Shown here one piece after another: positions 1 to 64,000 of a stretch of DNA of 64,000 nucleotides (its first letter is position 1; the number at the start of each line of letters is the position of its first letter). Below the pieces are notes generated by a model that made no database searches, was not told the origin of the DNA, and saw only the letters and a program-made list of their open reading frames with translations. The position numbers and the translations under genes were made by a program. Source of the DNA: Burkholderia pseudomultivorans (GTDB lineage Bacteria > Pseudomonadota > Gammaproteobacteria > Burkholderiales > Burkholderiaceae); the NCBI RefSeq assembly GCF_001718415.1, contig NZ_CP013377.1, positions 2,604,001-2,668,000 of the forward strand, in the 5' to 3' direction.

Positions 1-345
1 GACGACAAGCCCGACATCCCGTTTCCCGGTCGGTGGGATCTGCCCGGCGGCGGCAGGGAAGGCGGCGAGACGCCGACCGACTGCGTGCTGCGCGAACTGC
101 ATGAGGAATTCGGCATCACGATCCCGACCGACCGGATCCGCTGGTCGAAGGTCTATCCGTCGACCCGGCCGAACGGCCTGCCGCAGTGGTTCTTCGCCGG
201 CTGGCTGAGCGCCATGGACATCGCCGCGATCCGCTTCGGCGACGAAGGCCAGGAATGGACGCTGATGCCTGTCGACGCATACCTGCGCCTGCCCGACGCG
301 ATCGAACACTTGCAGGCGCGCGTAAGCGAATATCTGCGCGCCTGA
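1..345 (+). CDS. Nudix hydrolase, 3' part (5' end outside window)
   Basis: The reading frame is open from the first base and ends at TGA 343-345, giving 114 visible residues. A full Nudix box lies at visible residues 17-39 (G-x5-E-x7-REL-x-EE-x-G-I), the Mg2+-binding motif for hydrolysis of nucleoside diphosphates linked to another moiety. The substrate cannot be told from this fragment. The upstream part of the fold and the true start lie before the window. It converges on the sulfur operon, whose terminator follows directly. Family assignment is firm; specificity is unknown. Confidence 0.85.
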   Translation, partial: DDKPDIPFPGRWDLPGGGREGGETPTDCVLRELHEEFGITIPTDRIRWSKVYPSTRPNGLPQWFFAGWLSAMDIAAIRFGDEGQEWTLMPVDAYLRLPDAIEHLQARVSEYLRA

Positions 346-356
346 CTTCACAGGAC

Positions 357-392
357 AAAAAAGCCGCTTGCGCGCCGACGCACGCAAGCGGC
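357..392 (-). terminator. Rho-independent terminator of the encapsulin operon
   Basis: Read on the minus strand: a 10-bp perfect stem (arms 383-392 and 363-372, GCCGCTTGCG against CGCAAGCGGC) with a 10-nt loop, followed by six T. It sits 18 bp past the cysteine desulfurase stop, so it ends that transcript and insulates it from the convergent Nudix gene. Confidence 0.9.
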
Positions 393-409
393 CTGACGCT
401 GTCGCGCGC

Positions 410-2428
410 TCAACGCCGCGTCGCCAGCCTCCGCACCACACGCACCAGCGCATCGACCTCGTCGCAGGTGTTGTAGAACGCAAGCGACGGCCGCACCGTC
501 GCCTCGAGCCCGAAGCGCCTCAGGATCGGCTGCGCGCAGTGATGCCCCGAGCGCACCGCGATTCCTTCTTCGTTCAGCGCCTGCCCGACCTCTTCGGTCT
601 CGTAGCCCTTCAGTACGAACGACAGCACGCTCGCCTTGTCGCGCGCGGTGCCGATCAGCCGCACGCCCGGCACCGGCGCGAGCACGCTCGTCGCATACGC
701 GAGCAGGTCGTGCTCGTAGCGCGCGATGTTCTCGATGCCGACCCGGCTCACGTAGTCGAGCGCCGCGCCGAGCCCGACCGCATCGGCGATGTTGCCGGTG
801 CCGGCCTCGAAGCGGTTCGGCGGCGGCTGGAACACCGTGCGCTCGAACGTCACGTCCGCGATCATGTTGCCGCCGCCCTGCCACGGCGGCATGTCGTCGA
901 GGATCGAGCGCTTGCCGTACACGACGCCGATGCCGGTCGGACCGTAGATCTTGTGTCCGGAGAACACGAAGAAATCCGCATCGAGCGCCTGCACGTCCAC
1001 CCGCATGTGCGAGATCGACTGCGCGCCGTCGACGAGCGCCTTCGCGCCCGCGCGATGCGCAAGCTCGACGATCTCCTTGACCGGCACGACCGTGCCGAGC
1101 GCATTCGACACCTGCGTGACCGACACGATCTTCGTGCGATCGTTGAGCAGCTTCCGGTATTCGTCGAGCAGCACCTGCCCCGAATCGTCGACCGGAATCA
1201 CGCGCAGCTTCGCGCCCTTGAGCGCGGCAAGCTGCTGCCACGGCACGATGTTCGCGTGATGCTCGAGATGCGACACGACGATCTCGTCGCCCTCGCCGAC
1301 GTTCTGCACACCCCACGTCTTCGCGATCAGGTTGATCGCTTCGGTCGTGCCGCGCACGAACACGATCTCGTCCGGCGACGCCGCGCCGATGAAACGCCGC
1401 ACGGTTTCCCGCGCCTGTTCGTACGCATCGGTCGCGCGGCCCGCCAGCGCGTGCGCGGCGCGGTGGATGTTCGAGTTCTCGTGCGCGTAGAAATACGCGA
1501 GCCGGTCGATCACGGCTTGCGGCTTGTGCGTGGTCGCCGCGTTGTCGAACCAGACGAGCTGCTTGCCGTTCACGCGCTCCTGGAGAATCGGGAAATCGCG
1601 GCGGATCGCGTTCACGTCGAACGGCGGATGCGCGCCGCCGGCCAGCGCATGCGGTTCGGCCGCGCGCGCATCGTCGACGAAGTAGCGCGGCACGTCGGTG
1701 CCCGGCGCGCGCGATGCGCCCGGCGCCGGCGTGTCGCGACGCAGCGCGAGCAGTTCGCGCAGCGCGTCGTCGCCCGGCAGGCCGAACGCTTCCGGCGACG
1801 CGAGGCCGTTCGACGGCACGACGATGTCCTGCGGCGTCGCGTGCCAGTCCTGCAATGCACCGTCGGTGAAGTAGTACGGCGAAGCAGGCGACGCCCGTCT
1901 GTCAGCCTGTTCCGCTGCCGCCGCATGCGCCTGCGGCACGCCGAGCGCCGTGCCGCCGACACGCGGTTCGAGCGCGGGCGCGATCGACACGACGTTGTCG
2001 GGCAGCCCGTTCTGCGCAGCCGCATGCGGCGCCAGCGCCGGCACGCGATTGCCGAGCGACAGCACGTGCGTCGGCGCGGACGGCGCCAGGTTCGCGCCGG
2101 CCGCCTTGCCCTGCGGCAACGCAAGGCCCGGCACGCCGGTGCCCGTGCCGCCCGATCCTGCGAGCGGCGAGCCGGCCGGCGCCGGATTGCTCGTCGAAGC
2201 GAGGATCGGCGCGGCGGCGGGCAGCGCCGACGGCACGCCGCCGACCGCGCCGCTGCCGGCCGACAGGCCGGGCGCCGTCGCATGGCCCGGTGGCGTCGAC
2301 AAGAATTCGGCCGCGAGCCGCGCGAGCGTCGCGGGGTCGGGCAGCCCGGCCGGCAGCGGCGCGTGCGGCAGCGCGAGTGCGTCGCTGCCCGGCACGCCGG
2401 GATTAACGGTAGGTGTCGGGATAGTCAT
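410..2428 (-). CDS. SufS-like cysteine desulfurase with long N-terminal encapsulin-targeting tail
   Basis: PLP enzyme that removes sulfur from L-cysteine as an enzyme persulfide, giving alanine. The 672-residue protein (ATG at 2428, overlapping the shell gene by 26 bp) has two parts. Residues 1-~269 are low-complexity Ala/Pro/Gly with short conserved-looking islands (a predicted helix near 29-43, SPYYF near 183, PRYFVDD near 247). The rest is a type II (SufS/CsdA) desulfurase with the PLP lysine in FSGHKIYGPTG and the catalytic cysteine in RSGHHCAQP (about residue 631). Normal SufS is ~410 residues, so the tail is an addition. In known family 2A encapsulins exactly this kind of disordered tail packages the desulfurase inside the shell. 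Alternative ATGs at 2470 and 2452 exist; 2428 is chosen because it minimises overlap, but no start has a strong Shine-Dalgarno. It is the last gene of the operon. Confidence 0.93.
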   Translation of the reverse strand: MTIPTPTVNPGVPGSDALALPHAPLPAGLPDPATLARLAAEFLSTPPGHATAPGLSAGSGAVGGVPSALPAAAPILASTSNPAPAGSPLAGSGGTGTGVPGLALPQGKAAGANLAPSAPTHVLSLGNRVPALAPHAAAQNGLPDNVVSIAPALEPRVGGTALGVPQAHAAAAEQADRRASPASPYYFTDGALQDWHATPQDIVVPSNGLASPEAFGLPGDDALRELLALRRDTPAPGASRAPGTDVPRYFVDDARAAEPHALAGGAHPPFDVNAIRRDFPILQERVNGKQLVWFDNAATTHKPQAVIDRLAYFYAHENSNIHRAAHALAGRATDAYEQARETVRRFIGAASPDEIVFVRGTTEAINLIAKTWGVQNVGEGDEIVVSHLEHHANIVPWQQLAALKGAKLRVIPVDDSGQVLLDEYRKLLNDRTKIVSVTQVSNALGTVVPVKEIVELAHRAGAKALVDGAQSISHMRVDVQALDADFFVFSGHKIYGPTGIGVVYGKRSILDDMPPWQGGGNMIADVTFERTVFQPPPNRFEAGTGNIADAVGLGAALDYVSRVGIENIARYEHDLLAYATSVLAPVPGVRLIGTARDKASVLSFVLKGYETEEVGQALNEEGIAVRSGHHCAQPILRRFGLEATVRPSLAFYNTCDEVDALVRVVRRLATRR

Positions 2429-3335
2429 GGTACTTGCCGATTTCGACGTCATCGAGGACAGCCAGCGCATCCGGCGAATGGACCGCGAGCGAGCAGTACA
2501 ACGAGATCAGGTACGACGCGATCGCCTGGTTGTTGATCCCCATGAAGCGCACCGACAGCCCCGGGCCCTGCTCGCCCGCGACGCCCGGCTGGTAGAGGCC
2601 GACGACGCCCTGCCGCTTGTCGCCGACGCGCAGCAGCAGGATCTTGCTCTTGCCGTCCGCGACCGGCACCTTGTCCGACGGAATCAGCGGAATGCCGCGC
2701 CACGTGAGGAACTGCGAGCCGAACAGGCTGACCGTCGGCGGCGGCACGCCGCGCCGCGTGCATTCGCGGCCGAACGCGGCGATCGCGAGCGGATGCGCGA
2801 GGAAGAACGCGGGTTCCTTCCACACCCTGGTCAACAGTTCGTCGAGATCGTCCGGCGTCGGCGCGCCCGTCAGCGGGAAGATCCGCTGTTCGTCGGTCAC
2901 GTTCGCGAGCAATCCGTAGTCCGGATTATTGATCAGCTGGCTTTCCTGCAGCTCCTTGATCGTCTCGATCGTCAGGCGCAGCTGCTCCTTGATCTGGTCG
3001 TGCGGGCTGCTGTAGAGATCGGAGATGCGCGTATGCACGTCGAGCACCGTGCTGACCGCGTTCAGGAAATACTCGCGCGGCTGCTCCTCGTACGGCACGA
3101 ACGTCCGCGGCAGCACGCTCTCGTCCTCGAGCTGCGTGCAGGCGGCGCGGACCGCTTCCGGGTTCTTCACCTGGTTCAGGCGATAGATGCCCGCCTCGAC
3201 CGGCACCCATTGCAGCAGGTGGGTCAGCCAGCGCGGCGTGATGGTGGAAAGCTGCGGGACGGTCTTGGTAGCGTTCGCTAGTTGGCGGGCGGCGTGATCG
3301 CTCAGCGCGGCCGTGCCGCTTGCAACGGTCGACAT
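2403..3335 (-). CDS. Family 2A encapsulin shell protein (SrpI-like)
   Basis: A 310-residue HK97-fold shell protein that self-assembles into a protein nanocompartment. Recognised by its overall sequence, including the N-terminal arm (LSDHAARQLANATKTVPQ) and the C-terminal end on IGKYHDYPDTYR, typical of the SrpI group, and by its length. The ATG at 3335 has CGGAG six bases upstream. Its 3' end overlaps the desulfurase gene, implying coupled translation of shell and cargo. Family knowledge: cysteine desulfurase-loaded 2A encapsulins have been linked to sulfur limitation and to storage of elemental sulfur inside the shell. Assignment is confident; the physiological role here is inferred. Confidence 0.93.
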   Translation of the reverse strand: MSTVASGTAALSDHAARQLANATKTVPQLSTITPRWLTHLLQWVPVEAGIYRLNQVKNPEAVRAACTQLEDESVLPRTFVPYEEQPREYFLNAVSTVLDVHTRISDLYSSPHDQIKEQLRLTIETIKELQESQLINNPDYGLLANVTDEQRIFPLTGAPTPDDLDELLTRVWKEPAFFLAHPLAIAAFGRECTRRGVPPPTVSLFGSQFLTWRGIPLIPSDKVPVADGKSKILLLRVGDKRQGVVGLYQPGVAGEQGPGLSVRFMGINNQAIASYLISLYCSLAVHSPDALAVLDDVEIGKYHDYPDTYR

Positions 3336-3479
3336 GTGTGGCTCCGGGTTCTTTAGATGAAAAACGGGATTGCTTATGACGCGGGGTGATTATCGGAAGC
3401 GTACGCATGCCGGCTCAACATGCTATAGCCGTCACGCGGCACCACCGATGGCGGAAAGAAACGGAACGGACGCGGCCGG

Positions 3480-3710
3480 TCAGGGCACGAGCGCGTCGGA
3501 CGGGCTGCTCAGCAGCGACGACAACGACACGTCGAACGCGCGCGCGATCTTGTGTGCGGTGACGATCGACGCGATCGCCTCGCCGCGCTCGATCTCGCCG
3601 ACGTACGAACGGTTCAGCCCCGCATGCTCGGCAAGCTGCTCCTGCGACCACGTGCGCGCCTCTCGCAGCCGCCGCACGGTGGATCCGAAGTGCTGGATCA
3701 GGTCGCTCAT
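3480..3710 (-). CDS. Small XRE-family HTH regulator in the sulfur operon
   Basis: A 76-residue protein consisting of little more than one Cro/C1-type helix-turn-helix (residues ~8-65: LREARTWSQEQLAEHAGLN, then SYVGEIERGE). The ATG overlaps the acetyltransferase stop as ATGA (3707-3710), so the two are translationally coupled. It is probably an autoregulator of the operon. A 144-bp gap separates it from the encapsulin gene and could hold a second promoter or its operator. No sensor domain is visible, so any signal would be sensed through a partner or metabolite on the HTH itself. Confidence 0.85.
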   Translation of the reverse strand: MSDLIQHFGSTVRRLREARTWSQEQLAEHAGLNRSYVGEIERGEAIASIVTAHKIARAFDVSLSSLLSSPSDALVP

Positions 3711-4657
3711 GACGCCACCCGTGCGATCGCGGTCGTCTCGACCGCCGCGCGCGGCGTCGCGCTCGCGTCGCTGCGCAGCACCGCCTGCGTGACGTTCGCG
3801 CCGGCCGGCACGTCCTGCGTGAGCCACACGTTGCCGCCGATCACCGCGCCGCGCCCGATCGTCACGCGGCCGAGGATCGTCGCGCCCGCGTAGATCACGA
3901 CGTCGTCCTCGACGATCGGATGGCGCGCGAGCCCCTTCTCCAGGTGGCCGGCCGCGTCGCGCGGGAAGCGCTTCGCGCCGAGCGTGACGGCCTGGTATAC
4001 GCGCACGCGCTCGCCGATGATCGCCGTCTCGCCGATCACGACGCCGGTGCCATGGTCGATGAAGAAGCCGCCGCCGATGCGCGCGCCCGGATGGATGTCG
4101 ATGCCCGTCTCCGCATGCGCCTGCTCGGCGATGATCCGCGCGAGCAGCGGCAGGCCGAGCCGATAGAGTTCGTGCGCGAGCCGGTGATGGATCATCGCGA
4201 GGATGCCCGGATAGCACAGCAGCACTTCGTCGACGCTGCCGGCCGCCGGATCGCCATGAAACGCCGCCAGCACGTCGCTGTCGAGCAGCCGGCGGATCTC
4301 GGGCAGGCGCTCGGCGAATGCCTGCACGGCGGCCGACGCCGGCTCGTCGATCGACGGGTCGCTGTTGCGCTGGCGCGCCGCGTAGCGCAGTTCCAGCGTC
4401 ACCTGTGCGAGCAGTGCGTTCAGCGCCGCGTCGAGCGCGTGCGCCACATAGAAGTTCTCGCTTTCCTGACGCAGGTCGGGCGGCCCGAGACGCATCGGGA
4501 ACAGCACGCCCTTCAACGCGCCGACGATCTGCGCGAGCGCCTCGCGCGCCGGCAGGTCGCGTCCGCCCGGTTCGAGCGAGCGCCGCTGCTTCTCGCGCCA
4601 TGCGCGGCGCACGCTCTGCAGCGACTGGACGATGTCGTCGATTTCGAATGCGGCCAT
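3707..4657 (-). CDS. epsC: Serine O-acetyltransferase, EpsC type
   Basis: Makes O-acetyl-L-serine from serine and acetyl-CoA, the carbon precursor of cysteine. 316 residues: an alpha-helical N-terminal half (1-~190), then a left-handed beta-helix of hexapeptide repeats from about residue 200, with the catalytic segment around GIDIHPGARIGGGFFIDHGTG and later GRGAVIGGNVWL. The extra N-terminal length matches the EpsC subgroup rather than E. coli CysE. It lies 27 bp after the rhodanese gene and is coupled to the XRE gene. Placed with a cysteine desulfurase, it would supply cysteine that the encapsulated enzyme then desulfurates. Confidence 0.92.
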   Translation of the reverse strand: MAAFEIDDIVQSLQSVRRAWREKQRRSLEPGGRDLPAREALAQIVGALKGVLFPMRLGPPDLRQESENFYVAHALDAALNALLAQVTLELRYAARQRNSDPSIDEPASAAVQAFAERLPEIRRLLDSDVLAAFHGDPAAGSVDEVLLCYPGILAMIHHRLAHELYRLGLPLLARIIAEQAHAETGIDIHPGARIGGGFFIDHGTGVVIGETAIIGERVRVYQAVTLGAKRFPRDAAGHLEKGLARHPIVEDDVVIYAGATILGRVTIGRGAVIGGNVWLTQDVPAGANVTQAVLRSDASATPRAAVETTAIARVAS

Positions 4658-4684
4658 GATCCCCTCTCCCCGTATCGCCGCGTG

Positions 4685-5155
4685 TCAGTCCTGCACCCAC
4701 GGCAGGCCGTGAAAACGCCAGCCGTTGCGGCCGCCGCGGTGCTGTCCGTCGTCCAGGTCGCCCTCGAAGCCTTCGAGCACGTTGAATACCTGCGTGAAAC
4801 CGGCCTTGGTCGCGGCCTCGGCCGCCTGCGCGGAGCGGTTGCCGCTGCGGCACAGCAACAGCACCACGGCGTCCTTGCCGGTCTTCGCTTCCAGTTCGCG
4901 CACGAAACGCGGATTGCGCGTCAGGCTCGTGCCGGTGGCCCACGCGACGTGCAGCGACGCCGGCACGTGGCCGACGAATTTCCGTTCTTCCGCGGTGCGC
5001 ACGTCGACCAGCAGCGCGTCGCCGGCCGAGAACAGCGCCCAGGCGACTTCCGGCGCGACGCCGCCCGCATAGGGCGTGCCGGCCGATGCGGCGGCCGCGC
5101 GGGCGTCTTCGAGCGCCTGCTGCGCGACGGTTCGTTCTTCCAATGCATGCGTCAT
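4685..5155 (-). CDS. Single-domain rhodanese sulfurtransferase
   Basis: 156 residues, first gene of the sulfur operon. Rhodanese fold with active-site loop LLCRSGNRS, whose cysteine carries the persulfide, and the conserved VDVRTAEER segment. The start at 5155 is chosen over an upstream in-frame ATG (5278) because AAGGA lies seven bases before it and the upstream 41 residues are not rhodanese-like. It probably passes sulfane sulfur to or from the encapsulated desulfurase. This pairing is known in family 2A encapsulin loci; the direction of sulfur flow here is inferred. Confidence 0.92.
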   Translation of the reverse strand: MTHALEERTVAQQALEDARAAAASAGTPYAGGVAPEVAWALFSAGDALLVDVRTAEERKFVGHVPASLHVAWATGTSLTRNPRFVRELEAKTGKDAVVLLLCRSGNRSAQAAEAATKAGFTQVFNVLEGFEGDLDDGQHRGGRNGWRFHGLPWVQD

Positions 5156-5577
5156 GACGCTTCCTTGTCCTTGCAGATTCGTACGATCAAAAAGGCTGGG
5201 AGTGCGGCCGGTGCAGCTTGCGTGCTGTCTATAGCCGTCAGCGTCACTATGCGAGTGCGTGTCGGGAAGCAGAACCAATAAAAATTCATTTCCTAATCAG
5301 CGCCGGGTGAATTGCAATGGCGCAGATATGCGATCGACGCGGGCGCACGGGCACGCGCCGGAAATGCATAGCGATGGCGGTGCGATGCGACATGCGCCAT
5401 CGCACGAGGAAGGGTCTTGAAAGAATCGTCGACGGGAATTCAGCGTCGCAGAACGCGAATCGCTGGGGAATCCAGACTCGAACGCGATGCCGGAACAGCA
5501 TCGCGTGCGCTCGTCACGGAGCCGGCTGCGGCCTGCCCGCGACGAGAACGCAACGCCCGAAGCCTGTCAGCCGCGCC
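5156..5577. other. Intergenic region, promoter of the rhodanese-encapsulin operon
   Basis: A 422-bp gap. The half nearest the rhodanese gene (5156-5300) is locally AT-rich and presumably carries the operon promoter. I could not fix a convincing -35/-10 pair. The part from 5300 to 5577 shows no coding signal on either strand, only frames shadowing the neighbouring gene. Confidence 0.4.
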
Positions 5578-6621
5578 TCACAGATGCTCGACCTGCAGAA
5601 TCGCATCGGCAAACGCCTGCGGCGCCTCCTGCGGCAGGTTGTGCCCGATGCCGCCGGCGATCGTCCGATGCTGGTACTTGCCGGTGAACTTCTTCGCATA
5701 GGCGGCCGGTTCCGGGTGCGGCGCACCGTTCGCGTCGCCTTCCATCGTGATCGTCGGCACCGTGATCGCGGGCCCGGCCGCGAGGCGTCGTTCGAGGTCG
5801 TCGTATTGCGCTTCGCCGTTCGCGAGGCCGAGGCGCCAGCGATAGTTGTGGATCACCACGGCAACATGATCCGGATTCCGGAACGATGCCGCACTGCGTG
5901 CAAACGTCGCATCGTCGAACTGCCATTTCGGCGACGCAAGCTGCCAGATCAGCTTGTTGAACGCATCGCGATTCGCCGCATAGCCCTGCGCGCCGCGCTC
6001 GGTCGTGAAGTAGAACTGATACCACCACTGGAATTCGGCCTGCGGCGGCAGCGGCTTGCGGTTCGCTTCCTGGCTGCCGATCAGGTAGCCGCTCACCGAT
6101 ACCAGCGCCTTCACGCGCTGCGGCCAGATCGCCGCGATGATGTCGGCCGTGCGCGCCCCCCAGTCGTAGCCGCCGAACACCGCGCGGTCGATCTTCAGTG
6201 CATCCATCAGCGCGACGATGTCGACCGCCGTGACCGCCTGCTGGCCGTTGCGCACCGTGTCGGCCGAGCGGAACGTCGTCGAGCCGTAGCCGCGCAGATA
6301 CGGCACGATCACGCGATAGCCGGCAGCCGCGAGCAGCGGCGCGACTTCGGCGTAGCTGTGAATGTCGTACGGCCAGCCATGCAGCAGGAACACGACCGGG
6401 CCGTTCCTCGGCCCGACGTCCGCATACCCGACGTTGAGCACACCCGCGTCGATCTGGTGGATCGTGTCGAACGACGCGCCGCCGGGAGCATGCTTCGTCG
6501 GCGATGCGTCGCCGGCCGATTGCGCGCGTGCGAGGTTGCCGAGGCCGAGGTCGGCGAGCGTCAGGCTCGCCAGCGTCGTACCGAGGATCAGGCGGCGTCG
6601 GGTGTTCACGGTTTCTGGCAT
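5578..6621 (-). CDS. Exported alpha/beta hydrolase, epoxide hydrolase-like (Asp nucleophile)
   Basis: 347 residues. The ATG at 6621 is preceded by GGAG and gives an N-terminus NTRRRLILG plus a hydrophobic stretch ending near an AQS cleavage site, a plausible Tat signal, so the enzyme is probably periplasmic. The fold shows the oxyanion motif HGWP, a nucleophile elbow GGYDWGAR with aspartate rather than serine, and a C-terminal catalytic histidine in GIGHNLPQ. An Asp nucleophile points to epoxide hydrolase or haloalkane dehalogenase chemistry rather than esterase. The natural substrate is unknown. It stands alone on the minus strand. Confidence 0.85.
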   Translation of the reverse strand: MPETVNTRRRLILGTTLASLTLADLGLGNLARAQSAGDASPTKHAPGGASFDTIHQIDAGVLNVGYADVGPRNGPVVFLLHGWPYDIHSYAEVAPLLAAAGYRVIVPYLRGYGSTTFRSADTVRNGQQAVTAVDIVALMDALKIDRAVFGGYDWGARTADIIAAIWPQRVKALVSVSGYLIGSQEANRKPLPPQAEFQWWYQFYFTTERGAQGYAANRDAFNKLIWQLASPKWQFDDATFARSAASFRNPDHVAVVIHNYRWRLGLANGEAQYDDLERRLAAGPAITVPTITMEGDANGAPHPEPAAYAKKFTGKYQHRTIAGGIGHNLPQEAPQAFADAILQVEHL

Positions 6622-6890
6622 GACTCGTTCTCCATGGTCGGTTGGTGAGGAACAGGCCCGCGGCACGTGCGAGCGTTCCGGCATCGCCGTTCGCGAAGCG
6701 GCGCATGACGCTGCGCTACCGTCGCGAACGCTTCAGCGCATTTATATCCGAACCGTCCGGATGCTTTGTATCTCAACGTATCCGGGTTCGTACACGACAC
6801 AAGACGATTCAAAATCGTCGGAGAAACGGCGTATTGCGGCGCAATCGCGGTGCGACGGGCCGCCCGCGCGGGCCGCCTGTCGCGCGACGC

Positions 6891-7595
6891 TCAAAGCGCC
6901 TTCACGATCGCGCCGTCGACGCGAAGGTTCTGCCCGGTGATGTAGCCCGCGCCGTCGGACAGCAGGAACGCGACCGTCTGCGCGATTTCCTGCGTCTTGC
7001 CGAAACGGCCGGCCGGAATGCGCGCGACGATTTCCGGCGTCTCCGGCCAGCTGTCGATGAAGCCGGGCAGCACCGCGTTCATCCGGATGTTCTCGGCCGC
7101 ATAGCGTTCCGCGTAAAGACGCGTCCACGCACTCAACGCCGCGCGCAGCACCGACGACACCGGCATCGGCTGCTCGGGCGCATCCGCCGCGAAACTCGAG
7201 ATGTTGACCACCGCACCGCCGCCCTGCTTCTGGAAGACCGGCGTCACGCGACGCATCACGCGCACGACGTTCAGCAGGATCAGGTCGAGCCCTGCGTGCC
7301 AGTTGTCGTCGCTGATCGACAGCAGGTCGCCCTTCGGCGGGTGCCCGGTGTTGTTGACGACCGCGTCGATCCGGCCGTAGCGCGCGAGCGTCTGCTGCAC
7401 CAGCCGCTCGATGTCGGCGTCCTCGGTCACCGAGCCCTGGATGCCGAACCCGCCCAGCTCCTCGCCGAGCGCGACCGCGCTGCCCGACGGCGACATCAGC
7501 GCGACGCGGTAGCCCGTCGCCGCCAGTTCGCGCGCGATCGCCGCGCCCATGCCCTTGCCCGCCGCCGTGATCAACGCCACTTTTTCTACAGTCAT
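6891..7595 (-). CDS. SDR-family oxidoreductase lacking the YxxxK catalytic pair
   Basis: 234 residues, ATG at 7595 (GAGGAGTGCATC upstream). Rossmann cofactor motif TAAGKGMG (10-17), NNTG (81-84) and NISS (131-134) are present, and the C-terminus ends on the usual TGQNLRVDG. At the place of the Tyr-x3-Lys pair the sequence reads S147-V-L-R-R-type spacing (SSVLRAAL), so Tyr is Ser and Lys is Arg at 147 and 151. A divergent LysR gene 135 bp away very likely controls it. It may be a variant reductase, or a protein that binds NAD(P) without classic catalysis. Confidence 0.85.
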   Translation of the reverse strand: MTVEKVALITAAGKGMGAAIARELAATGYRVALMSPSGSAVALGEELGGFGIQGSVTEDADIERLVQQTLARYGRIDAVVNNTGHPPKGDLLSISDDNWHAGLDLILLNVVRVMRRVTPVFQKQGGGAVVNISSFAADAPEQPMPVSSVLRAALSAWTRLYAERYAAENIRMNAVLPGFIDSWPETPEIVARIPAGRFGKTQEIAQTVAFLLSDGAGYITGQNLRVDGAIVKAL

Positions 7596-7729
7596 GATGC
7601 ACTCCTCGCTCGAAACCCGCTGCCGCGCAACCGCCATTCGGCGCGCCGAGATGGTAATGTAGGCGCATCACATCGCCCTGTCGAACCAGTATTTCTGCGC
7701 CCTGACAATAGATTTTCTACAGTCTCACG

Positions 7730-8623
7730 ATGCCGCTCCGCCCTTCCCGCCTGCCGCCCCTGAATGCGCTTCGCGCGTTCGAAGTATCCGCGCGGCACCT
7801 CAATTTCCGCGCCGCCGCCGACGAGATCGGCGTCACGCAGGGCGCGGTCGCACAGCAGGTGCGTCATCTGGAGGACGTGCTCGGGCTGAAACTGTTCGAA
7901 CGCCTGCCGCGCGGGCTGGCGCTGACGCACGACGGCGCCGCGTATTTCTCCGACGTGCAGCGCGCGCTGAACGCAATCGCCGATGCGACCGACCGGCTCG
8001 TGAAGCGCCGCGCGACGCTGACGATCAGCACGACGCCGTCGTTCGCATCGAAGTGGCTGATCCCGCGCCTCGCGCAGTTCACCGATGCGCATCCCGGCTT
8101 CGATGTGCGCGTGATCGCCGATCACCAGCTCGCGACGTTTCGCCATGACGGCGTCGACCTTGCGATCCGCTACGGCAAGCCGCCGTTCGGCAAGCATCTC
8201 GCCGCGCACGCGCTGTTCCCGCTCGATGTGTGTGCGGTGTGCAGTCCGGCGTTGCTGGCCGAGCACGCGTCGCCGCGCGCGCTGGCCGGTCATGTGCTGC
8301 TGCACGATGCGCACGATCTGTGGCCGGCGTTTCTCGCAGCGTTGCCCGAGCCCGTCGATGTCGATCCGCACAAGGGGCTGCGCTTCAACCAGACGTCGCT
8401 CGCGATCGACGCGGCCGTCGCCGGGCAAGGCATCGCGCTCGCGACCGATCCGCTCGTCGAGCGCGATATTGCTGCGGGGCGGCTGTGCAAGCCGTTCGAT
8501 TTCGCGTTTCCGCTGTCGGTGGGCTTCTATCTCGTGTATCCGGCCGAGCGGCGCGACGACGATGGGATTGCGGTAATGCGCGAGTGGATGATTCGGCAGG
8601 CGGTGACGGACGGGCGGCCGTGA
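7730..8623 (+). CDS. LysR-family regulator, GcvA-like
   Basis: 297 residues. N-terminal winged HTH (residues ~9-66: LNALRAFEVSARHLNFRAAA, TQGAVAQQVRHLE) followed by a periplasmic-binding-like effector domain (~93-290) with the GcvA-group signature of FASKWLIPRL. It is divergent from the catalytically odd SDR gene, and the 134-bp spacer should hold both promoters. The likely role is control of that SDR gene. The effector is unknown. Confidence 0.9.
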   Translation: MPLRPSRLPPLNALRAFEVSARHLNFRAAADEIGVTQGAVAQQVRHLEDVLGLKLFERLPRGLALTHDGAAYFSDVQRALNAIADATDRLVKRRATLTISTTPSFASKWLIPRLAQFTDAHPGFDVRVIADHQLATFRHDGVDLAIRYGKPPFGKHLAAHALFPLDVCAVCSPALLAEHASPRALAGHVLLHDAHDLWPAFLAALPEPVDVDPHKGLRFNQTSLAIDAAVAGQGIALATDPLVERDIAAGRLCKPFDFAFPLSVGFYLVYPAERRDDDGIAVMREWMIRQAVTDGRP

Positions 8624-8680
8624 GGTCCCGCATGCGATGACGGCGCGGCCGCTATCGGCTGAGCGCAATCAAACGTCGTC

Positions 8681-9277
8681 TCACGGCGCAACCCAGCGGC
8701 CTTCGTAGCCGTCGTCGCTCAGGTCGAACACGGCACGACGATGGCCGGCATGCGCGAGTTCGAGCCAGTCGATACGCGTCGCGGTGACGTGAATCACGCA
8801 GAAGTTGGCATAGCCGTCGTCTGTCGGCGCGCTGCCCTGGTTCGCCGCGAGATGCGCGTCGTCGGGCGAATCGATCGGCGTTCCCGGCGGCAGCGGTGCG
8901 CGATAGAGCAACAACGTATGCGGCCGGCTGGATTGCCAGAGCGCGCGCCGCTCGGCTTCGTCGTCGCAGATCGACGCGATGCCCTCGACGCGAATCTGCA
9001 CGAGCGCATCGAGATCGACGCCGACCAGCGCGACGCGCGGATCGCGACGCAGCTCCGCGACTTTCTCCGACCGCACATCGGTGTGCAACGACAAGCGGCG
9101 CGTATCGCGGCACACCTGACGCAACACGACCGTGCGCACCTTCGGCGCGCCGTCGATGCCGAGCGTCGCCAGTTGCAGCATCGTGAACGGCGAGCGCGGT
9201 GCGCCGACGCCGGACTCGATGCAGGACCAGAGCCGGTCGTAGGTAGCGGGAAGCGATGCGGGGCCTTGGTCGGACAT
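8681..9277 (-). CDS. PNPOx-like FMN-binding protein (Alr4036 type)
   Basis: 198 residues with a split-barrel flavin-binding fold. The segment from MLQLATLGIDGAPKVRTVVL through TDVRSEKVAEL to QIRVEG matches the pyridoxamine-phosphate-oxidase-like family in which FMN binds at the RTVVLR and RSEK motifs. The C-terminal part carries IDWLELAHAGHRRAVF, where PdxH proteins have their substrate-binding region. Whether it oxidises PNP/PMP or is a general FMN flavoprotein cannot be decided. It lies convergent to the LysR gene with 57 bp between them. Confidence 0.82.
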   Translation of the reverse strand: MSDQGPASLPATYDRLWSCIESGVGAPRSPFTMLQLATLGIDGAPKVRTVVLRQVCRDTRRLSLHTDVRSEKVAELRRDPRVALVGVDLDALVQIRVEGIASICDDEAERRALWQSSRPHTLLLYRAPLPPGTPIDSPDDAHLAANQGSAPTDDGYANFCVIHVTATRIDWLELAHAGHRRAVFDLSDDGYEGRWVAP

Positions 9278-9348
9278 GGCGGGCTGGCGGAATGGGGCGA
9301 TTGCGCAAGCTTAACCGTTTCGGCGGCGACGCAAGCGCCGTCCGCCGC

Positions 9349-9537
9349 TCAGTTGTAGCCGAGCACGACCGCGGCCGCCTCGCCGGCATCGGCCGGCTCC
9401 GCGCCGAACCGGCCGAGCACCGCGGCGACGTACTGCGGCCCCGCGCCGATCTGCGACGACCGATGCCCGACGGGCGCGACATCGGCCATGCACGGCAGTG
9501 CGTCGATCCATCCGCTTTCGTTGACGACATGGCTCAT
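9349..9537 (-). CDS. 62-residue hypothetical protein downstream of aminotransferase
   Basis: A small gene 11 bp after the aminotransferase stop, with a perfect AAGGAG seven bases before its ATG (9537). The product MSHVVNESGWIDALPCM... is hydrophilic to mildly hydrophobic, has no signal peptide or transmembrane segment, contains one cysteine (residue 16), and ends VVLGYN. The strong ribosome site and tight spacing argue that it is translated as part of the aminotransferase operon. I do not recognise the family. The compact size and single cysteine would fit a modified peptide or a small accessory protein, but that is speculation. Confidence 0.6.
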   Translation of the reverse strand: MSHVVNESGWIDALPCMADVAPVGHRSSQIGAGPQYVAAVLGRFGAEPADAGEAAAVVLGYN

Positions 9538-9548
9538 GACCGGTCTCC

Positions 9549-10748
9549 TTACGCGGCGATGGCCGCACCGTACGCGCGCACGAGGCGCGCCACGCCTTCC
9601 CGGATCGAGTCGACGTCCGGCGCGGCGAACGACAGACGCAGCGACGCATCGTCGACGTTGTCCGCGAAGAACGCGTTGCCCGGCACGAATACGACCTTGT
9701 TCGCGATCGCCTGCTGCAGCAGCACCGCCGACGATACCGCGCCGATCCGCGCCCACACGAACATCCCGCCTTCCGGGCGATGGAACGTGATCGCGTCGCC
9801 GAGGCCGTCGCGCAGCGCATCGCACATCGCGTCGCACTTGCGCTTGTATGCGGCCGTGATGCGCGGCAGGTGACGCTCGAGCGCGCCGTCGGCCAGATAT
9901 TCGGCAGCGGTCGCCTGCGTCCACGGCGTGCTGCACAGATCGACCGTCTGCTTCGCGATCACGCAGCGCCGCGCGATCTCGGCCGGCGCGATCGTCCAGC
10001 CGACGCGCAGCCCCGGCGCAACGATCTTCGACAGGCTCGCGAAATGCACGATCCAGTCGCGCGCGCCGTCCACTTCATCGGCCAGCGCGAGCGTCGACGG
10101 CACGGTTTCGCCCGCGAAGCGCAGGTCGCCGTACGGATCGTCCTCGACGATCAGGAAGCGGTATTGCACCGCGAGACGCAGCAGCTTCACGCGGCGTTCG
10201 CGCGTGAACGTCGCGCCGGTCGGGTTCGCGAAGGTCGGCACCGTGTACAGCAGCTTCGGCTGCGCGATTGCACCCGACGCGAGCAGCGCTTCGAGACGAT
10301 CGACGTCGAGGCCCGCGCCGTCGACCGGAATCGTCGCGATGCGCGCCTGTTGCAGGCGCATCGCCTGCAAGGTGGCCGGATAGGCCGGCTGTTCGGTCAG
10401 CACGACGTCGCCCGGCGACACCATCACGCGCAGCAGCAGGTCGAGGCCCTGCTGCGAGCCGGTCGTGACGAGCAGTTCGGCCGGCGTGCACGCGACGCCG
10501 CGACGCGCCATCAACGCGATCAGTTGCTGCTTCAGTTCGGCAAGGCCGTCGGTCGGACCGTACTGCAGGCAGCGCACCGGCTGCGCATACGCGCGCGCGG
10601 CTGCGGCGTCCAGGCCGTCGACGTCGAACAGGTCGCTGGCCGGATAACCGCCGGCGAAGGAAATCATGCCGGGCTCCGCGAGGTACTTGAACAACTCGCG
10701 GATCGGCGAGCCGGCTGGGTTCTGGAATGAGGGCGTGAACGCGTACAT
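9549..10748 (-). CDS. PLP-dependent aminotransferase, class I/II (2-aminoadipate/LysN-like)
   Basis: 399 residues of fold-type I aminotransferase without the N-terminal GntR domain of MocR proteins, but otherwise closest to that group. Visible: PLP-phosphate motif TGSQQGLDLL, YTVPTFANPTG, the EDDPYGDLRF segment with the PLP-binding Asp/Tyr, the Schiff-base lysine in ASLSKIVAPGLRVGW, and the carboxylate-binding Arg in LRLSF near the C-terminus. Substrate class is likely an alpha-amino acid (2-aminoadipate, aromatic or branched-chain). It forms a two-gene unit with the 62-residue protein. Confidence 0.88.
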   Translation of the reverse strand: MYAFTPSFQNPAGSPIRELFKYLAEPGMISFAGGYPASDLFDVDGLDAAAARAYAQPVRCLQYGPTDGLAELKQQLIALMARRGVACTPAELLVTTGSQQGLDLLLRVMVSPGDVVLTEQPAYPATLQAMRLQQARIATIPVDGAGLDVDRLEALLASGAIAQPKLLYTVPTFANPTGATFTRERRVKLLRLAVQYRFLIVEDDPYGDLRFAGETVPSTLALADEVDGARDWIVHFASLSKIVAPGLRVGWTIAPAEIARRCVIAKQTVDLCSTPWTQATAAEYLADGALERHLPRITAAYKRKCDAMCDALRDGLGDAITFHRPEGGMFVWARIGAVSSAVLLQQAIANKVVFVPGNAFFADNVDDASLRLSFAAPDVDSIREGVARLVRAYGAAIAA

Positions 10749-11007
10749 GTCGTCGTGTGCTGGATGGCGAGGGGCCGGGTTGGCCGCCGGGTTGCCGACC
10801 GTCGTCGCGCTTCGGGTATCGGGCGCAGCGGCGGTGAATTCGAGCCACGATTGTCGACAGTCATTAAGGCTGCGGCAAACGATATCTATGCACTAGGTCT
10901 TGCGGTTTGGTCATTAACCGGGGGAGCGGTGCCGATCCACCGTGGCAGGTCTTACGGGCACGCCGCCAGGTCTACGTCACTGTAGACGGAAAGCCGATCG
11001 ACGCTCC

Positions 11008-12501
11008 TTATGGCCTCACCACCTGCTCAGCCGGTCTCGAAACAAACACCACATAGCCCCGCGGCGCCATCACGCGTCCCCACGCGCGCTTGCTAACCTC
11101 GACATAGTTCGGCACCGCCCGACTGAACGCCGCGGACCGCTCAACACACGCCGTATCGCCGACGCGGCACACCAGCAGCACGCCCTGCCGCCGTACCTCG
11201 TCCGCGGTCAGCCATGGCGTCGTCCGGGGGCGCTCCATATCCCAATAGCGCGTCCGTCGATTGCCATAGAAGAGGATGGACTGCGCCTCGTGGACGGAAC
11301 CGGTCACGACCGGAATCTCGCCGCCGACGGTTGTTCGCCAGAGCAGACGTGCCGCCATCGCGAGTTCCTTGCGCGGTTCGGCTGCGTCGTCGGTCCCGCG
11401 CAATACGGCGTTGAACCCGACCGCTGCCGTCGCCACCAGAACGATCGCCCAATAGGCTGCCATCAGGCAACGCGCGCGCGCCGGCTCGACGGTGATCTGG
11501 GCCCGGCGCAGCACCGCCAGCCACATCGGCACGATCGCAAACCAGGCGGCCATTCCCCACACCGATGCCATTTGCGTGCCGGTTGCGACTGCCACCCCGC
11601 CCGTGACGATGAGCGGACCGAACGTCAGCCACCAAAGATCAGGACACCTTTTCGGTCTGACGCTGCTGCCGATCATCGTTTTCATCGCGCGCCAACGCGA
11701 TCGGCCTGCAAGCAGGCCGACGAATCCGAACGACAGGCACAGATAGCCGATCTGCGCGAGCGTATAGATGCCGAATCGCTCGACCGCCGCCCACCGCGCG
11801 CCGCCCATCCGATCTTCCGCGTAAGAGAATGTCTCGAACCGGTCGTCCACGAGCCACGCGATATGCGGACCCAGCACGACCGCTCCGGCTGCGACGGCGA
11901 CGAGCGCGGGCCAGCTCCACAGTCGAGCACGCCACGCGGGCCGCGCGAGTGCCGCCGTCAACAACGCGGTCAGCAACACGACCGAAAAATACTTCCCGAG
12001 CAGCGAGAGCGCGCCGAACACACCGAGCGCGAGCGCGAACCGCCGTCGTCCCGTCTGCATGAACCGGACGAAAAAATAGGCCGTCCACGGCCAGAGCGAC
12101 AACAGGATCGCGTTCGCATTGAACTTGACCGCGAGCGTCGAATAAAGCGGCGACACGGCCATCGCCAGCCCCGCGACGACGGCGGTCCGGCGCGGCACGA
12201 ACTGCCCCGCAAGCGCCACGATGCCGAGCAGACCGATCAATACGTTGAACGACGACAGCGCGAAATAGGCGAGGTCCGTATTGGGAAAAATGCGAAACCA
12301 CGCAGCCGTGACCCATGCGAACAGCGGCGGATGCTTGAAGTAGCCGGCCTGCCACTCGATACCCCATGCGTAGTTCTCGATCATGTCGCCCTGCATGTCG
12401 AGATTGCCCCGCGACAACCATGCGGCAACGGTCCACACGACAGCGTTGATCGGTAAAAGCGCGAGCAACGGCAACGGCTCGCGGGTAGTGATTTGCGCCA
12501 T
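11008..12501 (-). CDS. Membrane glycosyltransferase, GT39/ArnT-like (PMT_2)
   Basis: 497 residues with about ten hydrophobic segments. The first periplasmic loop carries the acidic D-M-x-E-N-Y motif, followed by WQAGYFKHPPL, the region holding the catalytic/metal acidic residues and the HPP motif of the ArnT/PMT family, which transfers a sugar from undecaprenyl phosphate. A soluble C-terminal domain follows from about residue 370. It is the third gene of a minus-strand cassette after gtrB- and gtrA-like genes, so it probably moves the sugar flipped by GtrA onto lipopolysaccharide O-antigen, core or another envelope glycan. Confidence 0.88.
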   Translation of the reverse strand: MAQITTREPLPLLALLPINAVVWTVAAWLSRGNLDMQGDMIENYAWGIEWQAGYFKHPPLFAWVTAAWFRIFPNTDLAYFALSSFNVLIGLLGIVALAGQFVPRRTAVVAGLAMAVSPLYSTLAVKFNANAILLSLWPWTAYFFVRFMQTGRRRFALALGVFGALSLLGKYFSVVLLTALLTAALARPAWRARLWSWPALVAVAAGAVVLGPHIAWLVDDRFETFSYAEDRMGGARWAAVERFGIYTLAQIGYLCLSFGFVGLLAGRSRWRAMKTMIGSSVRPKRCPDLWWLTFGPLIVTGGVAVATGTQMASVWGMAAWFAIVPMWLAVLRRAQITVEPARARCLMAAYWAIVLVATAAVGFNAVLRGTDDAAEPRKELAMAARLLWRTTVGGEIPVVTGSVHEAQSILFYGNRRTRYWDMERPRTTPWLTADEVRRQGVLLVCRVGDTACVERSAAFSRAVPNYVEVSKRAWGRVMAPRGYVVFVSRPAEQVVRP

Positions 12502-12546
12502 GAGAATGGGATGAAAAATGGAAGCGGGCGATGACGGTTCGAAGCT

Positions 12547-12939
12547 TCACCGCCTGCGAATTCGAAATGTCCAGAGCGAGTTGGCCGTATAGGTCGTCAC
12601 CAGCACGATGACCGTCGACATGCACTGAGCGGGCAGCCACGGCCATCCGCCGCGGTGCGACAGAAGCCACATGAGCGCGCCATTGACGGCGATCCCCGGC
12701 ACGGCCACGGAGAAAAAGCGCAGCGCGGTTGCGCAATGCGCGCCAGTCGCGCGAAACGTCACGTGATAATTGAGCAGGTAATTCACGCCGGCCCCCGCGA
12801 TGGCGCCCGCGCACGACGCGACGACGACCTCGCAGGCCCGCAGCGAAACCAGCATGGCCGTCGTTCCGTACTGCACCGCGGTTCCGATTGCGCCGACCGA
12901 CGCATAGCGCACGAATCGGCGGGCTTCCGGTCCGGTCAT
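12547..12939 (-). CDS. gtrA: GtrA-family flippase-like membrane protein
   Basis: 130 residues, four predicted transmembrane helices, with the GtrA signature FVRYASVGAIGTAVQY at the start and NYLLNYHVTF in the second half. The ATG overlaps the GtrB-like stop as ATGA (12936-12939), so the two are translationally coupled. The family is thought to flip undecaprenyl-phosphate-linked sugar made by GtrB to the periplasmic face. The length is typical. Together with its neighbours it forms a serotype-conversion-type module. Confidence 0.9.
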   Translation of the reverse strand: MTGPEARRFVRYASVGAIGTAVQYGTTAMLVSLRACEVVVASCAGAIAGAGVNYLLNYHVTFRATGAHCATALRFFSVAVPGIAVNGALMWLLSHRGGWPWLPAQCMSTVIVLVTTYTANSLWTFRIRRR

Positions 12940-13937
12940 GTGCCGTCCTTGCGGTGAATTGCGCGCACGATATAGACCGGACGGCGCTTCGTCTCCATAT
13001 AGATGCGGCCGACGTACTCGCCGATAATCCCGATGCCGACCAGTTGCATGCCGCCGAGAAACAGCACGGCCGTGATAAGCGACGCATAGCCGGGCACGCT
13101 GATTCCGTGAAGCAGCGTGCGCGCGGCGAGGTAGCCCGAATAGACGATCGCACCGCCGGCGGTCGCGCCGCCGATGTAAGTCCATACCCTGAGTGGCAGC
13201 GTGCCGAAGCTGGTCAGCCCTTCCAGCGCGAAATTCCACAGCTTCCAGCCCGAGAATTTCGAATGGCCAGCCACGCGCGGGCGGCGCACATAATCGACCG
13301 ACGTGACCCGAAAGCCGACCCAGGAAAACAACCCCTTCATGAAGCGGCGGTTCTCCGGCATGCGTTTCAGCGCATCGACGACGCGCCTCGACATCAGCCT
13401 GAAGTCGCCTGCATTGTCGGGAATCGGCGTATCCGAAATCGCGTTGTGGACGCGATAAAACAGCGCTGCGGTCCGGCGCTTGAGCCAGGAATCCGAATGA
13501 CGATCCGAGCGCGTTGCGAGCACGACGTCGAAACCTTCACGCCATCGCTCGACCAGCATCGGAATCACGTCGGGCGGATCCTGCAGATCCGCGTCGAACG
13601 GAATCACCGCATCGCCGCTCGCGACGTCGAGCCCCGCCGTCAATGCCGCCTCCTTGCCGAAATTTCGGGAAAGGTCGACAACGTGTATGCGCGCATCGGC
13701 TTCGCAAAATTCGAGCAGTCGTGACAAGGTGGCATCCGTGCTGCCGTCGTTGACGCAAACGACCTCGTAATCGGTGTCGGGAATACCGCTCAGCGTCGCC
13801 CTGATTTCGCGAAAGAACGCGTCGATCGCCTCTTCCTCGTTGTAGAACGGCGTGACGATCGACAAGATCGGGCGAGCGTGCCGAACGGCGATCGCGTCGG
13901 CAGATGAAGACAATCGAGCACCGCAGGCCTTATGCAT
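12936..13937 (-). CDS. gtrB: GtrB-like polyprenyl-phosphate glycosyltransferase (GT2)
   Basis: 333 residues. GT-A catalytic domain (about 22-245) with TPFYNEEE, VNDGSTDAT and the metal-binding PFDADLQDPP, then two C-terminal transmembrane helices (about 250-310) as in bactoprenol glucosyl transferases. It moves a hexose from a nucleotide sugar to undecaprenyl phosphate at the inner face of the membrane. The N-terminal ~20 residues are poorly conserved in appearance and a downstream start is possible. First gene of the gtr cassette. Confidence 0.9.
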   Translation of the reverse strand: MHKACGARLSSSADAIAVRHARPILSIVTPFYNEEEAIDAFFREIRATLSGIPDTDYEVVCVNDGSTDATLSRLLEFCEADARIHVVDLSRNFGKEAALTAGLDVASGDAVIPFDADLQDPPDVIPMLVERWREGFDVVLATRSDRHSDSWLKRRTAALFYRVHNAISDTPIPDNAGDFRLMSRRVVDALKRMPENRRFMKGLFSWVGFRVTSVDYVRRPRVAGHSKFSGWKLWNFALEGLTSFGTLPLRVWTYIGGATAGGAIVYSGYLAARTLLHGISVPGYASLITAVLFLGGMQLVGIGIIGEYVGRIYMETKRRPVYIVRAIHRKDGT

Positions 13938-14302
13938 TTTTCGTAGATGCGGTGCAGTCGCGGATTTTTACCGTGTCCATTATCTCCACGCTTCGATTCA
14001 AGGCGACACCCTCGATTTAAAGAATGAAAAAGCCGCAGCCGATACCTCAGCATTCACCCTCGGTTGCGCGCCACGGCCCGATCGGGTCCGGCGTTTATTC
14101 GGACTTCAAATGACTTCGTCGTCGAGCAAAAAAAAGAATCCAGCGAGCATACTGATTTCATGACCAACTTGAAATCGGACGATTACGAAAATGTGCTCTG
14201 ATTCGTTAATCCAGTCCGATTCGGTCGTCGAGCTTCGCCAGATCGACGGCGTTTTCCGGTTCGGTGATGACTGGTTAAAGGTGGGGGACGCAGACGGCGC
14301 GC
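13938..14302. other. AT-richer intergenic region upstream of the gtr cassette
   Basis: A 365-bp stretch with clearly lower GC than its surroundings. It lies between the start of gtrB and the terminator of the oxidoreductase operon, so it should carry the gtr promoter. Only short shadow frames are seen. The compositional drop fits acquisition of the gtr cassette by transfer. Confidence 0.4.
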
Positions 14303-14332
14303 AAAAAAAAAGCCCGACAAAACCGTCGGGCC
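14303..14332 (-). terminator. Rho-independent terminator after the FAD oxidoreductase gene
   Basis: On the minus strand GCCCGAC pairs with GTCGGGC around a six-base loop and is followed by an uninterrupted run of nine T (A-run 14303-14311 on plus). It lies 55 bp past the stop of the oxidoreductase gene. Confidence 0.92.
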
Positions 14333-14387
14333 AATCGGTGAAACACAAGGAGAACCCCACCCGCCACACCGGGTGGGACACGCCGCG

Positions 14388-15578
14388 CTACACGACGTTC
14401 TTTTCGACGATCGGCCGGTTTTCCAGCACGCGCGCCCAGCCGAGCGACGACAGATCGAGCGTTTCATAACGCCCGCCGAGAATCAGCTCGCTCACTCCGC
14501 GCCCGGTGGCCGGCCCTTGCTGCAGTCCGTGCCCGCTGTACCCGTTCGCGAACACGACGTTGTCGAGTTCCGGGTGATACCCGATGATCGCGTTGTGATC
14601 GAACACGTTGTACTCGTAATACCCCGACCAGCAGTTCTCGACCCGCAGCGCCTCGAACTCGGGCACGCGATGCGCGAGCGTCGGCCAGATCACCTCGTCG
14701 AACAGGTCGTGGTCGACTTCATCGAGCGGCAGATCGTCCGGATCCTTGTCCGGGCTCGGCGACGTCCCGCAGATATAGGTGCGCCCTTCCGGCCGGAAAT
14801 ACACGCCGGTCGGATCGATCAGCAACGGACAGTCCGTGAGCCGCGCCGGCGACGACACGTTGAAAATGCTGCGCCGCCGCGCATAAACGGGAATCTCGAT
14901 TCCCATCTTCGCCGACAGGCCGCGCGCCCACGCACCGGCCGCATTGACGAGCGTGTCGCACGCATGGCGCTCGCCGTCGCTCGTCACGACATGCGTCACC
15001 TTGCGCCCGGCCCGCACCACATCGGTCACATCGGCAGCCACGTAACGCGCGCCCAGCGCCTGCGCCTTCTTGCGCAGCGCCTGCACGAGCCCGTACCCGT
15101 CGAACCAGCCCTCGCCCGTCACGCCATACGCGCCGGCGACGAGATCCTCGACGTTCAGCCAGGGAAACTTCTCGCGTAGCGCCTCCGCATCCATCAAACG
15201 GATGTCCGCGCCCAGCCGCGTCTGCAGCGCATGATTCTCGCGCAGCGTCGCCTCGCCCGCCGGCGTCGCGAGAAACAGGTAACCGCCTTCATGCAGATCG
15301 ATCGACGGCCGATTTCCATCGACTTCAAGCCGCTCGCCGAGCGTGCGCAGGAACTCGATTCCGAACAACGACATCTCGATCGACAGCGGCGTCGAGAACT
15401 GCTGCCGGATCGACGCGGCCGACAACGCCGACGACGATTTCGCATACGTCGGATCGCGTTCGATGACGGTCACGGATACCGTCGGATCCTTGGCGCGCAA
15501 GAAATAGGCGATCGAGCTGCCGATCACACCACCGCCGACGATGACGACTTGAGAACTCACGACTGACTCCAGTTGCAC
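14388..15578 (-). CDS. FAD-dependent amine/amino-acid oxidoreductase (DAO family)
   Basis: 396 residues. An N-terminal Rossmann FAD motif VVIVGGGVIGSSIAYFL with the ribose-binding acidic end (VIERD), VNAAGAW in the middle, and a C-terminal FANGYSGHGLQQGPATGR, the classic FAD-contact segment of DAO/SoxB-like flavoproteins. It is cytoplasmic. Substrates in the family are N-methyl or D-amino acids and similar amines. A periplasmic amino-acid-type binding protein gene lies 136 bp upstream on the same strand, suggesting uptake and oxidation of one compound. Confidence 0.88.
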   Translation of the reverse strand: MQLESVVSSQVVIVGGGVIGSSIAYFLRAKDPTVSVTVIERDPTYAKSSSALSAASIRQQFSTPLSIEMSLFGIEFLRTLGERLEVDGNRPSIDLHEGGYLFLATPAGEATLRENHALQTRLGADIRLMDAEALREKFPWLNVEDLVAGAYGVTGEGWFDGYGLVQALRKKAQALGARYVAADVTDVVRAGRKVTHVVTSDGERHACDTLVNAAGAWARGLSAKMGIEIPVYARRRSIFNVSSPARLTDCPLLIDPTGVYFRPEGRTYICGTSPSPDKDPDDLPLDEVDHDLFDEVIWPTLAHRVPEFEALRVENCWSGYYEYNVFDHNAIIGYHPELDNVVFANGYSGHGLQQGPATGRGVSELILGGRYETLDLSSLGWARVLENRPIVEKNVV

Positions 15579-15713
15579 GTAAAAGGCGCGGCCATCCCGC
15601 CGCGCCCGTAATGGGTTCGTACCGCGCCGCGCCGGCGCAAGGCAAGCGCCATCGATCGCTCACGGTATTTCAGCATGTCCGGCCGCACCGCGAAAGCCTG
15701 CGCGCGTTCGCGT

Positions 15714-16865
15714 TCAATCCGCCGACTTGGTGGTGACGGGCTGCCACGCGGCGTTCTTCACTTCATACAGCGTCGAGCTCGGATTCTTCAGGTCGCCGGT
15801 GTCGGTGAACGCGATCGTGCCGGTAATCCCGTCGTAGCGCGTGCTCTTCAGCGCGCCGTTGAAATCGGCCGGCTTCGTCGAGTTTGCCTTCTGCATTGCG
15901 TTGATCGCGATCCACGTCGCGTCGTACGCAAACGGCGCATACGCGAGCATGTCGACGCCGTACTTCTGCCTGAACTTCGTCTCGAACAGCTTGCCCTTCG
16001 CGAGCCGCGACAACGGCTGCCCGTACTCCCACACGGCCGCGCCTTCCGCCGCGTTGCCCGCGAGCTTGATGAAATTCGCGTTCATCACGCCGCCGCCGGC
16101 AAGAAACTGCGCGCGGATGCCGAGCTGGCGCATGCGCTTCACGAGCATCGCGGATTGCGCGTCGAGTCCGCCGAAGAACACCAGGTCGGCGTTCACGCTC
16201 TTGATCTTCGTGAGCTGCGCGCTGAAGTCGACCGCCTTGTCGTTGGTGAATTCGCGCGCGACGATCGTGCCGCCGTTCGCCTTCACGGCCTTCTCGAATT
16301 CGTCGGCCTCGCCCTGGCCGAACGCGGTGCGATCGTCGATGATCGCGATGCGCTTCGCCTTCGTCACGGTCGCCGCGTAGGCACCCGCGTTGCCGGCGTT
16401 CTGCGTGTCGGTCGCGATCACGCGGTAGACGGTGCCAAGCCCCGCGCGCGTGATGTCCGGATTGGTCGCCGACGGCGTGATCATCGGAATGCCGGCCTTC
16501 GCGTAGATCTTCGAAGCGGGCAGCGTCGTGCCCGAATTGAAATGGCCGATCACGACCGCGACCTGCCCGTCCGTCAGCTGCTGCGCGGCCTGTACGCCGA
16601 TGCGCGGATCGCTCTGGTCGTCCTGCGACGTCACGACGAACTTCACCGGCTTGCCGCCGATCGTCGTGCGCGCGGCGTTCGCCTCGTCGACGGCCATCCG
16701 CACGCCGTTCTCGATGTCCTTGCCGTATGCGGCGCCGCCGCCCGTCAGCGGGACGGCCACGCCGACCTTGACCACCGTTTCCTGCGCATGCGCCGGGCCG
16801 GTCTGGAACGCGAGAAGCGCGGCGGTCAGCGCGAGGCCGGAAAGCGAGCGGAGTCGGAACGTCAT
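15714..16865 (-). CDS. Branched-chain amino acid-type ABC transporter substrate-binding protein
   Basis: 383 residues from the ATG at 16865, preceded by AAAGGA. Residues 1-~27 form a Sec signal peptide ending PAHAQ. The mature protein is a LivK/LivJ-type type I periplasmic binding protein: VKVGVAVPLTGGGAAYG, VIGHFNSGTTLPAS, PMITPSATNPDIT, and AFGQGEADEF in the second lobe. The ligand is probably an amino acid or related amine. No permease or ATPase genes are in the window, so it must use components encoded elsewhere. Probably co-transcribed with the FAD oxidoreductase. Confidence 0.9.
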   Translation of the reverse strand: MTFRLRSLSGLALTAALLAFQTGPAHAQETVVKVGVAVPLTGGGAAYGKDIENGVRMAVDEANAARTTIGGKPVKFVVTSQDDQSDPRIGVQAAQQLTDGQVAVVIGHFNSGTTLPASKIYAKAGIPMITPSATNPDITRAGLGTVYRVIATDTQNAGNAGAYAATVTKAKRIAIIDDRTAFGQGEADEFEKAVKANGGTIVAREFTNDKAVDFSAQLTKIKSVNADLVFFGGLDAQSAMLVKRMRQLGIRAQFLAGGGVMNANFIKLAGNAAEGAAVWEYGQPLSRLAKGKLFETKFRQKYGVDMLAYAPFAYDATWIAINAMQKANSTKPADFNGALKSTRYDGITGTIAFTDTGDLKNPSSTLYEVKNAAWQPVTTKSAD

Positions 16866-17211
16866 CGGAACAGTCCTTTTCTTCGGTGGGTCGATGGACG
16901 ACGCGCAGCAGAGCGCATCGGCGCGACCTCCCGCGCGTCGGCACACGTCCGGGTTCCGTCTCGAGGGGAGCTTTCACCGCGAAGGAGGTGAAAGGATTGT
17001 GGGTAGCCAATACCCGCGCAGCAAACGAAATATCGGAACTATGTTGTGAGGAATTGTCATCAAGTTCCGGTGCGCGGATCGGCGGTAAGCCGTGCAACGG
17101 CGCGCCGCGGGCGGCACGCGTCGCGCGCGTGCGGCGCCGGCGCCCGCTGCGGCTGCGTCGAGCGGGTCATGCCGGCACGGCATCAGTCCGGCTGGGACCG
17201 CGCCGGTCGCG
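16866..17211. other. Intergenic region upstream of the binding-protein gene
   Basis: 346 bp between the start of the substrate-binding protein gene and the end of the small CsbD gene, both on the minus strand. It should hold the promoter of the binding-protein gene. A purine-rich GAAGGAGGTGAAAGG lies near 16980-16994 but precedes no convincing frame. Nothing else was recognised. Confidence 0.35.
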
Positions 17212-17397
17212 TCAGTGCCGTTCCGTATTGCGGCGCGCCGCGTCCGCCGCTTCGCCGGCCTTCTCCTGCAGCCTGCCGGCCTTCTGCTCGGCGATGCCTT
17301 CCGCTTCCGCCCTGCGGTCGCCCGTGACCTTGCCGAGCGCTTCCTTGACCGAACCCTTCACCTGTTTGCGCTTGCCTTCGATGCGATTCCTGTCCAT
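17212..17397 (-). CDS. CsbD-family stress protein (61 residues)
   Basis: A CsbD-like protein starting MDRNRIEGKRKQVKGSVKEA, the family hallmark (N-[KR]-I-x-G-x2-KQ-x-KG), then a charged, Lys/Glu/Ala-rich helical remainder. CsbD proteins are small, abundant and induced by general stress; their molecular function is unknown. The start has GGAG at proper distance. Transcribed from the gap that contains the 17500-17530 inverted repeat. A second CsbD gene lies at 20117, suggesting one stress regulon. Confidence 0.9.
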   Translation of the reverse strand: MDRNRIEGKRKQVKGSVKEALGKVTGDRRAEAEGIAEQKAGRLQEKAGEAADAARRNTERH

Positions 17398-17499
17398 GGT
17401 CGTCTCCTGCAGTGTTCGACACAGAGCCGACGATCACGGCGGCGTGGCGCCGCGCCGTCGAATGGACAGGATCGCAAACGGCCGCCGCACGCGGCAGAT

Positions 17500-17530
17500 G
17501 CGGATGCACCAGCGCATATGGTGCATCCGC
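17500..17530. promoter_or_regulatory. Perfect 11-bp inverted repeat upstream of csbD
   Basis: GCGGATGCACC (17500-17510) and its exact complement GGTGCATCCGC (17520-17530) flank nine bases. It lies between the PAS-LuxR gene and the downstream csbD gene. The half-site TGCGGATGCACCA resembles elements at 19226-19256 and 19381-19395 (consensus TGCGRATGCACYA). Probable operator of a dimeric regulator, likely the adjacent LuxR-type protein. Confidence 0.6.
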
Positions 17531-17562
17531 ACCGATCCAGGAACGCGAGGGCTGCGCCGGGC

Positions 17563-19095
17563 CTACTCCTTGTCGCGCTTCGCGGCCTTGTCGCCGCGCG
17601 CGCCGTTCGCATCGGCCGCGCCGACGATGCCGCGCTCGCGCGCCCAGACGATCGCCTCGCCGCGACTGTGCACGTCGAGCTTCGCGTAGATCGTCGCGAC
17701 GTGATTGCGCACCGTGTTCGGCGCCAGCCCGAGGCGGCCGGCGATTTCCTTGTCCGCGAGGCCGTGGCACAGCAGGTCGAACACGTCGCGCTCGCGCGCG
17801 GTCAGGTCCGACAGCTGCGCGCCCGCGTCCGGCGCATTCGCGCGCCGCACGTTCGCGAGCTTCTCGATCAGCGTGCGGCTGAACCACGACGCATCCTGCA
17901 TCGCGGTCTCGATCGCATACACGAGTTCCATCTCGGTGCGCTTGCGATCGCTGATGTCGAGCAGCGCGACCAGCAGGCAGTCCTGCCCGTGGATCGCGAC
18001 GGGGTCGGCCGACACCAGGCAGTCGCGCACGTCGCCGTCCAGCGTGCGGATCTGCACGTCCGCGTTGCGCACGTTGCCGTCGCGTGCGAGCTGGGCGTCG
18101 AGTCGCTGCCGCGCGCCGCGCTCGGCCCACAGTCCGATCTCCTCGGCCGACTTGCCGAGCACGTCGGCCTGCGCATGCCCGGTCATGCCGACGAACGCGT
18201 CGTTGACGTCGAGCAGCTCGAACCGGTCCGCGGTGACGATCGCGGTCGCGACCGGCGCCATCCGGAACGCCTTCGCGAAGCGCTCCTCGCTCTGCCGCAA
18301 CGCGCGCTCGGCCTGCTTGCGCGGTTCGAGATCCATGAACGTGAACAGCATGCACGCTTCGCCGTTCATGTCGATCGGCTGGCCCGCGACGACGACCGCC
18401 TTCGTGCCGCCGTCCGCGAGCTTCAGCACGGCCTCCATCTGCGGGATCGTCGCGCCTTCGCTGAGCCGCTCGATCGCGAGTTCGCGCCGATCGGCGTGTT
18501 CGAGCACGTCGAGTTCGTACACCGAGCGGCCGAGCACGTCGTCGCGCGCGTGGCCCGTCATGTCGAGAAAGCCCTGGTTGACCTTCACGTAGCGCAGGTC
18601 GTCGAGGCGGCAGATCACGGCCGGCGCCGGATTCGCGTTGAAGGTGCGCTCGAAGCGCTGCTCGGCGCTCGCCCATTCGGTTGCGTCGTGCAGCACCAGC
18701 GCGAGACAGTCGGGCTCGCCGGCCGCGTTCGTCAGCACGAGGCTGCGGATCCGGTGCACCCAGGTCACGTTCTCGTCGGCGGCCGATTCGACTTCGACCG
18801 TCACGTCGCTGAATTCCTCGCCGGCAATCACGCGATCCATCGGATAGTGTCCGTCGCGCACCGGATGGTTGTTGCGATAGCGCAGCCGGAAGCGCTCGCG
18901 ATAGTCGGTGACGTCCGCGCCGAGCGCTTTCAGTTCGGTCACGCCGTGCATGGCGAGCGCGGCCTCGTTTGCCCACACGATCCGCTGGTCGGGCTCGATC
19001 AGGATCACGCCCTCGGTCAGCCCGGCGATGATCTGGTGCAGCTGGCGCCGATCGGTATGCGATTTCAACGCCTGTTCGTTTACGGGTTCGTCCAT
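17563..19095 (-). CDS. Multi-PAS LuxR-type transcriptional regulator
   Basis: 510 residues from the ATG at 19095, the start that excludes an unconserved Arg-rich extension open further upstream. Three PAS-like sensory domains lie at about 20-125, 150-260 and 285-400 (ending respectively around LVLHDATEW, FMDLEPRKQ and LLDISDRKR), followed by a NarL/LuxR HTH at about 440-500 (LTARERDVFDLLCHGLADKE, NTVRNHVATIYAKL). There is no receiver or kinase domain, so it is a one-component cytoplasmic sensor, perhaps of redox, light or a small ligand. It is flanked by stress genes on both sides and by repeated dyads it may bind. Confidence 0.88.
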   Translation of the reverse strand: MDEPVNEQALKSHTDRRQLHQIIAGLTEGVILIEPDQRIVWANEAALAMHGVTELKALGADVTDYRERFRLRYRNNHPVRDGHYPMDRVIAGEEFSDVTVEVESAADENVTWVHRIRSLVLTNAAGEPDCLALVLHDATEWASAEQRFERTFNANPAPAVICRLDDLRYVKVNQGFLDMTGHARDDVLGRSVYELDVLEHADRRELAIERLSEGATIPQMEAVLKLADGGTKAVVVAGQPIDMNGEACMLFTFMDLEPRKQAERALRQSEERFAKAFRMAPVATAIVTADRFELLDVNDAFVGMTGHAQADVLGKSAEEIGLWAERGARQRLDAQLARDGNVRNADVQIRTLDGDVRDCLVSADPVAIHGQDCLLVALLDISDRKRTEMELVYAIETAMQDASWFSRTLIEKLANVRRANAPDAGAQLSDLTARERDVFDLLCHGLADKEIAGRLGLAPNTVRNHVATIYAKLDVHSRGEAIVWARERGIVGAADANGARGDKAAKRDKE

Positions 19096-19225
19096 CGATG
19101 GGTTCCACGTCGTCAGCAAGGTCGTCGCACCGGTCGCCTGCCGTACCGACAGGCGCCGCACGCGCCGACACGCGCCGCCCGGCGCGTGTGGCGATGATCG
19201 CGTGCCGCGCGTCCGCAGGGCAGAC

Positions 19226-19256
19226 GCGAATGCACTACCCGCAATAGTACATTCGC
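19226..19256. promoter_or_regulatory. Inverted repeat upstream of the PAS-LuxR gene
   Basis: GCGAATGCACTA (19226-19237) and TAGTACATTCGC (19245-19256) form a 12-bp dyad with one mismatch and a seven-base centre. Located 131 bp before the regulator start in a 405-bp gap that also serves the plus-strand stress genes. Probable autoregulatory or shared operator. Confidence 0.6.
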
Positions 19257-19380
19257 ACCGCGCGTCGCCGGTGTGCGCCAGGCCGCCGTTGCACGACATG
19301 CGCGTGCGGGCGCCCGCATCGCGTCCGACTTGCGCCGCGCGCACACCCGCGCAGCCCGCGACTGCCGCTGCGCGTGTCCG

Positions 19381-19395
19381 GTGCGAATGCACTAG
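19381..19395. promoter_or_regulatory. Copy of the GTGCGAATGCACTAG element before the BON/csbD genes
   Basis: The sequence repeats the arm of the 19226-19256 dyad (GGTGCGAATGYACTA) and lies 106 bp before the first plus-strand small gene. It is a candidate activator site for the 19501-20460 cluster. Confidence 0.5.
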
Positions 19396-19500
19396 TCGAT
19401 CAGGTGAATTTGCGCGATGTCGCGCCCCGCCCGCCCCGGTACGCTGGACTTGCATCGGCGCTCATGCGCTGCCATCCCGAACCGCACAGGAGATGCAACG

Positions 19501-19665
19501 ATGAAGCTGCACCAGACACCCGATCCGACGCGGCCCGAACCGCATCCGGACAACCCGCCGGAGCCGGCGCCCGGCACGGATCCGCCCGTTCCGCTGCCGC
19601 CGGACCCGCCGCGCCCTGACATGCCGCCGCGCGAACCCGGCTACGACACGCCGATCGTGAAGTGA
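19501..19665 (+). CDS. 54-residue proline-rich protein
   Basis: The ATG at 19501 follows AGGAG at ideal spacing. The product is about one third proline with Pro-Glu, Pro-Asp and Pro-Pro repeats, ends DTPIVK, and has no signal peptide, so it is acidic and intrinsically disordered. It is first in a run of four same-strand small stress-type genes. Similar short Pro-rich reading frames occur next to BON and CsbD genes in related bacteria. Function unknown. The strong ribosome site is the main support. Confidence 0.6.
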   Translation: MKLHQTPDPTRPEPHPDNPPEPAPGTDPPVPLPPDPPRPDMPPREPGYDTPIVK

Positions 19666-19712
19666 CGCACACGGTCGCATTCATTCATCACGCCAACCGA
19701 GGGAGGAATTTT

Positions 19713-20060
19713 ATGAACAAGACCCCGCATCTTTCGACGCTGCTCGCCGTCAGCGCGGCCTTTCTGCTCGGCGTCGCGCCCATGGCGAACGTCCATGCGC
19801 AGGCCTCGTCCGGCGACGGCACGGCGGCCGAATCGAGCCAGCCCGTCACCGACACGTGGATCACGACCAAGGTGAAGAGCGAACTCGCGACCACCGACGG
19901 GCTGAAAAGCCTGGACATCGGCGTGAAGACGATCGACGGCGTCGTCACGCTGACCGGCGTGCTGCCGAGCAAGATCGCCGTGAAGAAGGCAGTCGCGGTG
20001 ACGCGCGCGATCAAGGGCGTGAAGCACGTCGACGCATCCGGCCTGAAGGCAAAGGCCTGA
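19713..20060 (+). CDS. Periplasmic BON-domain protein (OsmY-like)
   Basis: 115 residues from ATG 19713, preceded by GGGAGG. Residues 1-~29 are a signal peptide (ending VHAQ), then one BON domain (about 45-113: TDTWITTKVKSEL, VKTIDGVVTLTGVLPS, HVDASGLKAK). BON domains bind phospholipid or other envelope components and are typical of osmotic-stress proteins such as OsmY, which has two copies. Here there is only one. Grouped with CsbD genes, it fits an envelope-stress role. Confidence 0.9.
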   Translation: MNKTPHLSTLLAVSAAFLLGVAPMANVHAQASSGDGTAAESSQPVTDTWITTKVKSELATTDGLKSLDIGVKTIDGVVTLTGVLPSKIAVKKAVAVTRAIKGVKHVDASGLKAKA

Positions 20061-20116
20061 CCACGCTGCGCGGCGAGCCGCCGCGCATTTTCCTGACCTG
20101 AACCAAGGAGCACATG

Positions 20117-20314
20117 ATGAACGAGGACAAGATCAAGGGCCAATGGAAGCAGCTCTCGGGCAAGCTCAAGGCCAAGTGGGGCAAGCTGACCGACGACGAT
20201 CTCAAGGTGGCCGACGGCAATCGCGAGTATCTGGCCGGCAAGATCCAGGAGCGTTACGGGATCGCCCGCGACGAAGCCGAGAAGCAGCTGAAGGAGTTCG
20301 ACCGCGAGCTGTAA
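20117..20314 (+). CDS. CsbD-family stress protein (second copy)
   Basis: 65 residues (ATG 20117; an adjacent ATG at 20114 is too close to the AAGGAG). The sequence MNEDKIKGQWKQLSGKLKAK matches the CsbD core, followed by KWGKLTDDDL and an acidic helical tail ending EFDREL. Resembles YjbJ of E. coli. It is in line with the BON gene 56 bp upstream and the tiny membrane protein 62 bp downstream, making a compact stress operon. Confidence 0.92.
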   Translation: MNEDKIKGQWKQLSGKLKAKWGKLTDDDLKVADGNREYLAGKIQERYGIARDEAEKQLKEFDREL

Positions 20315-20376
20315 TGCGGTGACGCAACCCGCCGCGGCGCCGCCGGCGTCGCGGCTTTCCCTGTCAGGACGACGAG

Positions 20377-20460
20377 ATGGGCAAATATCTGATCGCGTGG
20401 TTGCTGGGCGTGCCCCTCGGGGTGCTGGTGCTGTTCTATCTGATTACGCACCTGTTCTGA
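20377..20460 (+). CDS. 27-residue single-span membrane protein
   Basis: ATG 20377 preceded by AGGACGACGAG. The whole product is one hydrophobic helix: MGKYLIAWLLGVPLGV then LVLFYLITHLF, with Lys near the N-terminus and His near the C-terminus, hence probably one membrane span. Too short for ordinary gene callers. Its position at the end of the BON-CsbD run and its clean ribosome site support it. Small hydrophobic proteins of this type are often stress-induced membrane regulators; the role here is unknown. Confidence 0.65.
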   Translation: MGKYLIAWLLGVPLGVLVLFYLITHLF

Positions 20461-20483
20461 AAACGCGATGCGTACCGCGATGG

Positions 20484-20505
20484 CGCGCGCCCGAGGGCGC
20501 GCGCT
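20484..20505. terminator. GC-rich hairpin between convergent genes
   Basis: GCGCGCGCCC (20484-20493) and GGGCGCGCGC (20496-20505) form a 10-bp arm pair around two bases. It lies between the stops of the tiny membrane gene (20460) and the minus-strand oxoadipate enzyme (20512). There is only a weak T-tract, so terminator function is uncertain. Confidence 0.45.
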
Positions 20506-20511
20506 TCGCGT

Positions 20512-21537
20512 TTACTTCGCGTTCGCGGTCATCTTGAAGATGCCCTGCGCATTGCCGGCATCGAAGCGCAGGTCGGTCACCCAGCGGCGCTGCGCCTGGT
20601 CGAACGTGCGCTTGCGCGTGATGAATTCGTAGAACGAGCCCGGCACGTTGCGCTTCACGATGCCGCCATCGCGCGTGCGGAATTCGCGCTCGACCGTATC
20701 CGCACGGTAAGCGGTCTGGAATACGCGGCCCGAACGCGAGTGCTCGACTTCCGGCTTCATCGGCCGGCCCTTCGCCTTCTCGTCGTCGGACAGCGCGAAC
20801 ACGTCGGCGACGCGGTCGGTCGCGTGATTGAATGCATTGCCTTCGGTCGCGATCCACGCCATCTCGGCGGACTCGAGCAGCAGCGTTTCGTAGTCGAGTT
20901 CGTTCGGCACGTCGTGCTGGCGCGCGAAGGCGCCGACGATCTCGGGCAGCAATTGATGCGCGGCGTCGAGCGACAGCCAGCCTTCGCGCTCGACTTCCCA
21001 CAGCAGCGCAACGGCCGCCGGCGACAGCGGATCGCGCGACGAGCTCACGACGTTCGTCACGGCCTGCTGGAATTCCTTCGAAAAACGTTCCGGATGCAGT
21101 TCGCTGACGAAGAACTGCGCGATCTCGTCCGGGGCATCCTCATGCGCGTACGCGCGGCCCGTCATCCCGAGCTTGTCGAGCGGATAGCGGCCGTTCAGGC
21201 GGAAGCCGAGCGGACGCAGGATCCGCGTGAACGCGGCCTCGCCCGGCGGCAGCGCGCCCGTGTGCGGCCAGCGCACCGTGCGCAGCGCGCCGTGATCGAA
21301 ATAGACGGAGCCGCCGTTCCGCACCGCGTCGGCCGTGTACGCGCGGCCATTCGCCGAACGGTCGAGCAGCCCCTCGAACAGCGCCATGTTCATCGCCTGC
21401 GCGATCTCCGCGCGCGTCACGACGCCGGGTTCCCACTCGTCGAGAATGGCAGGCATGTTCAGGGTCGCGAACAGGGCGTCGGTTTTCGCCTGTCCCAGCA
21501 GCTTCGTCAGCAAGCTGTCGATATTCGGGTTGCGCAT
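20512..21537 (-). CDS. hglS: 2-oxoadipate dioxygenase/decarboxylase (HglS/YdcJ, DUF1338)
   Basis: 341 residues from ATG 21537. The DUF1338 fold is a non-haem iron enzyme related to hydroxymandelate synthase. In Pseudomonas the family converts 2-oxoadipate to D-2-hydroxyglutarate in lysine catabolism. Features: short N-terminal helix MRNPNIDSLLTKLLG, YFDHGALRTVRW with a candidate metal-binding His, the central LGFRLNGRYPLDKLGMTGRA, HEDAPDEIAQFFVSELHPE, NAFNHATDRV with another His, and the C-terminal PGSFYEFITRKR carrying the Glu ligand. A divergent LysR gene sits 217 bp away. Specificity is by homology only. Confidence 0.85.
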   Translation of the reverse strand: MRNPNIDSLLTKLLGQAKTDALFATLNMPAILDEWEPGVVTRAEIAQAMNMALFEGLLDRSANGRAYTADAVRNGGSVYFDHGALRTVRWPHTGALPPGEAAFTRILRPLGFRLNGRYPLDKLGMTGRAYAHEDAPDEIAQFFVSELHPERFSKEFQQAVTNVVSSSRDPLSPAAVALLWEVEREGWLSLDAAHQLLPEIVGAFARQHDVPNELDYETLLLESAEMAWIATEGNAFNHATDRVADVFALSDDEKAKGRPMKPEVEHSRSGRVFQTAYRADTVEREFRTRDGGIVKRNVPGSFYEFITRKRTFDQAQRRWVTDLRFDAGNAQGIFKMTANAK

Positions 21538-21754
21538 CAGGATCTCTCGTGTCGGGACCGGCCGGCAAAGCGTGCCGGCAAACTTGTCGGCCGGCCGCCC
21601 GCGGGCGCCTGGCCTTGCACGGGATGCATTATTCAAAGGCTTGCAGCCGGGCGTAAAGCGAGATTAAATTGACACGTGATGAGTTTTTGGAATTATCCGC
21701 GGTCAGTCGCCGGCCGTCGCGGCCCGCGCCCCATCGTCCGACTTATCGAACATC

Positions 21755-22708
21755 ATGCGTAAATTCAAGATCCCCAACATGGGCGCGCTCGTCGCGTTCG
21801 AAGCCGCCGCGCGCCACGAAAGTTTCACGCATGCAGCGAAGGAGCTGTTCCTGACCGAAAGCGCGGTATCGCGGCAGATCGCGACGCTCGAATCGAGCCT
21901 CGGCGTGCGGCTGTTCGCGCGCGTCAAGCAGCGCGTCGTGCTGACGCGCGCCGGCAAGCTGTACGGCACGCAGGTGCGGCGCGCGCTGGAAGCGCTCGAC
22001 CGCGACACGCTGTCGATCATCGCGCACGGCAGCGGCGGCGGCTACCTGGAACTCGCGGTGCTGCCGACTTTCGCGTCGCACTGGCTGATCCCGCGCATCA
22101 AGAGCTTCTATGACCGCACGCCCGACGTGCGCGTCAACATGGGCAGTCGCACCGACCTGTTCTCGTTCGAGGACACGCACTTCGAGGCGGCGATTCACTA
22201 CGGCAAGCCGACCTGGCCCGGCACGTCGTCCGACTACCTGTTCGGCGAGGAAGTGGTGCCGATCTGCTCGCCCGCGCTGCTCGACGGGCCGGTGGAGCGC
22301 GTCGAGGATCTGCTCGCCTATCCGCTGCTGCACTCGACCACGCGCCCCGGCGCGTGGGCGCAATGGTTCGAGTCGCACGGCGTCGAGGACATCCGCACGA
22401 TGCAGGGCGTGCGCTACGAGCTGCATACGATGCTGATCAGCGCGGCCGCGGCCGGGCTCGGCATCGCGCTCGTGCCGAAGTTCTTCGTCGAGGAGCAGTT
22501 GCAGCAGCTCGGGCTGGTCGTCCCGTGCGACGCAGCGACGGTCGGCGATTCGGCGTACTACCTCGTGTATCCGACCGAGTTCAGCCATAGCAAGCCGCTG
22601 GAGCTGTTTCGCGCGTGGCTGCTTGAACAGGCGAGCGCGTATGCGGCGCCGGGGGGCGATGCGGTGACCGTGGACGCCGATCTGGAGGATGACGAGGACG
22701 TCGAGTAG
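21755..22708 (+). CDS. LysR-family regulator divergent from hglS
   Basis: 317 residues with a LysR HTH at ~8-65 (LVAFEAAARHESFTHAAKEL, SAVSRQIATLESSL) and an effector domain of the GcvA group (LPTFASHWLIPRIKSF). An acidic C-terminal tail (DADLEDDEDVE) is unusual. Head-to-head with the oxoadipate dioxygenase gene, so it probably controls lysine or 2-oxoadipate breakdown in response to an intermediate. The effector is unknown. Confidence 0.88.
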   Translation: MRKFKIPNMGALVAFEAAARHESFTHAAKELFLTESAVSRQIATLESSLGVRLFARVKQRVVLTRAGKLYGTQVRRALEALDRDTLSIIAHGSGGGYLELAVLPTFASHWLIPRIKSFYDRTPDVRVNMGSRTDLFSFEDTHFEAAIHYGKPTWPGTSSDYLFGEEVVPICSPALLDGPVERVEDLLAYPLLHSTTRPGAWAQWFESHGVEDIRTMQGVRYELHTMLISAAAAGLGIALVPKFFVEEQLQQLGLVVPCDAATVGDSAYYLVYPTEFSHSKPLELFRAWLLEQASAYAAPGGDAVTVDADLEDDEDVE

Positions 22709-23270
22709 CGGGTCGCATTGCGACGTCCGGCCCGGCTCGCTTCACGAGGCAGTCGGAAACGGTAGCGAAGGAAAGAAGAGAATCGCGACGACACTGTCGC
22801 GGAGAAGGACGGGTCGAAGGAGAAGCGGTTCCCTGTCCGGTGCGCGCCGGGCCGGGCAACCCCGACCCGGCGCTCCGGGCAGCCGACCTCGCTTCGGCAG
22901 CGCGGCAGCGTTTCGTCGTTCACTTCGTAGGCTCCCTCAGGTTCCCTGCATTTTTTACTTCGCCGCGCTGCGCCATTATCCGCCCAAATTCGTCGACGTG
23001 AAACGTTTGCGCAAGCGCGGAACGCGTTATACACGATATTCCGACACAGTTTTACATTTTGCTTTCCGCGTCAGCGAACGCGCGGGGTAAATCTTGCATT
23101 CGGCCCGGGGTTCCTTTTTAATGGAACTGGTTCCATTCCTTGCTTCGGCCATGCCGGTGCGTGACGCGCCGCCGTCTGCGCGTCATCATGCTGATTCAGG
23201 ATCGAGGACCGCCAGCTCAGGATTCCGTATCGCCCGTCCGTTCCCGGACACCCCGTCAAGCGAGACCGTC
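22709..23270. other. Long intergenic region before the GapN-like gene
   Basis: 562 bp with no gene on either strand that I can support. The first half is GC-rich and repetitive in GAAGGA-type purine tracts (22760-22830). The second half becomes AT-richer (22940-23140) and should contain the dehydrogenase promoter. The palindrome at 23120-23137 lies here. Confidence 0.45.
23120..23137. promoter_or_regulatory. 18-bp palindrome AATGGAACTGGTTCCATT
   Basis: A perfect inverted repeat of 8-bp arms with a TG centre, 134 bp before the GapN-like start in an AT-richer promoter region. Likely an operator for a dimeric repressor. The element has the GGAAC/GTTCC form seen with several GntR or LacI regulators, but no regulator gene is adjacent other than the LysR. 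Confidence 0.5.
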
Positions 23271-24899
23271 ATGCCCGATTCCGCCTCCCTGCAGCAACTG
23301 TTTCCCGCCGTCCAGGACATCCCCGCCGAATACCGGCTCAGCTCGCCGATCCACCAGCGCGTGTCGCTCGTCGACGGCGAACTGCGGCCGTGGGACGGCG
23401 CGACCAAGACCGTGCTGTCGCCCGTATGCGTGCGGCAGCCGGACGGCAGCGTCGAACAGGTCGAGATCGGCAGCTATCCGGTGATGGGGGAAACGGAAAG
23501 CGACGCGGCGCTCGACGCCGCGGTGCGCGCCTACGATTCCGGTCGCGGCGAATGGCCGACGATGAAGGTCGAGCAACGCATCGCGTGCATGCAGGACTTC
23601 ATCAAGCGGATGGTCGCGCAGCGCGAGCTGGTCGTGAACCTGATCATGTGGGAGATCGGCAAGAGCCTTGCCGACTCGCAGAAGGAGTTCGACCGCACCG
23701 TCACGTACATGACGCAGACGATCGACGCGCTGAAGGAACTCGACAACGCGAACTCGCGCTTCGTGATCGCGGAAGGCACGATCGGCCAGATCCGCCGCAC
23801 GCCGCTCGGCGTCGTGCTGTGCATGGGTCCGTACAACTATCCGCTGAACGAAACCTTCGCGACGCTGATCCCCGCGCTGCTGATGGGCAACACCGTCGTG
23901 TTCAAGCCGCCGCAGTACGGCACGCTGCTGTTCGAGCCGCTGCTCGAGGCGTTCCGCGATGCGTTCCCGAAGGGTGTGATCAACACGATCTACGCACCGG
24001 GCGCGGTGGTCGTGCCGCACATGCTCGCGTCGGGCAAGATCAACGTGCTCGCGCTGATCGGATCGAGCAAGGTCGCCGATCACCTGAAGAAGCAGCATCC
24101 GAAGTCGCACCGGCTGCGCGCGATCCTCGGCCTCGATGCGAAGAACGCGGCGATCGTGCTGCCCGACGCCGATCTCGACCTGACCGTGAAGGAATGCCTG
24201 CTCGGCGCGCTGTCGTTCAACGGCCAGCGCTGTACCGCGCTGAAGATGCTGCTCGTGCACCGCTCGATCGTCGACGAGTTCCTGAAGCGCTTCACCGCCG
24301 AACTCGCGAAGATGAAGGTCGGCATGCCGTGGGAGAAAGGCGTGGCGATCACGCCGCTGCCCGGCATGCATCGCACCGCGTACATGACGGACGCGATCGA
24401 CGATGCGAAGGCGAAGGGCGCGCAGGTCGTCAACGATTCGGGCGGCGTGTTCTGCAAGACGCTGTTCTATCCGGCCGTCGTGTATCCGGTGTCGGAGGGA
24501 ATGAAGCTGTATCGCGAGGAACAGTTCGGGCCGATCATCCCGGTCGCGCCGTTCGACGACGTCGAAACCGCGCTCGACTACGTGACGACGTCCGACCACG
24601 GCCAGCAGGTCAGCATCTTCGGCTCGGATCCGGCGCAGATCGGCGCGCTCGTCGATCCGCTCGTGAACCAGGTGTGCCGCGTGAACATCAACTGCCAGTG
24701 CCAGCGCGGCCCGGACGTGTTCCCGTTCGCCGGGCGCAAGGATTCGGCGGAAGGCACGCTGTCGGTAAGCGATGCGCTGCGCGCGTTCTCGATCCGCTCG
24801 ATGGTGGCGGCGAAGCAGACGGACAGCAGCAAGCAGTTGCTCGACACGATCGTGTCGGACCACTACTCGAAGTTCGTGAATACGGGTTTCATTTTCTGA
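23271..24899 (+). CDS. gapN: GapN-like non-phosphorylating glyceraldehyde-3-phosphate dehydrogenase (ALDH11 group)
   Basis: 542 residues. Member of the aldehyde dehydrogenase superfamily with the catalytic cysteine in FNGQRCTALK (Cys321), Asn189 in MGPYNYPLN, cofactor Lys212 in VVFKPP, and the C-terminal RGPDVFPFAGRKDSA typical of the NADP-dependent GapN/ALDH11 set, which oxidises glyceraldehyde-3-phosphate straight to 3-phosphoglycerate with NADPH gain. At the site of the general-base Glu of ELGGK the sequence reads ILGLDAK (Ile285 by my alignment), with a two-residue insertion. An upstream in-frame extension to 23094 has no coding character. The gene is monocistronic and ends in a clear terminator. 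Confidence 0.85.
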   Translation: MPDSASLQQLFPAVQDIPAEYRLSSPIHQRVSLVDGELRPWDGATKTVLSPVCVRQPDGSVEQVEIGSYPVMGETESDAALDAAVRAYDSGRGEWPTMKVEQRIACMQDFIKRMVAQRELVVNLIMWEIGKSLADSQKEFDRTVTYMTQTIDALKELDNANSRFVIAEGTIGQIRRTPLGVVLCMGPYNYPLNETFATLIPALLMGNTVVFKPPQYGTLLFEPLLEAFRDAFPKGVINTIYAPGAVVVPHMLASGKINVLALIGSSKVADHLKKQHPKSHRLRAILGLDAKNAAIVLPDADLDLTVKECLLGALSFNGQRCTALKMLLVHRSIVDEFLKRFTAELAKMKVGMPWEKGVAITPLPGMHRTAYMTDAIDDAKAKGAQVVNDSGGVFCKTLFYPAVVYPVSEGMKLYREEQFGPIIPVAPFDDVETALDYVTTSDHGQQVSIFGSDPAQIGALVDPLVNQVCRVNINCQCQRGPDVFPFAGRKDSAEGTLSVSDALRAFSIRSMVAAKQTDSSKQLLDTIVSDHYSKFVNTGFIF

Positions 24900-24927
24900 C
24901 GCGGATGCGGATGTGGCCGGTTTGAGA

Positions 24928-24961
24928 AAGTCCGCTGTACGGGAGTGCAGCGGACTTTTTT
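24928..24961 (+). terminator. Rho-independent terminator after gapN
   Basis: AAGTCCGCTG (24928-24937) pairs with CAGCGGACTT (24948-24957) around a 10-base loop, followed by a T-run. Located 28 bp after the stop. Confidence 0.92.
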
Positions 24962-25069
24962 CGTCGTGGTCGGGATCGTTGCTGCCGTCCGCTGTCGTGC
25001 CTTGCTCACGTGCCGCGACCGCGATACGCACGTGGATCGACGACGGCCCCTGCCGCGCAACGCACCGCC

Positions 25070-25705
25070 TTACACGTTCGACACCAGCAACCGAACACCC
25101 GCCACCCCGAACACGACGGCGAGACACGCCTCCATCGCCCGGCGGCAGCGTACGTACAGCCGGCGTGCACCGTCCATCGAGAACACCAGCGCATAGCCGC
25201 CGAACACCGCGCATCCGATCACGACGCAGCCCGGCACGACGGCGCCGTGCGACGCGCCCGCACCATTCGACGACAGCGCGACGATCGACACCCACACGAG
25301 GATCGCTTTCGGATTGGTGAGATGCAGCATCGCGCCGCGAGCATAGAAGCGCGCGAGCCGCGGCTCGCTCGACGCCGGACTCGCCGACGACGAAGCCGGG
25401 GTCGCGATGGCGGTGCGCGCAGACTTGAAAGCGAGCCACAGCAGATACAGCCCGCCGAACAGCTTGATCGCGACGAGCAGCTTCGACCAGGCGAGCAGTG
25501 CCGCCGACACGCCGAGCGTGGCAATCGTCGCCCAGAACATCGATCCCGATATCACGCCGAGCGCGAACGTCAGCGCCGCCTTCCGGCCATGATGCGCGGC
25601 GACCGACATGATCGCGAGATTGCTCGGCCCGGGGCTGGCCGTGCCGACGAAATAAGCCGTATAAGCCAGCAGCAGGTTGGCCGTGAAAAAGGTGTGAGTG
25701 CTCAT
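25070..25705 (-). CDS. LysE/RhtB-family amino acid exporter
   Basis: 211 residues, six predicted membrane helices. N-terminal FVGTASPGPSNLAIMSVA is the family signature with the conserved PGP; the second half holds GAMLHLTNPKAILVWVSI. A central hydrophilic loop (SSSASPASSEPR) is Ala/Ser-rich. It exports an amino acid or analogue such as threonine, homoserine or lysine. The substrate cannot be told. No linked regulator is obvious on the upstream side, where a ~570-bp gap follows. Confidence 0.9.
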   Translation of the reverse strand: MSTHTFFTANLLLAYTAYFVGTASPGPSNLAIMSVAAHHGRKAALTFALGVISGSMFWATIATLGVSAALLAWSKLLVAIKLFGGLYLLWLAFKSARTAIATPASSSASPASSEPRLARFYARGAMLHLTNPKAILVWVSIVALSSNGAGASHGAVVPGCVVIGCAVFGGYALVFSMDGARRLYVRCRRAMEACLAVVFGVAGVRLLVSNV

Positions 25706-26283
25706 GGCGGGTCCCGGGACGCGATGCGGGAATTGTTCGCCGATGCGCGCCGCCTGCCCATGGACAGTTGTGCGGCGATCCGCTGGGCCAGTTGCGCGGC
25801 AAGGACGGCACTCGCTGCCCGATCCGTTGCGTCGATCGCATCCCGGTCTCGGTTATGAAACACTCGGCGCGCCCGCCGCGAGATGCCACGATCCCGCGAA
25901 TGTCGCCCCGCACGGCTCGCCGAGCCGCGCCAACCTGTTGCCGACGCAGACGGTGCATGCCGAACGCGTGCCGGGCAGGCGCGCAGGCCGTCGGCGCGGA
26001 ACTCGACGACGCGTTTCATGCGCGCGTTACGTTACATCCGTGAAGCATTTCGCGTCTGCGCCGCGTGCCGCTCGGTCGATAGCCGCGACGACGCGCGCGT
26101 GGATGCCCACCTCGACTTCCGCCGCGAGCCCGCGCCGACGGGCCTGAGCGACCGGCACGCGATGCCGGCTCGTCATCGCCCGGGCATCGCGGCGTGGGCT
26201 GGTACGGAACCTGCATCCGCTTTCCGGTAAAAGCCGCGTCGCCGGACGCGCCCGATCGATCCGTGCAAGCAATGAGGCCATTC
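25706..26283. other. 578-bp region without a supported gene
   Basis: Several short frames are open on both strands but none has a ribosome site, domain or sensible composition. They are Arg/Ala-rich shadow frames. A decayed gene is possible, since one expects a regulator divergent from lysE here, but I cannot recognise one. Confidence 0.4.
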
Positions 26284-26604
26284 ATGGATGCGCTGCCCAA
26301 CTCATCCGACACGTCGTTCCAGCTCTTTCTCGCGAAGCTGCTCGAACAGCCGCTGCCCGACTGGACCGAAAAACAGCAGATGGAACTCGAGATGGCGCGC
26401 AGCTTGTCCACCGAGATGGTCCGCCTGGCCGAAGCCATGCGCGGCACCACCGATCTCGCGCGCTGCCTCGTACTGCTTCGCTATGCGAAGGTGCTCGACT
26501 TCATCCTGACCTCGCTCGCCGCACGCCGCGACATTCATCCGCAGACGCTGCGCACGCTGTTTCGGCTCGCGAACCTGAAGGTCGACGATGCGTATCCGGT
26601 GTGA
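26284..26604 (+). CDS. 106-residue conserved-type hypothetical protein
   Basis: ATG 26284 has GAGG six bases upstream (the earlier in-frame ATG at 26272 lacks one). The product is soluble, mostly helical, amphipathic and acidic in the N-terminal half (KLLEQPLPDWTEKQQMELEM), then ARCLVLLRYAKVLDFILTSL and a basic C-terminal helix. No signal peptide. I do not recognise the family. A short gene of 75 residues follows 64 bp later on the same strand. Confidence 0.6.
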   Translation: MDALPNSSDTSFQLFLAKLLEQPLPDWTEKQQMELEMARSLSTEMVRLAEAMRGTTDLARCLVLLRYAKVLDFILTSLAARRDIHPQTLRTLFRLANLKVDDAYPV

Positions 26605-26668
26605 GCCGGCGCCGTGCACCGGCGAGCGGCCATTGCCAGGATACGGACATGGCCGATAACATCGCCGC

Positions 26669-26896
26669 ATGAGCATCAAGACCCGCAAGTCCCGACTCGC
26701 CGGCGAACTGGGCGTTTTCATCCAACGATACGGGCGCAAAGCGCAGAAGCAGTTCGACCCGAACGATCGCCGCTATGACCACGACGTCGAGCGGGCGATG
26801 CGGCGGCTGTCGCCTGCCGATCTTTCCGATTTAATATCCGGCGATACGGAAGACGACGCGCCAGACGTGCCGCCCGGCCCGGCGCGCGATGAATGA
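26669..26896 (+). CDS. 75-residue hypothetical protein
   Basis: Basic N-terminal half (MSIKTRKSRLAGELG, RYGRKAQKQFDPNDRRYD) and acidic C-terminal half (SGDTEDDAPDVPPGP). Charged, soluble, no signal peptide; the ribosome site is weak. The basic-then-acidic layout resembles small nucleic-acid-associated proteins, but no family is recognised. It ends 20 bp from the convergent flavin oxidoreductase gene. Confidence 0.55.
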   Translation: MSIKTRKSRLAGELGVFIQRYGRKAQKQFDPNDRRYDHDVERAMRRLSPADLSDLISGDTEDDAPDVPPGPARDE

Positions 26897-26915
26897 ACGA
26901 ACGCTGTTGCGTTGC

Positions 26916-28151
26916 TTACCGCGCCACCCGCCGCGCCATCCATTTCCGATACCGTCTGCTCTGACACTGCGCGGCGAGTTGCTGCGACACCAGCGCACGC
27001 AGCGGCGACACCGACGGATTCGTCCGCCGGCCTGCGCTGAGCCGCCCGAGCTGGAACTTCACCACGGCCATGTTCGCGAGCGCGCCCAACGCCTTGTTCT
27101 TCCAGCGAATCGGCTGCAGCAGCGGCACGCTGTCCTTGCCCGCCTGCCAGTCGCGCGGCAGGTTCGGATCGATCGACAACGCGGTCGCGATGCCGACCAT
27201 CGCAATGCCGCTGTCGACCACCTGCTCGGCCACCGCGCGACGCCGAATCCCGCCGGTAACCATCAGCGGCATCCGCGCGACGGCCGCGATGTCGCGTGCG
27301 AATTCGAGGAAGTACGCCTCGCGGGCAAGCGTGCGGCCGTCGCGCGCCTGCCCCTGCATCGCCGGCGCTTCGTAGCTGCCGCCCGACAGTTCCACCAGAT
27401 CGACGCCGAGCGGATTGAGCAGTTCGACGACACGCTTCGCATCGTCCGCGCTGAAGCCGCCGCGCTGGAAATCGGCCGAATTGAGCTTGACCGCGACGAC
27501 GAACCCGGGCGATACCGCCGCACGCACGGCCCGCACGATATCGAGCAGCAGGCGCGCACGACGCTCGATGCTGCCGCCCCACGCGTCCTGACGACGATTG
27601 GTCAGCGGCGACAGGAACTGGCTCAGCAGATAGCCGTGCGCCGCGTGGATCTGCACACCGGTAAAGCCGCTGCGCTCCGCGAGCCGGGCAGTGCGAACGA
27701 AGCGTTGCTGCACGTCGTCGATGTCGGTCGCCGTCATCTCCTTCGGCACCGGGAACTGCTTCGACAGCGAGCCGAGATCGAGCGGCACCGCCGACGGCGC
27801 CAGCGTCGTCTGGCCGAGTGCCGCGGGCATCTGCCGCCCCGGATGGTTGAGCTGCATCCATACGTGCGCGCCGCCGGAACGCGCAACCTGCGCCCAGCGG
27901 CTGAAGCGCTCGAGATGCGCGTCGTTCTCGAGCACGACGCCGTTCGGCCCCGTCATCGCGCGGCCGTCCACCATCACGTTGCCGGTCAGGATCAGCCCGG
28001 CCCGGCCGTCGGCCCACGCCTGGTACAGGCGCAGCAACGCGTCGGACGGCGCGTGATCCGCGTCGGCCATGTTCTCTTCCATCGCGGCCTTGGCCAGCCG
28101 GTTCGGAATCATCGCGCCGTTAGGCAGCGTCAGGGGTGCGAACAGTTTCAT
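26916..28151 (-). CDS. Old yellow enzyme-family NADH:flavin oxidoreductase
   Basis: 411 residues from ATG 28151 (a GTG at 28199 would add 16 poorly supported residues and cover the promoter). TIM-barrel FMN enzyme of the OYE/2,4-dienoyl-CoA reductase-like group: MKLFAPLTLPNGAMIPNRL, QLNHPGRQ, and the substrate-binding GVQIHAAHGYLLSQFLSP with the conserved His pair, VKLNSADFQRGG, then TGGIRRR near the phosphate site. Such enzymes reduce activated C=C bonds, nitro groups or electrophilic xenobiotics. Divergent from a MerR regulator whose promoter geometry fits direct control. Confidence 0.9.
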   Translation of the reverse strand: MKLFAPLTLPNGAMIPNRLAKAAMEENMADADHAPSDALLRLYQAWADGRAGLILTGNVMVDGRAMTGPNGVVLENDAHLERFSRWAQVARSGGAHVWMQLNHPGRQMPAALGQTTLAPSAVPLDLGSLSKQFPVPKEMTATDIDDVQQRFVRTARLAERSGFTGVQIHAAHGYLLSQFLSPLTNRRQDAWGGSIERRARLLLDIVRAVRAAVSPGFVVAVKLNSADFQRGGFSADDAKRVVELLNPLGVDLVELSGGSYEAPAMQGQARDGRTLAREAYFLEFARDIAAVARMPLMVTGGIRRRAVAEQVVDSGIAMVGIATALSIDPNLPRDWQAGKDSVPLLQPIRWKNKALGALANMAVVKFQLGRLSAGRRTNPSVSPLRALVSQQLAAQCQSRRYRKWMARRVAR

Positions 28152-28179
28152 GAGTGCGTCCTCGATTGACTGATGCGCG

Positions 28180-28210
28180 ACGATAACTTTAAAGTTCACT
28201 TCAAGGTCAA
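28180..28210 (-). promoter_or_regulatory. MerR-type promoter with 19-bp spacer and dyad
   Basis: On the minus strand a -35 TTGACC (28205-28210) and a candidate -10 TATCGT (28180-28185) are separated by 19 bp. In the spacer TTGAAGTGAACTTTAA (28189-28204) is a dyad with one mismatch. Over-long spacers with a centred dyad are the hallmark of MerR-activated promoters. It drives the old yellow enzyme gene. Confidence 0.7.
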
Positions 28211-28228
28211 GTCCTTTTGGAGCACGAC

Positions 28229-28705
28229 ATGAAGATCGGTGAACTGGCGCGCGCGAGCGGCCTCGCGGCGTCGCGCATCCGCTTTTACGAAGCGAGCGGC
28301 CTGCTGGAGCCGGCCCGGCGGCAGGCGAACGGGTATCGGGAATACGGGTCGGAAGCGTTGACGCGGCTGGCGATCATCGATCGTGCGCAGCGCGCGGGGT
28401 TCACGCTCGACGAGATTCGCGCGGTGCTGCCGCCCGATCTCGGCGCATGGCCGCGCGACGAGTTGCTGCACGCGCTGCGGCACAAGATCGACGAGATTGC
28501 GTCGCTCGAACGGCGTCTCGCGCAAAACCGGCAGCATCTGCAGACGCTGGTCGATACGATCGAGACCAAGCCGGCCGGCGAGGATTGCGCGGGTGCGGCG
28601 CAGCGCATGCTCGACCGGATGTGCGCGGAAGCCGACGAGGCGGAACTGGATGCCGCGCCCGTGCGGCCTGCACGGGCGCTTGGGGCGGTGCGGAAGCGGG
28701 CTTGA
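28229..28705 (+). CDS. MerR-family transcriptional regulator
   Basis: 158 residues from ATG 28229 (GGAGCACGAC upstream). Classic MerR start MKIGELARASGLAASRIRFY, winged HTH to about residue 75 (GYREYGSEALTRLAIIDRAQ), then a long coiled-coil dimerisation helix (about 80-120). No pair of metal-binding cysteines in the usual positions; the only cysteines are near the C-terminus (DCAGAAQRM, RMCAEADEAE). Regulates the divergent flavin oxidoreductase, probably in response to an electrophile or oxidant. Confidence 0.9.
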   Translation: MKIGELARASGLAASRIRFYEASGLLEPARRQANGYREYGSEALTRLAIIDRAQRAGFTLDEIRAVLPPDLGAWPRDELLHALRHKIDEIASLERRLAQNRQHLQTLVDTIETKPAGEDCAGAAQRMLDRMCAEADEAELDAAPVRPARALGAVRKRA

Positions 28706-28822
28706 GCTTGGGAGCGCCACTCGAGACACATCGAACACCGCCGGCGTGCTTGCCGTGAGTAGCGGTCGAGGAATCAACCGACCGAATTCTGCAAATCGTC
28801 GGACGTCTCGCACGACACGAAT

Positions 28823-29257
28823 TCAATGACGCTCGGTAATCGGCCCCTCGGCGTCCACGGCTCCGACGGCAGCAGCGGGGCCGCCGACGGTGATCGGGCC
28901 CTGCGCTTCCAGATCGCCGTGTACGATCAGCGCGCCATGCACAGTAAGCGGGCCATGAAACTTGTTGTCTCCCTGACGCCTGCGTATGGCGGGGTCGTCG
29001 GGAGAAATGCGTTCGATACGAGCCGCGGTGACCGGGCCGTGTGCATGAATCTCGCCGGCCACCGTCAGCGAGCCGTCGACCGTCACCGGCCCGAGGACGA
29101 CGAGCGAGCCGTCGATGCTGAGTGGCCCGGTGACAACGGGTTCGGCATAGGCCGACGTGTAAGGGATCGAGCACGCCAGCAGAACCGCGGCCGCGATGGC
29201 GCCTTCTGCCAGCTTCGATGTCGTGCTCGTTACGAGCGTCGGATTGAAACGCTTCAC
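28823..29257 (-). CDS. Secreted GP-repeat (bactofilin-like beta-solenoid) protein
   Basis: 144 residues from a GTG at 29257 preceded by GGAGG. A basic N-terminus and hydrophobic stretch end in TSAYAEP, a signal peptide. The mature part is made of repeated units GP-[LVI]-[ST]-[IV]-D/H-G-[SA]-L with period about 11-13, for example GPLSIDGSLVVLGPVTVDGS and later GPLTVHGALIVHG. This pattern resembles polymer-forming bactofilin beta-helices but with an export signal, and is interrupted by a charged segment (RISPDDPAIRRRQGDNKF). Function unknown; possibly a periplasmic or surface scaffold. Confidence 0.75.
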   Translation of the reverse strand: MKRFNPTLVTSTTSKLAEGAIAAAVLLACSIPYTSAYAEPVVTGPLSIDGSLVVLGPVTVDGSLTVAGEIHAHGPVTAARIERISPDDPAIRRRQGDNKFHGPLTVHGALIVHGDLEAQGPITVGGPAAAVGAVDAEGPITERH

Positions 29258-29514
29258 GTGCCCTCCTACCGCCCTTCATGGCATATGGTTCGATCGGCAC
29301 CCGTTCAGCAGGCCCCGTGCACGGTGTCCACGCTATCGCTTTTAACGGCGGGCCGTCGGCATCAGCCGGAATCCGCGCAAACTTTATTCCCGCGGCGTGT
29401 GCAGTTGCCTCAGACAGGCCGAAAGAACGGTCAATATGAACGCTTTCATCCGGTTTCGAGAAGGCACGTTGCTCCCGTTCAACACCACATTGCGCGTCTA
29501 TCCGCGAAAGACTG

Positions 29515-30201
29515 TCAGCGATTCTGCGCGGCTTCGGATAATAGTTTCCGTACACGAACCGAAACAGGCTCTTCGGGCGAGCGCCCCTTCAGAAAGAGCT
29601 CCAGTTCCCGGCGTGCACCAGCATCGTCACCGACCTTCGCAAGCACAAAGGCAAGCGCGAGCGGATGTCGGACGTAGTTGTAGAACCCCAATCCTCCGCC
29701 CGACAAATATCCTCGCAGCCACTCGAATGCGGCCACAACGTCTTCCAGCGAGTTGACGCGTCGCCAGAGTTCGTCCGCGCGCGAGACTGCCATTTCAACT
29801 ATCCGCGGCGCGACTCGAACAAAGGCTTGCTCTCCGCGGATCAGGCTGATGTCCAACGCTCTATCTCGCGCATCGACGCAGAGATCGAGTTTCGCGGACT
29901 TATTGGTCCGAGGCCATCGAACGGAATTACCTGATACGTGGGGAACGAAGTCGAAGGAAAATCCCCATTGTGGCGCTATTACACCGCCTTTCCATGGCGC
30001 AAACGCAAACATCTGGCGTATCGGCGTCCCATCGAATCTCGCCCATTTGAGGGGGGCGATGGGCTCGAACCCTCTTCCCTCCAACGCTGCATCGACAACC
30101 GGTGAGAGGATTCGATGAGCATTGCCCAAGGTAAGCATTTCAGACGGGCCGGCATTGCAGGAATCACGTTGAACTCGCTCGAACCACTTGCCTATACCCA
30201 T
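29515..30201 (-). CDS. Hypothetical protein, DUF4304-like
   Basis: 228 residues with the start MGIGKWFERV; GAGG lies upstream at a rather long spacing. The first half (NAHRILSPVVDAALEGRGFE, then WARFDGTPIRQMF) resembles DUF4304 proteins that are found near toxin systems, but the likeness is weak. The second half is helical (SRADELWRRVNSLEDVVAAF) and ends in EPVSVRVRKLLSEA. Lower GC than its neighbours, so it may be a transferred gene. No signal peptide. Confidence 0.55.
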   Translation of the reverse strand: MGIGKWFERVQRDSCNAGPSEMLTLGNAHRILSPVVDAALEGRGFEPIAPLKWARFDGTPIRQMFAFAPWKGGVIAPQWGFSFDFVPHVSGNSVRWPRTNKSAKLDLCVDARDRALDISLIRGEQAFVRVAPRIVEMAVSRADELWRRVNSLEDVVAAFEWLRGYLSGGGLGFYNYVRHPLALAFVLAKVGDDAGARRELELFLKGRSPEEPVSVRVRKLLSEAAQNR

Positions 30202-30599
30202 GATCGTAGTGCCTCACTGCTGGATAAAGTTGCCCCGGAAGCCAACGATGACGCGAACTGGCTGACGCTTGTGCAAGCGATTGTCGGCGATCCGAGCCGC
30301 ACTGTCGAACCGTCGCTCGGGGCAGCGGAATGTCCGACGCGGGCCTTCGGGCAGACGCCCTTGCCTCAACGGTACGAAAGGGCAAAAAGACGTCAGCGTT
30401 GAAAAGACAGGAATACAACGTATGCAGAAATGACGCGGGTGCGCTGCACGGCGCGCACGTCGATCCGCCGGAGCGTACGGTATCGCCCACCACCCGCCAA
30501 ATTTCCCTTACGTCCCAGGTAATCGACGCACGTCACACGCGCACCGATCATGAACCCATCGACCGCCGAACCGGACCACATCGCACCACGGAGCCCACC
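30202..30599. other. 398-bp region without a supported gene
   Basis: Lies between the start of the hypothetical gene and the DUF1330 gene. Small frames are open on the plus strand but appear to shadow the flanking gene. Both neighbours need a promoter here. Nothing recognised. Confidence 0.4.
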
Positions 30600-30920
30600 A
30601 TGACCGCATACGCCATCGCCCACCTGCACGACGTCGAAATGTGCGACGACATCGTCGAATACCTCGAACGCATCGACGGCACGCTCGCGCCGTTCGGCGG
30701 CCGCTTCGTCATTCACGGCGCGCGTCCGGACGTGCGCGAGGGCGAGTGGCGCGGCGACCTGATCGCAATCGCGTTCGCCGATCTCGACACGGCCCGCGCG
30801 TGGTACACGTCGGACGCGTACCGCGCGATCCAGCCGCTACGCGCGCGCCATGCGAGCGGGCCGCTGATCCTGATCGACGGCGTCGATGCGCAGCACCGCG
30901 CGACCGATATCCTGCGCTGA
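30600..30920 (+). CDS. DUF1330 family protein
   Basis: 106 residues from ATG 30600. Alpha/beta dimeric ferredoxin-like fold: MTAYAIAHLHDVEMCDDIVE, FGGRFVIHGARPDVREGEW, and a closing half with IAIAFADLDTARAWYTSD and IDGVDA. DUF1330 proteins are small and cytosolic, of unknown function, related to the EthD/ABM monooxygenase superfamily. It is convergent with the uronate dehydrogenase gene, with ten bases between stops. Confidence 0.85.
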   Translation: MTAYAIAHLHDVEMCDDIVEYLERIDGTLAPFGGRFVIHGARPDVREGEWRGDLIAIAFADLDTARAWYTSDAYRAIQPLRARHASGPLILIDGVDAQHRATDILR

Positions 30921-30930
30921 TGCGCGTCGC

Positions 30931-31767
30931 TTACGACGCCTTCCGCTCCATCGGCTCGCCGACCACGAAGCCGCCGCCCTGGAACCGCTGCGCGGGATCG
31001 TCGTAGTCCGCGGTGGGCGCCGTCACCGGGAAGCGCTCCGCGAACTGCGCGGAGCTGTCGCGCGGCCGGAAGCCGAGGAAGCCGGCCTTCGTGTTGTCCC
31101 ACCACTTCACCGGATTGTCCGACACGCCGTACACGATCGCGTGTCCGACGCGGTTCGTCAGCAGCGAGCAGCGCACGAGTTCGATGAAGTCGCGATAGCT
31201 GAGGAACGTGACGAGCATGCGCGGATTCTTCGGCTCCTCGAACGACGAACCGATCCGCAGGCACACCGTCTCGATTCCGAAACGATCGAAGTAGTAGCGC
31301 GACAGCGCCTCGCCGAAGCACTTCGTCACGCCGTACAGGCTGTCCGGACGCTGCGGCGAATCGGCGTCGAGCACTTCGGTGACCGGATGAAAGCCGATCG
31401 CATGATTCGAGCTGGCGAACACGATCCGCTTCACGCCGTGCTTGCGCGCGGCTTCGTACAGGTTGTACGTGCCGGTGATGTTCGCGTCGACGAGATCGTC
31501 GAACGGCGCGTCGATCGAGATGCCGCCGAGATGGACGATCGCATCGACGCCGTCGACGAGCTGCATCACCGCCGCCCGGTCGGCCAGGTCGACGACGCGG
31601 GTTTCTTCATGCGCGGCCGCATCGCCGAGCGACGCGATATCGCTCACGCGCACGACGTCGGCCCAGTTCGCGAGCGCGCCGCGCAACTGGCGGCCGAGGT
31701 TGCCGGCCGCGCCCGTCAGCAGCAGGCGCCCGAACGGCTTCGCCGTTCCGGTGGATGAAGCGTTCAT
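30931..31767 (-). CDS. udh: NAD-dependent uronate dehydrogenase
   Basis: 278 residues. Oxidises D-galacturonate or D-glucuronate to the aldarolactone, first step of the oxidative uronate route. Extended SDR fold: NAD motif LLLTGAAGNLGRQLR (15-29), SSNHAIGFHP, Tyr-x3-Lys in LYGVTKCFGEAL, GIETVCLRIGSSFEEPKNPR and NPVKWWDNTKAGFLGF, all typical of uronate dehydrogenases. GAAGGAG sits before the ATG. A LacI-type palindrome lies upstream. Neighbouring LacI regulator and hexuronate transporter genes agree with the assignment. Confidence 0.92.
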   Translation of the reverse strand: MNASSTGTAKPFGRLLLTGAAGNLGRQLRGALANWADVVRVSDIASLGDAAAHEETRVVDLADRAAVMQLVDGVDAIVHLGGISIDAPFDDLVDANITGTYNLYEAARKHGVKRIVFASSNHAIGFHPVTEVLDADSPQRPDSLYGVTKCFGEALSRYYFDRFGIETVCLRIGSSFEEPKNPRMLVTFLSYRDFIELVRCSLLTNRVGHAIVYGVSDNPVKWWDNTKAGFLGFRPRDSSAQFAERFPVTAPTADYDDPAQRFQGGGFVVGEPMERKAS

Positions 31768-31796
31768 CGGATCTCCTTCAAATTCTGAACTGATTT

Positions 31797-31810
31797 GGAA
31801 AACGTTTTCC
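31797..31810. promoter_or_regulatory. LacI-type operator upstream of udh
   Basis: GGAAAACGTTTTCC is a 14-bp perfect palindrome with the central AACGTT typical of LacI/GalR sites, in the divergent region between udh and the LacI gene. The same element with its left flank TGATTT recurs before the transporter gene at 34441-34454. Confidence 0.85.
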
Positions 31811-31935
31811 GACTATACGCGCGACCCGCCCGGAACGTCAATGCCGGATACCCTTCCCGGCCATCCGCATTTTCCCGATGGCGAGGCCCCGGCTCTGCGA
31901 CGGCTTTTTCTGCCACAATCCGGCCTTATCGAACG

Positions 31936-31943
31936 AAAACGTT
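31936..31943. promoter_or_regulatory. Half operator in the lacI leader
   Basis: AAAACGTT, the core of the operator, lies ten bases before the regulator ATG. Probable autoregulation by blocking expression of its own gene. Confidence 0.4.
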
Positions 31944-31952
31944 ACCCTTCGG

Positions 31953-32945
31953 ATGAAAAAAGTTTCCCCGACGATCCGCGACGTGGCCGCGGAAGCCGGC
32001 GTGTCGGTCGCGACGGTGTCGAAGTACGTGAACGGCACGCAGCGTTTCTCGCCGAACGTCGAGGCGCGGCTCAAGGAAGCGATCGACCGGCTCGGCTACC
32101 GGTCGAATCCGCTCGCGCGCTCGATGATCACCGGACGCACGCGCACCATCGGCCTCGTGATCCTTGACATCAGCAACCCGCACTTCACGAACGTCGTGAA
32201 AGGCGCGAACCGCGTCGCGCTGCAGCACGACTACACGCTGCTGCTGGTCGACACCGAGGAGAACCAGGCGCGCGAACGCTCGCTGATCGAAGCGCTGGCG
32301 CAACGCGTCGACGGGCTGATCGTCAGCACACGGATGCCCGACGACGAAGCCGGCTGGATGCTCGACCTGCACAAGCCGCTGGTGCTGCTGCGCCGCAGCC
32401 CGGCCCTGTCGCTGCCGAGCGTCGGCATCGACAACCGGATGTCGACCTACATGCTTGCGCGTCATCTGCTGAACCTCGGCCACACACGCATCGCGTATCT
32501 CGGCTTCGGCTCGGCGCGCGTCAACGACGAACGGATCCAGGGTGCGCGCGACTGCCTCGCCGAAGCCGGGCTCACGCTCGACGTGCACGACGCGCATGCG
32601 CCGACCGCCGAGGCCGGCGAACGTGCATGCTCGCGCGTGATGCTCGGGCCGCAGCGTCCGCAGGCGGTGATCTGCTACAACGACCTGATCGCGCTCGGCT
32701 TCATGAAGGAGGCGGCGTCGCTCGGCTTCCAGCTGCCGCGCGACGTCTCCGTCGCGGGCATCGACAACGTGCCGTACGGCCAGTACGCGGCGCCCGCGCT
32801 GACCACCGTCGATATCCAGAGCGAGAACATGGGCGAGCTCGCGATGCAGAAACTGATCGACGCGCTCGCCGGGCGCACCGACGCGAGCTATTCGACGTTC
32901 GAGCCGCGGCTGATCGTGCGCGCGTCGACGGCGGCGATCGGCTGA
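31953..32945 (+). CDS. LacI-family regulator of uronate catabolism
   Basis: 330 residues from ATG 31953. HTH at the N-terminus (TIRDVAAEAGVSVATVSKYV) with hinge helix, then a type I periplasmic-binding-like ligand domain (about 65-330: RTIGLVILDISNPHFTNVV and later VICYNDLIALGFMKEA). It binds the AACGTT palindromes near udh, its own leader and the transporter gene. The inducer is probably a uronate or its lactone. Positions of its sites make it a local repressor of the udh/transporter pair. Confidence 0.92.
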   Translation: MKKVSPTIRDVAAEAGVSVATVSKYVNGTQRFSPNVEARLKEAIDRLGYRSNPLARSMITGRTRTIGLVILDISNPHFTNVVKGANRVALQHDYTLLLVDTEENQARERSLIEALAQRVDGLIVSTRMPDDEAGWMLDLHKPLVLLRRSPALSLPSVGIDNRMSTYMLARHLLNLGHTRIAYLGFGSARVNDERIQGARDCLAEAGLTLDVHDAHAPTAEAGERACSRVMLGPQRPQAVICYNDLIALGFMKEAASLGFQLPRDVSVAGIDNVPYGQYAAPALTTVDIQSENMGELAMQKLIDALAGRTDASYSTFEPRLIVRASTAAIG

Positions 32946-32984
32946 ACGGCCCGCAACGCCGGCATCGCGACGCCCCGACGCAAA

Positions 32985-33008
32985 CGCGCCGCCAACGAGG
33001 GCGGCGCG
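32985..33008. terminator. Hairpin between convergent lacI and MFS genes
   Basis: CGCGCCGCC (32985-32993) pairs with GGCGGCGCG (33000-33008) around a six-base loop. It lies between the stops at 32945 and 33031. No good T-run, so a weak or bidirectional terminator at best. Confidence 0.45.
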
Positions 33009-33030
33009 CTTCGCAACCGGGGCAACACGC

Positions 33031-34320
33031 TCAGGCATCGAGCTTCGCCGGCTTCATCTTCGGCGTCAGCACGTGCATCACGGCCAGCGCGATCAGATAT
33101 GCCGACGCGCCGATCGCGAACAGCACCCAGTAATGGCCGGTGCGTTGCAGCACCTGGCCGATCACTTCCGAGAACAGCACGCCGCCGAGCGAGCCGGCCA
33201 TCCCGCCGATGCCGACCACCGACGCGACCGCGCGGCGCGGGAACAGGTCCGAGGCGGTCGTGAACAGGTTCGCCGACCAGCCCTGGTGCGCGGCGGCGGC
33301 CAGGCCGACGATCAGCACCGCGGCCCACAGGTCCTGCACCTGCGACACGAACGCGATCGGCAGCACGCAGCATGCGCAGATCAGCATCGCGGTCTTGCGC
33401 GCGGCGTTCACGCTCCAGCCCGAGCGCAGCATCAGCGACGAGAGCCAGCCGCCGCCGATGCTGCCCACCGTCGTCAGCGCATAGATGCAGACGAGCGGCA
33501 GGCCGATGTGCTGCATGTCCATCCCGCGCGACTCGTTGAGCCACTTCGGCAGCCAGAACAGATAGAACCACCAGACCGGATCGGTCAGGAACTTGCCGAT
33601 CAGGAACGCCCACGTCTCGCGCTTGCGGATCAGTTCGCCCCAGCGCGGCGCGCCGGCGTCCGCGTTCGCGGCGTCGAGCGCCTCGGCCTCGTCGCGCGGC
33701 TCGTCGTATTCGGCGGCAAGCGCGCGCGTATCGGCCTGGCGATAGAACACGAGCCACACCGCGAGCCACACGAGGCCGATCGCGCCGACGATCACGAACG
33801 CCGCGCGCCAGCCGTACGCGACCGCGATGGCCGGGATGATCGCCGGTGCGAACACCGCGCCGATGTTCGCGCCCGAGTTGAAGATGCCCGTCGCGAGCGC
33901 GCGTTCGCGGCGCGGAAACCACTCGGCCGTCGTCTTGATCGCCGCCGGGAAGTTGCCGCCCTCGCCGATGCCGAGCAGCGCGCGCACGAACGCGAAGCCG
34001 CTCACCGAGCCGACTGCCGCATGCAGCATCGCGGCGATGCTCCACACCAGCATCGCCGCCGCATACGAGATGCGCGTGCCGAGCCAGTCGACGATGCGGC
34101 CGAAGCCGAGCAGGCCGAGCGCGTAGAACGCGGAAAACGCCATCACGATCCGGCCGTACTGGACCTGGCTCCAGCCGATGTCGTGCTGGAGCATCGGCGC
34201 GAGCAGGCCGAGGATCTGCCGATCCATGTAGTTGATGACGGTCGCAAAGAACAGCAGCGCACAGACGGCCCAGCGGTAGCGGCTGGCGGCGCGCGCGACG
34301 CCGATGACGGCAGATTGCAT
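33031..34320 (-). CDS. MFS hexuronate transporter (ExuT/anion:cation symporter family)
   Basis: 429 residues from ATG 34320 (GGAG upstream; an earlier in-frame ATG at 34368 is less likely). Twelve predicted membrane helices of the ACS family: helix 1 VCALLFFATVINYMDRQILG, the loop RIVDWLGTRIS, and GIGEGGNFPAAIKTTAEWFP in the fourth helix, the signature of ExuT/GudP/GarP-type transporters. A LacI-type operator is present upstream. Expected substrate is galacturonate, glucuronate or an aldarate, oxidised by udh. Confidence 0.9.
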   Translation of the reverse strand: MQSAVIGVARAASRYRWAVCALLFFATVINYMDRQILGLLAPMLQHDIGWSQVQYGRIVMAFSAFYALGLLGFGRIVDWLGTRISYAAAMLVWSIAAMLHAAVGSVSGFAFVRALLGIGEGGNFPAAIKTTAEWFPRRERALATGIFNSGANIGAVFAPAIIPAIAVAYGWRAAFVIVGAIGLVWLAVWLVFYRQADTRALAAEYDEPRDEAEALDAANADAGAPRWGELIRKRETWAFLIGKFLTDPVWWFYLFWLPKWLNESRGMDMQHIGLPLVCIYALTTVGSIGGGWLSSLMLRSGWSVNAARKTAMLICACCVLPIAFVSQVQDLWAAVLIVGLAAAAHQGWSANLFTTASDLFPRRAVASVVGIGGMAGSLGGVLFSEVIGQVLQRTGHYWVLFAIGASAYLIALAVMHVLTPKMKPAKLDA

Positions 34321-34440
34321 GAATGTCTCCGATGTGCGGCCGCGCCCGTCGCGCCGCACGATGTTCATGACCGGCGACAGGCGCCGGAGCGGGCCGCGCC
34401 ACGCGTCCCCTGCGCGGCGCAGCCGATCGCTCGATGATTT

Positions 34441-34454
34441 GGAAAACGTTTTTC
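34441..34454. promoter_or_regulatory. LacI-type operator upstream of the hexuronate transporter
   Basis: GGAAAACGTTTTTC, preceded by TGATTT as at 31791, one mismatch from the perfect udh operator. It lies 121 bp before the transporter start and links both genes to the same regulator. Confidence 0.8.
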
Positions 34455-34666
34455 AAAGGATAGGAGCTTTGCGGAGGTGCTGTCAGTCGGGGATTTCGAT
34501 GAGTCATCTCTTGTTTGCCGCCCGGAAAAGAGACGACCGTTTCGCAATATGGCGTTAACCGTTTTTCCCGGATCGATCGGCGCCGTGGACGGGCCGCAAG
34601 GCCGGCGCCGAGACACATGTCCGATTCCGGCCGGAATGCGCGCCGGCGATGGTTTACATTGCTCGC

Positions 34667-36128
34667 ATGCACCTCGACCCCGACACCTGCTACGACGCCC
34701 TGCTTTCGAGAAACCGCCGTTTCGACGGCTGGTTCTTCGTCGGCGTGTCGACGACGGGCGTGTACTGCCGCCCGGTTTGCCCGGTGAAGCCGCCGAAGGC
34801 GCAGAACTGTCGCTACTTCCCGAGCGCCGCGACCGCCGAGAAGGCCGGCTTTCGCCCGTGCATGCGCTGCCGCCCCGAACTCGCGCCCGGCCACGGCCTG
34901 CTCGACCTGTCAGGCAACCTCGCCGACGCAGCCGCGACGCTGATCGAGGACGGTTTCCTGGACGGCCACGGCGTCGATGCGCTCGCGCGACGCGTCGGCG
35001 TGACCGAGCGCCATCTGCGGCGGATCTTCGGCGCGCAGTTCGGCGTGTCGCCCGTCGAATTCGCGCAGACGCACCGCCTGCTGATGGCCAAGCGGCTGCT
35101 GACCGATACGGCGCTGCCGATGGCCGTCGTCGCGTCGACGGCCGGGTTCGGCAGCGTGCGCCGCTTCAACGACCTGTTCCGGAAACGCTACGGACTCAAT
35201 CCGCTGCGGCTGCGCAAAGGCGCCCGTCCGTCCGACGGCGGCGACATGACGTTTCCGTTGCCCTACCGGCCGCCGTTCGCGTGGGACGAGCTGATGCGCT
35301 TTCTCGCAGCGGCAGATCGCCGGCGTCGAACGCGTCGATGCGCACGGCTATGCGCGCGTCGTGGAACTGCCGCGCGGCGGCAACCGACGCGTCACGGGCT
35401 GGCTGTCGGTTGCGCACGTGCCGCAGCGCTTCGCGCTCGCCGTCACGGTATCGCCCGCGCTGACGCCGGCCGTGCCTGCCGTGCTCGCGCGCGTGCGGCG
35501 GCTGTTCGATCTCGACAGCCGCCCCGACGTGATCGATGCGCATCTCGGCGCACTCGCCGACGGCTCGCCTGGCCTGCGTGTGCCCGGCGCATTCGATGGC
35601 CTCGAGATCGCACTGCGCGCGATCGCCGGCGAACGGCTCGCGGCGACGCAGGCGGCCGGCAGTCTCGCGCGGATTGCCGAACGCTTCGGCAGCGAGGTCG
35701 AACACGCGCCGCCGGGCCTCGCGCATACGCTGCCGTCCGCAACGATGCTGGCTGCCGTGCCGTCAGCGGCGCTCGAAGCGATCGGGATTACGCGCGAAAC
35801 GGCGCGGGCGATCGTGTCGCTTGCACGCGCAGTCGCCGACGGTATGCTCGCGCTCGAACCGATGGCGCCGCTCGATGCGACGCTCGCCGCGCTGCGCAAG
35901 CTGCCCGGTTTCGACGAACGCGCGGTGCAGTACGTCGCGATGCGCGCGATGGCCTGGCCGAACGCGTTCCCCGCCGACGATGCATGGCTGGCCGCGCGTG
36001 TCGATTCGACCGAACACGCCGACCGCACGCGCGTGCCGCCGGCCGCGCCGCATGCCGCGCGCTGGGCGCCGTGGCGCGCGTATGCCGCGCTGCACGCGTG
36101 GCGCCTTCATGGAGATGGATTGCGATGA
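34667..36128 (+). pseudogene. Ada-N/AraC/AlkA fusion (methyl-DNA response and 3-methyladenine glycosylase), frameshifted
   Basis: The N-terminal frame encodes an Ada zinc-binding methylphosphotriester domain (GVYCRPVCPVKPP, FRPCMRCRPE, four zinc cysteines) and an AraC HTH (GVTERHLRRIFGAQFGVSP), then the start of AlkA (PYRPPFAWDELMRFLA). Near 35306-35314 the homology moves to another frame: QIAGVERVDAHGYARVVELP continues in the frame whose open stretch runs from before 35361 to 36128, covering the rest of AlkA_N and HhH-GPD (LPGFDERAVQYVAM, catalytic Asp in FPADDAWL). A two-base loss (CG in a GCGCG context) explains it. Either a disrupted gene or a sequencing error in a GC-repeat. The unshifted frame stays open to the ogt stop by chance. 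Confidence 0.85.
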
Positions 36129-36658
36129 CGCCCGCCCACCTGATTCCGAGCCCGCTGGGCGACATCGCCGTGCGCATCGAGGACGATGCGCTGACGGGTT
36201 TGTTCTTCGTCGGCCAGAAGTATTTCCCGCCGCTCGCGATCGCAGACAAGCGCGACCCGCACGCCGCGCCGCCGATCGTGCGCAAGGTCGCGGAAGAGAT
36301 CGCCGAATACTTCGCCGGCACGCGCGAAACGTTCTCGGTGCCGATCCACCTGCGCGGCACCGCGTTTCAGCGGCTTGTATGGAAGGAACTGCTCGCGATT
36401 CCGTTCGGCGAGCTTCTGTCGTACGGCGACATCACGGCGCGCGTCGGCTTGCCGATGAGCGGCGCGCGCGCCGTCGGCGGCGCGGTCGGCCGGAACCCGG
36501 TGTCGATCATCGTGCCGTGCCATCGCGTGGTCGGCGCGTCGGGGAGTCTCACCGGTTATGCGGGCGGCATCGAGCGGAAGCGTGCGTTGCTGGCGCTTGA
36601 AGGGGCGGGGTTGCGGCGCGGGGCGCGGCATCCAGCGCAGCAGGCGCTGGCGTTCTGA
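36125..36658 (+). CDS. ogt: Methylated-DNA-protein-cysteine methyltransferase (Ogt)
   Basis: 177 residues. Repairs O6-methylguanine by irreversible transfer to its own cysteine, in the motif IIVPCHRVVG; VGLPMSGARAVGGAVGRNP before it forms the DNA-binding HTH. The ATG overlaps the AlkA stop as ATGA (36125-36128), so they form a coupled alkylation-repair operon. The C-terminal tail (GLRRGARHPAQQALAF) is longer than usual. With the upstream gene frameshifted, Ogt translation may rely on its own start or on fusion to the out-of-frame extension. Confidence 0.92.
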   Translation: MTPAHLIPSPLGDIAVRIEDDALTGLFFVGQKYFPPLAIADKRDPHAAPPIVRKVAEEIAEYFAGTRETFSVPIHLRGTAFQRLVWKELLAIPFGELLSYGDITARVGLPMSGARAVGGAVGRNPVSIIVPCHRVVGASGSLTGYAGGIERKRALLALEGAGLRRGARHPAQQALAF

Positions 36659-36671
36659 GGCGCGGGCGATT

Positions 36672-37219
36672 TCAGAATTGCGCCGTGAGTTGGAAACCCG
36701 CGGTCACGCGCGCGGTCGGAAATCCGGACGGCTTGTAGACGGGCGTGCCTGCGAACAGGTCGTATCCGTAAGCGCCGAAGCGCGTTGCTACGCTGCCCTT
36801 GACGCCGATCACCGCGCCGGCCAGTTGTGTGCCGACGAGCGCGACCGGCTGCGGGCCCCATACGCGGCCGTAATCCAGGCCCGCGTAAATTGCTTGACCC
36901 GTCTGCCCGATCGGCATTTGCAGTTCATTGCGCCAGTAAAGGCCGCGCGCTGCGGCCAGCATCGAATTCGATACGGTCGCATCTACTGTTTGCGAAAAAC
37001 TGAATGGCTTACTCGAAGTATCTCGATGAGAGCTTGAAAGTTTGTGGAAAGAGGGAAATTGAAGTCCGTGATTGGAAAATGAATTGAGTCATTGCGCCGA
37101 CTTCCGGTTACGCGTGCCGCCGCGGCTCGGTCGACAGGGGTGGGAGCCTGCTGTGCATGTACCCCGAGCGACGTCAAGGCTAGGAATGGCAACACCGTCA
37201 GTCGGTTATTCAATTTCAT
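36672..37219 (-). pseudogene. bcpB: Remnant of the BcpB/FhaC-type TpsB transporter
   Basis: Two pieces of one outer-membrane two-partner secretion transporter. 37219-~37120 gives a signal peptide and mature start (MKLNNRLTVLPFLALTSLGV, then AQQAPTPVDRAA), after which the frame becomes nonsense and stops at 36983. About 37030-36672 gives the last ~115 residues of the barrel (KPFSFSQTVDATVSNSML, YAGLDYGRVWG, GAVIGVKGS, ending ARVTAGFQLTAQF with the C-terminal Phe). A normal TpsB is 550-590 residues, so about 400 residues (POTRA domains and most of the barrel) are deleted. Cannot export the CDI exoprotein. Confidence 0.85.
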
Positions 37220-37412
37220 AGATCGATTCTTTTGTAATTTTCCCTGATATGCCGTTGACTGAGCGAAGTTGCAATTTCAAATGTTACATCGGGTTCCTTT
37301 ATACATAGACCGAGAACCACTTACATCCAGCAAGCAACAGCCCTGAGTAGAGAGGAGAGGAGCAGAGCAAACACCGTTACCTCACTCCGCAGACGAGGTT
37401 CGATGATGCGAT

Positions 37413-37886
37413 CTATGCGCCAAACTGCGAGATTGCGGCGCGGACTACATTCTGAAACCCCCCACGATTTAAAATAAACTCGTGAACAATCGATGCATCA
37501 CCTCGGCCACTCCATATTAATTTAGCCCGATCGCCCGACTCAACAAGGAAGACCCGAAATCCATCATCCAATAAGCTTCCGACAGAAACCAAATGTTTGT
37601 AATCGCTATACTCTGCATCCGAGTCCATTCCTGGAAACGCTCTTTCAACAAGCTTTGCATAGGAAGTCAACGCCGGCAAATTAAATAGCTCATCATCCTC
37701 GACATCACCATCCATACAATTAACCGAAGACAGCAAATTTATATCAACGCCGATCGTTGAATTTAATGACCAAATTAGATTGCCGCCAATGAAATAAGAA
37801 AAGCAGCCATTCTTAAAGTGATCCGTTGACCATAATTCAACAGAATCACACCAAATTGCAAATACATCAGGATTTCCGAATAACAC
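37413..37886 (-). CDS. bcpI: CDI immunity protein (Imm42-like)
   Basis: 157 residues, starting one base after the exoprotein stop. The AT-rich composition matches the toxin tip and differs from the rest of the window. N-terminus MLFGNPDVFAIWCDSVELW and NGCFSYFIGGNLIW resemble Imm42-family immunity proteins. Acidic and cytosolic. It is expected to bind and neutralise the C-terminal toxin domain of the adjacent exoprotein. The family name is tentative, but immunity function is strongly implied by position. Confidence 0.8.
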   Translation of the reverse strand: MLFGNPDVFAIWCDSVELWSTDHFKNGCFSYFIGGNLIWSLNSTIGVDINLLSSVNCMDGDVEDDELFNLPALTSYAKLVERAFPGMDSDAEYSDYKHLVSVGSLLDDGFRVFLVESGDRAKLIWSGRGDASIVHEFILNRGGFQNVVRAAISQFGA

Positions 37887-37887
37887 G

Positions 37888-40800
37888 TCATTCCCCCCTA
37901 AACCCTCGAGCGCGCCTTATTTCAATAGGAAAGGTTGAGACATCCAGAGGAGCTCTGCCATCACCCGTAGAACCGGCCCAATGAAAGACACCGTTTCCGT
38001 CCGAATAGAACCTATTGATATTTCCGCTCGAATCGATCGCGTACCTTGCCTTTCCGCCATCGGAAATTGAGGAGTTGAATAGATCGAGCGAATTCCTAGG
38101 CTCAGTGCCGGCGTTTGGACGATTGCCTTGCACACCCAGAGTATGCTTAGGATTCGACTCAACTTGCAAACCGTTGTCGGCCGTTGTTTTCTCGGGAATC
38201 GGAAGCCGGCTATCCCGATTGCCGTTTGCGAGCGTGGCATTATCCGGCACATACCCTGCAGCACCTGACTTCGCGAGTTGCCCGCCCGCGCCTGCCTCTT
38301 CTACCAGCACCAGCCCCGGGCTCGCCGTAGGCGGCTTACCACCACCAAGCCCGATAATCGCGTTCAGCCCATTGGCGATACCCTGCAATGCTAAAGTAAG
38401 CGCCGTCGCCTTCTTGCGGGCCGTACCCTGTCCACTCGCCTCTAGCAGCGCATCGGCGTCCGTATGGTTGTACTGGTTGTACAAGTTCACATTCGAAGCC
38501 GTAGCCGCGCCTGCTGTTCCACCGACCAGCCAACCTAGCGCACCCACGAGCAAGTTGCCCGACACCTTCCCGGCGAGTGTCGAATCCGTCGCACCGGCAA
38601 CGCCTTTTGCGGCCTGTGCCGTCTGATCGGCCAGCAATGCCGCCAATCCCGCTCCAGCCGCGCCCTGCGCAGCGCTCCCGATTCCGCCACCGCCCAAGCC
38701 ACCGATGAGCGCGCCACCAGCAATATGCAGGTAAAGCCGATTGGCTCCGCCTTCGTCCCACGAATCCGCCTCGGCTTGATAGGCCGCTTGAGCCGTGGTA
38801 TCCCCGGCGAGTTTGGCCGCATCGGCCGCATGCTGGGCCTCCTTCTGCTTCATGTCAGCGTAGGAACCGATGCCTTGCGCGACCACCTGACCCGCAGCTT
38901 GCGTCGCATTCATCATGTCCGTCTGCTGATCCAGCAAATGCTGCACATCCGGCGTCTTCGATACCGTGCCATTCAGATTCGCCGTATCGCGGTTCAGGTC
39001 GACCACGTCCTGCGTCTGCCCTGCCGGGTTCGTGATGTTGATCGTGCCCGCGCTCACGCCGCTGCGCGTGGTCGCGCTCTCGCTTCCACTGTCCGATTGC
39101 GAAATCATGGGCGTCACGCCGCCCGCACCGCTCACCGAGCCCGTGCCGATGGACTTGCCGGTAACGCCAACGCCTGCGCCTGCGCTAAAGCCGCTGCTGT
39201 CCGCACTGTACGTCGAATGGTTCGCAATATCGCTATACGTCAGCGTGCCCGTCGTCAGCGTGTTCTTCGACGCTTCGGCCGTGCTGGCGATATAGGCGCC
39301 CGTCAGGTCCGTATTACCCTTGACGTTCACATTGAACCCGCCTTCACCCGCTTGAATCCCGGCCTGTTCGTTCACGCCTGCGTAATTGCCGCTCGCGTTC
39401 CCCTTTGACGAACTGAAGCTCGCGCTGCCGCCCATCGTGCTGACGCTGAGGCCTCCGCCTGCGCTGCTCTGATGTGCGCCGCTGACAGTCGTGTCCTGCA
39501 CGCTACGAATGTTGAGATTGCCGCCTACGTCGGCCGTCACGGTGCGACCTGATACGTTCGAACCAACGATGTTGGTATCGCCGCCGCTGATCATCGTGAC
39601 GCTGTTCGCGCCCGTCACGAGCGAGTTGTTCTGCATCGCAGCGTCGCTATTGCCGTCGCCATGCGCACGCGACATCGATGCGGAAACACCAATCCCGTTC
39701 GTGCCGATCGACACACCAACGCTGCTGCCCGACGACGAATTCGAACTGCGCGTCGAATCGGTATTCGTCGTGTTCTGCAGGTCGATCTGGTTCTTCGCCA
39801 CCAGCAACACGTCGTCGCCCGACACATTCGAACCGGCCACCGTGATATTGCCGCTACCCGGCGTGCCGTTGCCGGTCGCAATCAGCGCCGCAGTGCCGCC
39901 AGCGGCAACACTCGATCCACGCTGCGTCGTCTGGTTTTCCGACGTATCGAGCCGGCTATGACTTGAGCCGACGCTCACCTGAACACCAAGACTCGGCGTG
40001 CCGCCGCCCGCGAGCGCGCCACCGGTCAATCCAGCGACGCCCATTGCAGCATTACCCGCCGCAGCAATCGCGTGCAGCGCCGTCGCACGACTGTCACCGG
40101 CACCGCTCTTTGCCGCCTGCGCCTGCTGATACGCACCGTTGATCGCATCGCCAACGCTGCCCGACAGGCCGAGCGTGACGCCGCTGCTGCTGGTGGTTTC
40201 GCTATGCGTCCTGTTGCTGGTATCCGTCGCCGAATCGATCACGACGTTCGCGGCCGTACCCGTCAGGTTCTTTCCGGCAATCAGGTCGCTGCCCGTCACG
40301 TGCAGCGTATCGCCCGCCTTGATATTCAGGTTGCCGTCGAGTGACCCGACCGTGCTCGCGTTGTTCGCCACCGACGAAGCATGATCCGTATCGGTCTTCT
40401 TCTGCGTGCCGATGCTCACGCTCAAGCCGCTCGTGCCGATACCCGAATGCGTTTCGCGGTAGTAGCTGTCCTGCGTGACCGTATCTCTGGACGTCGTGAT
40501 ATTGACGTTGTTCGTCGCGCCAAGCGTCACATCGCCCGTGCCGACGATCGTGCTGCCTTGCACCGTCAAATCGCGGCCCGACTGAACGTTGACGGTGTTA
40601 CCCGACACCGTACTGCCGACGCCGACATTCGCGTGCATATCCGTCATCGAATCGGTCTTCGTGCTGCTGACGAAGCTGCCGCGCTGGACCTGCACCGACT
40701 GATACCTGTCGTGCTCCTCCCGGGCTTCGTTGATCGTGACGTTGCCCGTCGCCGCGATATTCACCGCGCCCGAACCGTTATCGACACCGTTCGTCATGCC

Positions 40801-43800
40801 TGCCGACACAGACGAACCTGTAAGCGTCACGTTGCCTTTCGACTTGTCGGCGCTCGCCGCGGCCAGATTCACGTTGCCGCCCGCCGTGAACTGCGTGCCG
40901 ACAGCGTGTTCGTCGTAGTTGTGATCGACTTCCTTGCGCGTCTTGCTGTCCGCCGCGACGTTATCGAGCTTCAAGGTATCCGTGACCGTCGTCGCCGTCA
41001 GGTTGCCGCCTGCGAGCACCGACAAATCCTTACCGGCGGAAACGGTCGCGCCCTTGAGCGTCGTATCGTTGCCGCTTTGCATCCCGAGACTGCCGCCTGC
41101 GGTAATGCCGCTCGTCACGTTCTTCGTCGTCGATTCTTCCCAATGATGCTGATCGTTCAGATACATCGACTGGTTCGTCGTCGACCGAACCGTATCGACA
41201 TTGATATCGCGGCCGGCCGTGACCATCGCATCGCCGCCCGCCGACAGATTCGCACCATGCAACGTCAGATCGCGACCAGCCTGCACCGACAGGTCGCCCG
41301 TCGCCGCGATCGTGCCTTGCTGGCCGATCAAGCTCGTACTGACCTTGCTTGCACCGGACGCGCCGGTTGCGCCCACCGCATCGACCAGCGTCGTGTTGAC
41401 GATATCGCGGCCGGCCATCACCGCAACGCGATTGCCGGTGATCATGCCCGACGCGTTCACGACATCGTTGGTCGCCGATACGACCGTCGTCCCGCCCGCG
41501 CTGCCGCTCGCAATCGTGCCGCCGCGGTTCAGGATATCGGTCGCTGTCAGCACGGTCTTCGTGCCGCCCTTGATCACGCCCGAGTTGGTCGCGCTGCCAG
41601 CCGCATGAATTTGAATGTCGTCCGCTGCAATCAACGCGCCGGTCGGCTGCAGGTCATTCGCGTGCGTTTGGGCCATGTAGACCACTGGCGCCAGCACATG
41701 CGTCGTGTTCCCGTCCGGCAGCGTCACGGTCTGATCGACGAGCCACACGATATCGCTCGTCAACGCGTCCATTTGCGCAGCCGTCAGTGCCATGCCCGGC
41801 ACTAAACCGAACGACTTCGCATAGTTCGCACCGTTCGTCATCAGCGCGCGATATTCGTCCTCGGCGTTCGCGTACCCCGGCAGGAAAGTGCGGCCCGTCA
41901 GCTGCGTGATCTGGTTGCGCACCATCTGCTGTTCGTACATCCCGTCGCCCAGCCGCTTTTCGATGCTCGCGGGATTCAGGTTCAGCTGGCCGAGCATGTA
42001 GTCGCTCGAAATGAAGTTCGTATAGCTCGTCAACCGCGGATCGGTGACGATCAGGTACGGTTGGCCCGGTGCGGGATGAATCGTGTACATGCCGCTCGTC
42101 GGCAGCGTGATCGACAATGCGCCCGTGGCGCTCGCAACCGATTGCAGCGCAGGTACGGTTATCGGTCCGCTCGCCGCACCGACCTTGGAGGGGCTACCGC
42201 CCGATACACCCTGATTGGCCGCATTGCTGCCGAGCGTGCCGCCCGTCGCGCCGGTCGCGGAATTCTGCGCGGCGACGTTCTGGTTATTGACGTTCTGCGC
42301 ACCGATCGACACCGACTGATTCGCGATGATCGTGCCGCCGGTTCCGCCGATCGCGACCGGCGTGTACACCACCGACGGCTGGACGATCGTGCCGCGATCC
42401 CGCGTCGTGTCCTGGTTCCATGCATACATCGACACGATGCTGTCGGTCTGATACTGATACAGCGTCCGGCCGACGTTGTTCACGACCGTGCCGCCATAGC
42501 TGCCGCTACCGACGGCCCCGTCCTGCTGCGTGCTGCCGATCTGAATCGACTTGCCGGCAGCGATCGCGCTGTATTCGTTGTTGATCGCCCCGACGTTCGC
42601 CATCGTGATGCTGTCGCCCGCGACAAGCTGCGCTTGCTGCGCCTGACTCGTCACTTTGTCCTGCTGAATCGTCGACGTCGTGTCGCGCCAGATTTCGACA
42701 CGCTGATAACCGTTATGGGCGTCGCTGCGCGTCGTGTACTCCGTATCGGGCACGTAGTTTACGTGCGGATCGTACGCATCCCAATAGTTGACGGTCACCG
42801 TTCCGTCCGCGTTGGTCGTCAGCGTGTTGTAGTAGATCGTCTGCTGCGTGCCGTTCACGCTCACGACCAGCACCTTGTCGGTCGCATTAGGTCCGGACGA
42901 TTCGGATACAACTTGCGATGGGGTATACGTTGAAGTGAGCGGTGTCTTGTAGCCGTTCACCCACATCGCCTGCGAACAGCCTCCGTTCGGGACCGCGTTC
43001 ATCGTCGCGCATACGATGTACTTCTGGCGTTTGGTCTGGTGCGTGGTCGTCGTGTCGATCGTTTCTGTGTTGACCATCGGCGCGGGACGCGTATTGGTGA
43101 ACGTCCCTGCCGCGAGTTCGATATTGCCCTGCGCTTCGATCGTCGATTGATCGCTCAGCACGTTTTGCGTGCGGTTCGCGAGCGAACCGTTCGCGTCGCG
43201 CTGGCCGTTCGCCGCGATGTTGATATCGCCGATGCTGAACAGGTTCGCACCGCCCGTATTCGACAACTGGTTGGTCGCGTACAGGTTCAACTGGTTGGCT
43301 GCGGCGAAAACGGCCGCCACCCCGCTGTTCGTGATCGTATTCGCGTTCGCCGTGACGTTGGCGCCGATCACAGTGCCCGTGTTGTTCAGCATCGCGCTGT
43401 TGGTCGTGACCGCATCGCCTTCAATACGGCCTGCGTTGTCGATCGTGCCACCGTTCGCATTGACCGTCGTGTTCGCGGAATTCAGATCCGCGCCGGCCTG
43501 GTTGTCGACGTTCGCCGCATTCACCGTCAGCGCGCCGTTTGCATCCAGCACGCCCTGGTTCGTCAGCTTGCCCGACGTAGTGAAGTTCAGATTGCCATTC
43601 GCGTGGAGCTTGTTCGCTGACGTCTGCGTGTAGTCGTTCGCGAGCGCGATCGCACCGTTGCGGCCCGCGGTGATGGAGCCGTCACCCGTCAGCGTGTTTG
43701 CGACCAACGTCAGATCTTGATCGCTACCAATCGCGCCGCCCTGATTCGACAGCGCACCACTCTGAATCGACACGCTGCCGCCGCTGCCTGCGTCATTACC

Positions 43801-46800
43801 GATCTTGCCCGACGTGTTGTCGATCGACGCAGTGTGCAACGCGAGCGCACCATTGGCCCGCACGGACCCAGCCTGATTCGAAAACGCAGCGTTCGCGCTA
43901 TGCAGCGTCAGGCTGTTCGCCGCAGAAAGCACGCCGCCGTTATTGTTCGCGTCGCTGCCGACGTTCAACTGGAGGTCATGTCCGGCGAGTGTCTGAGCGC
44001 CTTGCGAGTTCGTCAGCGTTTGCGCGGTGAGCGTCACGTCACCGTTGCCGCCGATCGTGCCGGCGCCGTCCTTTCCCGACGCATTGGTATTCGTGATCGA
44101 CGCGCCGCCGTCGATCGTCGTCGCGCCGCTTCCGATATTGACGATACGACCGTCACTGTTGTCGACGCTGGCGCCCGACAACGCGAGCGTCGAACTCGTA
44201 CCGTTCGCTTCGATTTGCCCCGCGTTATTAGTGACCGCTCCTTGTGCTCGCAGCGTCAGGTTCCCGTTCGCTTGAACGAGGCCGGCCGCATTCGCGATGG
44301 CGCCGTTCGACTGCACTGAAAGCGCTTGCCCTGCCAACAACGAGCCGCCGGAATTCTCGATACTGGCCGCCGACACGGAAACGTCGCCGTTGCCGCCGAT
44401 CGTACCGCCCGCGGTATTCGTCAGCGCGTTTGCCGTTGTGACCAACAGCGCGCTCGTGCCTACGTTTTTGAGCGAGCCGCCGGCGTTCGCGAGACTGTCG
44501 GCAGTCACCGAAACGCCGTTGTTCGCTTCGAGCGTGCCCGCACGGTTGTCGATTGCACCGCGTGCGTTCAGCGTCATGCTGTCTGCACCGATGTACCCGC
44601 CTGCACGGTTATCGAGCGAACGTACGTCGAGCGCGGCCCGTCGCTGCGCGGCGAGCGTACCGGCACGATTCGATACGGCCGCGGCTTTCAGGCTCAGCGC
44701 GCCGTTGGTCGCAATCGTGCCGCCCTGATTCGACAATGCGCCCGTGGCGATCGACAACGTACCGTTGCCGGCGTGCGTAATCTTTCCTTGATCGTTGATC
44801 AGCGTCGCAGGCGCCAGGTTCAGGTCCGTGCTGTTGGTCTGGATCAGGCCATTGCTCGAATTATCGAGCGTGTTCGCGACGGCAATATTCGTTGCGCCCG
44901 TTCCGGTCTGGGTGATCGTGCCGCCGCGATTGCTCAGATTCGTCGCCGACAGCGACAACTGCGTTGCCTGGATTCCGCCAGTGTCATTACTCAGCGATGC
45001 CGCGTTGACCGTCACCGCCTGTTGAGCCGCAATGCTGCCCGAGCCGTTCGTCAACTGCGTACCGACATCGATCGTCGCATTGCGCCCGGCGGAGATCGAG
45101 CCGCTGCCGTTGTCGACAGATTGCGCGCCGACTTGCAAGTCGGTCTGTGCGGTGATTGAACCGTGGTTCGCGACGGCGCCCGCCTGTACCGAAACGCCGC
45201 CGTTGCCGCCGATCACACCGCCCTGCGCGCCCGTCGCTGTTGTGCCCGCCGCATTGATCAATTGCCCGGTCGTCGTGATCGAAAGGCCGTCACCGTTCAG
45301 CGACGTGATGCGTCCGGCACTGTTGTCCACCGACGCACCGGAAATATTCATTCCGGCCGTGCTCTGGATCGTGCCTTGGTTGTTTGCGATCGCGCCGCCG
45401 CGTATCTGCATCGAACTGTCGGAGACGAGCGTGCCGGCCTGGTTCGCGATTGCGCCGTTCGTCTGCACGTTCAGCGGGCCTTGCGCCGATATCTTGCCGC
45501 CTTGATTCGAAACGCTACCACCCGTCAGCGTCACCGCGCTTTGGCTCGACACGTTGCCGTGATCGTTGATCAGCGCACCCGACGCATTCGCATCGAGCGC
45601 ACCCTGTGCGCTCGTGCTCGCGCCGGACAGATTCAGATCGCCCGCGTTCGCATTCAACGCGAGATTGGCGTTTGCGGCCGTCTGGCTACCGCCGAGATTG
45701 ACGCTGCCGCCCGAGATCGACGCGCTGCCGCCTGCGACGTTTTGACCGGTCGCCGTCAGTTGCCCGCTACTCGACAGATTCAGGTCGCCGCTATGGCCGA
45801 CGGAACCGTCGTTGTTGACGCCCGCGCCGAGCGTACCCATCGAACCGATGCTGCCTGCGTTGACGGTCGTATTCTGTTGCGCGGCGAGCGTGCCGCTGTT
45901 CGACAACGTACCGCCCGTCGATACACTGACGTTCTGCTGCGCATACGTCGTGCCGGAATTCTGCACGCTGTTCGCGGTTGCGGCGAGATTGCCGCTCGCC
46001 GTCGTCTTGCCGGTAAGGACGAGTTGCCCGTTCGATTGCAGCGTCAGGTCGCCGCCTTGTGCGGCGATCGTGCCGGCATTCGCGACACCGACGCCGAACT
46101 CGTTCGATACAAGAAAGACCCTGTTCGCGTACATGCCGCCGAGCTGGCTCACGTCGATCGCGACCGCCGGAGCCGCGCCGTCGCCGGCGGTCGGCGTCGC
46201 TGCCAGCGTATCGTGATTGACCTGGTTCGCGCCGGCGACGACGTTCAGGTTCTTCGCGTAAATCGCTGCATTCGCCTGCACCGCCCGCGAAATCAGATCG
46301 ACCTGATCGACGTTCGCGGCGTTGAGGCCCGCGCCTTGCACGGTGATGAGGCCGCGATTGACGTTGTAGCCGGCGAGCGAACCGTCCGCGCCATAGTAAG
46401 GTTGTCCGGTCGTCAGCGTGGCGCGCGACGTATTGATGAAGCCGCCGCCGTCGACGACGATGCCGGACGGATTCGCCAGGATCACTTCGGCCCGTGAGCC
46501 CGCCACCTCGACGTAACCGCGCAGTTGAGAGGCGTTCGAGCTGTTGACCTGGTTGACGATGATGCGCGCGGACTGGTTCGGGCCGAAATTCGGGTTGCCG
46601 TTGATGTAGCCCGTTTGTTGCGTGTTCACCAGCGTTGGCGAGTTGTTCAGAATCGCGCCGTTTTTCTGAACGTCGAACTGGTTGTAGGTATTGACCGATA
46701 CGCCTGCGCCGGACGGCGCGGCAATATTCACCTGCGGCAGACCGTTTTGCGTCTGAACGACGTGTGTGCTCGTACCGGGTATTGGCGCAATCTGAGCAAA

Positions 46801-46998
46801 GCTGAATAACGGCGCACCGAACAATAACGCCGCCACCATGGCAATCGGTTGCCACGCGACACGCAAGCTCGGCTGGCTCCATCGCGCACTTGTGCCCCGA
46901 GAATTCGCAGCTGTTTGCGACGAGCTGCCGTTTTCCTGCACGACGATCATCGCGCCGCGCGCACGATTACATACTACCCGGTAGCAGTTCTTGTTCAT
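37888..46998 (-). CDS. bcpA: BcpA/CdiA-type contact-dependent inhibition exoprotein (FHA-like TpsA)
   Basis: 3036 residues. Residues 1-~69: extended signal peptide (MNKNCYRVVCNRARGAMIVV) of TpsA proteins. About 75-350: TPS secretion domain (THVVQTQNGLPQVNIAAPSG, motif ILANPSGIVVDGGG). Then a ~2000-residue filamentous haemagglutinin region of repeated beta-helix strands and Gly/Asn/Thr-rich repeats. Near 2600-2830 a Gly/Ala-rich pretoxin region (GGLGGGGIGSAAQGAAGAG). At 2836-2841 NVNLYN (38476-38493), a variant of the Nx[EQ]LYN motif bounding Burkholderia CDI toxins. The last 195 residues are the variable toxin (TEPRNSLDLFNSS, then RFYSDGNGVFHWAGSTGDG), of unknown activity. Followed by immunity then a broken transporter gene: Burkholderia-type A-I-B order. 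Confidence 0.93.
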   Translation of the reverse strand: MNKNCYRVVCNRARGAMIVVQENGSSSQTAANSRGTSARWSQPSLRVAWQPIAMVAALLFGAPLFSFAQIAPIPGTSTHVVQTQNGLPQVNIAAPSGAGVSVNTYNQFDVQKNGAILNNSPTLVNTQQTGYINGNPNFGPNQSARIIVNQVNSSNASQLRGYVEVAGSRAEVILANPSGIVVDGGGFINTSRATLTTGQPYYGADGSLAGYNVNRGLITVQGAGLNAANVDQVDLISRAVQANAAIYAKNLNVVAGANQVNHDTLAATPTAGDGAAPAVAIDVSQLGGMYANRVFLVSNEFGVGVANAGTIAAQGGDLTLQSNGQLVLTGKTTASGNLAATANSVQNSGTTYAQQNVSVSTGGTLSNSGTLAAQQNTTVNAGSIGSMGTLGAGVNNDGSVGHSGDLNLSSSGQLTATGQNVAGGSASISGGSVNLGGSQTAANANLALNANAGDLNLSGASTSAQGALDANASGALINDHGNVSSQSAVTLTGGSVSNQGGKISAQGPLNVQTNGAIANQAGTLVSDSSMQIRGGAIANNQGTIQSTAGMNISGASVDNSAGRITSLNGDGLSITTTGQLINAAGTTATGAQGGVIGGNGGVSVQAGAVANHGSITAQTDLQVGAQSVDNGSGSISAGRNATIDVGTQLTNGSGSIAAQQAVTVNAASLSNDTGGIQATQLSLSATNLSNRGGTITQTGTGATNIAVANTLDNSSNGLIQTNSTDLNLAPATLINDQGKITHAGNGTLSIATGALSNQGGTIATNGALSLKAAAVSNRAGTLAAQRRAALDVRSLDNRAGGYIGADSMTLNARGAIDNRAGTLEANNGVSVTADSLANAGGSLKNVGTSALLVTTANALTNTAGGTIGGNGDVSVSAASIENSGGSLLAGQALSVQSNGAIANAAGLVQANGNLTLRAQGAVTNNAGQIEANGTSSTLALSGASVDNSDGRIVNIGSGATTIDGGASITNTNASGKDGAGTIGGNGDVTLTAQTLTNSQGAQTLAGHDLQLNVGSDANNNGGVLSAANSLTLHSANAAFSNQAGSVRANGALALHTASIDNTSGKIGNDAGSGGSVSIQSGALSNQGGAIGSDQDLTLVANTLTGDGSITAGRNGAIALANDYTQTSANKLHANGNLNFTTSGKLTNQGVLDANGALTVNAANVDNQAGADLNSANTTVNANGGTIDNAGRIEGDAVTTNSAMLNNTGTVIGANVTANANTITNSGVAAVFAAANQLNLYATNQLSNTGGANLFSIGDINIAANGQRDANGSLANRTQNVLSDQSTIEAQGNIELAAGTFTNTRPAPMVNTETIDTTTTHQTKRQKYIVCATMNAVPNGGCSQAMWVNGYKTPLTSTYTPSQVVSESSGPNATDKVLVVSVNGTQQTIYYNTLTTNADGTVTVNYWDAYDPHVNYVPDTEYTTRSDAHNGYQRVEIWRDTTSTIQQDKVTSQAQQAQLVAGDSITMANVGAINNEYSAIAAGKSIQIGSTQQDGAVGSGSYGGTVVNNVGRTLYQYQTDSIVSMYAWNQDTTRDRGTIVQPSVVYTPVAIGGTGGTIIANQSVSIGAQNVNNQNVAAQNSATGATGGTLGSNAANQGVSGGSPSKVGAASGPITVPALQSVASATGALSITLPTSGMYTIHPAPGQPYLIVTDPRLTSYTNFISSDYMLGQLNLNPASIEKRLGDGMYEQQMVRNQITQLTGRTFLPGYANAEDEYRALMTNGANYAKSFGLVPGMALTAAQMDALTSDIVWLVDQTVTLPDGNTTHVLAPVVYMAQTHANDLQPTGALIAADDIQIHAAGSATNSGVIKGGTKTVLTATDILNRGGTIASGSAGGTTVVSATNDVVNASGMITGNRVAVMAGRDIVNTTLVDAVGATGASGASKVSTSLIGQQGTIAATGDLSVQAGRDLTLHGANLSAGGDAMVTAGRDINVDTVRSTTNQSMYLNDQHHWEESTTKNVTSGITAGGSLGMQSGNDTTLKGATVSAGKDLSVLAGGNLTATTVTDTLKLDNVAADSKTRKEVDHNYDEHAVGTQFTAGGNVNLAAASADKSKGNVTLTGSSVSAGMTNGVDNGSGAVNIAATGNVTINEAREEHDRYQSVQVQRGSFVSSTKTDSMTDMHANVGVGSTVSGNTVNVQSGRDLTVQGSTIVGTGDVTLGATNNVNITTSRDTVTQDSYYRETHSGIGTSGLSVSIGTQKKTDTDHASSVANNASTVGSLDGNLNIKAGDTLHVTGSDLIAGKNLTGTAANVVIDSATDTSNRTHSETTSSSGVTLGLSGSVGDAINGAYQQAQAAKSGAGDSRATALHAIAAAGNAAMGVAGLTGGALAGGGTPSLGVQVSVGSSHSRLDTSENQTTQRGSSVAAGGTAALIATGNGTPGSGNITVAGSNVSGDDVLLVAKNQIDLQNTTNTDSTRSSNSSSGSSVGVSIGTNGIGVSASMSRAHGDGNSDAAMQNNSLVTGANSVTMISGGDTNIVGSNVSGRTVTADVGGNLNIRSVQDTTVSGAHQSSAGGGLSVSTMGGSASFSSSKGNASGNYAGVNEQAGIQAGEGGFNVNVKGNTDLTGAYIASTAEASKNTLTTGTLTYSDIANHSTYSADSSGFSAGAGVGVTGKSIGTGSVSGAGGVTPMISQSDSGSESATTRSGVSAGTINITNPAGQTQDVVDLNRDTANLNGTVSKTPDVQHLLDQQTDMMNATQAAGQVVAQGIGSYADMKQKEAQHAADAAKLAGDTTAQAAYQAEADSWDEGGANRLYLHIAGGALIGGLGGGGIGSAAQGAAGAGLAALLADQTAQAAKGVAGATDSTLAGKVSGNLLVGALGWLVGGTAGAATASNVNLYNQYNHTDADALLEASGQGTARKKATALTLALQGIANGLNAIIGLGGGKPPTASPGLVLVEEAGAGGQLAKSGAAGYVPDNATLANGNRDSRLPIPEKTTADNGLQVESNPKHTLGVQGNRPNAGTEPRNSLDLFNSSISDGGKARYAIDSSGNINRFYSDGNGVFHWAGSTGDGRAPLDVSTFPIEIRRARGFRGE

Positions 46999-47615
46999 TT
47001 TTCGTTTTAATAGGTGCAGAGCCGATGAATTCGGTTCTGATCAAGATCAATGCCCGGTCGGACCGGTGGCGGTTTGCGCAGCCCCGGCCCCGAAGCTGCG
47101 CAGGATTCAAAGGCGGTTTCGCGCCTCGCACGCGTTACGACTGCGGACGAAATCAGGCATTGCGCGGCCGTGGTCTCCCGTGATCCCCGTGCGCAATCGT
47201 AGCAGGAACCCGACAAGCCACACTGTCAGGAATAATCAAATCGACCGAAAACTCGCGCGGCATATCTCGAAATAAAGCGATTTATTTTTCAGATAATAAA
47301 ATTTTTAATTTTTAGAATTTGAACAACGTAATTTTGCGAGTTTCGGTTCAGCGCCCGTCGAACCGCACCCGTTGATGCAGACATCAACCAAGGGAAGATC
47401 CATGACTTCGACAAAATCTCAACGCACGATTACGTCAGTCATCCGAACTCGTGAGCGTTGAATGCATAAAGCCAATCAACGTATCTCGAAATAAAAGCGT
47501 GAAAAAACGTTACATGATCATGAACTGACTTCGAACGCACCGACTGCGACCGTTTCGCAGGATCGGTCGTTGACGTTCGGCTCGATGCCCGTTTGCAACG
47601 CATCTCCTGCACCTG
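46999..47615. other. Promoter region of the CDI exoprotein gene
   Basis: A 617-bp gap. 47215-47520 is strikingly AT-rich for this genome (e.g. TTATTTTTCAGATAATAAAA around 47281) and must carry the exoprotein promoter and leader. An imperfect direct repeat TATCTCGAAATAAA-GCG occurs at 47263-47279 and 47482-47499, possibly binding sites for a regulator such as an H-NS-type silencer. No gene found. Confidence 0.5.
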
Positions 47616-48110
47616 CTAGCCGCCGCGCCTGCGCATCGCATGCGCAACCCGCGCGTTGGTCTCGAATTTGGCGCGGCGGGTCGAGAAAAACGTCCGCACG
47701 TTGCGCACGTTCGATGCGCCGGTGAACAGCCGCCGCGCGAATTCGTCGTATTCGGCGACGTCGGCCAGATCGGCCACCACGACGAAATCGGGGCCCGGCG
47801 ACACGCGATAGCACTGCGTGACCGACGGCTCTGCGCACACGTACGCCTCAAACGCGTCGTAGTCTTCGGCCGTCTGCCGGTCGAGGCTGATCTCGATCAG
47901 CGCCGTGACGGCCGTGCCGATCGCGGCCTGGTCGAGCATCGCCACCTGCCGACGGATCACGCCCGCTTCCGTCAGCCGGCGCACGCGGCGCATACAGGTC
48001 GGCGGCGACGACAGCGCACGTTCGGCGAGTTCCAGGTTCGACACCGACGCGTCGTCCTGCAGGATCGACAGGATGCGCAAGTCGAGATCGTCAAGGGTAA
48101 TGCCGGCCAT
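47616..48110 (-). CDS. Lrp/AsnC-family regulator
   Basis: 164 residues from ATG 48110, with GAAGGAG before it. N-terminal HTH (LDDLDLRILSILQDDASVSN, RRVRRLTEAGVIRRQ) and C-terminal RAM/AsnC effector domain (TALIEISLDRQTAEDYDAFE, GPDFVVVADLADVAEYDEFA). Divergent from glmS with paired AT-rich dyads between, so it is likely a regulator of amino-sugar metabolism, perhaps in response to glutamine or a related amino acid. Confidence 0.9.
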   Translation of the reverse strand: MAGITLDDLDLRILSILQDDASVSNLELAERALSSPPTCMRRVRRLTEAGVIRRQVAMLDQAAIGTAVTALIEISLDRQTAEDYDAFEAYVCAEPSVTQCYRVSPGPDFVVVADLADVAEYDEFARRLFTGASNVRNVRTFFSTRRAKFETNARVAHAMRRRGG

Positions 48111-48137
48111 CGGCAGCTCCTTCCGGGTCGGTGATGT

Positions 48138-48209
48138 GAAATTTAATTTCAATATCATAACCGATCATCGATCCATTTCATCTACTTCAATATTTTGAAA
48201 TTAAATTCC
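48138..48209. promoter_or_regulatory. Paired inverted Lrp-type operators between lrp and glmS
   Basis: GAAATTTAATTTCAATAT (48138-48155) and, inverted, ATATTTTGAAATTAAATTCC (48190-48209) flank about 34 bp. Each contains a near-palindrome GAAATT-A/T-AATTTC. Their spacing, near five helical turns centre to centre, fits cooperative binding by an octameric Lrp-type protein. Confidence 0.7.
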
Positions 48210-48268
48210 ATTCCCTCACCTCTACCATCGCTGTCACTGATTCAGACACGTCATTTACGGAGCGCGAT

Positions 48269-50098
48269 ATGTGTGGAATTGTCGGGGCGGTTGCCCAGCG
48301 GGACATCCTGCCGAACCTCGTCGACGGGCTGAAGCGGCTCGAATACCGCGGTTACGACTCGTGCGGCGTCGTGGTCTACCGCGACCGCGCGCTGGCTCGC
48401 GCGCGCAGCGTCGAGCGCGTCGCCAACCTGCAGCGCGAGATCGCCGCGCAGGCGCTGTCGGGCTACACCGGCATCGCGCATACGCGCTGGGCGACCCACG
48501 GCGCGCCCGTCACGCTCAATGCGCATCCGCACTTCTCGCCGAGCGACGACGATGCGCGCATCGCGCTGTCGCACAACGGGATCATCGAGAACTGCGACCA
48601 GCTCCGCGCCAAACTCGAAGCGCACGGCTACGTGTTCGCGAGCCAGACCGACAGCGAGGCGATCGCGCACCTGATCGATCATCTGTACGACGGCGACCTG
48701 TTCGAGGCGGTCCGGCGCGCCGTCGCGCGGCTGCGCGGCAGCTATGCGATCGCGGTGATGTGCCGCGACGAGCCGCACCGGATTGTCGGCGCGCGCGACG
48801 GGATGCCGCTCGTCGTCGGCGTGGGCGAAGGCGAGAACTTCCTGGCGTCGGACGCGATTGCGCTGTCCGGCATCACCGACCGCATCGCCTACCTGGAGAA
48901 CGGCGACGTCGCCGATATCCAGCTTCATCGCTACTGGATCGTCGATGCCGCGGGTCAGCGCGTCGAGCGTGCGGTGCAGCGCGTCGCCGCGCACAGCGGC
49001 GCGGCCGATCTCGGTTCGTATCGCTACTACATGCAGAAGGAGATCTTCGAGCAGCCGCAGGCCGTCGCCGATACGCTGCTCGACGTCACGTCGATCATGC
49101 CGGAGCTGTTCGGCGATCGCGCATGGCGCGTGTTCAACGACGTCGATTCGGTGTTGCTGCTCGCGTGCGGCGGCAGTTATCACGCGGCGCTCACCGCGAA
49201 GTACTGGATCGAGAGCATCGCGAAACTGCCGGCGAGCGTCGAGATTGCGAGCGAGTTCCGCTATCGCGACAGCGTGCCGAATCCGCGCACGCTCGTCGTC
49301 GCGGTGTCGCAGAGCGGCGAGACGGCCGACGTGCTCGGCGCCGTGCATGTCGCGAAGCAGAACGGGATGGCGCATACGCTTGCGATCTGCAACGTGGCGA
49401 CGAGCGCGCTGATGCGCGAATGCGCGTTGCAGTTCGTGACACGTGCGGGCATCGAGATCGGCGTGGCGTCGACGAAGGCGTTTACGACGCAGCTCGTCGC
49501 GCTGTTCCTGCTGACGCTTTCACTGGCACAGGTGCGCGGGCGACTGAGCGACGACGACGAGAAGGAGCATCTGCGCGCGCTGCGGCATCTGCCCGATGCG
49601 ATGTCGAAGGTGCTCGCGCTGGAGCCGCAGATCATCGCGTGGTCGGAACTGCTCGCGCGCCGCGACAACATGCTGTTTCTCGGACGCGGAATGCATTATC
49701 CGATCGCGCTGGAAGGGGCGCTGAAGATGAAGGAGATTTCGTATATCCATGCGGAGGCTTATCCGGCGGGCGAGCTCAAGCATGGGCCGCTCGCGCTCGT
49801 CAGCAACGAGATGCCGGTGATTGCGGTGGCGCCGAACGACATGCTGCTCGAGAAGCTGCGGTCGAACATGCATGAGGTCAGCGCGCGCAACGGGAAGCTG
49901 TTCGTGTTCGCGGATGTCGATTGCGGACTGTCGCCGGGGGACGGGATCGATGTGATCCGGCTCAATGAATACTACGGGCCGCTTTCGCCGATCCTGCATA
50001 CGGTGCCGATGCAGCTGCTGGCTTATCACGCGGCGCTGGCGAGGGGGACGGATATCGACAAGCCGAGGAATCTGGCGAAGTCGGTGACGGTGGAATAG
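48269..50098 (+). CDS. glmS: Glutamine--fructose-6-phosphate aminotransferase (isomerising)
   Basis: 609 residues. Makes glucosamine-6-phosphate from fructose-6-phosphate and glutamine, first step toward UDP-GlcNAc. N-terminal nucleophile glutaminase with catalytic Cys after the initiator Met (MCGIVGAV), [14 protein letters not shown] and HTRWATHG; two SIS sugar domains follow ([48 protein letters not shown]) and the C-terminal tail ends [11 protein letters not shown], as typical. Single gene, divergent from an Lrp-type regulator; likely an extra, regulated glmS copy rather than the housekeeping gene. Full length, intact. Confidence 0.95.
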
Positions 50099-50135
50099 GG
50101 GTGGGGTGATGATGGCATGGCCGTGCTCAGGTGCA

Positions 50136-51209
50136 TTAATTTCGGTTACGAAGCCCCGATTCAGTTTTGGTTACGCGGCTCTTGCGCACACCCGGCGGAA
50201 ACGCAAAGAACGGGATCACGCGATCCCAGGCGTTGCGCCACGCGCTACTGACAGTCGGGAATTTCTGACCCCACGGCCCATCCGCAAACGCATCGAGTTC
50301 GGCCTGAGCGGCTTCCGCGCTGGGAGCGGCGTAGATCGGCTTGATCGCCGCGGCCAAGCCTCGGCGGTCCTTCCAACTGGCGTAATCGAGGCTGTTGCGG
50401 ATGAGGTGGACGATGCAGGTCTGCAGCGTGGTGGCCGGGAACACGGCGGCCAGCGCTTCGGGCATGCCCTTGAGCCCGTCCGTGACGGCAATCAGGATGT
50501 CGTGAACGCCGCGCGTCTTCAGATCGTTGAACACCTTCATCCAGAACTTGGCCCCCTCGGTATTCTCGATCCACAGGCCCAGGATTTCCCGCGTGCCGTC
50601 GGGCAGCACGCCCAGCGCCAGGTACACCGCCTTGTTGCGCACGACGGCGTCTTCGCGAATCTTGACCCGCAGTGCGTCGAAAAACACGACCGGATACATC
50701 GGCTCAAGCGGTCGGGCCTGCCAGGCGGTGACTTCGGCCATGACCTCGTCGGTGACCGAACTGATGAAGTCGGGCGAGACCTCGGTGCCGTACTGTTCCA
50801 GCAAGAAGCCCTGAATCTCGCGTACGGTCATGCCTCGGGCATACATGGCGACGATCTTGTCGTCGAAGCCCGTGAAGCGCCGTTCGTGCTTGGGAATCAG
50901 GATGGGTTCGAAGCTGCCGTCGCGGTCACGCGGCACCTCGATACGGATCGGACCGTCTTCGGTCAGAACCGTCTTGGCCCCTTTGCCGTTGCGCTGATTC
51001 GTGGCGTTGACCGGCTTGGCCGCACCGGGAGGGTAGCCGAGATGATGGTTCATCTCGCCGCCCAGCGCCCGTTCGATCAGCGCCTTCTTGAGCGCCAGCG
51101 TCGCGGCGTTGATGGCTTCGGCCGTCATCGGACCGTTGCCGAACTGCTCGAGCAGCTCGGCCGGAATCGCCGGCAGAGCCGCCGGCTGGGCTTTCGGTTT
51201 GCGAGGCAT
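50136..51209 (-). pseudogene. IS256-family transposase, 3'-truncated
   Basis: 357 residues. Mutator-type DDE transposase: QRNGKGAKTVLTEDGPIRIE, YARGMTVREIQGFLLEQYG, the first catalytic Asp in PVVFFDALRVKI, the second in AVTDGLKGMPEA, and NSLDYASWKDR. After WRNAWDRVIPFFAFPPGVRK the family sequence stops and 14 unrelated residues follow to the stop at 50136. A normal protein continues ~60-90 residues with a TTNAIES motif that holds the catalytic Glu. Without it the transposase is inactive. Breakpoint about 50180. Confidence 0.9.
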
Positions 51210-51262
51210 AAACTCTCCTTGGGAGCATGTTATGCCTTAAACACAAAATTCCTGACAGGCCC
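50181..51262. mobile_element. Truncated IS256-type insertion sequence
   Basis: Right end (transposase 5' side) extends to about 51262, where CCTGACAGGCCC matches the usual end type of this group; left end broken near 50180. It lies between glmS and an apparently acquired aldehyde/GMC operon. Two related TTGGTTACG-type sequences occur just outside the broken end (50141-50180). Confidence 0.75.
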
Positions 51263-51268
51263 GGCGAC

Positions 51269-51463
51269 TCAGGCCTTCGTTGCGGTTTTCCCTGCAGTCG
51301 CAGGCTTCACCTCCACGCCCAGCAATTCCGCCGATACCCCAAGCAGCCCCCCGCCCCACTGTTCGCTGCCGTCACTCCGAAAACGAATGCCGTAAAAACC
51401 TTCATGGGCGAAGAGCCCATCAGAGAAAAAAACGATTCCTCGACTGACAATGATACTGCCCGG
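51269..51463 (-). pseudogene. C-terminal gene remnant beside the IS
   Basis: On the minus strand a frame open from about 51463 ends at TGA 51269-51271 with the coding-like stretch SDGLFAHEGFYGIRFRSDGS continuing to ELLGVEVKPATAGKTATKA. No start and no upstream continuation are seen, so it looks like the tail of a gene cut by the IS or an older rearrangement. Family not recognised. Confidence 0.4.
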
Positions 51464-51713
51464 TCAGTCTTTCTTCGTCGTGTCTTGCCTGAGCGACATC
51501 CAAATCAGCACCGAGCCGTATCTTCGTCGCCGGAAGTCTTCGAGAACGAACGACGTCCCGCGGACATGGTGGAAATCCCGAACACCGTTTTAACCCGCTA
51601 TTACCAGCCGGGCCCGGCTGCTCCATACACTTGCGGTAACCAAAGCGCCGCCTCGTGCCACGACTACCGGCGAGGACGGCGAGTTACCCGTCACTTTCTG
51701 AATGGAGAACAGA

Positions 51714-52292
51714 ATGGCCAAACAGATCCTGGTACTGGCAGGCGATTACGTGGAAGACTACGAGTTGATGGTGCCGGTACAAGCGCTCAGTGCGCTTGGC
51801 TACGTGGTACACGTCGTTACCCCTGATAAACGATCCGGCGAGCAAATCCGCACGGCAATTCACGACTTCGAAGGCGATCAGACCTACAGCGAGAAGCGCG
51901 GTCACAACTTCACGCTCAATGCGAGTTTCTCGGATGTCGATACGGCTGCCTACGATGCCCTGCTTTTGCCCGGCGGCCGCGCTCCCGAGTACCTTCGGCT
52001 CAACCCGCGTGTAATCACCGTCATCCGCGATTTTGCGCAAGCCGGCAAGCCGATTGCGGCGGTCTGCCATGGTGCGCAGTTGCTGAGCGCCGCCGGGGTC
52101 ATCGCTGGCAAGCGGATCTCCGCCTATCCCGCGTGCGCCCCCGAGGTCCGGCTTGCACAGGGTGAATTTGTCGAGCTCGACTGGGCCGAAGCCGTCACCG
52201 ACGGTCAGTTCGTGACCGCTCCTGCATGGACGGCCCATAGCGCGTGGCTCCGACAGTTCCTCGCGCTGCTCGGTGCGCGCATTTCGCTCTGA
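51714..52292 (+). CDS. DJ-1/PfpI-family protein
   Basis: 192 residues from ATG 51714 (GGAGAACAGA upstream). PfpI-type glutamine amidotransferase-like fold: [39 protein letters not shown], and nucleophile elbow [15 protein letters not shown] with the conserved Cys followed by His. Members are cysteine proteases, glyoxalase III or protein/nucleotide deglycases acting on methylglyoxal damage. First gene of a five-gene plus-strand set with a glyoxalase-fold protein next, which argues for reactive-carbonyl protection. Confidence 0.9.
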
Positions 52293-52309
52293 TATCCGGT
52301 GACACAAAC

Positions 52310-52708
52310 ATGGCAAAACTGATTCACACCATGATTCGTGTGGCCGACTTGGAGCGCTCGCTCGCATTCTATGAAAGCGCGTTCGGCCTGACGACCAGCC
52401 ATCGCCTCGATTTCGAAGATTTCTCGCTCGTCTATCTGCGCAATAGCGAAAGCGAAAACGAAATCGAACTGACCTGGAACAGGGGACGTCAAGAACCCTA
52501 CACGCATGGCGATGGTTACGGTCACGTCGCGGTCGTGGTAGACGACGCGACCAAGGAGCGGGCCCGACTGATTTCGCTTGGCATGCAGCCAAACGATCTC
52601 CGCGAGTTCCATGCTGGCGACGGCAGTCTCCTCGCGCGGTACTTCTTCATACTCGACCCTGACGGCTACAAGATCGAAGTACTGGAGCGACACGGTCACT
52701 ACCAGTGA
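52310..52708 (+). CDS. VOC-fold protein, glyoxalase I-like
   Basis: 132 residues from ATG 52310, 18 bp after the DJ-1 gene. VOC/glyoxalase fold closely like lactoylglutathione lyase (GloA): MAKLIHTMIRVADLERSLAF, GYGHVAVVVDDATK, and C-terminal FILDPDGYKIEVLER. Metal ligands are expected at His in HTMIRV, Glu in NEIEL, His in GYGHVAV and Glu in YKIEVLE, all present, so a metal-dependent glyoxalase I is plausible. Works with the DJ-1 neighbour in detoxifying alpha-ketoaldehydes. Confidence 0.88.
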   Translation: MAKLIHTMIRVADLERSLAFYESAFGLTTSHRLDFEDFSLVYLRNSESENEIELTWNRGRQEPYTHGDGYGHVAVVVDDATKERARLISLGMQPNDLREFHAGDGSLLARYFFILDPDGYKIEVLERHGHYQ

Positions 52709-52817
52709 GCGCAACACATAACAAGCAATACAACTCGCAACGTACGAGTTCGCAGCATCGCAACAGATAAGGCGTCACCCGCAATCCAGCATGAGCAGAT
52801 ATGAAGGAGACGAGACA

Positions 52818-53432
52818 ATGAAAATGGAGACGATTCCGCTCGCCACCGCGACTACGGAGCGACCGGTAGAGCCCGTGCAACGCATCAAACTGACACGCCG
52901 TGAATGGCTGAAGGGAACCGGCGTACTCTTCGGCACCCTGGCAGTGACCTCCATCCTTGCCGGGTTCGCACCAAGCCACGCCTGGGCCCTTGAAATGACG
53001 AGCCTCGACACGCACCAGGGGCAGGTCCTGCTCGCGCTCGTCAAGCGCATCTATCCGCATCAGTCCCTGGACGACGCCGTCTATGCGCTGGTCGTCAAGG
53101 ACCTCGACAAAAAGGCGGTGGCCGACAAGCAGTTGCGCTCGACGCTGGCCAAGGGCGTCCAACGACTCGATGCTGTCGCTGGCGGCGACTGGTCCAGGCG
53201 AGGGATCGCGCAGCAGGACAAGGACGTAGCGGCTCTTGCAGGGTCGCCGTTCTTCGACGCGGTGCGCTCGACAGCAGTAGTGTCGCTGTATAGCAATCCG
53301 CTTGCTTACGCTCACTTCGGATACGGCGGAAGCGACGGAGACGGAGGCTACCTCCACAAGGGCTTCAACAACCTGTCCTGGTTGCCCGATCCGCCCGCAC
53401 CGCTGAGCGGCCCTGTTCCGTCCGACAACTGA
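52818..53432 (+). CDS. Tat-exported small subunit of a GMC dehydrogenase (gluconate 2-dehydrogenase subunit 3-like)
   Basis: 204 residues from ATG 52818 (AAGGAG upstream). N-terminus with TRREWLKGTGVLFGTLAV, a twin-arginine signal, then a soluble part (LALVKRIYPHQSLDDAVYAL) of the small-subunit family of membrane-bound GMC dehydrogenases such as FAD glucose dehydrogenase. In such complexes this subunit carries the signal-less flavoprotein through Tat as a hitch-hiker. The next gene is the flavoprotein, 21 bp later. A cytochrome c subunit is missing here. Confidence 0.85.
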   Translation: MKMETIPLATATTERPVEPVQRIKLTRREWLKGTGVLFGTLAVTSILAGFAPSHAWALEMTSLDTHQGQVLLALVKRIYPHQSLDDAVYALVVKDLDKKAVADKQLRSTLAKGVQRLDAVAGGDWSRRGIAQQDKDVAALAGSPFFDAVRSTAVVSLYSNPLAYAHFGYGGSDGDGGYLHKGFNNLSWLPDPPAPLSGPVPSDN

Positions 53433-53453
53433 TATCGCGCAAAGAGAGACATC

Positions 53454-55055
53454 ATGGCAGAGACGCAAATCCAGTCAGGAGCGACAAGCGCCAAGTTCTC
53501 GCTCAACGACGATCACGTCGTCGTGATCATCGGATCAGGCGCGGGTGGCGGCACGCTCGCCAACGAACTGGCACAGAAAGGTATCGACGTGGTCGTGCTC
53601 GAAGCGGGCAAACTGCACACCCAGGGGGACTTCATCGCAGATGAATGGGCCTCTTTCCAGCAGCTTGCGTGGCTCGACAAGCGAACTACGTCCGGAACCT
53701 GGCGTGTCGCCCGGGACTTTCCGAATCTCCCCGCGTGGATCTGCAAGACGGTGGGCGGAACCTCGGTGCACTGGGCCGGCGCGAGTCTGCGCATTCAGCC
53801 CCACGAGTTCAAGGCCCGCACCACCTACGGCCAGGTCCACGACGCACAGCTTCTCGACTGGCCCCTCACTCGCGAGGAACTGGACCCCTATTACGATCGC
53901 GCAGAGAAGAAGATGGGGGTGACGCGCACCAATGGGCTGCCCGGATTGCCCGGCAACAACAACTTCAAGGTGCTGTACGCAGGGGCGACAAAGATCGGAT
54001 ACAAGGAATGCAGCACCGGTCGCATGGCGATCAACAGCGTCGCGCGCGACGATCGCACGCACTGCTTCCAGCGCGGTTTCTGCTTCCAGGGTTGCCGGTT
54101 TGGCGCCAAATGGTCCACGCTCTATACCGAACTGCCGCACGCGCAGGCTACAGGGCACATGGAGCTTCGCACCGAGGCGCATGTCGCACGCATCGAGCAC
54201 GATGCACGCGGTCGGGCGAATGCCGTGCTCTACTACGACGCGGCGGGCAAGCTGCAGCGGCAGAAGGCACGTATTGTCGCCGTAGCAGGCAACTCGATCG
54301 AGACCCCGCGGTTGCTGTTGAATTCTCATTCCGGAAAATTCGCGAAGGGACTCGCGAATTCCTCGGATCAGGTGGGACGCAACTACATGCGTCACACGAC
54401 AGGCTCGGTGTACGCGTCGTTCAACGAGAAGGTCGAAATGTTCAAGGGTACGACGATGGCCGGCATCGTCGAAGACGAAGCGCGCCACGATCCCAAACGC
54501 GGTTTCGTCGGCGGCTACCACCTCGAGACGATTTCGCTCGGCTTGCCGTTTTACGCGGCGTTTCTCAATCCCGGCGCCTGGGGAGCGGAGTTCACGCAGG
54601 CCATGGACCAGTATTCGCATACGGCCGGGCTCTGGATCGTCGGCGAAGACATGCCGCGCGCAACCAATCGTGTGACATTGAACAGTACCCAGAAGGACCA
54701 GTATGGTCTGCCGGTGGCTGACGTGCACTACGACGACCATCCCAATGATGAAGCGATGCGAGAGCACGCCTTCAAGCAGGGCGAGGCGCTCTACAAGGCC
54801 GTCGGTGCCATCAGGGTCCATCGGGTTTCCCCGTACCCGTCGACACACAATCTCGGCACGTGTCGGATGAGCGCCGAGCCGGAAGACGGTGTAGTCAATC
54901 GTCACGGTCAAACACATGACGTCCCGAATCTGTTCGTTTCGGACGGAAGCCAGTTCACGACGGGCGCCGCAGAGAACCCCACGCTCACGATCGTCACGCT
55001 TGCGATCCGCCAAGCCGACTACATTGCAGAACAGATGCAGAAGCGCGCAATCTGA
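53454..55055 (+). CDS. GMC-family FAD dehydrogenase with putative Fe-S cysteines
   Basis: 533 residues, no signal peptide. FAD Rossmann motif VVVIIGSGAGGGTLANELA (~22-40), VGGTSVHWAGAS in the second FAD contact, three cysteines C204-x5-C210-x3-C214 (CFQRGFCFQGCRFGAKW) resembling the 3Fe-4S region of FAD glucose dehydrogenase, active-site His in STHNLGTCRM and Asn in TGAAENPTLTIV near the C-terminus. Oxidises a sugar, alcohol or polyol and passes electrons to a membrane acceptor. Exported bound to the upstream Tat subunit. Confidence 0.9.
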   Translation: MAETQIQSGATSAKFSLNDDHVVVIIGSGAGGGTLANELAQKGIDVVVLEAGKLHTQGDFIADEWASFQQLAWLDKRTTSGTWRVARDFPNLPAWICKTVGGTSVHWAGASLRIQPHEFKARTTYGQVHDAQLLDWPLTREELDPYYDRAEKKMGVTRTNGLPGLPGNNNFKVLYAGATKIGYKECSTGRMAINSVARDDRTHCFQRGFCFQGCRFGAKWSTLYTELPHAQATGHMELRTEAHVARIEHDARGRANAVLYYDAAGKLQRQKARIVAVAGNSIETPRLLLNSHSGKFAKGLANSSDQVGRNYMRHTTGSVYASFNEKVEMFKGTTMAGIVEDEARHDPKRGFVGGYHLETISLGLPFYAAFLNPGAWGAEFTQAMDQYSHTAGLWIVGEDMPRATNRVTLNSTQKDQYGLPVADVHYDDHPNDEAMREHAFKQGEALYKAVGAIRVHRVSPYPSTHNLGTCRMSAEPEDGVVNRHGQTHDVPNLFVSDGSQFTTGAAENPTLTIVTLAIRQADYIAEQMQKRAI

Positions 55056-55180
55056 AACCGGGACCTATCGGCGCTGACACAGACAACCGACGATGGCAGC
55101 GCTTCTGAGCGAAAATCGTGGCGCCCCGCTGTTGTCGGTGTCGCGCCCTCCGTGTGCAAGAGAAACCAGGGAGTACAACC

Positions 55181-55513
55181 ATGTGTGAAGTCCTAGTCAA
55201 CGCAGATCCGATGCTCTACGAATCGCGCACGCGATCGCTACGCATCCGCGGCGTCGTAACCACGGTGCGCATGGAAAATCTGTTCTGGGACGTGCTGCAC
55301 GAGATTGCGCAGCGCGAAAAGATGACGACCAGCCAATTCGCGGTCAAGCTCTATGAAGAACTGCTTGACCTGCGCGGCGAACCGCCGGCCAATTTCACGT
55401 CGTTCCTGAGGGTCTGCTGCCTCCGGTATCTGTCGCGGGACATCGTACTCGAAGACACCGCTAGCCAGGGTTCGCAAAAGACCTTCCGTCCCAAGGTCGT
55501 CCACGGCACCTGA
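55181..55513 (+). CDS. Ribbon-helix-helix domain protein
   Basis: 110 residues from ATG 55181 (GGGAG upstream). After MCEVLVNADPMLYESRTRSL the RHH_4-type segment LRIRGVVTTVRMENLFWDVL and AQREKMTTSQFAVKLYEELL predicts a beta strand followed by two helices, a DNA-binding MetJ/Arc-like dimer fold. It follows the GMC gene by 125 bp on the same strand and may control that operon. Also contains two adjacent Cys (VCCLRYL) of unknown role. Confidence 0.8.
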   Translation: MCEVLVNADPMLYESRTRSLRIRGVVTTVRMENLFWDVLHEIAQREKMTTSQFAVKLYEELLDLRGEPPANFTSFLRVCCLRYLSRDIVLEDTASQGSQKTFRPKVVHGT

Positions 55514-55621
55514 CCGCTCATTGATTCAGCCGCTCGAGTCATGCGTGGGAGCGCGCCACGTACTCCGATCCCGCTTCCGCGTCGGATCACGTAAACGTGA
55601 CCACCGCACACACCGTAGGCG

Positions 55622-56605
55622 CTACATATTTTCGGTCGAGATCAGTTCAGAATTAACCCTCTCGTGTCGCGCCGCATTCACGCCAACCGTCACATTGACG
55701 TCGCATGCGGGGTCCTCGCGGCGGTAATGCGCGACGACGAATTCGACGAAATTCTGCACCGCGAACGTCTGGCGCGACTGCTTTGCATACAGCGCCCACA
55801 CGGTGCGCGCGCCATCGCGCAACGCGACATGCGCGAGCAGCGCCTGCAGCGCGCCGCTTTCCAGTTCCGCCGAAACCAGCGCGCGCGGCAACCGCGCGAT
55901 GCCGAGCCCAGCGAGCGCCGCGCCCTTGACCGTCAGCGGCGGCTGCGCGTTCAGGATCGGACGCACCACGGCCCGGTAGGTGCCGTAATCGTCGCCGAAC
56001 TCCCAATAGCTCCCCGGCGCTTCAGTGGTCAGCAGCGTGTCGTGCGATGCGAGTTCATCCGGGGTCTGCGGCGCGCCGTGGCGCGCGACATAGTCGGGGC
56101 TGGCGACGATCACATCGTCGATCCGGGCGAGCGAGCGGCACACGAGCGTCGAATCGCGCAGGCGGCGCTCGGTGCCGAAGCACACGTCGAAATCGGTAAT
56201 GGCGACGTCGGCCATGCTGTCGAACACGGTCAGGTCGAATGCGGTGCGCGGCTCCAACACGCGATGCATGGCAAGCAGACGCGGCAGGTCGGTCGACGCG
56301 AACGACGCCGACGCGGCGATCTTCAGCGTCGCGGCCGGCATGCCGGTCGCCGTAGCAATGCACGCGTCCATCGATTCGAGCAGGCCGATCAGTTCCGTGC
56401 AGTGCTGCAGATAGAGTTCGCCCGTCGCCGTCAGCGACATGCTGCGTGTCGTGCGATTGACGAGTTGCACGCACAGATGTCTTTCGAGCAACGCGACGCT
56501 GCGCGTAACGACCGACGCAGAGACGCCGAGCTGTTTCGCGGCCTTCGCGAAACTCCGGTGCTCGGCAACCTTGACGAAGGTCCGAATGGACGCAAGCTGG
56601 TTCAT
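55622..56605 (-). CDS. LysR-family regulator (CrgA/aaeR-type)
   Basis: 327 residues from ATG 56605 (a longer in-frame start at 56878 adds 91 unsupported residues). HTH in MNQLASIRTFVKVAEHRSFA through KQLGVSASVVTRSVALLERH; effector domain ~90-300 (TLKIAASASFASTDLPRLLA). The C-terminus extends ~20 residues past the usual end. Converges with the RHH gene. Target unknown; no divergent enzyme gene is adjacent. Confidence 0.87.
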   Translation of the reverse strand: MNQLASIRTFVKVAEHRSFAKAAKQLGVSASVVTRSVALLERHLCVQLVNRTTRSMSLTATGELYLQHCTELIGLLESMDACIATATGMPAATLKIAASASFASTDLPRLLAMHRVLEPRTAFDLTVFDSMADVAITDFDVCFGTERRLRDSTLVCRSLARIDDVIVASPDYVARHGAPQTPDELASHDTLLTTEAPGSYWEFGDDYGTYRAVVRPILNAQPPLTVKGAALAGLGIARLPRALVSAELESGALQALLAHVALRDGARTVWALYAKQSRQTFAVQNFVEFVVAHYRREDPACDVNVTVGVNAARHERVNSELISTENM

Positions 56606-56919
56606 GACGCACTCCGGACTAAACCGGGGACGATCGCGACAGCGGCACTCTGCACGGCCACGCGCCGGCGCGACGAAAGCGGCGTGGATCGACCCGATTC
56701 GGGATGGGATGCGAGGCAGCATAGTGCGCGCAACCTTACCCGCCGCGCACCGGACCATTACATTCCCGTCATCTACGCGCGGTGCGAGGGAAACGCGCAT
56801 CGAACGCGCCCAGCAGGATACGCCAACTGTATATCCGACCGTGATCATGGATCGCCCCGGAGACGGCGACATACGCACCGCCCATACACGCGCAACTCAC
56901 CGGCAACAGTTCGAAGCAG

Positions 56920-58050
56920 CTAGTCTTGCTTATCGTCGTTCGAATACTCCAACTGCAACGCAACCCAATCCGCCGTCGCTCGACCATATCGCGACGCGAT
57001 ATCTTCCAACACGCCCGGAAGCACCGCATCCGCGGTCTGTGCATCGGGCATCGCGATGCGCTCGCGCGCACGCTTCGCCGGCTGAGCCAGCAACCGCAGC
57101 CCTTGCTTCGACACGATCTCCCGCGCCGCGCCCGTCGCAACGACATCACTGCGCCAGGTCCGCGCCCACGCGTCGGCAGTCAACGCCACCGTCAACTCGT
57201 CGAAGCCGCTTTCAACCGGCAACTCGAACGTTTCATGCCGCCAGAGCGCAACGCGATTCATCAGCGCAGTCGCGACAGCCCGCGCCGACAGCGCAAACCG
57301 ACTGCCGTCATGCACGTCGCTCCACGTCCGCACCCCCATGCGTCGCGCAGTGTCACGCGCCGCTGCCGGTCCGGCGAGCCGCTCCACCAGCGCCAGCGAC
57401 GCCGGAATCGACGCCGACACGCCGCTCGTCGTCATCACGTCGCCGTCGATCACATAGCGACGATCGTCGATCCAGTCCGTATCGGCAAAGCGCCGGCGCA
57501 GGCCGTCGCGCGAATACCAGTGAGACGTTGCGGTCCGATGCCGGAGTAGACCGGCGTTCGCCAGCACTTCCGCACCATCGCAGATCGCCACCATCGTCGC
57601 GCCGGCCGCGGCCTGCCTCTTCAGCCACGCCAGCATCGCCGGCCGATCCGCGCGATGCATTGCAGGCACGATCACCACATCCGCCCCGGCCGGTGTCGCG
57701 GCGTCGAAACGCTCGAAGGTCGTATCGGCACGCATCCGCAGTGTGGGCATCAGTTCGACCTCCGTTGCGTCGGGCGACACGGCAACAACATCGGCCACGC
57801 CGGACGTCTGCAGGATCGAATACGGGACGATGAAATCAGTCGTCTCCGTTCCCGCGTTGTCCGCGACGATCGCGACGAGTGGCCGTGTCCGCGCCGCCTT
57901 CGGCGAGGCCGCGTCCGACGCTCGCACAGCTGGCTGCATGCGTTCCGCCGCCGCATGCGACACCCCGCTCCACGGCCAAGCGCCCGACAGCACACCCACG
58001 AGCATCGCCACGATCATGCGCTTCAGGTTCTTCCTCATCTTGCCCCGCAT
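56920..58050 (-). CDS. Exported DJ-1/PfpI-family protein
   Basis: 376 residues with N-terminal signal peptide (MIVAMLVGVLSGAWPWSGVS, cleavage after SHA). Residues about 55-240 form a DJ-1/PfpI domain: VAIVADNAGTETTDFIVPYS, DVVIVPAMHRADR, elbow MVAICDGAEVLANAG with Cys at the nucleophile place followed by Asp rather than His. The remaining ~130 residues are a helical extension of unknown type. Divergent from a GlxA-type regulator with the same fold, so the two may be related by duplication. Periplasmic function unknown. Confidence 0.85.
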   Translation of the reverse strand: MRGKMRKNLKRMIVAMLVGVLSGAWPWSGVSHAAAERMQPAVRASDAASPKAARTRPLVAIVADNAGTETTDFIVPYSILQTSGVADVVAVSPDATEVELMPTLRMRADTTFERFDAATPAGADVVIVPAMHRADRPAMLAWLKRQAAAGATMVAICDGAEVLANAGLLRHRTATSHWYSRDGLRRRFADTDWIDDRRYVIDGDVMTTSGVSASIPASLALVERLAGPAAARDTARRMGVRTWSDVHDGSRFALSARAVATALMNRVALWRHETFELPVESGFDELTVALTADAWARTWRSDVVATGAAREIVSKQGLRLLAQPAKRARERIAMPDAQTADAVLPGVLEDIASRYGRATADWVALQLEYSNDDKQD

Positions 58051-58138
58051 CCACCGCCCGCGTTAATCGATTGCACGTCCGCAAAATTACAAGGATCATG
58101 CTCGCGGTCACAAGGACAACTCCACCGCATTTTCTGCC

Positions 58139-59131
58139 ATGCCCCAGCTCAATCGTTCGGCGCGCGACATTGTCGTCGTCGGCTTCGACGGTGTGCAGTC
58201 GCTCGACATCACCGGCCCGATGGAAGTGTTCGCGGTCGCGAACCGCCATCTGCCGGAGCATGTCGCGCCCTATCGGCTCACGCTCGCGTCGCCGCACGGC
58301 GACGACATCGTCACGCATGCCGGCCTGCGCCTCGCCGGTCCGACCGCATTGGCGGCGCTGCCCGAGCGCATCGATACGATCGTCATCGCCGGCGGCAGCG
58401 AAGCGGCGCTGCGGCAAGCCGCGTCGGACGATAGCGTGCTGCCGTGGCTGCAGGCGCGCGTCGCCGACACGCGGCGAATCGCAAGCATCTGCACCGGCGC
58501 GTTCGTGCTCGCTGCGGGCGGATGGCTGAACGGCAAGCGCGCGACCACGCACTGGAACCAGTGTTCGACGCTGCAAGCGCTGTGTCCCGACGCGCACATC
58601 GAGCCGGATGCGATCTATGTCAGCGATCCGCCGTTCCATACGTCGGCCGGCGTGACCGCCGGCATCGATCTCTGCATCGCGCTCGTCGAAGCGGACTGCG
58701 GCGCGCCCACCGCGCTCGCCGTCGCGCGCGAGCTCGTGCTTTTCGTGCACCGCCCGGGCGGGCAGGCGCAGTTCAGCGTCGGCCTCGACATCCACGCCAG
58801 TGCGACGCCTCGCATGCGTGCGCTGCTCGCCGCGATCGCCGACGACCCGACCGGCGATCTCGGCATCGCCGCGCGCATGCACATGAGCGAACGAACGTTT
58901 GCGCGCCGTTTCCGCGACGAGACCGGACAATCGCCCGCGCAATTCGTACTCGCCGCGCGGATCGAGCGCGCAAAAGCGCTGCTGGAGCGCGCCGACTGGC
59001 CGCTGGAGCGCGTTGCGGAGCGTTCGGGATTCGGCAGTGTGGATGCGTTGCAGCGCGCATTCGCGAAGCGGGTCGGCGTGTCGCCGCGAGATTATCGGGC
59101 GCGCTTCGGCGTGAAGCGCATCGATCGTTGA
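58139..59131 (+). CDS. GlxA-type AraC-family regulator with DJ-1-like domain
   Basis: 330 residues. N-terminal DJ-1/PfpI-like domain (about 8-190: DIVVVGFDGVQSLDITGPME, IVIAGGSEAALR, IASICTGAFVLAAGGWLNGK) and C-terminal AraC HTH (about 230-325: IAARMHMSERTFARRFRDET, VAERSGFGSVDALQRAFAKR). Start ATG 58139. Probably controls the divergent exported DJ-1 gene, 88 bp away. Ligand unknown. Confidence 0.92.
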   Translation: MPQLNRSARDIVVVGFDGVQSLDITGPMEVFAVANRHLPEHVAPYRLTLASPHGDDIVTHAGLRLAGPTALAALPERIDTIVIAGGSEAALRQAASDDSVLPWLQARVADTRRIASICTGAFVLAAGGWLNGKRATTHWNQCSTLQALCPDAHIEPDAIYVSDPPFHTSAGVTAGIDLCIALVEADCGAPTALAVARELVLFVHRPGGQAQFSVGLDIHASATPRMRALLAAIADDPTGDLGIAARMHMSERTFARRFRDETGQSPAQFVLAARIERAKALLERADWPLERVAERSGFGSVDALQRAFAKRVGVSPRDYRARFGVKRIDR

Positions 59132-59257
59132 AGGCATCGACACGGCGAGCACGACTCGCTGCCGCGAAATAGCCGCTTCGCCTTCCGGAACGAACAATCG
59201 GCGACCGACGCGCATTCACACGCCGGCCGCCGATCCGTCGCCTACATCACTGCGTCG

Positions 59258-59686
59258 TTATTCCTGCTGCTGTTGCTGCTCCTGCAACTGTCGCTGCTGA
59301 ATGAACTGCCGCACGTCGCTCATCGTCACGCGGCCGGTGTGCTTCGTATCGATCTCGTCGAAGTGCTTCGCGACAAAGCCGAGACCGCTGCTTTGCGCCT
59401 GCGCCTTGGTCACCGCCGCGCCGTTGCTCAGCACCGTGTTCGCGCCCAGCCTTGCGTCGACACGCCGCTGCGCCTGCTGCTGCAGCGTCGCGCCGGTCGA
59501 CGGCAGCACCGGCGCCACGCGGTTCGCGGGAAAGAACGGGCCGTCGACACCTCGCCCGCCGTGCGGCAGCTTCACCGGCGCGACCGCCTGCGGCGGCAAT
59601 GCGTAGGCGCTGCTCATCACGGCACCGACGACGATCAGCGGAGACATACGTCGCATCAAATGGATTAGGGACATGATCGCTCGCAT
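59258..59686 (-). CDS. Exported EF-hand-like small protein
   Basis: 142 residues (possible internal start at M5, 59674). Signal-like hydrophobic stretch (LMRRMSPLIVVGAVMSSAYA) then a Pro/Gln-rich mature protein. One EF-hand-type loop near the C-terminus: HFDEIDTKHTGRVTMSDV, loop D-T-K-H-T-G-R-V-T-M-S-D, so it may bind Ca2+ weakly. Ends in a run of Gln (QLQEQQQQQE). Located between the AraC and peptidase genes; role unknown. Confidence 0.72.
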   Translation of the reverse strand: MRAIMSLIHLMRRMSPLIVVGAVMSSAYALPPQAVAPVKLPHGGRGVDGPFFPANRVAPVLPSTGATLQQQAQRRVDARLGANTVLSNGAAVTKAQAQSSGLGFVAKHFDEIDTKHTGRVTMSDVRQFIQQRQLQEQQQQQE

Positions 59687-59729
59687 TCAATGGATGAATT
59701 GAGGGTTCCTGACATCAGGCGTCCGTCGT

Positions 59730-61580
59730 TCACGGCGCCGCCGCCACGGTGGTCGTCGCCGTCGCGCCGGGGCTGCTGCCCGTCGGCGTGCCGGCCGGGT
59801 TTTCATCCGGCCACGGCGGAGGCAAGGTCCGCAGCGTCAACGCCGTCGGAATCCGCCTGCCCTGATAGAAATACGTGAGATCCCGCTTCATCTGCGGACG
59901 CGCCACGTCGTCCAGATAGGTCATATGCCCGCCCTGGAAGAAATTCACCTGCAGCTTCGGGTTCAGGCCCTTCACCGTCTGCAGTCGCGCGAGCTGCTTC
60001 TCGGTGCTGAAGAACGGCGTCGCCAGATCGTGGAAGCCGTTCTCCGCGAGCACCTGAAGCTTCGGATTGAGCTGCAGCGCACCGAGCAGATCGGGGATCG
60101 TGTCCGGCATCGGCTGGCCGTCATGCGAGAAGTCCCACACCTGGATGATGTTGTCGTTCAACGGCATGTAGGTCGCATTCGGCGCGGTATAGCCGAGGTA
60201 GTCGGGCAGCTGTGTCGCGAGCGCGTTCGTGAACGGCTGCGAGATCAGGATGTCCGACGGATCGCCGTCCGTCTGCAGACGCGGATCCGAGTTCGGCAGC
60301 GACACGCGCCCGTCGTACCGGCCGATCGTCGTTCCCGGCAGCAGGCTGGTGCCGAACGGATTCGCATTGAAGTAGCCTCGCAGCGCCTGCATCGTCAGGC
60401 TCGACGGGATCGACCATAGCCGCAGCGTCGCATCGCTCGGGAACACCGGCGTGCCGAGTGCATCCGGTATGCCGAGCTGGCTCAGCACCCACGACTGCGA
60501 GTATTTCTGCAGCTGGTTGTAGATGAGCGTCGTGAACAGTTCGGTCTGCAATGCATAAAGCGCCTGGTTGATCGGCGCCGGCGACACCTGGTTGAAGTAC
60601 GCCGCCACCGCCGCATAACCGGGCAGGTAGCCGGCCACGGTGTCCGTATCGAGCAGCAGCCCTTCCGTCGACTGCGTGATCGCCACCGCTTCCGTCGCGT
60701 CCGCGAAGTAGTTCAGGATCGACGACTGCAGCACGATCCCGGTCAGGTGCACGCCTGCCGATTCGAGCGCCAGCGCCAGCATGTCGGTGCGCGGCGTGCC
60801 GTACGATTCGCCGTACAGATAGATCGGCGAATTGCTGCGATTGTTGACCGTCAGATAGCGCTCGACGAAGTCGCGCATGATGTTGACGTCCGCATCGGAG
60901 CCCCAGAACTTCTGGTTGGTGTTCGGCAGCACGGCTTCCGACAGCCCGGTTCCCGGCGGGTCGATGAACACGAGGTCCGTCGTGTCGATCAGGCTTTCCT
61001 GGTTGTCGACGAGCGGATAGTTCGGCCAGTTGGTGCCGAACAGCGGATCGGGCGTGGCGACGCGCGTCGGCGCGAACGAGCCGAGCCGCAGCCAGATCGA
61101 CGACGAGCCCGGCCCGCCGTTATAGACGAACGTCACCGGGCGCGGCTTGCCGTTCGTGCTCGGCGCGGTGTACGCGACATACGACATCGATGCTTCGGGA
61201 TTGCCGTTCGCATCCGCGGCGGTCAGGTGGCCGGTGGTCGTCGTGTAGTTGATCGTCGTGCCGCCGGATTTCCACTGGTAATGCATGACGGCCGCCTTCT
61301 CGGCGACCTGCGTCGCGGCGAGGCCGTCGGTCGCGTTCATCGAGTAGGCGACCGGATCGACGTAGGGCTGGTTGCCTGCCGGCGTCTGGCTGCCGGCCGA
61401 TTGCTGCGCGCTGGCCTGCTGGCTCGCCGTGGCCTGTGCGAGACTCGACGCGCCGACCGACGATGAATCGTCGCCGCCGCACGCCGCGAGCACCACGGTC
61501 ACGATCGTCAATGCGCCTAGCCCGGCCAACCGGGCGTGACGGCCCAGGCTGTTGCCGGTACTGCTTCTGTCTGGTTTCAT
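59730..61580 (-). CDS. S10-like serine carboxypeptidase lipoprotein
   Basis: 616 residues from ATG 61580 (AAGGACAGAG upstream). Lipoprotein signal with lipobox LAAC (IVTVVLAACGGDD), so outer-membrane or periplasmic anchored. Alpha/beta hydrolase of the S10 peptidase family: VTFVYNGGPGSSSIWLRLGS (oxyanion NGGPGSSS), FIDPPGTGLSEA, nucleophile Ser in LYGESYGTPR, and His in FFQGGHMTYLD. Pro/Thr/Ala-rich tail. Cleaves C-terminal residues from peptides in family members; natural substrate unknown. Confidence 0.9.
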   Translation of the reverse strand: MKPDRSSTGNSLGRHARLAGLGALTIVTVVLAACGGDDSSSVGASSLAQATASQQASAQQSAGSQTPAGNQPYVDPVAYSMNATDGLAATQVAEKAAVMHYQWKSGGTTINYTTTTGHLTAADANGNPEASMSYVAYTAPSTNGKPRPVTFVYNGGPGSSSIWLRLGSFAPTRVATPDPLFGTNWPNYPLVDNQESLIDTTDLVFIDPPGTGLSEAVLPNTNQKFWGSDADVNIMRDFVERYLTVNNRSNSPIYLYGESYGTPRTDMLALALESAGVHLTGIVLQSSILNYFADATEAVAITQSTEGLLLDTDTVAGYLPGYAAVAAYFNQVSPAPINQALYALQTELFTTLIYNQLQKYSQSWVLSQLGIPDALGTPVFPSDATLRLWSIPSSLTMQALRGYFNANPFGTSLLPGTTIGRYDGRVSLPNSDPRLQTDGDPSDILISQPFTNALATQLPDYLGYTAPNATYMPLNDNIIQVWDFSHDGQPMPDTIPDLLGALQLNPKLQVLAENGFHDLATPFFSTEKQLARLQTVKGLNPKLQVNFFQGGHMTYLDDVARPQMKRDLTYFYQGRRIPTALTLRTLPPPWPDENPAGTPTGSSPGATATTTVAAAP

Positions 61581-62368
61581 CTCTGTCCTTGGTGTGGGTT
61601 CGAATACCGCTTCACAAAGGCCGCCTGTGCCGGCAAGACGCGCAGCAATACCCGCCACTCGCGCTGCGCATTGGCATACGGCGGTTGGGGATTGGACTTC
61701 TTCAAGAGACTGAACTTGATACAGACACAGCTCACTGCTGGCGTAGATGGTGCTTGAACGCCCCCTGCAGTTTTGACTTCCTTTTCATTACCAAAATTTA
61801 CGACACAACAAAAATAGGCGGTGCTGCGCCGCGTTGTCAAAGATCATTCCGATATTAAGCAGATGACTATGATGCGGAAGGCAATCAGTGTCTGCATTTC
61901 GCGAGAAGGCGGGATTGTTCGGACATGGCGCGGTTTCGGCGCCGGAGGGCGGCGATTATTTTATTTTCCGCGCGGAGACTGCCGCCGTCGGCTCGATACG
62001 CTGCGCGTTGCCGACAAACGCCCTTCAGATTTCCGCGATTTATCTTTCATTTTAATTTCGCGGCATTGGGCGAAACGCATCGGTCATTCGCGCACGATGA
62101 TTCGGCAATTCCGTTTACTTCAGGCATTTATTAAACGAATTGTCCGGACCATCGGGTTGTCAGAAAATACCGATCTACTTAATTGGACGACCTCGATTCG
62201 GCATTATTTACCCGGCGGTTCGACAGGAATTTTCCCGGGACGCGGCGAGCGCGATTCGAATACAACGCACGCGCGGGCGGCTCGTCATGCATGCGCATGC
62301 GCCACCGCGCGCGGCGACGACGCGCGTCGCCACCGCACGTCGTCGATCACACGGCGCTCAACGGGTCA
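61581..62368. other. 788-bp region between the peptidase and nuclease genes
   Basis: 61800-62240 is AT-richer than average (several ATTTTATTTTC-type tracts) and presumably contains the peptidase promoter. Plus-strand frames in it are short, without ribosome sites, and Arg-rich. Nothing else recognised. Confidence 0.4.
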
Positions 62369-64000
62369 TCAACGCCCGCCGCCCGGCAGCGCGATATCGA
62401 TCAGCACCGGATCGTGATCCGACGAACGATAGGCATCGGGCGCGTAGTACGTCTGCTGCTGCGCGGCCGTCTTGTACGCGAGCGTGTACTGCAGCGCGAC
62501 CGGTTCGTCGGCGTTGATGTGCCACTCGTGCACGGCCTTCACGTGCGACGCGAGCGGCAGCGATGCGAGCGCGTGATCGAGATAGCCCGCTTCGCCGTTG
62601 TAGACGTAGCTGTACGCCTTGTCGCCGATCCAGCGCGACACGAGGTTGCGATAGCCGCGCGATTCGAGCAGGCGGATCGGATCCTCGTACGTGTAGCTGT
62701 TGAAATCGCCGATCAGCAGCACGCCCTGCCCCGCGACGCCCGTCGGCGTGCCGGCCAGCCAGTCGGCCAGCTTCGCCGCCGCGCGCGTGCGCGTCGGGTT
62801 CCAGCAGCCCTGGCCGTCGCCCTGGTCGAGATCGTCGTTGGTCGCGTCCGGGCAGTTCTTCGACTTCAGATGGTTGACCGCGATCGTCAGCGCCTGCTTG
62901 CCGCCGATGCGACGGAACGACTGCGCGAGCGGCTGGCGGTTCTTGTCGTCGATCGCGAGCGTCGCCGCGCGGCCGACCGGCTCGACCTTGCGGCTGTCAT
63001 AGATCATCGCGACCGCGATCGCGTCGCCGCCGAGCCGCGACGTGCCCGGATCGACGACGCGCCAGCTGTCGCCGAGCTTCGCCGCGAGCTGACGCACCGC
63101 GCTCAGTTCGCCGTAACCGTTGTTCTGGATTTCCATCAAGCCGATCACGTCGGCGTCGAGCGCCTTCAGCGCGCTGACGATCTTCGCGTCCTGGCGCACG
63201 AATTCCTGGTAGTTCTTCGCGCCGCGGTTGTTCGGATCGTCGAAGCCGCCGCCCAGCCCGTTGCCGTTGAAGTAGTTGAGCACGTTGAACGACGCGACGC
63301 GCAGGTTCGCATGCGGATCGCGCGCGGGCGCCTTCGTGCGCGGATTCGCGCGTGCGTCGAAGGTCGGTGCCGCCGCGCCGGGCACCGGCTGGATGCGCCA
63401 CGCGCCGTACCGCACCTCCAGCACGCCTTCGACGTCGCGCACCGTGTAGCCGGCGCGCAGCGTGTTCGACGCGGACAGTTCCGGTGCCGGATACGGCACG
63501 GTCGCGGGGTTCTGCTTGTTCGATCCGTCGTCGAGAATCAACCGGTTGCGCGCGTTCGCATCGATCTGCGTCTGCGCCTGCGCGGGCGGCACGACGCTCG
63601 TCGGCGTGCGCAGACGGCCGTTGCTGAGCATCACGCTGCCGTAGCGGCCCAGCTCGTAGTTGTCCGTAACGTTCAGCGTCTGCGGCAGGCGCACGAGCAT
63701 GCCTTCATACGCGGCGAACGCGTTCGGGCTGTCGACCGGCAGCGTCAGCGTCGCGGGCGTGACCGTCTGGCCGTTCGCGCACACCGCGATCGCACCCGAC
63801 AGCGTGAGCTGCGTCTGCCCGTATTTTTCCTCGACCTTGCCCGTCACGTGGACGAGATCGCCGGCCTTGGCGCGCGCCTTCGGCGAATAGACGAACAGCC
63901 CCTCCGACACGCCCGGCTGGTTGCGGCGCTGCGGATCGGCCTGCTGTACGAAGAAGCCGCCGAAGCCGTCGGTGCCGCCGAAATCGGCGGTGACGACCGC
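62369..64000 (-). CDS. ExeM/NucH-type extracellular nuclease, 3' part (5' end outside window)
   Basis: The frame is open to the window edge, 543 residues visible. An OB-fold YhcR-type nucleic-acid-binding segment (FVYSPKARAKAGDLVHVTGK, about visible 30-120) precedes an endonuclease/exonuclease/phosphatase domain (LRVASFNVLNYFNGNGLGGG, VIGLMEIQNNGYGE, IAVNHLKSKNCPD, LLIGDFNSYTYEDP, RSSDHDPVLIDI) with all conserved catalytic Asn, Glu, Asp and His. Such proteins are exported DNases for phosphate or biofilm DNA. The start and signal peptide lie past 64000. Confidence 0.9.
   Translation of the reverse strand, partial: AVVTADFGGTDGFGGFFVQQADPQRRNQPGVSEGLFVYSPKARAKAGDLVHVTGKVEEKYGQTQLTLSGAIAVCANGQTVTPATLTLPVDSPNAFAAYEGMLVRLPQTLNVTDNYELGRYGSVMLSNGRLRTPTSVVPPAQAQTQIDANARNRLILDDGSNKQNPATVPYPAPELSASNTLRAGYTVRDVEGVLEVRYGAWRIQPVPGAAAPTFDARANPRTKAPARDPHANLRVASFNVLNYFNGNGLGGGFDDPNNRGAKNYQEFVRQDAKIVSALKALDADVIGLMEIQNNGYGELSAVRQLAAKLGDSWRVVDPGTSRLGGDAIAVAMIYDSRKVEPVGRAATLAIDDKNRQPLAQSFRRIGGKQALTIAVNHLKSKNCPDATNDDLDQGDGQGCWNPTRTRAAAKLADWLAGTPTGVAGQGVLLIGDFNSYTYEDPIRLLESRGYRNLVSRWIGDKAYSYVYNGEAGYLDHALASLPLASHVKAVHEWHINADEPVALQYTLAYKTAAQQQTYYAPDAYRSSDHDPVLIDIALPGGGR

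Follow-up and report, generated by a model that had tools for sequence, protein, structure and literature searches.

Serine acetyltransferase and rhodanese genes are the most enriched accessories of loci that encode an encapsulated cysteine desulfurase, according to the available portion of PMC8346489. In Synechococcus elongatus, which encodes the SrpI shell and its cargo CyD, the genes run cysK-epsC-srpI-cyd-rhodanese, and excerpts of PMC8049743 report that sulfate starvation upregulates SrpI. The CyD encapsulin locus of Acinetobacter baumannii has the order rhodanese, serine O-acetyltransferase (SAT), shell, CyD. Neither locus carries an XRE regulator or the DNA site described below. The available text of PMC8346489 and PMC8049743 does not describe a dedicated regulator for family 2 compartments, the terms HTH, helix-turn-helix and XRE are absent from the main text of PMC8346489, and the available part of PMC8987985 treats encapsulin and XRE apart. 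Our search of open-licence literature turned up no description of an XRE regulator for such loci; an XRE neighbour may already be in print in supplementary tables, which list neighbouring gene families.

The controller (C) proteins of restriction-modification systems are a second point of comparison. Dimers of C.Esp1396I centre on TATA and, bound at OL, activate by sigma recruitment; the same protein represses the M gene by binding its start site (PMC4041747, available in part).

The window, a 64-kb stretch of Burkholderia DNA, encodes a rhodanese, SAT, an XRE regulator, the shell and CyD on its minus strand, in that order (Table 1). The SAT and XRE genes overlap by 4 nt in a shared ATGA, and the shell and CyD genes overlap by 26 nt at the CyD start picked by homology; another in-frame start codon, ATG at 2470, is likewise open. 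Coordinates and folding bear out the initial annotation on the five minus-strand genes, both overlaps and the terminator. For the terminator stretch (400-350) the folding energy is -30.6 kcal/mol (z -4.7), and 0 of 200 shuffles are equally stable. The locus of Synechococcus is alike in that EpsC adjoins the shell gene and a rhodanese gene follows CyD, whereas in the window the rhodanese gene comes first and XRE is placed between the SAT and shell genes. ARAGORN found no tRNA in the window, and Rfam returned a single sub-threshold match and nothing above threshold.

Table 1. Features of the desulfurase encapsulin locus, in window positions
Feature	Position	Strand	Details
Intrinsic terminator after CyD	361..394	-	hairpin, 15 pairs + T-run
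Cysteine desulfurase CyD, 672 aa, encapsulin cargo	410..2428	-	NF041166 955 bits (cut-off 800)
CyD RSGHHC motif with presumed active-site cysteine	536..553	-	
Tail motif ASPYYFTDG	1859..1885	-	published AASPYYFLDG
Tail motif LARLAAEFLS	2297..2326	-	published LARLANEFFS
Family 2A encapsulin shell protein, 310 aa	2403..3335	-	NF041162 525 bits (cut-off 380); PF19307
Shell/cargo promoter TTGAGC-18-GATAAT	3389..3418	-	sigma-70-like
Operator 1 (predicted), TGACGGCTATAGCATGT	3418..3434	-	directly upstream of -35
XRE/controller-like regulator, 76 aa	3480..3710	-	HTH_3 59 bits (cut-off 23)
EpsC-type serine O-acetyltransferase (SAT), 316 aa	3707..4657	-	NF041874 160 bits (cut-off 150)
Rhodanese, 156 aa	4685..5155	-	PF00581 56 bits (cut-off 22)
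Operator 2 (predicted), TGACGGCTATAGACAGC	5224..5240	-	after -10-like hexamer of presumed rhodanese promoter
-10-like hexamer CATAGT of presumed rhodanese promoter	5246..5251	-	
Conserved element TTTTATTGGTT upstream, where another activator may bind	5273..5283	-	variable outside Burkholderia

Shell and enzyme both exceed the NCBI curated cut-offs (NF041162, NF041166), and their original identification as an encapsulated cysteine desulfurase is right. The shell is 81% identical to that of A. baumannii and 74% identical to that of S. elongatus. Its solved relatives are 8t6r and 6x8m, and the best match is 8t6r, which we take to be the A. baumannii shell. The shell also matches the 2B model (415 bits, cut-off 400) over part of the model length; PF19307 is its only Pfam match and there is no cyclic-nucleotide-binding domain, which places it in family 2A. 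The adjacent gene encodes a SufS-like desulfurase with a long N-terminal tail. TIGR01979 (565 bits) matches residues 274-667, in agreement with the roughly 270 residues that had been placed ahead of the SufS domain. Both tail motifs published for Synechococcus CyD are found in the Burkholderia protein, and this homology favors the earlier suggestion that the tail may load the enzyme into the shell.

The 80 named loci yielded 73 CyD frames for examination, four loci having no CyD on the contig and the frames of L062, L085 and L091 being cut or split. R[SAT]GHHC occurs in all 73, and a loose form of the LARLAAEFLS-type motif in 68; the first, too strict tail-motif patterns matched only 36/73 and 27/73. 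[FY]Y[FY] precedes the enzyme domain in 66/66 tails, a count that leaves out seven proteins in which no domain boundary was found. SAT and rhodanese, assigned to a sulfur set in the initial annotation, are known accessories of such loci in the available part of PMC8346489. Because these two are already published as most enriched, the compartment itself is a known, curated kind of system (PMC8346489), and the new part of the locus is the XRE gene with its DNA site.

The nearest PDB structures of XRE by sequence are C.AhdI (8e-18) and C.BclI (2e-16), whose 74 and 77 residues are close to its own length, and its top Foldseek matches include C proteins. XRE therefore resembles C proteins in sequence and fold, a similarity and not an exclusive membership, since SinR, ClgR and DdrO match it too. 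C proteins act in restriction-modification pairs, whereas XRE is linked to a nanocompartment; its operon partners are rhodanese, SAT, shell and CyD in place of an endonuclease or methyltransferase. XRE may work like a C protein, yet by its gene partners it is not one.

In 65 genomes of the same genus, XRE (E <= 1e-15) is present in 52/52 that bear the shell and 0/13 that do not, and 78 of the 80 named Burkholderiales loci carry it. On the shell-gene tree XRE is gained once (branch 100/99) and lost once, in Ottowia, which is without XRE and without the site; the genomes are related, and the independent events number this one gain and one loss. Judged from these genomes, the regulator is nearly fixed in Burkholderiales loci and not in the whole family. 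The earlier remark that XRE is not a fixed part of such loci thus holds for family 2A overall but not in this nearly invariant lineage. Phage and plasmid matches of XRE fall below 60% identity, except for Burkholderia and Paraburkholderia records, and do not indicate its origin.

Comparison of the loci shows that XRE travels with a DNA site based on GGCTATAGC. The 8-Mb genome has two exact copies of its 17-base form, one ahead of the shell gene and the other ahead of the rhodanese gene; each of the regions 3336-3479 and 5156-5300, which had been proposed for footprinting, contains one of them. At up to two mismatches in this genome the reversed control gave 148 matches and the 17-mer 36, so only exact sites are meaningful. 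A strict 16-mer has 92 matches in 47 of the 65 genus genomes, every one beside the shell gene, against two for its reversed control; it is missing from five of the 52 shell-bearing genomes and from all 13 shell-less ones.

A looser form of the site followed by TTGA, defined after seeing the loci and widened for CGATAG in L080, L083 and L092, lies upstream of the shell gene in 79/79 non-overlapping loci with XRE and 0/15 without. The latter count becomes 0/12 without L163, L164 and L168, which may be family 2B since their shells are longer and match in two segments, with scores barely above the cut-off. On both strands of these 94 loci (2.28 million bases) the loose form totals 85 matches, about six of them elsewhere. 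An earlier, stricter form (CTATAG core, at most three mismatches in 12) was found in 102/106 XRE loci. In 29 loci the site runs over the XRE stop codon, and there the isoleucine codon is ATA in 29/29, whereas ATA accounts for 2/502 isoleucine codons in shell genes of the same loci, which argues that the conserved thing is the DNA. The pairing of site and protein is well supported by comparison, and binding is predicted. By titles and abstracts, the three open-licence papers in which the letters TATAGCATGTTG appear concern vertebrate embryos.

Two further ideas were rejected. In Comamonadaceae- and Oxalobacteraceae-like loci the C-terminus of XRE is often ...LAAIAC, and its terminal cysteine was considered as a redox or persulfide sensor; the codons mark this ending as a by-product of the site over the stop codon. 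A near match at C1:814801, about 400 bp from an XRE paralogue, was considered as a regulon site; it lies within an open frame, and the 34 hits with two mismatches to which it belongs compare with 148 for the reversed control at that tolerance.

A scan of positions 1-5900 found a single sigma-70-like match, between the XRE and shell genes. Neither pattern scan exceeded chance (one promoter, shuffle mean 0.5; two terminators, shuffle mean 3.4), and the calls draw on conservation for the promoter and on the fold for the terminator. TTGA-17/18-nAnnnT precedes the shell gene in 79/79 loci with XRE. The initial annotation had called the five genes an operon; they are consecutive on the minus strand, but with the sole sigma-70-like match located between XRE and shell they probably do not form a single simple transcription unit. 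Since XRE lies just upstream of the shell gene in the same orientation, read-through could also express shell and cargo.

The spacing from the ATAG core of operator 1 to TTGA is four bases in 79/79 loci, and a transcription start 7 nt past the -10 would put the operator centre near -43. Operator 2 is centred near +7 of the presumed rhodanese promoter, where no strong -35 was seen; CATAGT lies 14-16 nt ahead of the operator 2 centre in 38/44 loci. Conservation is lower for operator 2: among loci L032-L076, 44/45 have a CTATAG core no more than 150 nt upstream of rhodanese, against 7/33 of L077-L110, where the L094 copy is unlike the site. Variovorax paradoxus and Paraburkholderia xenovorans share the gene arrangement, and Variovorax often has no CTATAG core ahead of its rhodanese gene.

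We consider it likely that XRE acts as a switch resembling the C proteins, turning on the shell and cargo genes while damping the upstream unit that encodes it. XRE and its operator would have been acquired together in this Burkholderiales lineage and would now run the locus. Made from the upstream rhodanese-SAT-XRE unit, an XRE dimer would bind at the site that has CTATAG at its centre. At the shell promoter, where operator 1 lies directly against the -35, it would recruit RNA polymerase and turn on shell and cargo; at the rhodanese promoter, where operator 2 lies just after the -10, it would block and limit its own unit. Both directions of control are read from site position. The outcome would be ordered expression, with SAT and rhodanese first and shell and desulfurase later. 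EpsC would feed cysteine synthesis, rhodanese would move sulfane sulfur, and the family 2A shell would take up the desulfurase via its tail, possibly as a sulfur store. A relative's particle reportedly stores sulfur. XRE would share with C proteins a palindromic site with a central TATA, but the C-protein site reads GACT-tat-AGTC (available part of PMC4824078) and that at XRE loci GGCTATAGC, and C proteins use paired OL/OR boxes where the XRE locus has a single site at each of two promoters.

Small XRE proteins are in many cases repressors, and SinR and DdrO are among the structural matches of this one. Operator 2 covers the presumed start region, and a 19-bp footprint at operator 1 would, by arithmetic, reach the first bases of the -35. 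XRE might then repress both promoters as a locus-wide autorepressor relieved by a signal or another activator under sulfur limitation, a reading we hold to be unlikely though worth keeping in mind. The constant four-base gap between ATAG core and TTGA is rather what polymerase contact at -35 would give, and the shell promoter, matching 9/12 consensus positions, leaves room for an activator.

Since the locus genes are sulfur genes and SrpI responds to sulfate starvation (PMC8049743, excerpts), the GGCTATAGC element could instead be the site of a LysR-type general sulfur regulator, CysB or SsuR, unrelated to XRE. This is very improbable: the only two exact sites in 8 Mb are both at the locus, 92/92 strict genus matches lie beside the shell gene, and the site is missing from the 15 XRE-less loci and was lost along with XRE in Ottowia. 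Scarcely any weight goes to XRE being a hitch-hiker without control of the shell, with one transcript running from the rhodanese promoter. Shared orientation, tight packing and the ATGA overlap would suit it, as would the XRE-less Acinetobacter and Synechococcus loci, but XRE is kept in 78/80 named loci and 52/52 shell-bearing genus genomes, and the separate promoter and site are conserved.

Within the favored activator-and-damper reading, we tentatively suggest, at somewhat less than even chance, that a temporal switch of the C-protein type, such as delays restriction enzymes, was recruited a single time in Burkholderiales. Acting at the start site, it would turn off the early genes for sulfur supply, and beside the -35 it would activate shell and cargo, so that SAT and rhodanese would be in place before the shell and its reactive enzyme. 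As a small system of two promoters and one candidate regulator, with operators predicted to the base in dozens of species, the locus makes nanocompartment control directly testable, and the lineages with and without the switch are identified for comparison. The locus also suggests that restriction-modification-type controllers are reused outside DNA defence.

The element TTTTATTSGTT upstream of rhodanese was considered as a general sulfur-regulator (CysB-type) site; this was not established, and it stands as a lead. It is absent from the two sulfate-binding-protein loci, and TTATTSGTT lies upstream of rhodanese in only 39/79 named loci. The single other exact copy of TTTTATTSGTT in the genome is in the gap before a frame that, judged from its translation, is isocitrate-lyase-like.

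The locus consists of a rhodanese, an EpsC-type serine O-acetyltransferase (SAT), a small XRE regulator, a family 2A encapsulin shell and the cysteine desulfurase CyD. The initial annotation described its anatomy correctly as five minus-strand genes with two overlaps and a terminator; SAT and XRE share 4 nt, shell and CyD 26 nt. Its family assignment also holds, as profile searches place the shell at 525 bits and the CyD cargo at 955 bits, above the NCBI curated cut-offs of 380 and 800; the EpsC model likewise accepts the SAT. The shell shares 81% identity with that of Acinetobacter baumannii and 74% with SrpI. The CyD tail carries LARLAAEFLS (residues 35-44) and ASPYYFTDG (residues 182-190), close to both motifs published for Synechococcus CyD, for which some loading is reported with the first 100 residues and most with the full 225 (PMC8049743).

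Features of the locus (window coordinates)
Feature	Position	Strand	Remark
Five-gene locus	5155-410	minus	rhodanese, SAT, XRE, shell, CyD
Putative operator 1	3434-3418	minus	exact 17-base site, before shell gene
Putative operator 2	5240-5224	minus	exact 17-base site, before rhodanese gene
AT-rich element	5283-5273	minus	TTTTATTGGTT, also written AATTTTTATTGGTTC, conserved, upstream of rhodanese promoter, also in relatives
Terminator	394-361	minus	

PMC8346489 counts 1281 family 2A operons in which a desulfurase is the putative cargo; among accessory genes, it finds serine O-acetyltransferases and rhodaneses enriched most strongly. Shell, cargo and two of the three companion genes therefore belong to an established kind. 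The genome encodes a second EpsC-like SAT on contig C1 (L165, 4120-5100), with no shell gene within the surrounding 9-kb stretch, and, on contig C2, a CysE that exceeds the cut-off. The compartment here is ordinary for its kind; in a relative, a 2024 study reportedly found that it stores sulfur. The interesting part of the locus is a lineage-specific, controller-like XRE switch with its own DNA site; none of the papers returned by searches of main article texts describes such a switch.

The XRE gene co-occurs with the shell within one lineage. Among 65 genomes of the genus, the shell model matches 52 and XRE (E <= 1e-15) is found in the same 52; the genome studied here also encodes weaker XRE paralogues. 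XRE is present in 78 of 80 named loci, which are the top 80 among at least 589 in a collection scan and biased to close relatives. Class and phylum draws added 18 genomes with a shell match. Of these, 16 were examined (G238, below the cut-off, and G522 were left out), and XRE occurs in three, all of the same order, and is absent from 13; two of the three loci, on contigs equal in length to those of named loci, were counted as identical to them. In a tree of 94 shells, the XRE-bearing rows form one group (branch support 100/99) with only Ottowia inside it lacking XRE, so one gain and one loss suffice. XRE is absent at the Acinetobacter, Synechococcus and Methylosinus loci. Azospirillum brasilense instead has a longer, 199-aa XRE-annotated regulator read divergently from the shell gene (L197, 2743-3342), where the site was not found; such loci may have acquired their regulators independently. 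Paraburkholderia xenovorans LB400 has the five-gene locus twice, on chromosome 3 (L056) and on chromosome 2 (L068), and both copies include an XRE and a site of their own.

Aligned XRE-shell gaps share the block TGRYGGCTATAGC(A/C)TGTTGA. A CTATAG-core test with at most 3 mismatches allowed over a 12-mer located the site ahead of the shell gene in 102 of 106 XRE loci, and the four misses all hold a diverged copy. A looser form adopted after inspecting these misses ([CG][TG]ATAG-N4-TTGA within 300 nt upstream of the shell) occurs in 79/79 non-overlapping loci with XRE (78 named plus L157) versus 0/15 without it, the latter being two named and 13 distant loci; three of the distant ones may have family 2B shells. 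This form is rare elsewhere: counting both strands, the 94 loci (2.28 million bases) contain 85 matches. The exact 17-base site occurs only twice in the own genome. A strict 16-mer has 92 matches in 47 of the 65 genus genomes (reversed control, 2), and all 92 adjoin a shell gene when contig and position are compared by eye. The 16-mer is absent from five shell-bearing genomes (G017, G025, G035, G050, G052), which together with G038 and G042 have the seven most diverged XREs of the genus (65-74% identity); in G050 the site is a one-base variant (L026). All 29 genus loci examined have the looser form of the site. One (L014) is too short to show XRE, which is present in a longer stretch of that genome (L167), where an insertion of about 1.3 kb parts XRE from the shell gene and the site stayed beside the latter. 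An open frame on the opposite strand, possibly a membrane protein, lies between the two genes (L167, about 5394-6720).

The XRE gene runs into the block in 29 Comamonadaceae- and Oxalobacteraceae-like loci, which gives the protein an AIAC-like ending. The isoleucine codon in the overlap is ATA in 29/29, against 2/502 isoleucine codons in the same loci's shell genes, and thus it is the DNA that is conserved.

Both sites sit at putative promoters. In 79/79 loci, TTGA stands directly after the site and an nAnnnT hexamer 17 or 18 nt further on, within a searched range of 16-19 nt; the hexamer is GATAAT (37), GACACT (26), CATAAT (7) or another form (9). This putative shell/cargo promoter is the only sigma-70-like match in window positions 1-5900, a single match being not above the shuffled number. 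Assuming a start 7 nt after the -10, operator 1 is centred near -43. Before the rhodanese gene, the CTATAG core occurs in 44 of 45 loci of L032-L076 versus 7 of 33 of L077-L110, and a -10-like CATAGT lies 14-16 nt ahead of its centre in 38 of the 44, placing the centre of operator 2 near +7. Some of eight inspected L077-L110 loci have other palindromes, such as GATGGTTATCGCCATC, near the rhodanese start instead. The AT-rich element may be where an activator acts; its core has one other exact copy in the genome, in the gap that precedes an isocitrate-lyase-like frame, and no tie to any sulfur regulon was found.

XRE resembles restriction-modification controller (C) proteins. Its predicted structure (mean pLDDT 88) has C.BclI and C.AhdI as best PDB matches by E-value, and a profile search of the PDB gives C.AhdI at 8e-18 and C.BclI at 2e-16. 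Its helix region LNRSYVGEIERG resembles LDRSYVGGVERG of C.AhdI, and N33, R34, S35 and Y36 do not vary among 24 aligned relatives. Since SinR, ClgR and DdrO, HTH_3 proteins with other functions, match as well, resemblance by itself is no proof of C-like behavior. In C.Esp1396I, R35, T36 and R46 bind bases, each dimer is centred on a TATA, and the protein activates from OL through sigma recruitment and represses the M gene by binding its start (PMC4041747). Both kinds of site position are present here, one per promoter.

Sequence comparison establishes the gene families, the joint inheritance of XRE and site, and the promoter geometry; we infer that XRE binds both operators with opposite effects. 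A controller-like XRE switch probably runs the locus, a confidence slightly lowered by the possible family 2B rows and the widened site pattern. An upstream signal would fire the rhodanese promoter; accumulating XRE would then limit this promoter and raise the shell/cargo promoter, such that SAT and rhodanese would be made before shell and desulfurase.
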